In this document: positions 1 through 36,307 of the stretch, one piece after another | Layout: each line of letters opens with the position of its first letter | How positions within the stretch are numbered: position 1 is the stretch's first letter | From: Nitrososphaeraceae archaeon | GTDB taxonomy: Archaea; Thermoproteota; Nitrososphaeria; Nitrososphaerales; Nitrososphaeraceae | Assembly (NCBI GenBank): GCA_016782225.1 | Contig: JADDOW010000001.1 | Coordinates: 1-36,307 of the forward strand | Length of the DNA stretch: 36,307 bases | Direction: 5' to 3' | The notes under the pieces: model-generated | Told to the model about the DNA's origin: nothing | Database searches by the model: none | What the model saw: only the letters and a program-made list of their open reading frames with translations | Translations under genes and position numbers: made by a program

Positions 1-318
1 GTCATCATTTGCCAGCTGCAGTTTCACAGTTTGCGCGTAAAGGGTTGCTTTCTTTATATCATTGGGGTCAACGATTGTGATTTTACATCTGTATTATCAA
101 AATTTGTGTTGGATTGTGTTTTGTTGATGTAGAAAGTATTTTTTTTATATGTATGCGCAAAAAGATATGTCGTTGTTTTTGTTTTCAGTATCCTAATGGA
201 GAGTTGTCACTTTGACCCTTTAGAATTGGTCGCTGACTAGTTTTGTGTTTTATTTTGAGTTTTAGTATATAATATGGATATTATTATATCTTAAAGTTTT
301 TTTGTACTATTATGTAAA
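1..318. other. Gene-free left edge
   Basis: AT-rich DNA between the window edge and the stop of the first minus-strand gene. I see no convincing open frame, RNA gene or repeat here; T-runs around 135-146 and 296-303 are the only notable composition. Confidence 0.5.
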
Positions 319-687
319 TTAATCAACAATTCTATTAAGTATGGTTTCGTTTTTATTTTTATCGTGGATATGTGCATCTTTTATAAACGAATTCATCGTG
401 CTGATTGAATATTCATTTAAAATTTCTACTAATTCGGAGTGTTTGTTTAATTCATAAACTCTTTTTTTGTTTTTTTTAATTTCATTTATAATTTCTTTTT
501 CAACTAGTTGGGGAATAATTCTTTGTACGGTTCTAAGAGGGACTTCGCTTATTTCGCTTATTTCTGAACTTGAAAAGTTAAAATTTTGATTAATAATGAA
601 AAAATCTATAATTCTGGCAATGTTGTTCTGAAATATTCTTTCGAGAGGCCTATTTTTTATTTTATATATTTCGTTTTCCTTGCTCAT
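319..687 (-). CDS. Winged helix-turn-helix transcriptional regulator
   Basis: A 122-residue protein that is almost entirely one winged-helix domain. Residues about 15-75 give helix, helix, recognition helix (around SEVPLRTVQRIIPQLVEKE) and a charged wing (KKNKKRVYEL), as in MarR/ArsR-like archaeal regulators. No ligand-binding domain or membrane segment is visible, so it probably acts as a small DNA-binding dimer. The ATG at 687 lies 49 nt downstream of the stop of the GNA1-like acetyltransferase on the same strand, so the two may be co-transcribed. Its target is unknown. Confidence 0.75.
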   Translation of the reverse strand: MSKENEIYKIKNRPLERIFQNNIARIIDFFIINQNFNFSSSEISEISEVPLRTVQRIIPQLVEKEIINEIKKNKKRVYELNKHSELVEILNEYSISTMNSFIKDAHIHDKNKNETILNRIVD

Positions 688-736
688 TACTTTATATATA
701 TTATATTAGTATAAAATACTTACGCCATAATTGGCA

Positions 737-1177
737 TTATGTATTTAACCTCATCATTATTGAATGTTTTTTAAATCCAAGTTTTTCATAAAATTTAACA
801 AGTTTTTCATCACAATCGAGAATTATTTTGTAGCATTCGTTGTCTTTGGCTATTTTGATTAATTCTTTCAGAATTTCCCTTCCAATGCCTTTGCCTTCAT
901 ATCCCTTCCGTGTTACAACATCTTCTATATGTCCCGCTTTTCCGCCGTTATGAATGAATTTTTGTTCAATCAATAAAGTAGCGCTTCCTATTATTTGATG
1001 ATTTTGATTGTCTTCAGCTATAACTATCCTATAATTTTTATCTTTGATTTTGCTTAGAATTTCTCTTTTACGAATTGTATCATTGGCCAGTTTTCCTACT
1101 TCAGACAGATTGGATAATGTCTCAATAAACCCATTTGATAAATCTTCTTCTTTTAATTCTCTAATGATAAATGACAT
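737..1177 (-). CDS. Glucosamine 6-phosphate N-acetyltransferase, GNA1-like (GNAT family)
   Basis: A 146-residue single GNAT domain. From memory its closest resemblance is to eukaryotic GNA1, which makes GlcNAc-6-phosphate from glucosamine 6-phosphate and acetyl-CoA. The GNA1-type features are GHIEDVV at residues 82-88, the acetyl-CoA loop around YEGKGIG (93-99), the strand CYKIILDCDEK (115-125), and KFYEKLGF (128-135) with the tyrosine (Y130) that acts in GNA1. The length is close to fungal GNA1. A GlmM-type sugar phosphate mutase is encoded at 12774, which could take the product on toward UDP-GlcNAc. It is a GNAT protein with near certainty; the substrate is inferred from the motifs. Confidence 0.82.
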   Translation of the reverse strand: MSFIIRELKEEDLSNGFIETLSNLSEVGKLANDTIRKREILSKIKDKNYRIVIAEDNQNHQIIGSATLLIEQKFIHNGGKAGHIEDVVTRKGYEGKGIGREILKELIKIAKDNECYKIILDCDEKLVKFYEKLGFKKHSIMMRLNT

Positions 1178-1312
1178 CTATAAATCTTTATTAGTAAAAT
1201 ATTAAATAATTTTCTACTTAATGAATTAGATTTTAAAAATAACTTATGATATAACTAGAAACGCTAATTAATATATTTTGTTTAATCAATTATTAGCGTA
1301 AAAAGAATATTT

Positions 1313-1735
1313 ATGACATCAGAAATAGAAATTAATAGTTATTTGAAAAATAATAAATTGGCTAGAATTATGGTCGTTGATGACGAAAAGGATATTCTTA
1401 GAATAATCAAAAGAGATTTAGAAACTACTAATGAATTTCAAGTGGAAACTTTTTCTACTGGAAAAGAAGCTTTAACCTCATTCAAAAACCATGATCCTGG
1501 ATATTATGACATAATTATTACAGATATAAGAATGCCCAGAATGAATGGATTTGAGTTATATAGAAATATTAAGGAAGCTAGCCCAAATACAAAAATTGCA
1601 TTTATTACTGCATTTGAAATAAACAAAGATGAATTTACCAAGGTTCTTCCGTCCATCGACGTTAAAGATTTTATAATCAAACCAATAGATATGAATGATT
1701 TAATATTTAAGATTAAATCAATGCTATCGATGTAA
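1313..1735 (+). CDS. Stand-alone response regulator receiver protein
   Basis: A 140-residue CheY-like receiver domain with no output domain. The acidic pocket is D23-D24, the phospho-acceptor is D71 in TDIRMPRMNGFE, the conserved Thr/Ser is T99 in FITAFE, and the conserved Lys-Pro is K123-P124 in IIKPID. The first 17 residues are a short polar extension. The gene lies 83 nt upstream of a sensor histidine kinase on the same strand, its probable partner. With no DNA-binding domain, output must go through protein-protein contact or another module. An AT-rich TATA-like stretch (attaatatatttt, about 1268-1280) lies about 33 nt upstream of the ATG. Confidence 0.92.
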   Translation: MTSEIEINSYLKNNKLARIMVVDDEKDILRIIKRDLETTNEFQVETFSTGKEALTSFKNHDPGYYDIIITDIRMPRMNGFELYRNIKEASPNTKIAFITAFEINKDEFTKVLPSIDVKDFIIKPIDMNDLIFKIKSMLSM

Positions 1736-1818
1736 TCTGTATTGTATGTTGCAAATATGTGCATTTATTAGTATTTGATATAATTTTGGGCAAATTGTGT
1801 GCTTTAAAGAAGTTATAA

Positions 1819-3642
1819 ATGGTTGGCATAGTTTTATCTAGAAATAATATTTTTCTATTAATTCTAGTAATTGGAGTTGGAATATCTTTATCCTTTCTTT
1901 CTTATCATTATTCTGGCCTTACAGCAGATCAAATTGCAGACGTTGCATCTAATGATATTAGATCTAACGCAATTATTGAAACTGATGGTCTCTCTAGAAC
2001 ACTTCTTCACATAATCGATCCGATTTCCACTAATCTGGAAATTTTATCTAATGTAGTTAATTACAGTAATATTGAAGGTACCCAAGTTCTTATAGATCAA
2101 GTTCAAAATTCGACCAAGGGTTTAACCGAAGGTTATTATTGGATTAATGAGAAAGGGCAAATTGTATCTATAAGCAATGTTAATTTAAGCTCAATTTACT
2201 CTTATGGTTCCATTAACTTAAGCAACAGGGAATATTTTGTTATTCCAAAAGAGACTATGTCTAAATATTATAGCAGTGCAATAGAATCAATCGATAAAAT
2301 TCCAAGGTTGTATATCTCATTTCCAATTATAGAAAAATCTAATTCTTCTGAAAGTAGTTTTAAGGGTGTAGTTGTTTCTTCCATAAAAATTCATGAATTA
2401 GGAACCTTTTTACAAAACGAATTAACTCCTCAAGTAGCCAGCAATGTTGGTTTAATGGATAAAAATGGCGTAATAATTTATTCTCGTAATCCTACACTAA
2501 TAGGTAAAAATTATTTAGAGAAGGAGTTTCAATCTCTAATACCCCAAGAAATTAAAGGACCTTATAATTCCATTTTAGAGAGATCACTTCAAGGTTCTTC
2601 TGGAGCTGATGATCTTTTATTGAAGGGTGGAAATAAAACCACTATCACTTATCAACCTGTTTATATCGGAGGCAAATATCTATGGACTTTGTTTGTAAGC
2701 GCTCCCCATCAACTTGCTACTGAAGTCGGTGTTCTGATAAATGATCAAAAAAATTTTAGCACTTTAATGGTTTTGATAATAGGCATAGTTGCCTTGGGTA
2801 TTGCTTTCTTGATTTTATCTTGGAATAAGCAGTTAGAATCTGCGGTCAATTCGAGAACAACTGAGTTAAAGGAAGCAAACAAATCTTTAAAGGAAAATAA
2901 TAAATTGTTGGAGTTGGCCAACGAAAAATTGAACATTCATGACAGAATGCAAAAAGAGTTTATCAACATAGCTGCACATGAGTTAAGGACTCCTATAATG
3001 CCTATACTGGGAGATGCAATTTTTTTAGAAAAACAATTTGAGGCCGGAAAAAAAGAGGTAATGGTAGATAAGGAACAAGTTGGTTCTATAATTAGAAATG
3101 CTAAACGGTTAAAGAGATTAGCTTCCGATATTTTGGATATAACGAAAATAGAAAGTCAGTCCTTAAAATTGAATAAAGAAAAATTCAATATTAAAGATGT
3201 AATTGCTTCTTCTATAAGTGATATTAAAGTTCAAATAAATAGCAGTAATCCGGAACAGCTTGAAAATTTACAAATAAACTATAATCCAAAAGACATATTT
3301 GTTTTTGCAGATAAAAACCGAATTACTCAAGTTATTTTTAATTTATTAAGTAATTCAGTTAAGTTTACTGAGAGCGGATCTATAACGGTAGATGTAACTC
3401 TTGAAAAAGATCATTTAAAGAATACCCATTATGTAGTTGTTAGTATATCTGATTCAGGGCAGGGAATAGATTCTGAGATTTTGCCTAGATTGTTTACCAA
3501 ATTTGCTTCTAAATCATTTGAAGGCACTGGACTTGGCCTTTTTATTTCCAAAAGTATTGTTCATTCTCATTATGGAGAGATTTGGGCTTATAACAATCAT
3601 GATTGTGGTGCTACATTTTGCTTTAAAGTGCCGCAGCAATAA
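1819..3642 (+). CDS. Membrane sensor histidine kinase with extracellular Cache-type domain
   Basis: A 607-residue membrane kinase. Order: TM1 (about 8-28); an extracellular region (about 40-300) resembling a double Cache/PAS-like sensor (YYWINEKGQIVSIS..., NREYFVIPKE, GLMDKNGVIIYSRNP); TM2 (about 315-335); a coiled-coil linker; a HisKA domain with phospho-acceptor H387 in AAHELRTP; and a HATPase domain with N-box N508/N512 (FNLLSNSVKF), G1 box D545-G549 (DSGQGID) and G2 box G569-L574 (GTGLGL). All catalytic boxes are intact. Cache domains usually sense small extracellular ligands; the ligand here cannot be read. It follows the receiver protein at 1313 and presumably phosphorylates it. Confidence 0.93.
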   Translation: MVGIVLSRNNIFLLILVIGVGISLSFLSYHYSGLTADQIADVASNDIRSNAIIETDGLSRTLLHIIDPISTNLEILSNVVNYSNIEGTQVLIDQVQNSTKGLTEGYYWINEKGQIVSISNVNLSSIYSYGSINLSNREYFVIPKETMSKYYSSAIESIDKIPRLYISFPIIEKSNSSESSFKGVVVSSIKIHELGTFLQNELTPQVASNVGLMDKNGVIIYSRNPTLIGKNYLEKEFQSLIPQEIKGPYNSILERSLQGSSGADDLLLKGGNKTTITYQPVYIGGKYLWTLFVSAPHQLATEVGVLINDQKNFSTLMVLIIGIVALGIAFLILSWNKQLESAVNSRTTELKEANKSLKENNKLLELANEKLNIHDRMQKEFINIAAHELRTPIMPILGDAIFLEKQFEAGKKEVMVDKEQVGSIIRNAKRLKRLASDILDITKIESQSLKLNKEKFNIKDVIASSISDIKVQINSSNPEQLENLQINYNPKDIFVFADKNRITQVIFNLLSNSVKFTESGSITVDVTLEKDHLKNTHYVVVSISDSGQGIDSEILPRLFTKFASKSFEGTGLGLFISKSIVHSHYGEIWAYNNHDCGATFCFKVPQQ

Positions 3643-4126
3643 CTGCATTAAAAATTTATGGTGCTCTATTATGCAAAATTATTATTCATTATGGATATTG
3701 ATACACATTACTTTTAACTTTATGGTGATTCATTATTGCTTTGCTGATGGTTGTCCTAGGTGGATAAAATAATTTTTATTTTGTATATATATTATAACAA
3801 ATTTTTGGTTAATTCATGTTTTACTTAATAATATAATATCATCTTCATCTTTTATGGGTGTATCAATGAGAGGCATGCAACGCATTAAACAGAAACATAG
3901 CATGTTGATAGGGATAAATTCCTTCTAGAAGAAAAAGGAATACAAATTAAAAACATATCAATATTTGGTTTACAGTGTCAGTCTACGAGCCTAATAAGAA
4001 AAGAGATATAAAGTTAAACAGAAATTGTAGAAATTTGATATAATATATTTTCACATTATTTTTTTATGTAACAACCCATTGAAATAGTAATTAGCGTCTT
4101 AACATGATAAATCAAATAAAAATATA
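3643..4126. other. Intergenic gap
   Basis: AT-rich spacer between the kinase and a small minus-strand membrane gene. A 36-codon start-less open stretch near 3907-4017 reads like a worn coding remnant, but it is too short to identify. No RNA gene or strong repeat seen. Confidence 0.4.
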
Positions 4127-4348
4127 TTATACGGATGTTTTGTTGTCGAATTTTTTAATTCTATCTTGCCTTTTATTCCATAACTTGCTAGATATAAATA
4201 ACATTATAATAATCAAAACCAAAACAATTTCCATAATTGTTATATTTACTATAGTCAAATCCTGAAAAATTTGAATTAATATTATGCCCATTATATTTCC
4301 CGTAATTAATGCAATAAAAAAGATTTTTATTATTTCAAACTTTTTCAT
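4127..4348 (-). CDS. Small two-helix membrane protein, unknown function
   Basis: A 73-residue protein with two hydrophobic helices (about 7-28 and 32-54) and a Lys/Arg-rich C-terminal tail (KLWNKRQDRIKKFDNK), which should place the C-terminus in the cytoplasm. I do not recognise a family. The AT-rich stretch just upstream on the minus strand (about 4360-4385, tatatttatattt) could supply a TATA box for a short or leaderless transcript. The composition is plausible for a real membrane peptide, but homologues would be needed to confirm it. Confidence 0.5.
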   Translation of the reverse strand: MKKFEIIKIFFIALITGNIMGIILIQIFQDLTIVNITIMEIVLVLIIIMLFISSKLWNKRQDRIKKFDNKTSV

Positions 4349-4753
4349 TTTTGTATTTCAATTTTTTCATAAATATAAATATATTTATTATTTGATATGG
4401 GTAGTATTTAGAAATTATTTTTGATAATGAATTTTACACACCGATGGGTCAAGTAAATGAGAAATGATGTTCTGCAAAAACAGATGGCTATGGAGAATGC
4501 GAAGATTCTGGCATTTCTCGGATCGACATAAGGCTGAGTCTTATGTGTGTATATGCCGGGAATAGTGAGACTCATCAATTGAAATGCATATTTATAAAAC
4601 ATTTTAAAGATATCAGTCAACCACTCATGATGACTGCAATTCCAAAAAAGTCATTGCACTGATGGTGCAATGATACAATCTATATGTGTATTTTAAGAGG
4701 TTTTAGAATTATTATTATTATGGGTGTATCGTTATTTTTAAAAAATGATATAT
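4349..4753. other. Gap with possible worn coding fragments
   Basis: No convincing gene. A 70-codon minus-strand frame (4408-4620) and a short plus-strand frame starting at about 4458 (MRNDVLQKQMAMENAKILAF, then stop) both look unsupported or relic. The only clear structure is the hairpin at 4651-4673. Confidence 0.4.
4644..4673 (-). terminator. Hairpin plus T-run terminator of the winged-helix membrane gene
   Basis: On the minus strand, 81 nt past the stop of the gene ending at 4754, a perfect 9-bp stem (TCATTGCAC / GTGCAATGA) with a 5-nt loop is followed by C and six T (complement of 4644-4649). The shape is that of an intrinsic terminator. In archaea the T-run is the main signal and the hairpin may be accessory. 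Confidence 0.55.
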
Positions 4754-5332
4754 TTAAAAGCTGTCAAACCCTCCTGCATCAAAGTCCATTCCTCCTACAT
4801 CTGCAACATCAGCTCCTTGTGAATCTACACTGTCTGATGATGCTCCCGTATCTGCAGCAGCGCTATCCGTTCCGCTCTCTTCACCTCCTGCCATGGAACT
4901 TTCCGTGGGGGTCATTGCCATTCCTGCAAAGGACATGAGTGATGAAAACATTACCATCTGCATTATGCCTGAAAAAATCATCATAGGTAACCAGGCTCTG
5001 TTATCGTTCATAAATGATTGGACTTGTGTTTTATCCCCTTGTGAATACCACTGTTGAACCTGCCTCATCTTCCCCTCTAATTCTTGATTTTTGTTGGTTA
5101 ATACCTTCACTCCAATCTCATTTAATTGATATTGTCTTTTCTTTCCAAAAAAGAAACTCTTTTTGTCAAACCCTGTAATTAATTTCTGACCTTCTAATTC
5201 CTTGAGAATCTTCTCAACCTCTGATTTCGACAACCTCGTAGATTTTGCAATTTTATCTGCCGTATTGAAATTTTTGGATATCGCATTTAATACTATAAAA
5301 TGTGGTGGACTATCGTTAAAATTAGATGACAT
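4754..5332 (-). CDS. Winged-helix protein with a Met-rich membrane segment and acidic low-complexity tail
   Basis: A 192-residue protein in three parts. Residues about 8-80 form a winged-helix DNA-binding domain (recognition region STRLSKSEVEKILKELEGQ, wing FFGKKRQYQL). Residues 85-112 are a polar linker. Residues about 114-140 form one hydrophobic, strikingly methionine-rich helix (eight Met). The last 50 residues are Ser/Ala/Asp/Gly-rich and end in a Gly-Phe-Asp repeat (GGMDFDAGGFDSF). This suggests a membrane-tethered transcription regulator with a disordered acidic tail. The hydrophobic helix could instead be an oligomerisation element. The specific function is unknown. Confidence 0.72.
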   Translation of the reverse strand: MSSNFNDSPPHFIVLNAISKNFNTADKIAKSTRLSKSEVEKILKELEGQKLITGFDKKSFFFGKKRQYQLNEIGVKVLTNKNQELEGKMRQVQQWYSQGDKTQVQSFMNDNRAWLPMMIFSGIMQMVMFSSLMSFAGMAMTPTESSMAGGEESGTDSAAADTGASSDSVDSQGADVADVGGMDFDAGGFDSF

Positions 5333-5744
5333 ATATGTATATATAGCAATAGTTCTACTTAAATACTGCTTTATTGACTTTAATTTAGTATCTTCTCAAT
5401 CAGTTGATGAACATAGGTAATGCAAAAAAATTTATCTCTTTTTAATTGTCACATGATCTATATTTCTATCTCTGTCTTTTACCTGTTTTGTCATTATGAA
5501 GTCAAAGCCCAACTTGTGATTATGAACTGTTTGGCATAATATTTCATTCTGATAAAGAAAATGGTTGTCAGTGACCTCTAGTAAATGTAAAAACCCTTAT
5601 CCCATTGATAAAGTCAACTAAAACAAGCTTATATTAATGAACATTGTGTTTGACTAGTCATGTTTTTGATATATGGCTGACTGTAAAAGGGACAGATGGG
5701 TGTTCTATATAGTCAAATGCACTGTTAACTTAAGGAATTATCTA

Positions 5745-6125
5745 CTTGTTGTAGTGACCAATGAATAATCTAAACCAATTGTTGATATATTTAATTTGCA
5801 TTTCTTTCTTTTCTATGCAAGTAACCATCAAAATTTTTGGTTTATGTCTTTAGATGGTGCGTATTCTCTCACTAATGCTTTCTTATAGGATTTTTAAATA
5901 TGGTAATAAATCTCTAAAAACCTGCCTTTTTGTAGATACAATTACCACCGTTTCCTGCTAGAACCTATTTTATTCCATATTCTACTATAACATTAGAAAG
6001 AAAACATTCAGCAACAAAAACATATTCTGCTCCTTTGAAACGTTATTACAGGAATTTCTTACCTTTTTGTTCTATACCAACACAATACCCAATGCATTCA
6101 TGGGGCCATCTAGATTGTAGTATGT
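5745..6125 (-). pseudogene. Decayed IS6-like DDE transposase fragment
   Basis: Conceptual translation of the minus strand, allowing stops and frameshifts, follows the C-terminal half of IS6-family archaeal transposases. Recognisable pieces are EQKGKKFL (core strand region), EYVFVAECFLSNVIVEYGIK, VLAGNGGN (where the second catalytic Asp of the usual DGG is replaced by Gly), KDxTxxFDxY equivalents, and NNWFRLFIGHYN at the 3' end. There are at least six in-frame stops and a frameshift, and the Asp-Asp-Glu triad is not preserved. It is an old, inactive insertion; I could not find terminal inverted repeats. The N-terminal part may continue to about 6300 but is too degraded to follow. Confidence 0.55.
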
Positions 6126-6362
6126 CATTAAATTTATATAAAAATATATTGGCTGTTGCAGCATTTTTATAGGACGAGTCGAAAAAGTACAATTACAAAC
6201 CATGTTCAATGTACTTTGAGGTGTTATGCTGTATGTTTTAATGAGCACTCAAGAGAAATAGGGCATCTTCAAGCTCAAATTTTTTCTTTAGGTTAACGTA
6301 AGTAATCAAATTTGACAATTTTAATCGATTTGAGATTTGATTATATTTTTTTAATTAAATAA

Positions 6363-6371
6363 TTATAAAAT
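6363..6371 (+). promoter_or_regulatory. TATA box for the HAD nucleotidase-like gene
   Basis: TTATAAAAT centred about 23 nt upstream of the ATG at 6390 would put transcription initiation at or next to the start codon, giving a leaderless mRNA. Confidence 0.35.
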
Positions 6372-6389
6372 AATATATATTTACTTAAT

Positions 6390-6950
6390 ATGTGTGATAT
6401 TCTAAAAATGACCCATCAGAGAACAATTGCATTGGACTTGGATTCTGTGCTTGCCGATGTTATGCTTATTTGGTTAGAGGAATATAATTTTAAGTTTAAC
6501 ACCACTATAAAAAAGCATGATCTATCTCAATGGCATCTTCATAATATTCTGCCGCTACCTGAAAAATATATCCAGGATCTCTTCACGCAAGTTTGGAAAA
6601 ACCGTTGGAAAGATATTCCTCCAACTAATAATGATCTTTCAATAGTTACTAATCTATTACAAAAAGCAGGATTTCGAATCTCTATTATAACAAAAAGGGA
6701 TCGAGCTACAATGAGTTTTGTAGCACAATGGCTTGATCTTCATAACATTTGTTTTAATGAATTGATTTTTATTTTTGATAACGCCTCAAAAACTTGTTAT
6801 CCTTTTTTCCTTCTGGTCGATGATTCTCCTATTAATGCTGTAGAAGTATTATATCCCCGGAGAATAGTTGTTTTTGATCAACCGTGGAATAAAATTCTGG
6901 TAAATTATCCTCGTATCCGTAAATTAAATGAACTCTTTTATTTAATCTGA
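6390..6950 (+). CDS. HAD-superfamily 5'-deoxynucleotidase-like phosphatase (NT5C family)
   Basis: A 186-residue HAD hydrolase. Motif I is ALDLDSVLAD with nucleophile D16 and acid/base D18; motif II is the Thr in SIITKRDR; motif III the Lys in NASKTC; motif IV LVDDSP. The small helical cap between motifs I and II and the overall length fit the 5'(3')-deoxyribonucleotidase NT5C family (PF06941), which dephosphorylates nucleoside monophosphates. The substrate is not certain. The ATG at 6390 is favoured by the TATA box; a second ATG at 6408 (residue 7) just before motif I is a possible alternative. It is flanked by the IS6-like relic and by minus-strand genes, with no operon partner. Confidence 0.78.
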   Translation: MCDILKMTHQRTIALDLDSVLADVMLIWLEEYNFKFNTTIKKHDLSQWHLHNILPLPEKYIQDLFTQVWKNRWKDIPPTNNDLSIVTNLLQKAGFRISIITKRDRATMSFVAQWLDLHNICFNELIFIFDNASKTCYPFFLLVDDSPINAVEVLYPRRIVVFDQPWNKILVNYPRIRKLNELFYLI

Positions 6951-6972
6951 CTTTAATTTAATTGAACTAATT

Positions 6973-7266
6973 TTAAATGGTATTATTGTTAATTTCTATG
7001 ATTATTCTATTGAGCGTTGATGAGATGCCGTTATAATTGCATAAAAAATCAAAACTCTCTTCAAATGTTTGTTTGTCTTTGGTTGATTTTCCCAAATAGT
7101 CTATCTCCGCTTCTCCAGCGTCTGTGTTTACATAGAGCATTATTGAATAGTTTTCTTCATTGGTATGAGAATTTAATTTGTATTCCCTTAATTCTATTTT
7201 ATGTATAATTTTTCCTTCAATTTGAAAGTTTTTTTCAGATATTATTCTTTTCCGTGTTAATATCAA
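6973..7266 (-). CDS. Conserved-looking hypothetical protein downstream of the PurF homologue
   Basis: A 97-residue soluble protein of alternating beta-type segments (KIIHKIELREYKL, YSIMLYVNT, EAEIDYLGK) and an amphipathic stretch near the C-terminus; I do not recognise a family. The only start available is TTG at 7266. It follows the PurF-like gene on the same strand with a 60-nt gap and in the same frame: after that gene's TAA there are 20 sense codons without another stop before the TTG. No Shine-Dalgarno sequence is visible. Probably co-transcribed with the PurF homologue. Confidence 0.5.
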   Translation of the reverse strand: MILTRKRIISEKNFQIEGKIIHKIELREYKLNSHTNEENYSIMLYVNTDAGEAEIDYLGKSTKDKQTFEESFDFLCNYNGISSTLNRIIIEINNNTI

Positions 7267-7326
7267 AATATCTTCTGCTTTTAATCTTCTGTATTGGCAC
7301 TGATATTTATTACTATTAGCACGCTT

Positions 7327-8703
7327 TTATTTGTATTCTAAAAAACGTATCCATTCTGGGAACCATAGTTGACTTTCAGGCACTCCTATTCCTTTGGATA
7401 AAATTTCTGGAGAATTGTAAAATACTTTATCTGCTCCTATCTCACTAGAGATTTTAGCATTTAACTCATCAATATAGGCTATTTTGCCGATATATTTCCT
7501 AGCAATTAAATCTCTTTGTTGAGTGTATAGCCCAACTTGTCTACCATCAATAGTAGCTACAGAACTAACTACTATGTTGATTTTTTTTGCGCGAGCCTTT
7601 CTTAAATAAAATATTGTTTCAATAGCAGTACCTCCGGTTTGAATTGTACCCTGAATAGATGTAATGTTTTTGTCCTCTGTAAGTGGTTCTATTATGAATT
7701 TTAAAGTCTTTCCGTTTGACAATAGCTTGTTTTTACTAACTTGCTCAGAATAGTCTATCATATGGTCAGAGTCATCGTAACGATCTTTTATTATTCCTTC
7801 CAACATTTCAAAATTGTTCTTATTTTTGTACTCTATATTGAACCCCAATGCCATCGGTCTGGCGTAATCCGGTTCAGCATAGATCATGTCGGTATCTATG
7901 TTTTTTTTTGAAAGAAATTCTGCTTGCAGTTTTCCGATATTTTTTCTTATGGTGTAAATGCTCTTATTATCGAAAATGCTCGACACATGTGATTCTCGCA
8001 TAAACTCGAAAGGATCCATCATTATTCTGTTTCTGTCTACCTGTGTAAGAATTTTGATCCCATCTTTTAAATCCATGCTAATTAGTTGGCCTGGACCTGT
8101 CTGTCTTAATTTTAAACCATCAAAAAAGTTTTCAATATAATTTTCAGATATTGTAATGTAAAATTGTTCTTTTTTATTCTCACCTATAAACAAAGGCTTG
8201 AATCCTGTACTGTTCCTAAAAACATATATTTTATTGTCTATGTTTATTGCGTAGTTTCCACGCAAATGTCTGTCTAAAAACTCCGAGGCTCGATATGGAT
8301 CATCTCTTTTTAACAGTTCTTTAAAAATAAAATAAATCTGATACAGTGGTTCAATATTTTTATTGTTTTTTATTAAAGGGTGAGTTGAAAGTCTATCTAT
8401 ATCTATGAAAAAACCATCTAATGCAAAATTGGATTTACTGTATTTTCTGTGTTTGGGTTTTTTTTTAGAAAGATATCCTATGGCTGTATTTAAAATATTT
8501 TTCTTTTGATTTTTGATCATTTCGTTAATAGTATCAAATGATGATAGAGCTCCATATCCTTCAACATTAAATTGACCTGAATTTATTTTCCAGAAAGCTT
8601 TGCCGCGGTGTTGAAGTAATTGCATGCCTCTAAATACATTATAGATTAACTTTTCTTTTCCGTGTTCTTTATTAATGTTGCAGATTGCAATTATTCCTGC
8701 CAC
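7327..8703 (-). CDS. PurF-like amidophosphoribosyltransferase homologue lacking the catalytic cysteine
   Basis: A 458-residue protein with the two-domain layout of glutamine PRPP amidotransferase. The N-terminal Ntn-type domain keeps RGMQLLQHRGKAF, GNYAINIDNKIYVFRN and STGFKPLFIGE; the C-terminal phosphoribosyltransferase half keeps YAEPDYARPMALGF, GGTAIETIFYLRKARAKKI and IGADKVFYNSPE. However, the protein starts MAGIIAI where PurF has MCGIVGI, so the N-terminal nucleophilic Cys is Ala. The PRPP loop (usually DDSIVRGTT) reads IQGTIQTGGTA, without the paired Asp. The start is GTG at 8703; the frame is open back to 8754, but no upstream codon gives a Cys start. It is probably a paralogue that cannot use glutamine. 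The role is unknown; a true purF would have to lie elsewhere. Confidence 0.82.
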   Translation of the reverse strand: MAGIIAICNINKEHGKEKLIYNVFRGMQLLQHRGKAFWKINSGQFNVEGYGALSSFDTINEMIKNQKKNILNTAIGYLSKKKPKHRKYSKSNFALDGFFIDIDRLSTHPLIKNNKNIEPLYQIYFIFKELLKRDDPYRASEFLDRHLRGNYAINIDNKIYVFRNSTGFKPLFIGENKKEQFYITISENYIENFFDGLKLRQTGPGQLISMDLKDGIKILTQVDRNRIMMDPFEFMRESHVSSIFDNKSIYTIRKNIGKLQAEFLSKKNIDTDMIYAEPDYARPMALGFNIEYKNKNNFEMLEGIIKDRYDDSDHMIDYSEQVSKNKLLSNGKTLKFIIEPLTEDKNITSIQGTIQTGGTAIETIFYLRKARAKKINIVVSSVATIDGRQVGLYTQQRDLIARKYIGKIAYIDELNAKISSEIGADKVFYNSPEILSKGIGVPESQLWFPEWIRFLEYK

Positions 8704-8793
8704 TTCAAAACCAATTTTATTTTGTTTCTTGGTTGATAAAAATTTTAATATTTAGTTAATACATCCTAAATCATATTAACAAGATTTGAAAGT

Positions 8794-8800
8794 AAATATA
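8794..8800 (+). promoter_or_regulatory. TATA-like element upstream of the YchF-like GTPase
   Basis: AAATATA lies 25-31 nt upstream of the TTG start at 8825, the spacing expected for a leaderless archaeal transcript. It sits in the 121-bp divergent gap shared with the PurF-like gene. Confidence 0.35.
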
Positions 8801-8824
8801 TGAATTGCTAGATTACTTTTATAA

Positions 8825-10024
8825 TTGATAGTTGGTTTAATGGGGAAAGCTAATGTTGGCAAATCAACATTTTTTAATGCTGCCACGGATTTATCAGTTC
8901 AGGTCGCTAATTTTCCATTTACTACCATTGAACCTAACGTGGGTATTGCCTTTGTAAGAATTAACTGTGTTTGTAAAGAGATGGGTGTGATGGATAATCC
9001 GATTAATTCTAGATGTATTAACGGCGTTAGATTCATTCCAGTAAAACTGATAGATATAGCAGGTTTAGTCCCTGGTGCTCATTCTGGCAGAGGATTAGGA
9101 AATAAATTTTTAGATGATTCTAGGCAAGCAAGTGTAATTATTCATGTTGTAGATATATCCGGCTCTACAGATGAGGAGGGAAAACCTGTTAGTTTGGGCT
9201 TTGGTGACCCTTTGTCTGATATAAAATTTGTAGAAAACGAATTTGATTTATGGATACATTCTTTGATTTTAAGAGATTGGGACAAAGTAATAAGGGAAAG
9301 TGAAAACTTAAAACAAAGAATAGAATACACCATATCAAAACGGCTTTCTGGTTTATCTATTAGTGAACAAGTTGTCAAAAATGCCATAAATACTCTTGGT
9401 TTGACCAAAAAGCCTGCAAATTGGGATAAAAATGACCTTCTTATTTTGTGTAAACAAATCCGACTTACATCCAAACCTATTATCATAGCTGCCAACAAAG
9501 CGGATTTACCCACTTCTGATCCCAATATTTCTAAATTAAAAAGATTGGATAGATTATTTTTTACATGTGTTTCTGAAGCTGAGTTATTGTTAAAGCGAGC
9601 CTTACAAAAGAATTTGATTTATTACCTACCTGGAGATTCTGACTTTGAGATAAAAAACCCTGGTATTCTTTCTAAAAGTCAATTAGAAGCTTTGGATATG
9701 GTGTCTAAAGTTTTAAAGAAATTTGGTTCAACAGGGGTTCAAAATATTATAAATCACGCTTGCTTTGAAATTTTAAATAACATTGTGGTGTATCCTGTTG
9801 AAGATGAGTATAAATTCACCGATAAAAAGGGTAATGTTTTACCTGATGCACGGATAGTTTCAAAAAATATTACTGCAAAGCAATTAGCAAATCTTATTCA
9901 TAATGACTTGGGAAAAGGGTTCCTTTATGCAATTGATGTAAGGTCCAAACAAAGGATAGGTGCTGAACATATGCTGAAAAATAACGATATCATTAAAATA
10001 GTTTCTACTACTAGTAGGAATTAA
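8825..10024 (+). CDS. OBG-family GTPase, archaeal YchF-like, with TGS domain
   Basis: A 399-residue P-loop NTPase. G1 is GKANVGKST (7-15), the G2 region is NFPFTTIEPNVG, G3 DIAGLVPGAHSGRG and G4 NKAD, with a helical insertion after the first half of the G domain. The last ~90 residues form a TGS domain (around FTDKKGNVLPDA and LGKGFLYAIDVRSKQRIG). This matches the universal YchF/OLA1-type group (COG0012), ribosome-associated regulators of translation or stress. Start is TTG at 8825, right before the IVGLMGKANVGK strand. The following kae1 begins 3 nt after the stop, so the two are one transcript; both serve translation. Confidence 0.92.
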   Translation: MIVGLMGKANVGKSTFFNAATDLSVQVANFPFTTIEPNVGIAFVRINCVCKEMGVMDNPINSRCINGVRFIPVKLIDIAGLVPGAHSGRGLGNKFLDDSRQASVIIHVVDISGSTDEEGKPVSLGFGDPLSDIKFVENEFDLWIHSLILRDWDKVIRESENLKQRIEYTISKRLSGLSISEQVVKNAINTLGLTKKPANWDKNDLLILCKQIRLTSKPIIIAANKADLPTSDPNISKLKRLDRLFFTCVSEAELLLKRALQKNLIYYLPGDSDFEIKNPGILSKSQLEALDMVSKVLKKFGSTGVQNIINHACFEILNNIVVYPVEDEYKFTDKKGNVLPDARIVSKNITAKQLANLIHNDLGKGFLYAIDVRSKQRIGAEHMLKNNDIIKIVSTTSRN

Positions 10025-10027
10025 ATT

Positions 10028-11056
10028 ATGCTTTGTCTAGGAATAGAGAGCACTGCTCATACCTTCAGCTGTTCCGTGGTAAACAGTGAAAATGATGTTA
10101 TGAGCAAAAACAAAAATGATGCTATGGTATTATCTGAAGTTCGCGATATTTACAGGGCGCCTGCTGGCTGGGGAATACATCCGAGAGATGCATCAAAACA
10201 TCATGCTATGACTGCACCAAAAGTACTCAAAGAATGCCTTGATAATGCAAACATTGGAATGAAAGATGTTGATTTGATATCATACTCTGCTGGGCCTGGA
10301 TTAGGGCCATGCTTGCGAATTGGAGCTGTAATAGCACGTTCTTTGTCCTCTTTCTATGATATTCCCTTAATCCCAGTTAACCATGCCCTTGGTCATATTG
10401 AATTGGGTATTAAACTCACTGACCTGAATAATCCACTCACGCTTTTAGTTTCAGGTGGACATACCATGATTCTTGTATATCACAAAAATAAATGGAGAGT
10501 TTTCGGTGAAACTTTGGATATTACTATTGGTCAGCTTTTGGATCAGATTGGACGAAGCATGGGGTTTGCTTCCCCTTGCGGTAATAAAATTGAAGAATTG
10601 TCTGATTTATCTGATAAAAATTTGATATACCAATTACCATATGTTATCAAGGGAAATGATGTTTCGTTTTCAGGATTATTGACTGCCGCTAAAACGTTAA
10701 TACATGAAAAAAAACACAACCTATGTGATATATGTTTTTCATTGCAGGAAACTGCATTTTCGATGGTAGTGGAAGCAGTAGAGCGTGCATTATCATTTAC
10801 TGAAAAAAAAGAATTTCTGATAGTAGGTGGTGTTTCTGCTAATAAACGTTTATCTCAGATGTTGCAACTAGCCTGTGAATATCATAACTCTGTTTTTAAA
10901 TCATGCCCTTTACAATTCTGTGGTGATAATGGCACACAAATAGCTTGGACTGGGCTTCAATCATATCTTCATTCCTCATCTTCAAAAGTCGATCCTGAAA
11001 AAGCATCTATAAATCAAGCTTGGAGATTGGATACAGTTGATATCATGTGGCGATAA
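10028..11056 (+). CDS. kae1: Kae1/TsaD, tRNA N6-threonylcarbamoyladenosine transferase subunit
   Basis: A 342-residue ASKHA-fold protein, the catalytic subunit of KEOPS, which transfers the threonylcarbamoyl group to A37 of ANN-decoding tRNAs. Visible motifs: LGIESTAHTFSCSVV at the N-terminus, GWGIHPRDASKHH, YSAGPGLGPCLRIG, the metal-binding H119 and H123 in NHALGHIE, LLVSGGHT, LLDQIGRSMG, IVGGVSANKRL and CGDNGTQIAW with the third metal ligand Asp. Length is typical for Kae1. It starts 3 nt after the YchF-like gene. Bud32 follows downstream but is separated by a gene on the other strand, rather than being adjacent or fused as in many archaea. Confidence 0.96.
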   Translation: MLCLGIESTAHTFSCSVVNSENDVMSKNKNDAMVLSEVRDIYRAPAGWGIHPRDASKHHAMTAPKVLKECLDNANIGMKDVDLISYSAGPGLGPCLRIGAVIARSLSSFYDIPLIPVNHALGHIELGIKLTDLNNPLTLLVSGGHTMILVYHKNKWRVFGETLDITIGQLLDQIGRSMGFASPCGNKIEELSDLSDKNLIYQLPYVIKGNDVSFSGLLTAAKTLIHEKKHNLCDICFSLQETAFSMVVEAVERALSFTEKKEFLIVGGVSANKRLSQMLQLACEYHNSVFKSCPLQFCGDNGTQIAWTGLQSYLHSSSSKVDPEKASINQAWRLDTVDIMWR

Positions 11057-11398
11057 TCATTTTTGTCTGTTATTATGTTTGTCAAGCTGTACTTGGATCT
11101 CTTTTACCCATCTTCCAGGACCCAGAACCCCAAACTTGTAAACGCTGCTGTTTTTTAAAACCAACACTAGTTTTTTTATAATAAATCCCTCCGATTTGAC
11201 GTTGGATATCTCATTGAATTTTATTTCCACCTTCTCATCAATCAATTTCTTTGATAAAGTTACTATACGACCCTTGGTTTTTTCAAAGACTATTTTTTTA
11301 TTTGTAAGCGTAAGGATGCCGCTTTTTAATTTATCTTCTGAACAGTCTTCTAGTAAAATTACTTTTTCGTTATTTGCAGATTGAGGTTTTTCATCCAT
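11057..11398 (-). CDS. PH-like (GRAM/bPH type) domain protein
   Basis: A 113-residue protein of beta strands followed by a C-terminal amphipathic helix, the PH-like topology. The signature is KLKSGILTLTNKKIVFEKTKGR, a strand-turn-strand seen in GRAM and bacterial PH domains, then FNEISNVKSEGF and the last strand plus helix GRWVKEIQVQLDKHNN. The first 10 residues are polar and probably flexible. It lies antisense between kae1 and bud32: its stop abuts the kae1 stop without a gap, and its ATG diverges from the bud32 start 41 nt away. Such domains often bind lipids or proteins; the partner is unknown. Confidence 0.68.
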   Translation of the reverse strand: MDEKPQSANNEKVILLEDCSEDKLKSGILTLTNKKIVFEKTKGRIVTLSKKLIDEKVEIKFNEISNVKSEGFIIKKLVLVLKNSSVYKFGVLGPGRWVKEIQVQLDKHNNRQK

Positions 11399-11438
11399 GC
11401 TTTTTAAATCTGTGCCATACTACTAAAATTATCTATTG

Positions 11439-12053
11439 ATGAAGGTTAAAAAGCTATTAAAAAAAGGTGCCGAATCTGAAATATATCTAATAGAATGGTA
11501 TGGACATGATGCGGTTTCAAAAATTAGGTTATCTAAAAAATATCGCCATCATTATATTGATTTAATTTTAAGAAAACAAAGAACATTGCATGAAGCGAAC
11601 ATTATTTCCTCTGCAAAAATTATTGGAGTTGAAACTCCATTTATCTACTTTCTCAATTCAAACAATTTTGAAATAATAATGGAATATATTCATGGCAATA
11701 TACTAAAAGATAACTTCTCTCCGGAGTATTGTGTGGAACTGGGAAAAATAGTGGGAAAACTTCATTTTTACAATATAATTCATGGTGACATTACCACCTC
11801 TAATTTTATCCTGGTGCCGCAAAATCGTTTAGTTGTAATTGATTTCGGTTTGTCTTTTTTTTCTGAACGTTTAGAAGATAAAGCAGCCGATATCAGATTG
11901 TTTAAGGAAATACTAAATAGCATTCATGTAGAGCACTTTGAAACATCCTTTGAAAATTTTTTATTGGGTTATGCTGAAGTTTATGGTAAAAGATCTTTAA
12001 AAATATTTAACACTGTCAATGAAATTGAACAAAGGGGTAGATATTCAAGATAA
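11439..12053 (+). CDS. bud32: Bud32 (PRPK-type) KEOPS kinase/ATPase
   Basis: A 204-residue minimal RIO-like kinase, the size of free-standing archaeal Bud32. Nucleotide loop KKGAESEIYLIEW, the VSK lysine region followed by Arg-rich KKYRHHYID, EANII helix, hinge MEYIHGNIL, catalytic HGDITTSN (H115-N122) and metal-binding DFG at D135-G137. The C-terminus ends RGRYSR, the Arg-rich tail typical of Bud32. I place the start at ATG 11439; a TTG immediately before it (11436) is less likely. In KEOPS it contacts Kae1 and its ATPase activity is needed for t6A formation. Confidence 0.93.
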   Translation: MKVKKLLKKGAESEIYLIEWYGHDAVSKIRLSKKYRHHYIDLILRKQRTLHEANIISSAKIIGVETPFIYFLNSNNFEIIMEYIHGNILKDNFSPEYCVELGKIVGKLHFYNIIHGDITTSNFILVPQNRLVVIDFGLSFFSERLEDKAADIRLFKEILNSIHVEHFETSFENFLLGYAEVYGKRSLKIFNTVNEIEQRGRYSR

Positions 12054-12085
12054 TGTAAAATCCATTTTTTGCTATTATGATAATT

Positions 12086-12295
12086 TTAATCTTGTTGCAT
12101 AATTTTTTTACACATTCCTTTTTCTTTATGTTGCATAAAATGAACCTGACAAAAATCTATACTACACTCATAGCAATGCCATCCGCATAAAGTGTAGCAT
12201 ACATTACATTTTGAAATAGGCTTATTGTAATCAAATTCTTTCGTTTGTTTGATTATTCTTGGTTTTTGTGCCCTTTTTTGCGATTGTTGTCTCAT
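12086..12295 (-). CDS. Small Cys/His-rich zinc-binding protein
   Basis: A 69-residue protein with a basic N-terminus (MRQQSQKRAQKPR) and a dense Cys/His cluster: C30, C33, C37, H40, C41, C44, C49, H52, H56 and C62. The CxxC...HCxxC...CxxHxxxH spacing resembles B-box or ZZ-like treble-clef fingers that hold two zinc ions. The gene is convergent with bud32. I cannot name the family; the ligand pattern argues that it is real. Confidence 0.6.
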   Translation of the reverse strand: MRQQSQKRAQKPRIIKQTKEFDYNKPISKCNVCYTLCGWHCYECSIDFCQVHFMQHKEKGMCKKIMQQD

Positions 12296-12773
12296 TAAAT
12301 TTATCCTCTGTTACTATATAAAACATCATATTGATGTTTGAAAAATGTTCTCCAATTATATGGATCTATCAACCTGTTTCATAAAATCAATATATTATTT
12401 AAGTTTTTTTAAATTCAATTTTAAACAAGTATGTTCTTTGACTATTATATGATAGATGAATATGCGGGGGGTGGGATTCGAACCCACGAATCCCTAAGGA
12501 ACAGGGATGTAGGACTGGGATACTCCCAAGCTCATTCTAAGCTTCGCACTTTTTAAGACCTGCGCCGTTGACCGGGCTTGGCGACCCCCGCGTTATCATA
12601 TATATTGTAAAAGCCAAATTTATCTATTGTTAATATGGCATATATGGTGGTTTAGTTTTTACACAATCTTTTTTGTTTATTGTAATAATCTGGAATTTTT
12701 ATGATAAAAGATATTATAAAATAATAACTTTGAAATAACTAAAAATATCATTATTGCTAAAGGCAGTGTATAC
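12296..12773. other. Intergenic region around the tRNA-Leu gene
   Basis: Apart from the tRNA at 12463-12591, this stretch holds no gene. AT-rich TATA-like sequences occur at 12596-12607 and about 12634-12645 on the tRNA side, and at 12711-12724 upstream of the GlmM-type gene. Confidence 0.45.
12463..12591 (-). tRNA. tRNA-Leu with an intron, anticodon probably UAA
   Basis: On the minus strand, acceptor GCGGGGG pairs with CCCCCGC and discriminator A follows, with no encoded CCA. The D-arm is GCC...GGC, the T-arm is GTGGG-TTCGAAT-CCCAC, and a long variable arm (ATCCCT / AGGGAT with a 7-nt loop) marks a class II tRNA; A73 and the overall pattern fit leucine. The gene is 129 nt, about 36 nt longer than the mature form. 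The extra piece is in the anticodon loop, starting after CTTAAA and containing a GGGA-GTA-TCCC hairpin. Read that way the anticodon is UAA and the intron sits at the usual 37/38 position. The anticodon stem then has imperfect pairs, so exact splice sites remain uncertain. Confidence 0.88.
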
Positions 12774-14219
12774 ATGAGTTTAGTTAAAAAAAAATTATTT
12801 GGAACCAATGGAATTAGAGGAATCTTTGGTAATGATCTTTCTATAGAATTCATAATTGATATTTCTTATTCTATTGGCTGCTTCTTTAAGAAAGGTCCTA
12901 TCGCTTTAGGTTATGATGGACGTTCGTCAAGTTTTGCTATTTCAAAAATTGTTACATCCGTATTAATGTCTATGGGCATTAATGTCTATAATATGGGATT
13001 AACTCCAACTCCTTGTCTACAGTTTACAGTAAAAAATAAAAATTTGTGTGGAGGGATAATGATAACTGCATCTCATAACCCTCCTGAATACAATGGCCTG
13101 AAACCCATATCTAAAAGCGGAATAGAGTTATCGAGAAAAGATGAACAATGCATAGAAGATATTTATTATCAAAAAGAATTCACAAAAATATCATATTTAA
13201 ATTTTGGAAATTCGTTTATTTTGGAAGATGCCATAGAAAAGTATGTGGATAAAGCTTTATCATTTGTAGATGTTGATGCTATAAGGCAATGTAAATTTAA
13301 AATTGTAATGGATTTTGGTAATGGTGTGCAATCGTTAGTGGCTCCATTAATTGCAAAAAAATTAGGGTGTGAAATATTAATTATAAACGGAAATATTGAT
13401 GGAAGTTTTTCTGCGCGTGGCTCCGAACCAAAAATGGATAATTTAACTGATCTGACGGAGCTGGTAAAAAAAACTAACGCAGATCTGGGAGTTGCTTATG
13501 ATGGTGATGGGGATAGGAGTATATTTTGTGATGAAGAGGGGATCATACACTGGGGTGATAAAACCGGCGCTATATTGGCCTATCATTTGATCAAAAACAA
13601 AAAACTCAAGACATCCGTGGTATGCCCCATCAATTCCTCTTTACTTATATCTAGAATATGCAATAGTCTTGATAACAAAGTACTTTTTACAAAAGTGGGA
13701 AGTGTGGAAGTTACTCATTGCATGAGAGACAATAATTCAATAATTGGATTTGAAGAAAATGGTGGTTTTTTTTACGGTCCTTTAAATGAAGTGCGTGATG
13801 GTGCTATTACAACAACTTTAATTTTAGATATGTTAAGTTATTATAAGCAAAATCCGTCCGAAATAAGTCTTCAAAACAATAACCATAGCAGTGGTTCAGA
13901 TGCTTCTTTGTCTCTTATATATAAGATGTTTAACAATACCTATCAGTACAAGTCCAGTCTAAAACTATCAAATAACGAGGATATTCCCCGTGTCCTTGAT
14001 TTGTGTAAAAATCACGGATCTGTAAAAAAAATTGAAGATATGGATGGCATTAAGATATGGTTTGATGATGATTCATGGATAATGTTTAGACCTAGCGGTA
14101 CTGAACCATTATTAAGGATATATGCAGAATCAGATGATAAATCTTTGCTTAATTCGAAAATAAGAGAATATGATGAATTGATTAAGAAATCATTTCGTAT
14201 TAATAATTCTAGTCTATAA
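12774..14219 (+). CDS. glmM: Phosphoglucosamine/phosphomannomutase-type sugar phosphate mutase (GlmM-like)
   Basis: A 481-residue alpha-D-phosphohexomutase. N-terminal KLFGTNGIRG, active-site phosphoserine S100 in MITASHNPPEYNG, the magnesium loop DGDGDR (243-248), the sugar-binding region around GFEENGGFFYG, and the C-terminal phosphate-binding FRPSGTEPLLRIYAE are all present. FGTNGIRG points to the archaeal GlmM/phosphomannomutase group. It would interconvert hexosamine 1- and 6-phosphates on the way to UDP-GlcNAc, which fits the GNA1-like gene at 737 and the sugar-nucleotide genes after 27.8 kb. Precise sugar preference cannot be read from motifs. The C-terminal ~60-residue segment rich in Ser and Asn before FRPSGTEP is a little divergent. 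Confidence 0.9.
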   Translation: MSLVKKKLFGTNGIRGIFGNDLSIEFIIDISYSIGCFFKKGPIALGYDGRSSSFAISKIVTSVLMSMGINVYNMGLTPTPCLQFTVKNKNLCGGIMITASHNPPEYNGLKPISKSGIELSRKDEQCIEDIYYQKEFTKISYLNFGNSFILEDAIEKYVDKALSFVDVDAIRQCKFKIVMDFGNGVQSLVAPLIAKKLGCEILIINGNIDGSFSARGSEPKMDNLTDLTELVKKTNADLGVAYDGDGDRSIFCDEEGIIHWGDKTGAILAYHLIKNKKLKTSVVCPINSSLLISRICNSLDNKVLFTKVGSVEVTHCMRDNNSIIGFEENGGFFYGPLNEVRDGAITTTLILDMLSYYKQNPSEISLQNNNHSSGSDASLSLIYKMFNNTYQYKSSLKLSNNEDIPRVLDLCKNHGSVKKIEDMDGIKIWFDDDSWIMFRPSGTEPLLRIYAESDDKSLLNSKIREYDELIKKSFRINNSSL

Positions 14220-14287
14220 CAACGTTTTTAATACTCTTTTTTCGATATTTTAAGGGTGGAAATGATCCCAATGGGTGATAGTAAACT

Positions 14288-14662
14288 ATGAGTAAACCCT
14301 ATTATGTAAAATATGATACACCAAAAGATCTAGTTAATGCAATTTATGAAGCTGTTAGATTGGCCAAACAAAGTGGATTGGTAAGAAAAGGCACGAATGA
14401 AACTACTAAAGCAATAGAACGAGGTATAAGTAAATTAGTCATTATTGCTGAAGATGTTGAACCACCAGAAGTTGTTGCACATTTACCTATTTTATGTGAT
14501 GAACGTACATCCAAATATGTTTTTGTCCCTAGTAAAAAGGATTTAGGGAATGCATTAGGAATTGAAGTAGGATCAGCAGCAGCTACAATTATTGATGCTG
14601 GCGAATCACAACAAATCCTGGATCAAATAACAGGCACTGTTGATAATTTAAAAAATAAATGA
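14288..14662 (+). CDS. rpl7ae: Ribosomal protein L7Ae (kink-turn RNA-binding protein)
   Basis: A 124-residue L7Ae/L30e-fold protein. The signature region is VRKGTNETTKAIERG, contacting kink-turn RNA, followed by KLVIIAEDVEPPEVVAHLPILCDE and the C-terminal LGNALGIEVGSAAATI. In archaea it is part of the large subunit, of box C/D and H/ACA RNPs, and of RNase P. First gene of the cluster L7Ae-S28e-L24e-NDK-aIF5B, a conserved archaeal order. A G-rich GGGTGATA lies about 10 nt upstream of the ATG and may act as a ribosome binding site. Confidence 0.97.
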   Translation: MSKPYYVKYDTPKDLVNAIYEAVRLAKQSGLVRKGTNETTKAIERGISKLVIIAEDVEPPEVVAHLPILCDERTSKYVFVPSKKDLGNALGIEVGSAAATIIDAGESQQILDQITGTVDNLKNK

Positions 14663-14687
14663 ATAATTTTGCGGATGTGTTTATCAG

Positions 14688-14900
14688 GTGAGTAAAACTG
14701 AAGAAAAGGTAATTCCTGCAGAAGTAATTCAGATTGTAGGTAGAACTGGTATAGCTGGGGAAGTGATTCAAGTACGTGTTAGAATTTCTGAAGGGAAAGA
14801 TAAGGGGAGAATTCTTACAAGAAATGTAAAAGGCCCTATAAAAATGAACGATATACTAATGCTTAGAGAAACAGAAAGAGAAGCAAGAAAAATAAAATGA
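14688..14900 (+). CDS. rps28e: Ribosomal protein S28e
   Basis: A 70-residue OB-fold protein of the small subunit. [22 protein letters not shown] and the near-invariant C-terminal block [16 protein letters not shown] identify it. The start is GTG at 14688, in CAGGTGAG, 25 nt after the L7Ae stop. It sits on the ribosomal platform near the mRNA exit. Confidence 0.96.
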
Positions 14901-14934
14901 CCCAAAATAAGATATTGGTAATGGTGAAAATACA

Positions 14935-15147
14935 ATGAGTAGAAATGTAGCATCTTTAAGAAAATGTTTTTTCTGTGGAAAACACGTTGAAACAGGCAAA
15001 GGAATTATGTTAGTTAAGAATGATGGATCAATTCAATGGACGTGCTCAGCAAGATGTAAAAAAAACCTTAGAGATTTAAAAAGAGACCCAAGGGTTTTCA
15101 AATGGACTGATAAATATATTAAGGGTGGAATTAAAAAGCGAAAATAA
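14935..15147 (+). CDS. rpl24e: Ribosomal protein L24e
   Basis: A 70-residue zinc-binding large-subunit protein. The zinc ligands are C11, C14, C37 and C41 (CFFC ... CSARC), followed by the typical KKNLRDLKRDPRVFKWTDKY and a basic tail (KGGIKKRK). Its stop codon is immediately followed by the NDK start, with no gap. Confidence 0.96.
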   Translation: MSRNVASLRKCFFCGKHVETGKGIMLVKNDGSIQWTCSARCKKNLRDLKRDPRVFKWTDKYIKGGIKKRK

Positions 15148-15552
15148 ATGAATACTGAGAAAACTCTGATATTAGTAAAGCCTGATGCTTTTCAACGAAA
15201 ATTGGTAGGTAAAATCTTGCAACGTTTTGAGGACAAAGGTTTTGATATAAAACAATTAAAGACCTACAATTTTAAAATGGATAAGGCTCAAGAGTTCTAT
15301 TATGCGCATAAAAATAAACCTTTTTTTAATGAATTGGTCTCATTTATCTGTTCTGGAACAGTAGTTGCTTGTATTCTTGAAGGAAATAACGCTATAAGCA
15401 CTGTTAGAATTATGATTGGTCCTACAAAATCATTTGATGCTGCACCTGGTACTATCAGGGGTGACTATGGGTTAGAAATAACAAATAATATTATTCATGC
15501 CTCTGATTCTCTTGAAAGCTTCATAAAAGAGTCATCTGTAGTATTCTCATAA
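15148..15552 (+). CDS. ndk: Nucleoside diphosphate kinase
   Basis: A 134-residue NDK that transfers the gamma-phosphate between nucleoside tri- and diphosphates through a phosphohistidine. It shows TLILVKPDAFQRKLVGKIL, the active-site H117 in NNIIHASDS, GPTKSFDAAPGTIRGDYG and the terminal VVFS strand. It follows L24e without a gap and is 4 nt upstream of aIF5B, which fits GTP supply for translation genes in the same operon. Confidence 0.97.
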   Translation: MNTEKTLILVKPDAFQRKLVGKILQRFEDKGFDIKQLKTYNFKMDKAQEFYYAHKNKPFFNELVSFICSGTVVACILEGNNAISTVRIMIGPTKSFDAAPGTIRGDYGLEITNNIIHASDSLESFIKESSVVFS

Positions 15553-15556
15553 GTGC

Positions 15557-17341
15557 ATGCATTTACGCCAACCAGTAGTAGTAGTTCTAGGTCATGTAGA
15601 CTCGGGCAAAACTTCTTTATTGGATAAAATCCGTGGAACCTTTGTTCAAACTCATGAAGCCGGAGGAATAACACAACATATTGGTGCTAGCTTTTTTCCA
15701 CTAGATACTATTAAAAGTTTAACTGGACCTTTATTTAAAAAAATATCTTCTCATGCTCATTCTATACCTGGACTGTTAGTCATTGATACGCCGGGACATG
15801 AAGTTTTTGCGAATCTGAGAATAAGGGGGGGGTCAGCTGCAGATATCGCAATACTAGTTGTAGATGTAAATAAAGGATTTGAACCTCAGACTGTTGAAAG
15901 CATAAATATTTTAAAAAAAAGGAAAGTTCCATTTGTAGTTGCAATAAATAAAGTTGACCGTATAACGGGATGGAAAAACGGACAAACTAATTTTATTACT
16001 CAAGAAATAAAAATACAGCCAAAGGAAGTCCAACTCGATCTCGATAATAAAATATATGCTGTTTTAGGCTCTCTTTCTGAGTTAGGATTTAGTTCTGAAG
16101 CATTCTGGCGTGTTAAAGATTTTGCAAAAGAGGTAGCTTTGGTACCTGTTAGTGCGGTTAGTGGTGTGGGTATACCTGAACTTCTTACAGTTTTGGTTGG
16201 ATTGACTCAGCAATACATGACACAAAAATTAGAACGACATGAGGGATCTGCTCGTGGGATTATATTGGAAGTTAAAGAAGAGATTGGCTTAGGGCCTTCT
16301 GCAAATATAATACTTTTAGATGGAGTTATAAAACAAGGCGATTCGATAGTAGTTGCAAAACGAGAGTCTGCAGTTATAACCAAGGTAAAGTCATTACTTT
16401 TGCCAAAACCGCTTGATGAGATGCGTGATCCAAGAGATAAATTCAGGCATGTTGATATGGTGGTCTCTGCAGCAGGGTTAAAAATTACTTCTCCTGATTT
16501 GGAAGGTGTAATAGCAGGAAGTCCATTATATGGCATGACCTCGAAAGATAACGTAGAAGAAATAAAAAAAATTGTGGAATCTGAAGTCAAATCTGTTATT
16601 GTCAATACTGAGTCAAATGGAATCATTTTAAGATGCGATACAATTGGTTCTATAGAAGCAATTTCTGAAATGCTAAAAAAAGATAGAATACCTATTAGAT
16701 CGTCTGATATTGGTCAAATAAGCAGAAGGGATGTAATGGCTGCAGCTGCAGTTAAAGATAAGGATCGTTATTTGGGGGTAATCCTTGGTTTTAATGTGAA
16801 ACTTTTAGAAGACGCTGAAAAAGAATCCTATGAGCGAAACATAAAGATCTTTAATGAAAAAATAATTTACAATCTTGTGCGTAATTATGTGGATTGGGTT
16901 TCCTATCAAAAAGAACACGAAGATTCCATTTTATTCAATGAAATTCCGCCTGTCAGCAAATTCGAATTTATGAAAGGCTATGTTTTTAGGAGAAGTGATC
17001 CTGCTGTGTTTGGGGCAGAAATAAACATTGGTAAAATAAAACAAAAGATGTCTATAATGAATAGTACTGGAAAAAAAGTTGGAATAATACATCAAATTCA
17101 AGATAAGGGCAAGACTATAGACGAAGCTACCAAAGGAATGCAAGTTGCAGTATCCATCAATGGACCGCAGATTGGTCGTCAACTAAACGAAGGTGATGTG
17201 TTTTATACTTACCTTAATAGCAAACAAGCAAAAACGCTACTTGGGCGATTTAATCATAAGCTAGACGCGGAAGAAAAAGTTGTATTGGATTATATCATTA
17301 CGTTGAGAAGGAAGTCAGATCCTGCTTTTGGATACCTTTAA
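15557..17341 (+). CDS. infB: Translation initiation factor aIF5B (IF2-type GTPase)
   Basis: A 594-residue translational GTPase promoting ribosomal subunit joining and Met-tRNA binding. G1 GHVDSGKT (12-19), G2 region around GGITQHIGASF, G3 DTPGHE starting at D77, and G4 NKVD at N131. Then come beta-barrel domain II (GIILEVKEEIGLGPSANIIL), domain III (SNGIILRCDTIGSIEAI) and the C-terminal domain ending in YIITLRRKSDP. The length is typical for archaea, with no bacterial N-terminal extension. No intein is present, although archaeal infB can carry one. Last gene of the L7Ae operon. Confidence 0.97.
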   Translation: MHLRQPVVVVLGHVDSGKTSLLDKIRGTFVQTHEAGGITQHIGASFFPLDTIKSLTGPLFKKISSHAHSIPGLLVIDTPGHEVFANLRIRGGSAADIAILVVDVNKGFEPQTVESINILKKRKVPFVVAINKVDRITGWKNGQTNFITQEIKIQPKEVQLDLDNKIYAVLGSLSELGFSSEAFWRVKDFAKEVALVPVSAVSGVGIPELLTVLVGLTQQYMTQKLERHEGSARGIILEVKEEIGLGPSANIILLDGVIKQGDSIVVAKRESAVITKVKSLLLPKPLDEMRDPRDKFRHVDMVVSAAGLKITSPDLEGVIAGSPLYGMTSKDNVEEIKKIVESEVKSVIVNTESNGIILRCDTIGSIEAISEMLKKDRIPIRSSDIGQISRRDVMAAAAVKDKDRYLGVILGFNVKLLEDAEKESYERNIKIFNEKIIYNLVRNYVDWVSYQKEHEDSILFNEIPPVSKFEFMKGYVFRRSDPAVFGAEINIGKIKQKMSIMNSTGKKVGIIHQIQDKGKTIDEATKGMQVAVSINGPQIGRQLNEGDVFYTYLNSKQAKTLLGRFNHKLDAEEKVVLDYIITLRRKSDPAFGYL

Positions 17342-17402
17342 ATTTTTGCATTTCATCGTGATATTTATATGGTTTTTAACTTTTATTTATGCTATAATAT
17401 AG

Positions 17403-17666
17403 ATGACAGACTTTAAATTAATGGGAAAAATTTTTTTTGCCCCTAATACTTCTGATAACGAACTAATTGAAAAGGCAAAATCAAAACTAAAAGAAAATGG
17501 ATTCCAAGAAGATCTAATTGAAATTAATTATAATGTTCAAGAATTAGAAGAAGATGATATTTACATAAGTTATGATCCCCCGGATTTGGTGATAAGAAGA
17601 GTTTATGCTAAAACTCCGAGTGGATTCATAAAAATGAAAAGCGTCAAAACCGTAAAACTAGACTGA
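17403..17666 (+). CDS. Small hypothetical protein
   Basis: An 87-residue soluble protein of unknown family. Residues 19-35 form a charged helix (DNELIEKAKSKLKENGF), followed by an acidic stretch (QELEEDDIYISYDPPDLV) and a C-terminal beta hairpin (SGFIKMKSVKTVKLD). The pattern helix, strand, DPPDLVIRR resembles small ferredoxin-fold-like modules, but I cannot assign it. It lies 61 nt after aIF5B on the same strand and convergent with hisS. Codon usage looks like its neighbours. Confidence 0.62.
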   Translation: MTDFKLMGKIFFAPNTSDNELIEKAKSKLKENGFQEDLIEINYNVQELEEDDIYISYDPPDLVIRRVYAKTPSGFIKMKSVKTVKLD

Positions 17667-17727
17667 TTGGTATACGCAATAATTTATTAAATGGGCTGAA
17701 TGCTGATTCTATCTGTTTTGCTTTGTT

Positions 17728-19017
17728 TTAATTCAATTCATTAACTAATGCGTCAAAGTTTTTAATGATGCTTATTTTCTTTTCCTTTTTGAATATGTTG
17801 TCCCTTAAAATAATATTTCCATCTGATTTTACCTCTTCAGAATTAAAAATAATTGTATTTTTTGCCTTTTTACTTTCGGCATCAATAATTTGCTTTGAAA
17901 ATGATCTGCCCAATAGGTCATAGTCTACCGTTTTATTTTCTTTTCTTAATATGGATGCTAATCTCTCTACCAAATTTACCATTTCCGGAGAGTTATAGGC
18001 TATAAATATCAAATCCTTTGCTGTGTTTTTTTCCTCTATGATCTTGTGTTTTTTCATTGCCAGGATAATTCTTTCAATGCCTCCTGCTGCACCAGTTGCT
18101 CCCATATCCTTTCTCCCGAACGTTTCTGTTAGTTTGTTATATCTGCCTCCACCTACTAAGGAGCCATAATCACCTTCATTGTCTATTGCTTCAAAAACAA
18201 TTCCTGAATAGTAATCTAAACCCCGTACAATGCCTAGGTTTATTCTTATGTTGTTTACTTCCCTTTTATTTAATGATATGGCAACTTTTTTAATGTTTTC
18301 CCATGATTTTAACTTTAATGGCTCAATGAATTGGTTTATTGCCTCATAACTTCCTCTTTTTTCTGCGAAAGCTATAGCTTTTTCTAAAACTTCAGCATCG
18401 ATCCTTTTTTCATATTCTCTTAAAACTTCACTCTTTCCTTTTTTAGGAACTTTGTCTATTGCCCTGAATATTTCAAATAGTGTTTCTTCTTTTAGAATCT
18501 TTAGATTATTTTTAATATATTCTTCAAGTAGTTCTCTGCTGTTGATATCGATTGTTATCTTCTTTAAGCCTAATTTATCAAGAAAAACCGATGTAAATTC
18601 AATTATTTCTATGTCTGATTCTAAGCTATTTGGACCATAGATCTCAATATCCCATTGATGAAAAAACCTATACCTTCCTGACTGTGGTTCATCATATCTC
18701 CACACTCCACCAAAAGATGCAATTTTTGCGGGAATCTTTAGATCTCTTCTAGAGACAAAAAACCTTGTCAATCCTACGGTTAAGTCATATCTGAGAGCCA
18801 CTTTCCTATTTCCTTTATCTGCAAAGCTGTAAATTTCGTTTATTATTCCTGGACCTGATTTTGATTCTAGTGTTGATAGTAATTCTAATGGCGATGGTTC
18901 CATTACCCTAAAATTAAAACATTTAGCCAATTCAAAAAATGCATTTCTAATTAGATTGATATTCTCGAACTCTTCTGTTTCAATGTCTCTCATTCCACGT
19001 GGCAAATCAAACTTCAT
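17728..19017 (-). CDS. hisS: Histidyl-tRNA synthetase
   Basis: A 429-residue class II synthetase charging tRNA-His. N-terminal PRGMRDIETEEFENI; motif 1 around FRVMEPSPLELLSTLESKSG; ALRYDLTVGLTRF; motif 2 WRYDEPQSGRYRFFHQWDIE; the two histidine-specific motifs GLDYYSGIVFEA and GGGRYNKL; motif 3 GAAGGIERI; and a C-terminal anticodon-binding domain (FIAYNSPEMVNLVERLASIL). All catalytic parts are intact. It is divergent from archease across a 75-bp gap. Confidence 0.96.
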   Translation of the reverse strand: MKFDLPRGMRDIETEEFENINLIRNAFFELAKCFNFRVMEPSPLELLSTLESKSGPGIINEIYSFADKGNRKVALRYDLTVGLTRFFVSRRDLKIPAKIASFGGVWRYDEPQSGRYRFFHQWDIEIYGPNSLESDIEIIEFTSVFLDKLGLKKITIDINSRELLEEYIKNNLKILKEETLFEIFRAIDKVPKKGKSEVLREYEKRIDAEVLEKAIAFAEKRGSYEAINQFIEPLKLKSWENIKKVAISLNKREVNNIRINLGIVRGLDYYSGIVFEAIDNEGDYGSLVGGGRYNKLTETFGRKDMGATGAAGGIERIILAMKKHKIIEEKNTAKDLIFIAYNSPEMVNLVERLASILRKENKTVDYDLLGRSFSKQIIDAESKKAKNTIIFNSEEVKSDGNIILRDNIFKKEKKISIIKNFDALVNELN

Positions 19018-19092
19018 TGTTATTGAACAGTTAGTTTTTTTTAATTTAGATTTTCCGGTTAATTATAATATCCAGTTAAATTAATACGAATT

Positions 19093-19536
19093 ATGAGCCT
19101 TAAAAATGTTGAATATTTGGACCATATGACCGATGCATATGTTCGTTGCAACGGAAAAACTTTAGCTGAGGCATTTCAATATTCGGCAAAAGGTCTTGTA
19201 AATATAATGTATGATGTTGCTAAAATTGAAAAAAAACAAAAAATTTTTCTCTCTGCTGAGGGATCTGATTTAGAAAATTTACTGTACGATTGGTTGGAAA
19301 AAATCTTGTTGTTATTATTAATAGACAAAATCGTTTTGTCCGATTTTAATATTGTTGTTGATTTCAATAAAGAGTTGAAAAAATACCTTATCGAAGGATA
19401 TGGAGAAGGCGATTCTGTAGATTATGGAAAACATGAACTTAAAGTTGAAATCAAAGGAATAACCTATCATGAGATGAAGATATTCAAAGAACAGAATACA
19501 AATGAGTTTGTTACAGAATACATTGTTGATTTGTAA
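19093..19536 (+). CDS. Archease (RtcB ligase activator)
   Basis: A 147-residue archease, which activates the RNA ligase RtcB by promoting its guanylylation during tRNA splicing and RNA repair. EYLDHMTDAYVRCNGKTLAEAF corresponds to the N-terminal DHTADVG-type block; LENLLYDWLEKILLLL and the C-terminal YHEMKIFKE ... VTEYIVDL are typical. The metal-binding Asp residues near the N-terminus and at the extreme C-terminus are present. A TATA-like TAATTATAAT lies at about 19059-19068. The presence of interrupted tRNA genes in the window gives context for its role. Confidence 0.92.
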   Translation: MSLKNVEYLDHMTDAYVRCNGKTLAEAFQYSAKGLVNIMYDVAKIEKKQKIFLSAEGSDLENLLYDWLEKILLLLLIDKIVLSDFNIVVDFNKELKKYLIEGYGEGDSVDYGKHELKVEIKGITYHEMKIFKEQNTNEFVTEYIVDL

Positions 19537-19582
19537 AAGAATGACTGTGACTAAATATGCCTTAACTTATTTTAATAAAGTC

Positions 19583-19592
19583 TTATATATTA
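19583..19592 (+). promoter_or_regulatory. TATA box of the thioredoxin gene
   Basis: TTATATATTA about 27-36 nt upstream of the ATG at 19619, in an AT-rich gap of 82 nt after archease. This spacing gives a very short leader. Confidence 0.45.
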
Positions 19593-19618
19593 ATTCTTAA
19601 TATAAAAGATGCGTAAAA

Positions 19619-19966
19619 ATGAGTAATGAATCTAGTTCATCACACTTTGGCAATATAGTCGAATTATCTGAAAAAAACTTTGATGATATCTTATCAGACA
19701 ATAAATTTGTTTTAGTCGATTTTTGGGCTACATGGTGTGGGCCTTGTCAATTTATGCTTCCAATTTTTGATAAGCTATTTAAAAAATATGGTGATAAGGT
19801 AAAATTCGGAAGATTAAATGTAGATGATAACCAGGCGATAGCTATGCGTTTTGATGTATATGCTATACCGACTTTTGTAATGTTTGTGGATGGACAACCA
19901 GCTGATAGGGCTGTGGGTGCAGTTGGTGAAAATGGTTTAGAAAACTTGTTGCAGAAAAACCAATAA
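19619..19966 (+). CDS. Thioredoxin
   Basis: A 115-residue thioredoxin with the redox-active W39-C40-G41-P42-C43 following VDFWAT, the buried Asp region (NVDDNQAIAMRFDV), cis-proline AIPTFVMF, and GAVGENGLENLL at the C-terminus. The first 15 residues are a Ser-rich polar extension; there is no signal peptide, so it is cytosolic. It should reduce disulfides using a thioredoxin reductase encoded elsewhere. It has its own promoter and lies 184 bp upstream of the sdh operon. Confidence 0.95.
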   Translation: MSNESSSSHFGNIVELSEKNFDDILSDNKFVLVDFWATWCGPCQFMLPIFDKLFKKYGDKVKFGRLNVDDNQAIAMRFDVYAIPTFVMFVDGQPADRAVGAVGENGLENLLQKNQ

Positions 19967-20150
19967 TATTTTTTGATATAATTAACGGTATTCAATGTTG
20001 TGCTAGTTGTTACAACACATACGCAAAAAGATTTTACATCACTATTTAACAATCATTTATTACAATACATATTTTGCATGATGATTTACAACTAGTAATT
20101 AGAAAGAATTTATTATTGAAATAATGAATATTTATGTGAGATAAAAATAT

Positions 20151-21869
20151 TTGACAGAGACTCTTTCGTATGATATCATAATTGTTGGTTCTGGACTTGC
20201 AGGATTGCGTGCCGCTATATCCGCTGCATCAAAAAATAAAAATTTGAGAATAGCAGTAATCTCTAAAGTCCAAGCGATGCGTTCTCACTCGGTTTCTGCA
20301 GAGGGAGGCACTGCTGCTGTTCTTTGTGAAAACGAGGGTGATAACTTGGAATCACATGTGTATGATACAATTAAAGGAAGTGATTTTTTGGCAGACCAAG
20401 ATGTTGCAGAGATGTTGGTTAAAAAGGTTCCATACGAGATAATTCAGTTGGACCGGTGGGGAATGCCTTGGTCCAGAAAAGAAAATGGTGGAATTGATCA
20501 AAGGAAATTTGGCGGTTATTCGTTTCCTAGAGCAACATATGCTCAAGATAAAGTTGGATTTTACGAAATGCAGACTTTGTTTGATACCTGCCTCAAATAT
20601 GAAAACATTATTTTCTTTGATGAGTGGTTTTGTTCTTCAATACTTCATAATGATGGTGCTTTTCAAGGTTTTACCTGCATAGAAATTAAAAATGGCCACT
20701 TTGTTAATGTTGTTGCTCCAGCAGGAATAATCTGCACCGGGGGTGCAGGACGAATTTATAGCTTTTCTACATATGCCTATTCTTCTACCCCTGATGGATT
20801 GGATATGGCCTATCGGGCTGGACTGGCTTTAAAAGATATGGAGTTTGTTCAATTTCATCCTACTGGCATTTTACCATCTGGAATATTGATTACTGAAGGA
20901 GCAAGAGGTGAAGGCGGCTATCTGATTAATTCTACAGGAGAGCGTTTTATGAAAACATACGCGGGAAATAAATTGGAGTTAGCAGCCAGAGATGTGGTTT
21001 CTCGTTCTATGATAACTGAAATTCAAGCTGGTAGGGGGTTCAAACACGAAACAGGCGTAGATTGTCTTAAACTAGATTTGAGACACCTGGGAGGAGAAAA
21101 AATTAAAGAAAAATTAGCGGGAATTAGAGAAATCGGAATAAAGTTTTCTGGTATTGATGTTATAGATGAGCCTATTGAAGTGAGGCCTGTTTGTCATTAC
21201 ATGATGGGAGGAATCCACTCAAATTTAGATGGTGCTACAGAATTAAATGGTCTATGGGTTGCGGGAGAAGCTTCATGCAATAGCCTACATGGGGCTAATA
21301 GGTTGGGCGCAAATTCAACTTCCGAATGTTTGGTTTGGGGCACCATTACTGGTGAACTAGCTGCAAACTATTCGATTAAACATAAGCATAACTCAATTAA
21401 TATTGATAATCAGCAAATTTCCCAAGAAGAAAAACGAATATTCGATGGAATATTTAGAGGGCGAGGCGGGGTAAATCCATACGGGGTGAGAAAAGAATTA
21501 ACTGATACCATGGATGAAAAAGCTTATGTCTATAGAACTGAGTCTGCCCTTACTGAAGGCTTAAAAAAAATACGCCACCTTAAGTCTTTGTCTTGGAAAC
21601 ACGTTGACGATCATGCCAAGGAGTATAACACTAATTTCATTAATGTGATGGAAATTGATTCTATGCTAAGGGTTGCCGAGGTAGTGTTACTAGGTGCACT
21701 AAACAGACGTGAATCCAGGGGGGCGCATGCGCGAATCGATTATGATACGCGTGACGATAATAACTATTTAAAACATACGCTTGCATATTATCACGATGAA
21801 GGCGAACCTAAAATGAGTTGGCATCCTGTCACATTTACGCGTTATGCCCCTGTAGAGAGGCGATATTAA
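20151..21869 (+). CDS. sdhA: Succinate dehydrogenase flavoprotein subunit
   Basis: A 572-residue SdhA that oxidises succinate to fumarate. Rossmann motif GSGLAGLRAA (13-22), the covalent-FAD histidine H46 in MRSHSVSAEGG, substrate and proton-relay region FHPTGILPSGILITEGARGEGG, R/H-containing RDVVSRSM and PVCHYMMGGI, FAD-binding GEASCNSLHGANRLGANS, and C-terminal NRRESRGAHARIDY. All expected active-site motifs are there. The start is TTG at 20151, before ETLSYDIIIVGSGLAGL. First gene of the operon A-C-D-B. Confidence 0.97.
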   Translation: MTETLSYDIIIVGSGLAGLRAAISAASKNKNLRIAVISKVQAMRSHSVSAEGGTAAVLCENEGDNLESHVYDTIKGSDFLADQDVAEMLVKKVPYEIIQLDRWGMPWSRKENGGIDQRKFGGYSFPRATYAQDKVGFYEMQTLFDTCLKYENIIFFDEWFCSSILHNDGAFQGFTCIEIKNGHFVNVVAPAGIICTGGAGRIYSFSTYAYSSTPDGLDMAYRAGLALKDMEFVQFHPTGILPSGILITEGARGEGGYLINSTGERFMKTYAGNKLELAARDVVSRSMITEIQAGRGFKHETGVDCLKLDLRHLGGEKIKEKLAGIREIGIKFSGIDVIDEPIEVRPVCHYMMGGIHSNLDGATELNGLWVAGEASCNSLHGANRLGANSTSECLVWGTITGELAANYSIKHKHNSINIDNQQISQEEKRIFDGIFRGRGGVNPYGVRKELTDTMDEKAYVYRTESALTEGLKKIRHLKSLSWKHVDDHAKEYNTNFINVMEIDSMLRVAEVVLLGALNRRESRGAHARIDYDTRDDNNYLKHTLAYYHDEGEPKMSWHPVTFTRYAPVERRY

Positions 21870-22337
21870 ATGGGTACTGTTTCCAACAATAAAGAAAACA
21901 ACAATATCAATTCTGGACGTGAAGGTGTAAGGGGATGGCTTAATCCAACACGATATGGTTGGGAAAGAGTGTCCTATTGGCTGCAGCGTTTGACAGGTTT
22001 GTTTTTATTGGTGTATTTCGTTGGTCATGTATATGAAACCAGCTCTATTACAAATGGTATTGATGCGTGGAACAGTATGTTAGAATTAACCCAAACTATT
22101 GGTGGCCATATCTTCCTTATACTTGTCATAGGCACAAGTACTTTTCACACCGTTAACGGAATACGTCTGATTTTTACAGAATCAGGCAAAGGCTTGGGAA
22201 AACCTGGCAGGCCTGATTATCCATACAACCCTTCATCCTTAAATTACATCCAAAAATCAGGTATATGGGTTGCTTTATTGTTGGCCTGCATTGCAATGCT
22301 ATATGGCGGAATGGTCCTATTTGGAGAAGGCGGTTAA
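21870..22337 (+). CDS. sdhC: Succinate dehydrogenase membrane anchor, cytochrome b subunit
   Basis: A 155-residue protein with a polar N-terminus of ~35 residues and three predicted membrane helices (about 36-56, 78-102 and 130-152). RYGWERVSYWLQRLTGLFLL resembles the conserved Ser/Arg-containing quinone-site segment of SdhC, and FHTVNGIRLIF (H93) is the usual heme/quinone-side motif; H53 and H80 are further candidates. Starts immediately after the SdhA stop. Confidence 0.88.
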   Translation: MGTVSNNKENNNINSGREGVRGWLNPTRYGWERVSYWLQRLTGLFLLVYFVGHVYETSSITNGIDAWNSMLELTQTIGGHIFLILVIGTSTFHTVNGIRLIFTESGKGLGKPGRPDYPYNPSSLNYIQKSGIWVALLLACIAMLYGGMVLFGEGG

Positions 22338-22422
22338 GGTAAGAACGAAAATGATGATCATTACAATAATACGCGCAAATATTATTAATTTAAAATATCG
22401 GTATAGGATTGAATTATAACAT

Positions 22423-22776
22423 ATGGCGTTATTGAGACTACGGGAAAGCCAAATAACAAAAATTCACTATTTGACTGGAATTTTGTCTTTATTTGCTGTA
22501 GCTATACATATTATATTTCGGCTTATTATGCCATTTGGCCAAAGCTTATCGTATGAAAATGTAGTAGCTAATTATCAAAATATCTTTTATGTTATACTTT
22601 TAGAGTCTATCCTAGTCTTGATATCTATTCATGGCTTCAATGGGCTAAGGATTATTTTGATAGAACTTAAGCAATCTCATAGATGGGAATCCACAATAAC
22701 TATATTGGTGTTGATAGCTATGGTTGGTGTAATAGCGTATGGTACAAGAACAATTGTTATTGCGAGCGGATTATGA
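22423..22776 (+). CDS. sdhD: Succinate dehydrogenase second membrane anchor subunit
   Basis: A 117-residue hydrophobic protein with three helices (about 12-36, 53-78 and 90-112). H29 and the ISIHGFNGLRIIL motif with H70 match the SdhC/SdhD family pattern of histidines near the membrane. It follows sdhC after 85 nt and precedes sdhB. The two anchors together would hold quinone and possibly heme b. Confidence 0.85.
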   Translation: MALLRLRESQITKIHYLTGILSLFAVAIHIIFRLIMPFGQSLSYENVVANYQNIFYVILLESILVLISIHGFNGLRIILIELKQSHRWESTITILVLIAMVGVIAYGTRTIVIASGL

Positions 22777-22861
22777 TGTGGTTGATAAAAATTACTACTA
22801 TGACCAATGTATACTTCTTTTTATCTCGTAGGAATGATAAATAAAGTAAATAGTTGAGTGA

Positions 22862-23653
22862 ATGATAAATATGAGCAATGAAGATAACAAAAAAGTAATT
22901 TTAAAGGTATACAGAACTAATTATAACAAAGATGATTCTCCGCATTACGATAAATTTGAAGTTCCCGTTAAGCGTTGGACTACTGTTTTAGATGCTCTGT
23001 TACATGTAAAAAGTTATTCTGATAGCAGTGTTGGGATTCGTTATTCTTGTAGAATGGCTTCTTGTGGCTCATGTGGAATGAAAATAAACGGTAGACCCAG
23101 CCTTGCTTGTTATACAAAGATATCTGAGTTAAAGGATGATGTCGTTGTTTGCGAACCTTTACCTAATTTCCCTAGAATAAGGGATCTGGTTTCTGATTTT
23201 TCTCAATTCTTTAGTCATCACAAAAACATGAAACCCTTTATTCAAAATGATAAGGTTTCACTTGACATTGATGACAAACATGACCTTGTTGAATTTGAGC
23301 AGACGCATGAAGATGTTGATAAATACCTCCAATTTTCATATTGCATAAGGTGTGGCCTTTGCTACTCTGCATGTCCAACAGTAGCAACGGACCCTAAATT
23401 CCCAGGACCTCAAGCATTATCCCAAGCATACAGATATGAAGCAGATAGCAGGGATGATAGCAAAAAGACTAGATTTAATATAATTGATGAGAGACATGGC
23501 ATTTGGAGATGTCATTTTGCAGGATCATGCAGTGTTGTTTGCCCCAAAGGTGTTGATCCAGCACTAGGCATACAACTCCTTAAAGGCCATATGCTTGGAT
23601 TATCGAAAAACAACAAAAAACTTTCAAATCTGAGAACAAAAAATAAAGAATAA
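22862..23653 (+). CDS. sdhB: Succinate dehydrogenase iron-sulfur subunit
   Basis: A 263-residue Fe-S protein linking the flavin to the quinone site. The N-terminal ferredoxin domain carries [2Fe-2S] ligands C63, C68, C71 and C83 (CRMASCGSCG ... LAC). The C-terminal domain has C161, C164, C167 and C171 (CIRCGLCYSACP) and C217, C223 and C227 (CHFAGSCSVVCP) for the [4Fe-4S] and [3Fe-4S] clusters. The C-terminus is Lys/Asn-rich. Start is ATG 22862, with an ATG at 22871 as alternative. Last gene of the operon, followed by a T8 run. Confidence 0.96.
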   Translation: MINMSNEDNKKVILKVYRTNYNKDDSPHYDKFEVPVKRWTTVLDALLHVKSYSDSSVGIRYSCRMASCGSCGMKINGRPSLACYTKISELKDDVVVCEPLPNFPRIRDLVSDFSQFFSHHKNMKPFIQNDKVSLDIDDKHDLVEFEQTHEDVDKYLQFSYCIRCGLCYSACPTVATDPKFPGPQALSQAYRYEADSRDDSKKTRFNIIDERHGIWRCHFAGSCSVVCPKGVDPALGIQLLKGHMLGLSKNNKKLSNLRTKNKE

Positions 23654-23731
23654 ATATAATGGTTATAATCCATTTAACTCGATTTTATATAGCCGTATAG
23701 GATAGATTGGTTTTAATTTACCTACTAACCC

Positions 23732-23739
23732 TTTTTTTT
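23732..23739 (+). terminator. Poly-T terminator of the sdh operon
   Basis: Eight consecutive T residues 79 nt after the SdhB stop, in the short gap before a convergent gene; archaeal RNA polymerase commonly terminates at such U-runs. No hairpin precedes it. Confidence 0.4.
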
Positions 23740-23747
23740 ATTAAAGC

Positions 23748-24122
23748 CTATTCTGATTGTTTTGAGTCTTGACCTGTGTTAGTCGTAGATTCATTTGTTG
23801 TTGATGAAGATTTGGGGGATTTACTTTCATTAACCTGCTTGTTTATTGCTTCTGCCATGAAATGATTGCTTACATTCACTTTTACATCTTCTATACCTTC
23901 AACCTTACATATATTGTCTTTTACATCTTGAGCTATTTTGAAGCCAAAGACTGCTGGACAAAACGGACTAGTAAGATGTAAATCAACATTCACTTTTCCC
24001 TGTTCTATATCTACCTTGTCTATTAGCTCTAATTCCATGATTGATACTCCGATTTCTGGATCTACTATTTTTGTGAGTTCTTCAAATATCTGACGCCTTG
24101 TGAGTTGCAAATCCTGAGACAT
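23748..24122 (-). CDS. MIP18/SufT-like iron-sulfur assembly domain protein (DUF59)
   Basis: A 124-residue protein. Residues about 8-95 form the DUF59 domain: KIVDPEIGVSIMELELI corresponds to the DPEIPVNIVDLGLI signature, and LTSPFCPAV carries the conserved Cys-Pro. The remaining ~28 residues are a disordered Ser/Thr/Asn-rich tail (SKSPKSSSTTNESTTNTGQD). Family members help deliver Fe-S clusters to target proteins. Its position convergent to the Fe-S-rich sdh operon may be coincidental. PaaD-like roles are possible but there is no phenylacetate cluster here. Confidence 0.88.
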   Translation of the reverse strand: MSQDLQLTRRQIFEELTKIVDPEIGVSIMELELIDKVDIEQGKVNVDLHLTSPFCPAVFGFKIAQDVKDNICKVEGIEDVKVNVSNHFMAEAINKQVNESKSPKSSSTTNESTTNTGQDSKQSE

Positions 24123-24202
24123 ATTTGTATATTATTATCTTCCTATTTATTAATTATTTAAATTAAAACTTATTAATATTACCAACTGAATAAAAATTTT
24201 TA

Positions 24203-25708
24203 ATGTATAGATCGAGACCACATGGGAATTTAGATGATTCTGCACTTTCCTTTCTGTCTTCTGTATATGATGACCATAACTTGCTCTTTTATGATATTAT
24301 AGGTAGTCAGGCTCATGTTGTAATGTTATATGAGGTTGGTATATTGTCAAAAAACGAATTAAAAAAAATACTAGAGAGTACAACTAGTTTATTGAATAAT
24401 GCCAGTTTATTAAAAGAATTTGGAAACTCAAATTCTGAAGACATACATGAGTTAGTTGAATCTGCAATTATTAAGATGACTGATATGGAATCAGGCGGAA
24501 AAATGCATACTGCACGATCAAGAAACGATCAGGTTGTTTTAGATATGCGAATGAAAGCACGAGATGATATAAACAACATATGTCAAAATTTGATCATTTT
24601 GATTTCTTCTATAATCAAAAGAGCAGAAGAGAATATCGATTCTATAATGCCTATGTATACTCATTTGCAACATGCTCAATTAGGGGTTTTTTCTCATTAT
24701 CTGCTATCTTATGCTTATTCGTTAATTCGTGATTTTGATAGATTCTTTGAATTATATGATAGGATTAATTGTTCTCCATTAGGCGCCTGTGCTATTGGTG
24801 GTAGCAGTATCAACATTGATAGGGAAAGAGTTTCATCTATGTTGGGATTCTCGGGTTTAATTTACAATAGCATAGATGCAACTAGCTCACGCGATTCATT
24901 GATAGAGTTTGCATCCAATTCTCTGATATGCATGTTAAACTTGTGTAGAGTGTCTGAAGATCTAATATTATGGGCTACTTCTGAATTTGGATTCATATCT
25001 TTAGATGATGGGTTTAGCTCTTCCTCTTCTGTTATGCCACAGAAAAAAAATCCTGATCCACTTGAAATAATAAGGGGAAAGACTGGCCTGGCCACCGGAA
25101 TTTTGCAATCCATATATTCAATTATGAAAGGACTTCCATCCGGTTATAGTAGAGATCTGCAGGAAATCAAGCCTTCCTTGTGGAAGATGTCATCTATACT
25201 AGAAGATTCGTTATTGATAACCAATGGCATAATTAAAACCCTTAAAATCAATAAAAAAAGGATGTATGAGATTTCATCCGAAAGCTATGCAATTTCACTT
25301 GACATATCCGAACAGCTGATTAAGAGAAAAAAAATTTCATTTAGGTCTTCACATAAATTAGTTGGTGGACTTGTTGACTATGCGATAAAAAAAGGCAATA
25401 TTCCACTTAACCTACTAAGTATTGATGATATTTCTCGGTTTTTAACCAACACTGATTTCTCAAATTATGGTATAACCTCAAATGATCTTTATATGTTAAT
25501 TAAAGATGTCACCCCTGAAAATTCCATTAACTATAGAATTACTAAAGGTTCCCCAAATAAAAAAGAACAATTGGAAATGATTTTATTTTTGAATCTTAAG
25601 ATAGGTGAATACCAAAAAAAAAGTGAAATGCGAATAGATTCTCTTAGAGATAAAATGAATGAATTAAGATTCACTATTGAAAAACATATAGATGATGACT
25701 CCTCCTAA
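24203..25708 (+). CDS. argH: Argininosuccinate lyase
   Basis: A 501-residue fumarase/aspartase-superfamily enzyme that splits argininosuccinate into arginine and fumarate. It has the substrate-binding MHTARSRNDQV, the catalytic His in MYTHLQHAQ, the flexible signature loop SSSVMPQKKNPDPLE with catalytic Ser, and LPSGYSRDLQEIKPSLW. Position 1 of the usual GSS loop is Ser rather than Gly, a mild change. The C-terminal extension after residue 470 is charged and helical. It stands alone, with no other arginine genes adjacent. Confidence 0.95.
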   Translation: MYRSRPHGNLDDSALSFLSSVYDDHNLLFYDIIGSQAHVVMLYEVGILSKNELKKILESTTSLLNNASLLKEFGNSNSEDIHELVESAIIKMTDMESGGKMHTARSRNDQVVLDMRMKARDDINNICQNLIILISSIIKRAEENIDSIMPMYTHLQHAQLGVFSHYLLSYAYSLIRDFDRFFELYDRINCSPLGACAIGGSSINIDRERVSSMLGFSGLIYNSIDATSSRDSLIEFASNSLICMLNLCRVSEDLILWATSEFGFISLDDGFSSSSSVMPQKKNPDPLEIIRGKTGLATGILQSIYSIMKGLPSGYSRDLQEIKPSLWKMSSILEDSLLITNGIIKTLKINKKRMYEISSESYAISLDISEQLIKRKKISFRSSHKLVGGLVDYAIKKGNIPLNLLSIDDISRFLTNTDFSNYGITSNDLYMLIKDVTPENSINYRITKGSPNKKEQLEMILFLNLKIGEYQKKSEMRIDSLRDKMNELRFTIEKHIDDDSS

Positions 25709-25790
25709 TTTCTATCTATAAAATAAAAAAGAGTGAGATAATTTCCTTAGAAATCTTAGATTTAAATTATCCTATTAACTAATTGTATTG

Positions 25791-26114
25791 ATGTCAGAAG
25801 TACACTCACAACCTAATCAACAAAACAATGAAAATAGCTCTACAAGAGACTCCATATATATCGGGAAGAAACCTTTAATGGCATATGTAACTTCTACACT
25901 AATCCAATTAGCTAATCAGCCATCTGTAACTATTAAAGCAAGAGGGTTAAGCATTGGGCGAGCTGTAGATGTATCTCAAATAATATTGAAACGAATGGAA
26001 AATGCAGGTTATTCTATCGGTGATATCAAAATTGGATCAGAAACAGTTCAAGCAGAAGATGGCAGAACAAGAAATGTTTCGACAATAGAAATACAAGTTA
26101 ATAGACAATCCTGA
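25791..26114 (+). CDS. alba: Alba-family chromatin/RNA-binding protein
   Basis: A 107-residue Alba protein that packs DNA and binds RNA. An Asn/Gln-rich 20-residue N-terminal extension precedes the domain; YIGKKPLMAYV contains the nucleic-acid-binding Lys pair (K26-K27) whose acetylation regulates Alba in other archaea. SVTIKARGLSIGRAVDVSQIILKRM and the hairpin IKIGSETVQAEDGRTRNVSTIEI complete the fold. ATG 25791 is the likely start; a TTG lies directly before it. Confidence 0.94.
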   Translation: MSEVHSQPNQQNNENSSTRDSIYIGKKPLMAYVTSTLIQLANQPSVTIKARGLSIGRAVDVSQIILKRMENAGYSIGDIKIGSETVQAEDGRTRNVSTIEIQVNRQS

Positions 26115-26148
26115 AAATCCAAGTTTTAATTTTTACTCCTTTTGTATT

Positions 26149-26805
26149 ATGGAAAAAAATACAAATAAAACAAAAATAGCTGCAATATTTTTAGCTCATC
26201 TAAACCCATTAACACTTTCACATGAAAAAATTATAGAAAATTTGCTACAAAATTATAAAGTTTATGTTTTCCCTGTCAGATTTATAAAAAACCAAAAGGA
26301 AGTTACCACCAGAAGCTTTCCTTTCTCTTTTGAAATTCGAAAACAAATGATTCAAGAATCATTTGATTATAATGAAAATGTTCGAGTATTGGGAGATTAT
26401 GCCTTTGTTTCACCATATGTAAAGTATTTCTCTCCTTTTTTTCCACCACCATTTTTACAATTAAAAAAAAAAATTATTTTTAACGTACAGGAACCTGACT
26501 TTATTACTTATACTGGTGATAGGGCCGAAAGATTGCTATTGCAACTTTTTGGTTTTAACCCCATACAAGCTAACAGACAGGTTATCTCTTCTACCAATGT
26601 GAAAAATCTATTATATAGGTCTGCTTTGGACTCTGAAACATCATACCAATCCGATAACCTGAAATTGGAATGGGGTAAATTTGTTTCGCCAAAAGTTCAT
26701 GACATAATCAGAAACAATTGGGGTGTCATTGAGCGTTTTTCTAATGCTGATGATAAAACTATCCGCATCTTTGGAATGAAATTCCCAAAAGATGGTTTTT
26801 TCTAA
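26149..26805 (+). CDS. Nucleotidyltransferase-fold protein (cytidylyl/adenylyltransferase-like)
   Basis: A 218-residue protein with the HxGH-type nucleotidyltransferase fold. AAIFLAHLNPLTLSHEKII aligns with the N-terminal (T/H)xGH loop of PPAT/NMNAT-type enzymes but reads TLSH, with Ser for the usual Gly. The C-terminal half has YTGDRAERLLLQLFGF and QVISSTNVKNLLY, which matches the ISSTxIR nucleotide-binding motif. The middle contains a Pro/Phe-rich loop (SPFFPPPFLQLKKK). It probably transfers an AMP or CMP group to a phosphorylated substrate; the substrate is not readable. Confidence 0.7.
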   Translation: MEKNTNKTKIAAIFLAHLNPLTLSHEKIIENLLQNYKVYVFPVRFIKNQKEVTTRSFPFSFEIRKQMIQESFDYNENVRVLGDYAFVSPYVKYFSPFFPPPFLQLKKKIIFNVQEPDFITYTGDRAERLLLQLFGFNPIQANRQVISSTNVKNLLYRSALDSETSYQSDNLKLEWGKFVSPKVHDIIRNNWGVIERFSNADDKTIRIFGMKFPKDGFF

Positions 26806-26855
26806 AAAAATAATAAAATTTAACACTTTTATATTAGTAAAAAACTTGCAAATCT

Positions 26856-27773
26856 ATGAAAACTAAAAATGCTGATTTTATTTGGTTTGATGGCGAATTC
26901 AAATCTTGGGAATCCGTCAATGTACCTATTACAACTCATGCATTGCATTATGGAACCTCTGTTTTTGAAGGCATAAGGGGTTATTCAAATGGTAACAATC
27001 TTTTTATTTTTAAACTAAGGGAGCACATAAAAAGATTAATTCAGTCTGCGGAAATGTATTCTATTAATTCTAAATATTCGATAGATGATATCTGTAGTTA
27101 TGTCATTCAATTACTAAGAAAGAATGATATTAAAGAATCTTGTTACATTAGACCTTTACTTTTTGTTGGGCTGCATGGAATCGACCTAAATGTCAATCTA
27201 AACTCGCCAACTCATCTTGCTATAATTGCATTTCCTTTCAGCCGTTATTTTCCTGAGAGTGGCATTAGAACTTGTATTTCCTCGTGGAGGCGTATTAACG
27301 GAAACTCTACCCCACCAATGGCCAAGGCTGGAGGTAATTATTTGAATTCTATATTGGCTACTCAAGAATGCAAGAGGAATGGGTATGATGAGTCTATTTT
27401 GTTGGATTACAATGGAAATGTTAGTGAAGCACCAGGTGAAAATATTTTTGTTATTCGAAATAGTAAAATATATACCCCATCCCTTTCAGATTCTATACTT
27501 GAGGGAATCACGAGAGATACAGCCATTACAATAGCGAAAAATCTTGGATATGAAGTTTACGAGCGCACCATTACACGATCAGAGTTGTATATGGCAGATG
27601 AGATATTTGTAACGGGAACAGCTGCAGAAATAACGTCTATCATCGGTGTTGACAATCATGCTATCGGTGATGGTCTGGTGGGTGAAATTACAAAACAGAT
27701 TTCTGGTTTTTACCAGAAAATAGTAATTTCTGAAGTTAGCCAATTCCGAGAGTGGCTTACTAATGTATGGTAA
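26856..27773 (+). CDS. ilvE: Branched-chain amino acid aminotransferase
   Basis: A 305-residue fold-type IV PLP aminotransferase for the last step of Val, Leu and Ile synthesis. HALHYGTSVFEGIRGY, the PLP lysine K157 in PPMAKAGGNYLNS, phosphate-binding EAPGENIFV, GITRDTAI and FVTGTAAEIT all match IlvE. The length is standard. An upstream TATA-like TTTTATATTA (about 26827-26836) fits a short leader. It is followed by the sugar-nucleotide block but is not the fold type expected for sugar aminotransferases. Confidence 0.95.
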   Translation: MKTKNADFIWFDGEFKSWESVNVPITTHALHYGTSVFEGIRGYSNGNNLFIFKLREHIKRLIQSAEMYSINSKYSIDDICSYVIQLLRKNDIKESCYIRPLLFVGLHGIDLNVNLNSPTHLAIIAFPFSRYFPESGIRTCISSWRRINGNSTPPMAKAGGNYLNSILATQECKRNGYDESILLDYNGNVSEAPGENIFVIRNSKIYTPSLSDSILEGITRDTAITIAKNLGYEVYERTITRSELYMADEIFVTGTAAEITSIIGVDNHAIGDGLVGEITKQISGFYQKIVISEVSQFREWLTNVW

Positions 27774-27835
27774 CCCTATTTGACGGATTTACCCTTAAAT
27801 GTCTGTTTGCCATTTTATTGCGAGTGAGCCAGTAA

Positions 27836-28789
27836 ATGAGCGAATATGACTTAAATATTGCAGTAATTGGAACGGGAGGGTGGGGAAAGAATCATGTTCG
27901 TGTACTAAACGATTTGGGTGTGTTAAGTGCAGTATGCGATTCTGACGAAAATAGAATCAAGTCCATTTCAAGTAAATATAAAATACATTCCTACTCCAAC
28001 CTAAAAGATTTATTTGAAAAAGAACGTAATCTTGATGCCTGCTTGGTTTGCACCCCAACCAAAACTCATTATGCAATCGCATCAGAAATCATAAAACGCA
28101 AAATAAATGTTTTTGTTGAAAAGCCGTTGTCCTTTTCATCAGTGGAGTGTGAGGAATTAACTAAATTGTCAAAACAACATGATGTGATATTGACATCTGG
28201 TTATATTGAAAGATTTAATCCTGCAATTCAAGACCTTAAACACATTATTGAAGAAAACACTTGTGGTGAACTGTTAATGATGGAGTTTCATCGTGAGAAC
28301 AGAATGCCATTGCATATAAAGGACGTGGGAATAATTTATGATACCTCTGTACATGACATTGATACTGCATTGTTTATTTTTAACTCAAAACCAGCTGTTG
28401 TCTTTGCTCGATCAGGAAGAAAGTTTCATTCTTCAGAAGATTTTGCTACCATAATGTTAGGATTTGAAAATCAAAAAGTTGCAATTATTGCCTCTAACTG
28501 GATCACTCCAAAAAAAGTTAGGAGATTCAGTGCAGTCTGTTCGGAAGGAATTATCACTGGAGATTTTATAACTCAGGAAATAAAAATAGACGATGAAAAT
28601 AAAACGCTTATTCCGCGAAGACAATTTCAGGAACCTTTGACTTTGGAGTTAAAAAGTTTTCTTCAATCTTTGACGGGTAAAATAACAAAATTTTTGGTAA
28701 CCCCTGAGGAAGCAACTGCAGTAACCAAAATCGCAGAAGCTGCCCTCATTTCAAGTAACACTGGGGCGCCAGTTTATCTTACCTATTGA
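27836..28789 (+). CDS. Gfo/Idh/MocA oxidoreductase, probable UDP-GlcNAc(A) 3-dehydrogenase
   Basis: A 317-residue NAD(P)-dependent sugar oxidoreductase. The Rossmann motif is AVIGTGGWGKNHVRVL, followed by VCTPTKTHYAIA and the family hallmark VFVEKPLS with its catalytic-region Lys. GYIERFNPAI and GIIYDTSVHDIDTALFIF carry the C-terminal-domain Asp-His region. The GYIERFNPA and VHDID pattern matches archaeal UDP-N-acetylglucosamine 3-dehydrogenases and the bacterial WbpB/WlbA group. The next gene, a WbpD-like acetyltransferase, supports a role in making 2,3-diacetamido sugars. The exact substrate is inferred. Confidence 0.85.
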   Translation: MSEYDLNIAVIGTGGWGKNHVRVLNDLGVLSAVCDSDENRIKSISSKYKIHSYSNLKDLFEKERNLDACLVCTPTKTHYAIASEIIKRKINVFVEKPLSFSSVECEELTKLSKQHDVILTSGYIERFNPAIQDLKHIIEENTCGELLMMEFHRENRMPLHIKDVGIIYDTSVHDIDTALFIFNSKPAVVFARSGRKFHSSEDFATIMLGFENQKVAIIASNWITPKKVRRFSAVCSEGIITGDFITQEIKIDDENKTLIPRRQFQEPLTLELKSFLQSLTGKITKFLVTPEEATAVTKIAEAALISSNTGAPVYLTY

Positions 28790-28922
28790 AACTTTTGATA
28801 TTGCCTAAAGTCATAACTTTTTTCTTGCTTATTGTCGTCTTGGCAGTTGACAGGGCATTGACAATTAATTTCAAGTTACTGTAATATGATTTTTATAGTG
28901 GTTGTTTTAGTGATAACAACTA

Positions 28923-29414
28923 TTGGAAAACAAGGCGAATCCTGTAATTAATTTTGTTTCTCCAAAAGCAAAAATTGGGAAAAATGTTAAAATATGGCAT
29001 TTTGCGTATGTAGGTGAAAATACGTCAATAGGCAACAATGTCATGGTTGGTTCTCTAACTCATGTTGATTATGGTGTCAAAATTGGAGATAATTGCCGTA
29101 TAGAAGGCTCTGTATATATTCCACCACTTACGGAAATTGGAAATGATGTTTTTGTTGGGCCCGGGGCAACGTTTACAAATGATCCATACCCTATGAGTAA
29201 AAAAATGATTGGTGTGATTGTTGAAGACGGTGTGATTATTGGGGGGCGGTCTGTCATTAAACCTGGAGTCAGAATAGGCAAAAACAGCGTTATTGCGATG
29301 GCTTCTGTAGTTACTAAAGATGTTCCCCCAGATGTTGTCGTAATGGGACACCCTGCAATAGTAAAATACTCTAGAGAGGAATATAACATCAAGAAAGACA
29401 ACTGGAACCTCTGA
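28923..29414 (+). CDS. Left-handed beta-helix acyltransferase (WbpD-like sugar N-acetyltransferase)
   Basis: A 163-residue hexapeptide-repeat protein; isoleucine/valine-x-x-G repeats run through most of the length (KIGKNVKIWHFAYVGENTSI, KIGDNCRIEGSVYI, VIIGGRSVIKPGVRIGKNS). KIWHF and VGPGATFTNDPYP are typical of WbpD/WlbB-type enzymes that N-acetylate 3-amino sugars on UDP-GlcNAc3N derivatives. The start is uncertain: TTG at 28923 gives a full N-terminal coil and no ATG is available upstream. It lies 133 nt after the Gfo/Idh gene. Confidence 0.86.
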   Translation: MENKANPVINFVSPKAKIGKNVKIWHFAYVGENTSIGNNVMVGSLTHVDYGVKIGDNCRIEGSVYIPPLTEIGNDVFVGPGATFTNDPYPMSKKMIGVIVEDGVIIGGRSVIKPGVRIGKNSVIAMASVVTKDVPPDVVVMGHPAIVKYSREEYNIKKDNWNL

Positions 29415-29504
29415 TCTGATCTGTCTTTTCTTCTTCAATTTTTTTAATGTTATATGTTGCAAAACAACAACACAAGTCTATGTTCTTTTTGGTTCTTTGA
29501 TTGA

Positions 29505-30701
29505 TTATATTTCTACTGTATTAAAGAATGTGTTGGCTGACACTACTATTATTTTGGAGTTGTGGTAGTGGTTCTTATCTATTTTTGATATTATTTTTTT
29601 ATAGTCTTCGCTTGAACATGCAATTATTATGTTAGTCACTGTATTTGGTAGATAGTTTTCTATAGTTTGGGTGTCTACTTCTGCAATATAGTCCCTTAGT
29701 TTTAATTTTAGTGATTCCAGCATTATGGTTTTGTCGCCTCTCATTTCATTGTTGTCAATGGTCCACAATATGGTAACTTTTGTTCTGCTAGCCTTTATTT
29801 CTCTCAATTTTAACTGAATTCTTATTTCTTCAACAAGGCTTTTTGCGAATCCTTCAATTGACCTTATCGTACCATTGATAATATAACCCAAGGCTGATGA
29901 GTTTGTGAGCGACAAACTCAGAATCCTTAAATCAAACAGACCATTCACTATCTCATCAAAATATATGGGCTCTATATTATTTTGAGATATTTCACTTCTG
30001 ATTTCTTTTATTCTGTTTATCTTTGTGATTTCGTTAATTGATGTCATGTTAGAGTATCTGTTTACGATATTAATTGTATACAATAACTCTGCTGATGAAA
30101 TACTTAGTATCTTTAGTTTTTGCTTATCTATCTTGTAGATTAAATTTATGGTACTGCTAAAATAAGTATCACTTATTTGCTGATATGATCCTATGATTGT
30201 TTCCGCTGATTCAATTTTGTCCAATGGATTATAGTAATAGAAAATATCTGTTCCTACGGTAAAACCCGATAGGTGTTCTATTAGTGTTATTATTTCTGTA
30301 TTTCCACCTATTCCTAATGGGATATTAAAAACAATTGAGGTGTTTTTTTTTAAATTAGATATTATTTCTTTAAATTTTGGAATGATGTCATTTTTTACAT
30401 CATAGTTTGTTTTTCTAATTCTCGGAACAAAGAATATAATTGGAGCACCACTTATGGATTTATCAAATGGCTCTAAATTTAATAATAACTCCTCTTCCAT
30501 TAAAAATGCAATATTTGGATATTCTTTTACTATTTTTGGAGTTAATAATATGCCTAACCTTGAATTCTCATCAATTATAACTACCCTTGATTGATGCTGC
30601 AATATCCTTTTTGCTATTTCGTAGCCTTCAGTACTTAATCCATAAATTACAATATCCTTATTTTGGGTTGTGGTGGTTATTGATTCGTCGTTTGTCTCCA
30701 T
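29505..30701 (-). CDS. UDP-glucose/GDP-mannose dehydrogenase-like protein without the cysteine motif
   Basis: A 398-residue protein that follows the three-domain plan of nucleotide-sugar dehydrogenases in a diverged form. The N-terminal Rossmann part is DIVIYGLSTEGYEIAKRIL with acidic VVIIDEN. The middle helix SAELLYTINIVNRYSNMTSI corresponds to the AEMxKLxxNxxRxxxIA helix. The C-terminal part TKVTILWTIDNNEMRGDKTI matches the K-x-D-x-R-x-S region. The catalytic GGxCxPxD motif with its Cys is not visible where expected (between residues 255 and 300), so dehydrogenase activity is doubtful. The first 15 residues are Thr/Asn-rich. It is divergently oriented to the DUF354 gene. Confidence 0.68.
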   Translation of the reverse strand: METNDESITTTTQNKDIVIYGLSTEGYEIAKRILQHQSRVVIIDENSRLGILLTPKIVKEYPNIAFLMEEELLLNLEPFDKSISGAPIIFFVPRIRKTNYDVKNDIIPKFKEIISNLKKNTSIVFNIPLGIGGNTEIITLIEHLSGFTVGTDIFYYYNPLDKIESAETIIGSYQQISDTYFSSTINLIYKIDKQKLKILSISSAELLYTINIVNRYSNMTSINEITKINRIKEIRSEISQNNIEPIYFDEIVNGLFDLRILSLSLTNSSALGYIINGTIRSIEGFAKSLVEEIRIQLKLREIKASRTKVTILWTIDNNEMRGDKTIMLESLKLKLRDYIAEVDTQTIENYLPNTVTNIIIACSSEDYKKIISKIDKNHYHNSKIIVVSANTFFNTVEI

Positions 30702-30886
30702 CTCTTTCTTTTGTGCAATATTTGTATTTTCTGTGTCATTGCTAAACCTGATAGTTTCTTCTAAAATTCTTTACTTCACCATTAACTTAAGATTTCTATT
30801 TCTTTATTTAGTTTTGGGTTTGTTGATTTTTATTGCAATTTCGTTTTGCTTTTTACCTTGAATCGAAAGAATTTTTTAATGTTAAA

Positions 30887-31999
30887 ATGATATTTTTAGT
30901 TGTTGTGCGGATCTGGTTTGATATTTTGACACCTAAACAAATAATGTTTTTTAAACCTGCAATTGATATTTTAAGAAAACAAAACAATGACGTTTTGTGC
31001 ACCTCTAGGAATTACAGGGAGGCCAATGAGTTGTCTAAAATAAAAGGGTTGGACCTTTTGTTTGTAGGTAGCCATGGTGGCGCTGATCTCTATAACAAGC
31101 TCTATAACAGTACGGATAGGATTATGGGGTTATCAAAAATAATTCACGGTTTTTCCCCTGATTTGGTAATTAGTTTTTCATCTCCTGAAGCTTCAAGAGT
31201 TTCTTATGGATTGGGCATTAATCATTTAGGTTTTAATGACTCTCCCCATGCAGAGGCAGTTGCGAGGCTCTCTTTGCCTCTTTTGACCAAGTTGTTTTCA
31301 CCCTCTATAATTCCTTTGTCTTCATGGATAAAATACGGTATCTCATCAAAACAGATTATCAGATACAACGGATTGGACCCTGTTGCTTGGTTAATTCGAC
31401 ATGACGAATCCCATCTCAATAAAATTAACAATGACAGCGAAAAAACCGGGATTCTTGAAAATTTGAATATTGATCCTACAAAAAAAACCATATTGATAAG
31501 ATTGGAGGAATCAAAAGCAGCTTATATAACCAACAAAAAATTAATTACGCAACCATTGGCTTTGGTTGATTGTATAGTCAAACATTTCAATGAAAAAAAC
31601 AATATTGTTATTCTCTGTAGATATGTGGATCAAATTAACGAAATCTCAAGGCGCTTTAAAAACAAAGCTATAGTACTGACGGATGTGGTAGATGGCCTCG
31701 AGCTTTTAAAAAGTATTGATGTCTTTATTGGTGCTGGGGGTACCATGACTGCAGAATCGGCACTTTTGGGCAAACCTACAATTTCTATTGCACCTGTTCA
31801 TTTTTATGTAGACGATTACCTGAAAAGAACAGGATTAATAAAGAGAGCTTTTACCATGTCTCGCCTCGTATCCCTTGTGAACATGTTTTTGAATGACGAT
31901 CAGAATTGCATGTTATTAAAAGAAAAAGCTAGGGGGATATTGCAGACAATGGAGGATCCCATAGACAAGCTTGTATTGCACATAAACTCTAATTCGTAA
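30887..31999 (+). CDS. DUF354 family GT-B-fold protein (predicted glycosyltransferase/epimerase-like)
   Basis: About 370 residues of the archaeal DUF354 family (COG1817), related in fold to UDP-GlcNAc 2-epimerases and GT-B glycosyltransferases. The hallmark N-terminus is RIWFDILTPKQIMFFKP; then comes SFSSPEASRVSYGLGINHLGFNDSPHAEA, and the nucleotide-sugar-binding region VFIGAGGTMTAESALLGKPTIS. Family members are usually linked to surface polysaccharides. The open frame runs from 30833, but the family N-terminus argues for ATG 30887 or GTG 30905 as the start. The product probably uses sugars from the neighbouring block. Confidence 0.85.
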   Translation: MIFLVVVRIWFDILTPKQIMFFKPAIDILRKQNNDVLCTSRNYREANELSKIKGLDLLFVGSHGGADLYNKLYNSTDRIMGLSKIIHGFSPDLVISFSSPEASRVSYGLGINHLGFNDSPHAEAVARLSLPLLTKLFSPSIIPLSSWIKYGISSKQIIRYNGLDPVAWLIRHDESHLNKINNDSEKTGILENLNIDPTKKTILIRLEESKAAYITNKKLITQPLALVDCIVKHFNEKNNIVILCRYVDQINEISRRFKNKAIVLTDVVDGLELLKSIDVFIGAGGTMTAESALLGKPTISIAPVHFYVDDYLKRTGLIKRAFTMSRLVSLVNMFLNDDQNCMLLKEKARGILQTMEDPIDKLVLHINSNS

Positions 32000-32020
32000 A
32001 ACTTATAATGAAAGTAAATT

Positions 32021-32416
32021 TTATAATAAAATGCCCGGAAAGCCCGGTAGCATTATTAAATACCGAATGTAGCGGACAAGCATAGAGGCCTTTGGAGCCT
32101 TTGACCCCAGTTCGAATCTGGGCCGGGCTACTGCCATTATAATTGGTTTTGAATAAGAAATATTGGATTTTCTATTGATACTCGAAGAAATTGTTATGAT
32201 ATTTTCATTGTCTTGGATCTTGTCTGCTGGCTCAATGATTTGACTATCCCTAAAAACTGTATACACTTTCTCATTTACTGTATACAGTTTCTTGTCTATG
32301 CCATAATGAATATTGCAGGTGTTGCAATAGTAGCCTATTTTCTTAAGGGAACTATTCATCCCTTCCCGGATATAGGTAGAGTTGATGCCATGGTGACAAT
32401 TTTGGCATTTGGTCAT
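32021..32416 (-). CDS. Zinc-ribbon ORF whose 3' end runs into the antisense of tRNA-Gln
   Basis: A 131-codon frame. The first ~90 residues look protein-like: a zinc ribbon with C4, C7, C31 and C34 (CQNC ... CNTC), then KLYTVNEKVYTVFRD. The last ~35 codons (from AVARPRFELGS on) are simply the complement of the tRNA-Gln gene and its leader, so they are not a natural protein end. Most likely the original end was lost when DNA joined at the tRNA 3' end, or the frame is a relic. A weakly supported gene. Confidence 0.4.
   Translation of the reverse strand: MTKCQNCHHGINSTYIREGMNSSLKKIGYYCNTCNIHYGIDKKLYTVNEKVYTVFRDSQIIEPADKIQDNENIITISSSINRKSNISYSKPIIMAVARPRFELGSKAPKASMLVRYIRYLIMLPGFPGILL
32041..32130 (+). 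tRNA. tRNA-Gln (anticodon UUG) with a 17-nt insertion before the D-arm
   Basis: Acceptor AGCCCGG pairs with CCGGGCT and discriminator A follows; CCA is not encoded. T-arm CCCAG-TTCGAAT-CTGGG and anticodon arm GAGGC-CTTTGGA-GCCTT give anticodon TTG. The D-arm TGT-AGCGGACAA-GCA is intact, but 17 extra nt lie between position 8-10 and the D-stem. The insertion lets CGGTA pair with TACCG around an 11-nt loop. Removing 17 nt leaves a normal 73-nt tRNA. The exact borders are ambiguous by about 2 nt; keeping G at position 10 makes the intron 32051-32067. It is a non-canonical intron candidate. Confidence 0.9.
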
Positions 32417-32550
32417 ATCCTATAGTTTCTATATCGGGATTAAAGAAGATATTGAAAAACTTGGATTTAGTGGTGTCTGTGGCGGTGATTGTCCCGGCTG
32501 CGTTATTGACGAAAGACCAGCAACTGAACCAGAACAATATTATTATATAT

Positions 32551-32644
32551 GGCGGCCGTATGGCCGCTTCTAATCCATAATATCAATAATCCTACTTTCA
32601 CTCATCCAAGCATCATGCACTTAATCAAAAATTCTTTTTGTTGG
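32551..32644 (+). repeat. Diverged direct repeat, copy 1, led by a GGCGGCC palindrome
   Basis: Begins with GCGGCC-GTAT-GGCCGC (perfect 6-bp arms), then TAATCCATAATATCAATAATCCTACTTTC in pieces shared with copy 2 at 32937, including the common ATCAATAATCCTA and ACTTAATC blocks and a final TGTTGG. Confidence 0.6.
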
Positions 32645-32772
32645 CAGACTTGATTGTATTGATTCATTCTGTTAGTTCACAATAACCTAAGTGGGGTAAT
32701 CCCTCTATCTAATATGGTTATTATAAAATACATTAACCTGTCAGCCAATTGGGTTAAGTGGTAATTGCCATT

Positions 32773-32911
32773 ATGTCAGGGATGTCATAGATGTCATGGT
32801 TTTTGCAACTGTTGTTCTATTTTCAATTGGCATATCATGTTGGCCTATGGTTAGCATTTGTTTTGTAGAAACAACAGTACGGAAATCCCTGACATCCCTG
32901 ACATCTATGAC
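32773..32911. repeat. Inverted array of 9-nt repeats with conserved spacer and box
   Basis: Left arm: three contiguous 9-nt units ATGTCAGGG, ATGTCATAG, ATGTCATGG (32773-32799), an 8-nt spacer, then ACTGTTGTT (32808-32816). Right arm, read on the minus strand: GTCATAG (partial unit), ATGTCAGGG, ATGTCAGGG (32911-32887), an 8-nt spacer, then ACTGTTGTT (32878-32870). The arms face each other across 53 nt. Both arms share unit length, unit count, spacer length and box. Iteron-type replication origin, partition site or a multimeric regulator operator are all possible. Confidence 0.8.
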
Positions 32912-32936
32912 GGACTAATGTCGAGCCCTGGCATTC

Positions 32937-33036
32937 GGCGGCCAATATGGCCACCGCCGCTAACCCACAAAATCAATAATCCTATTTTCTCCTTCACACA
33001 TTCCGACTTAATCTTAATCTAAAGTCCATTGTGTTG
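32937..33036 (+). repeat. Diverged direct repeat, copy 2, led by a GGCGGCC palindrome
   Basis: CGGCGG / CCGCCG arms around GGCC-AATAT-GGCC (32936-32959), then TAACCCACAAAATCAATAATCC and the ACTTAATC and TGTTGG blocks also found in copy 1. It lies directly right of the 9-nt repeat array. Confidence 0.6.
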
Positions 33037-33074
33037 GTGCAATTGGTTCTAGGGTGTATTAAGTAAAATAGAAT

Positions 33075-33081
33075 GGCGGCC
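33075..33081 (+). repeat. GGCGGCC heptamer at the integrase truncation point
   Basis: A single GGCGGCC followed by ACAACTACTGAC without a clear palindromic partner. It starts 12 nt beyond the stop that ends the integrase relic. Confidence 0.4.
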
Positions 33082-33092
33082 ACAACTACTGA

Positions 33093-33791
33093 CTATCTGT
33101 GGAACATCAGAACAGGGTGTTGTTCATCAAAAATTGGGATTATGTGTTTCCATTTTAGATAATCAAATGCGCCCACTCTCATACCAGAAGAAACCATCAA
33201 TAGGACAATTGGTTTAATCCTCTTGTCTGGAAACTCCAGCAGTTTTTTAATTTCTTCAACTGTAGGCACCCTATACTCAGAAAAATGCTGCCAGCAGGAA
33301 GGCTTTTTTAATAATCTTCCATTTTACTTCAATTTCATTCATTTCACAAAACAACTTAATTGCCTTAATATAATTTGAAATTGTTGATTCCACTATCTCT
33401 TTTTTGGCAGCTCTTTCCTTTTGAAATTGAAGAAATCTCACTAATTGAAGGGTAAGCCATTTTGGGTTTTCTGATGCCTGATGATAAAAACAAATCGCCT
33501 TGTTTTCAAATGAGCCTTCCAGTTTTAGAAAATCAAAGAAAACCTCAAGTCTTTTAGGATATTGCCTCTTTGTTTCAGGGGCCTTTAATGCAATCATAAA
33601 ATTGGCCACAGGGTCGGCATAATAATCACCATCATCTTTGTATGCACCATCACTTTCTATTTCTTTTACGTCTATTTTATTATCTAAATTTTCAATTCCT
33701 GCTTAGCCTGCATTTCAGGCAACTCCTTCTTACTATTGTTGGCTTTGGGCCTATAAATATAATCAAATTTGTAATGGGCTGAGTCGGACAT
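33093..33791 (-). pseudogene. Broken tyrosine recombinase (integrase) of Nitrososphaeria type
   Basis: Three reading frames join to one integrase. Frame 1 starts at ATG 33791 (MSDSAHYKFDYIYRPKA) and stops after 34 codons. A shift leads into the SAM-like core-binding domain (ALKAPETKRQYPKRLEVFFD, SESTISNYIK-like [25 protein letters not shown]). A second shift near 33290 leads into the start of the catalytic domain, [20 protein letters not shown] and [17 protein letters not shown], which holds the first catalytic Arg. It stops at 33093, so the HxxR and Tyr parts are missing. It lies about 1 kb from tRNA-Gln, a usual target, and must be inactive. Confidence 0.8.
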
Positions 33792-33823
33792 ATATCAAAT
33801 TTGTATGTAACCTATTTGATATA
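33791..33823 (-). promoter_or_regulatory. Operator-like inverted repeat over the integrase promoter
   Basis: TATATCAAAT (33791-33800) and ATTTGATATA (33814-33823) are perfect 10-bp inverted arms separated by 13 nt. The distal arm provides a TATA-like sequence 23-32 nt upstream of the integrase ATG and the proximal arm overlaps that start codon, as expected for a leaderless promoter under repression. Confidence 0.5.
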
Positions 33824-34602
33824 ATTAACTGACTAATATTCAAATTCAACCACATAAGAATCGGGATGGGACATTAACCCCATCTGCTACTTGTGAGTTC
33901 ATTATTTGGATTATATTTTATTTTCAAATGATATAATTTATTAATGGATTATTATAAAGGGGATGGATTTGAATCCTATACATGCATTCACGGGTTTATA
34001 TGAAAAGAATGCTTATTAACTTTCAATTATATGTCCAGACTTTTATTAATCAATTATCTAAGATATGATGGGACTTGAATACTCATTGCTTTGCGAATTA
34101 TGTAAAGTTCATCATATTGTAATTAACAACTTTGACTGTCTATTTAGACAGTTATATAAACGACATATAAAATAACTTTAACCGTTGGAAGTCATCAAAA
34201 TGGGGAAAATTGTTATTATAAACCAAAGTTGCTTGTATTTTCATATAAGCGGTTTAGGCATGCTTCCCCACCATCTACTATCTCCATCTCTAAACCAAGT
34301 GAATCTGAATAAGTCCGACTCTTGTATTTGGCGTCGCTCTGGAGCGCCGCTACATGGCACTAACCGTGGATTCTAGTTGTCGCCTCTGTTGTTATTGTGC
34401 ATCCCCAAAACATACGCCATCTTGGGAAATATTTGGTTCTTGTATTCTCAAAATCAACAGCACCTTAAGATGGGTTGAGTTAGGTTCAAAATATTCGTCT
34501 GATACAATAATTTCAATTTGCAAATATTTGTAATTGTGAGGTGGTATAGGAGGTATGACATTTAATTAAATTATTAAAGACCAACTCCATAAATCATAAA
34601 GC
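33824..34602. other. Gene-free stretch between the integrase relic and carbonic anhydrase
   Basis: No supported gene. It contains a small hairpin GATGGG/CCCATC (33865-33884), a palindrome plus TATA box (34135-34160), and a GC-rich inverted repeat GCGTCGCTC/GAGCGCCGC with one mismatch (34331-34350). A 63-codon frame at 34185 (TTG) or 34200 (ATG) sits right where the promoter would start transcription but has no recognisable protein features. Confidence 0.45.
34135..34160 (+). promoter_or_regulatory. Palindromic operator abutting a TATA box
   Basis: ACTGTCT-ATTT-AGACAGT (34135-34152, perfect 7-bp arms) runs directly into TATATAAA (34153-34160), so the palindrome occupies the BRE position. Initiation would be expected near 34183. 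A dimeric regulator bound here would block or recruit TFB/TBP. Confidence 0.5.
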
Positions 34603-35097
34603 ATGGGCCAAATACAAGATGTGTTTAATTCAAATGAAAAATACGTTAAGGACTATAGGTATTCGCATCTGAAACCAATGCCTTCAAAAAAAATCGCGGT
34701 ATTGGCTTGTATGGATGCCAGGTTGTTGATTGAGGATATACTTGGGTTAAGCATAGGGGAAGCAAACATAATAAGAAACGCAGGGGGCATAGCGACAGAG
34801 GACGCAATGCGTTCTCTCATAGTATCCCATGAGCTCTTGGGAACTGAAGAGTTTATCGTCATAAACCATACTGACTGCGGAATGCAAAAATTCTCAGATG
34901 AACATATCCGTAACAACATCAAACAAAAGTACAACAAGGACCCAAGTGAATTGCAATTCTACACATTTGCTGACCTGGAGGAAAATGTTAGGCAACAGGT
35001 TGAAAAGATAAAGACAAATCCATTCATTCCAAAGGACATCCCAGTATATGGATGCGTTTATGATACACAGACAGGAAGGCTAAGGAGAATAGTGTGA
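34603..35097 (+). CDS. Beta-class carbonic anhydrase
   Basis: A 164-residue beta-carbonic anhydrase interconverting CO2 and bicarbonate. Zinc ligands are C36 (ACMDARL, with the D38/R40 dyad), H89 and C92 (NHTDCGM); IRNAGGIATEDAMRSL follows the dyad as in the compact Cab-like archaeal/actinobacterial group. There is no signal peptide, so it is cytosolic. Its codons look somewhat richer in AGG, GAC and AAC than the left-hand genes, and it is isolated among relics of a mobile element, suggesting acquisition by transfer. An AT-rich TTTAATTAAA at 34560-34569 may be its TATA box. Bicarbonate supply would suit an autotroph fixing carbon by the hydroxypropionate/hydroxybutyrate route. Confidence 0.92.
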   Translation: MGQIQDVFNSNEKYVKDYRYSHLKPMPSKKIAVLACMDARLLIEDILGLSIGEANIIRNAGGIATEDAMRSLIVSHELLGTEEFIVINHTDCGMQKFSDEHIRNNIKQKYNKDPSELQFYTFADLEENVRQQVEKIKTNPFIPKDIPVYGCVYDTQTGRLRRIV

Positions 35098-35335
35098 CCT
35101 AAGAAGACATTAATTATCACGGATTTTATTGTTTTCCTTTTCTGTTTTATCCAAAACTGATTATTGATCCCCAATGTGAATAAGGGGCCTGAAGGGCTTG
35201 GTGACGATATCAATCCTTGATGAGATTCTGTCATTGCCATCAGAATGACATTAAACTCAAAGATCATTATTTCATTATAGGTGATTTCAACTCCTATATT
35301 TGCTGGCGGCCTGATGATAGTAATCAGATGAAACA

Positions 35336-35356
35336 GGCGGCCCCAATATGGTCGCC
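35336..35356 (+). repeat. GGCGGCC palindrome, third hairpin copy
   Basis: GGCGGCC-CCAATAT-GGTCGCC: 7-bp stem with one G-T pair. A further unpaired GGCGGCC lies 31 nt upstream at 35305-35311. The central AATATGG is shared with the copy at 32937. Confidence 0.55.
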
Positions 35357-35900
35357 ACTCTATCTCGCTACTTATAATCTGTTCATTTCCAAATCATATT
35401 ATCTCAATGGAGGAGATGTTTGATGGTGTATTTAGTTGAAATTCTGTGGAATAAGGTTATCATATCCATTAATGATTGTCGGAACCATTATTGTCAGGGC
35501 TTTTGGCTGTTGCTTCCTAAGCCGCCACCATCTTCTCCTTTTATTGGGCTAATTATGTTGTTGCAGTGATCAGGTGCGATTGTTGTGTCCATCAGTGATG
35601 TATGGCTAAATTGATATGTTCTTGGCATATGACATGTTAACGCTTGAGTTGAATAGTCCGGTTGCTAACAAAAGGCCGCAACTATGTTAATGTATTTTAA
35701 CATACCACTAGAAGTTTCATATATGATAATAACGGTTTTATCTAGATGATTTTATAATCTGATAAGAAAATCATACAACAATTTATAATAGAAATCATAA
35801 TAGGCATAAAATAGAAGTTTTCCATAAATTTTAGTAAAATAAACAATTAGTCTATCTATATGTTGTATCTTTGATATTGAGCGGGTAGTCAGAAAATAGC

Positions 35901-35927
35901 AAATGTTCCAAATGTTCCAAATGTTCT
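35901..35927 (+). repeat. Triple 9-nt tandem repeat AAATGTTCC
   Basis: AAATGTTCC, AAATGTTCC, AAATGTTCT in immediate succession in non-coding DNA. It has the same unit length and copy number as each arm of the array at 32773, though a different sequence. Confidence 0.6.
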
Positions 35928-36183
35928 ACTTATACATCTAAAAATCATTTACCTAAATTTGGCATCTGAAACAATATCAAGTTGTTGGTTGCTAGATCAA
36001 GAGGTTCTAAACATAATCGCTTGGTTATTATAGTCCTTGCATTAGGAGTTTACAAAGTCCATTTACAACTCGCAAAACAACTCAAAACATCAAGGAATCA
36101 TGAAAATCAGGTTTTTAGTTTTGATTTAAATTACTATATTTAATACTGTGATGTTGCTGAATAAATAGGAAAAGGGGAATTCA

Positions 36184-36307
36184 GTGATCAAACTTGCCAA
36201 TGAGGGCAAGTCCACAAGAGAGGTTGCAAAAGAGATTCAGAGTGATTTAGCCAAAAACTCTTTTGCTAGTCCATCAAACCTTGTTATTATCTCTAAAATT
36301 TTCAATA
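36184..36307 (+). CDS. Partial helix-turn-helix protein running off the window
   Basis: From GTG 36184 the frame reads VIKLANEGKSTREVAKEI and continues open to the window edge. LANEGKSTREVAKEI is a homeodomain-like helix-turn-helix start seen in small regulators and transposase-type proteins of Nitrososphaeria. After KEI the sequence (QSDLAKNSFASPSN) no longer resembles the expected second helix, so it may be frameshifted or chimeric. The rest of the gene lies outside the window. Confidence 0.4.
   Translation, partial: MIKLANEGKSTREVAKEIQSDLAKNSFASPSNLVIISKIFN

Follow-up and report, generated by a model that had tools for sequence, protein, structure and literature searches.

The locus considered here raises the question of what a mirror-arranged array of 9-nt repeats represents in the genome of a Nitrososphaeraceae archaeon. 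In the stretch of DNA analysed (the window, 36,307 nucleotides), direct reading gives a left arm of three 9-nt iterons (32773-32799, + strand), i.e. ATGTCAGGG, ATGTCATAG and ATGTCATGG, starting at 32773, 32782 and 32791, respectively, followed by an 8-nt spacer, TTTTTGCA (32800-32807, +), and a box, ACTGTTGTT (32808-32816, +). A 53-nt centre (32817-32869, no strand) separates this box from that of the right arm, which on the - strand has the same sequence, ACTGTTGTT (32870-32878, read from 32878 to 32870), and is followed by a second 8-nt spacer, ATTTCCGT (32879-32886, -), and three further iterons (32887-32913, -), from outer to inner CCGTCATAG, ATGTCAGGG and ATGTCAGGG, the outermost occupying 32913-32905. 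The mirrored array, its 8-nt spacers and its identical boxes 53 nt apart are thus as described in the original prediction. Three units per arm are also present, but the proposal that all six are ATGTCANNN does not hold, since only five are, the outermost right unit being CCGTCATAG, with the array ending at 32913. The outer CCGTCA unit is present also in the intact arrays of G000:C118 (G000 being the host genome), G009 and G004, so its presence does not reflect decay.

The array is genuine and well beyond chance. Its inverted tandem 9-mer score is 7/9, compared with a shuffle mean of 2.2, and none of 300 dinucleotide shuffles equalled it. With up to two mismatches allowed, the three-unit pattern has seven matches in the 2.6-Mb genome, four of them within the array copies in C22 and C51; a reversed control pattern had no matches across the same genome at the same tolerance. 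A change in strand-composition skew around the array, for which the original prediction had suggested looking, is not evident.

The surroundings of the array are those of an integrated element in decay. A tRNA gene at its 5′ end (approximately 32041-32130, +) is recognised by Rfam RF00005 (32066-32122, E 4e-4), with its ends set by eye; ARAGORN gave no call for this gene, even with introns allowed. Duplicates of the tRNA 3′ end, 42-98 nt long and in one case 3.5 kb away, are found in G008, G010, G012, G013, G014 and G017, and by this pattern of duplicates the gene is an integration hot spot. On the other side of the array is a broken tyrosine-recombinase (integrase) gene (33080-33793, -), the translation of which is frameshifted and missing the catalytic C-terminal half, with matches to PF00589 (E 5e-4) and phrog_1 integrase (E 2e-5). 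The proposal of a decayed integrated element is therefore supported by the tRNA attachment hot spot and the broken integrase. A tblastn search of the window for a replicase gene or a recognisable remnant of one gave none (best E 0.005, off target).

The diverged direct repeats said to flank the array are also real (83% identity over 36 nt), but belong to a separate dispersed family, termed R, the first copy starting with the GC-rich hairpin GGCGGCCGTATGGCCGC (32553-32700, +) and the second having GGCGGCCAATATGGCCACC as its hairpin (32943-33075, end approximate, +). Repeat R is about 100-150 nt long, with a GC-rich hairpin start (GGCGGCC...GGCCGCC) and then a conserved TAACCCATAAAATCAATAATCC stretch, and resembles a hairpin element of the MITE or IS200 type. 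The array is accompanied by R in C51 and G013:C158 as well; further copies of R lie in G000 (C16, C31, C60, C91 and C105) and G014 (C111, C140, C204 and C256). In G000, C60 23555-26098 (L027) and C105 15352-18429 (L025) are identical over the 420 nt compared, R flanks included, reflecting either a recent duplication or an assembly artefact.

Such a setting might suggest that the array itself marks the end of a mobile element or serves in its recombination, e.g. as a transposon end, att or res site, given that the orphan copies described below are dispersed, that three loci have them together with the hairpin repeat R, and that one lies beside a broken integrase. The att core, however, is the tRNA 3′ end, which is unlike the array sequence, neither a clean empty site nor a target duplication came to light, and arrays linked to replicase genes are located at the 3′ end of those genes. 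A recombination site is accordingly highly improbable. Nor does the array fit the specific case of a tyrosine-recombinase attachment site, because the att duplicates match the tRNA 3′ end and not the array.

What the array represents is most clearly indicated by its relatives next to genes for D5-type primase-helicases. A D5_N search across the family of the host genome gave 29 genes in 19 of 70 genomes, of which 22 keep their 3′ end, and the region from -30 to +420 of the D5 stop codon was scored for an inverted tandem 9-mer pair with a cut-off of at least 6/9. Such a pair lies behind 13 of the 22 genes, compared with 0 of 670 control windows from the same loci. The signal is unique to period 9, other periods (6-8 and 10-13) being found behind only 0-2 of the 22 genes, and to the inverted arrangement, as the direct arrangement with period 9 was found behind none of the 22. 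The score was devised after the first arrays had already been seen, and it is therefore the controls, i.e. other periods, direct orientation and other windows, that carry weight rather than the score itself; the per-locus shuffle p-values at the D5 loci cannot fall below 0.01, as each locus was given only 100 shuffles. Inspection by eye adds arrays in G059, G065, G004 and G009, each arm with three units and minor irregularities. In the 19 hand-curated D5-linked arrays, the by-eye curation of which was not blind, there are two to three units per arm (five in one), and the inner gap has a median of 80 nt, with 16 of the 19 falling within 64-94 nt.

The unit sequence varies by lineage (e.g. TGTCAGGG, TGTCCCTA, TGTCTTAA, TGTTCCTA and CGTCCAGC, among others), whereas period, inversion and gap are constant, a pattern which would be expected of a binding-site geometry co-evolving with its cognate protein. 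Iteron similarity follows replicase similarity (Mantel p = 0.001), a relation without specificity for the C-terminal DNA-binding domain (partial p = 0.066). Individual loci are informative. In G006:C8 the final codons for a 774-residue Prim-Pol + D5_N + DUF5906 + Pox_D5 protein already contain the start of the array. In G006:C2, GTGTCATGG GTGTCAAGG GTGTCAAGG is followed by TTCTTCTT and then by ACTGTTGTT, 158 nt behind the D5 stop codon; this locus, the closest intact relative, reproduces the window layout exactly, with the box, and joins it to a complete replicase gene. The D5 gene of the host genome itself (C118) has CCGTCACGG TTGTCACGG TTGTCATGG with an inverted partner. The proposals of a protein-binding geometry and of an iteron origin are thus well supported, in that the layout is found together with a single family of replication genes, those of the D5_N primase-helicases.

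Two further observations concern replication genes and repeats of this kind. A PriX-domain primase-like gene (L033, 8670-9704, -) follows the D5 gene and array in G006:C8. Metagenomic viral contigs L050 (3178-3394), L056 (10519-10735), L046, L049, L051 and L055 carry TGTCAGGGT triplets, which in L050 are inverted, about 165 nt apart, and upstream, rather than downstream, of a PriCT_2 + D5_N + DUF5906 gene. No relatives of the G006:C2 replicase were found in viral contigs.

An operator or partition centre, with the arms bound by one of the element's regulators or partition proteins, would also be compatible with the layout, inverted tandem sites with unconserved spacers being typical of operators and centromeres too. 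In the genomes of the family, however, the arrays lie 3′ of the replicase and not upstream of an operon, no partition gene adjoins them among the neighbourhoods read, and the counterpart in the Sulfolobus plasmid pRN1 is required for replication itself (PMC4234260). This reading is consequently very improbable, and neither the partition centre nor the recombination site, both options of the original prediction, gained support.

In the window the array stands apart from any replicase while its cousins adjoin the 3′ ends of D5 genes, and in this sense it can be termed an orphan. Comparison of the copies places it in a group of orphans from five species, the arms of which are decaying independently. 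In the same genome a copy in C51 is 84% identical over 420 nt and a core-only copy is present in C89, and four other members of the host's genus (G009, G013, G014 and G015) have related arrays with no replicase close by. The 53-nt centre is partly conserved in the core-only copies G000:C89 and G014:C4 (78%). In the best-preserved orphan arms the three units are followed, after 7-8 nt, by ACTGTTGTT or a close variant of it, and in the G014 and G009 orphans the box lies at the identical 8-nt distance. The exact layout with the box has three matches in 84,980 GTDB genomes, all in unrelated bacteria and at about the chance expectation, so the box is confined to near relatives. The exact layout was not found among viral contigs, nor did plasmid and phage DNA show any similarity. 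Empty sites of the orphan copies were not found in relatives, the flanks being too diverged.

A carbonic anhydrase gene lies near the orphan array both in the window (34603-35097) and in G014:C139 (3339-3833); the sequence from gene to array differs between the two despite the common gene, and a shared integration neighbourhood or cargo is possible. Elsewhere, G005:C5 67944-68074 contains a long perfect tandem of at least 14 copies of the 9-nt unit TGTCACTGC, which is perhaps coding.

Another alternative is a cruciform/hairpin origin or a terminator, with base-pairing of the arms under selection and the 9-nt repeats a by-product. Folded as DNA, the 156-nt strand reaches -27.1 kcal/mol (z -5.2), and the authors who mapped the pRN1 origin described it as a stem-loop without iteron structure, a stem mutation being rescued by a symmetry-restoring change (PMC4234260). 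A hairpin, however, would not need the 9-nt tandem period within its arms, which 13 of 22 D5 genes show, as against 0-2 of 22 for other periods. Moreover, arms often differ in the number and order of their units, with unpaired or different units (e.g. 3+5 in G006:C8 and 3+2 in G000:C118). In the C51 orphan the left arm has decayed without matching changes in the right, which is unchanged, implying that selection for pairing is not holding the orphan arms together. The original prediction expected a genuine layout to keep its unit count and spacing in other genomes and its arms not to drift independently; the former is borne out, whereas the orphan arms do drift, in a manner that fits decay of the orphans and not selection on a hairpin. 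Pairing as the sole explanation is hence rather unlikely; in view of the good folding and the symmetric rescue in pRN1, a cruciform may nevertheless act alongside the iterons.

Taken with the hot-spot tRNA gene, the broken integrase, the lack of a replicase and the flanking R copies, the array can be read as the leftover origin of a decayed element. Comparative sequence evidence makes it very probable that it is an orphan iteron-type origin of an integrated plasmid-like element with a PrimPol-D5 (superfamily 3) primase-helicase as its replicase. Compared with an origin of the pRN1 type, the window array has the two inverted arms of tandem 9-nt units and an inner gap, 87 nt between the innermost units of the two arms, that falls in the range of about 60-95 nt (the D5-linked median being 80 nt and pRN1 having 62 nt). 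Its cousins adjoin the 3′ end of a gene for a D5-type replicase, which the window copy does not, and the centre of the window array, at 67% AT in a window of about 67%, is not more A+T-rich than its surroundings.

In the intact element we infer that the replicase would bind the 9-bp iterons of both arms via its C-terminal DNA-binding domain, with one complex per arm and the complexes facing each other, and would assemble as two helicase rings, such that the 64-94-nt centre would be melted and replication primed there. Binding, melting and priming are here read across from work on SCCmec Cch2, SaPI, P4 and pRN1. The window copy, presumably once an origin, would be inactive unless a replicase acts in trans. 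It is conceivable, though decidedly unlikely, that the orphan arrays are instead replicase-free satellites, often joined to R, that spread by replicating in trans on the D5 replicases of other elements, or host decoy origins soaking up replicases.

The orphan-origin reading connects a repeat array that had lacked an explanation with a single family of replication genes, and supplies a search rule, i.e. to look for inverted pairs of 9-nt iterons downstream of D5-type primase-helicase genes, as well as a means of spotting remnants of vanished elements. It also provides a candidate origin for genetic tools in ammonia-oxidising archaea.

The closest known systems are the Sulfolobus islandicus plasmids pRN1, pRN2 and pHEN7. 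Experiments placed the pRN1 origin in a region of 100 nt lying 54 bp 3′ of orf904; this region, together with the replication operon, is sufficient for replication (PMC4234260). Its arms are TATGTCCAT AGTGTCCAA, inverted and 62 nt apart (7/9, none of 300 shuffles equal), and the same layout with other units is present in pRN2 (6/9, p = 0.007) and pHEN7 (7/9, p = 0.003). The original prediction, that no described archaeal origin has this layout, was thus mistaken in substance, given that the mapped pRN1 origin has it, albeit published as a stem-loop. That stem-loop can now be reinterpreted as an iteron pair, which differs in sequence between the compatible plasmids pRN1 and pRN2, so that the recognition of origins and the incompatibility of archaeal PrimPol replicons become open to direct tests. 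The differing units in pRN2 and pHEN7 fit the published remarks that no part is less conserved than the origin region and that pRN1 is compatible with pRN2. All three plasmids resemble the window in having two inverted arms of tandem 9-nt units, 60-65 nt apart, with a TGTC-type core in the units of pRN1 and pHEN7, and their arrays follow the PrimPol-D5 replicase gene on its 3′ side at a distance of 57-85 nt; they differ in having two units per arm rather than three, no ACTGTTGTT box, and a replicase that is present.

The layout is not universal among such replicons. The strict 9-nt inverted model does not describe pSSVx or pIT3, the latter having TGTCCA repeats in direct orientation, and the 'stem-loop' of phage BIP-1 has no 9-nt pair. 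Background or near-background scores come from haloarchaeal plasmids, phages of Vibrio (two) and Microbacterium (one), a Streptomyces plasmid and the majority of the phylum's other D5 genes. Outside the archaea, the layout is found in Salinibacter pSR11, the replicase of which has weak Toprim signals and DUF5906 but no detected Prim-Pol, and in Lactiplantibacillus PLA6; these cases suggest that the helicase half, rather than the type of primase, may set the array layout. A classical RepA-type iteron origin, with direct iterons of 17-22 bp beside a RepA-type initiator, does not match the 9-nt units, the inverted arms and the linkage to a PrimPol-D5 gene.

Thaumarchaeota tRNA-integrated elements with primpol-S3H replicases have been described (PMC6563490), the parts of that account consulted describing neither an origin layout nor orphan origins. 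The phage P4 alpha protein is a multifunctional primase-helicase binding repeats via a winged-helix domain, as far as cited in PMC4234260; it differs in having a Toprim-type primase and different repeats, and is likened by description. SCCmec Cch2 is a D5_N-type helicase, the C-terminal domain of which binds direct repeats just 3′ of its own gene, these, and not inverted ones, being needed for binding (PMC7581432). Cch2 and SaPI Rep are bacterial and are likened to the window by description, not sequence; the likeness is that iterons lie immediately downstream of an initiator helicase of the D5_N type or a related one (PMC7581432), and the three 5-nt iterons reported within a 23-bp stretch (PMC7581432) imply, by our arithmetic, a period of 9 bp.
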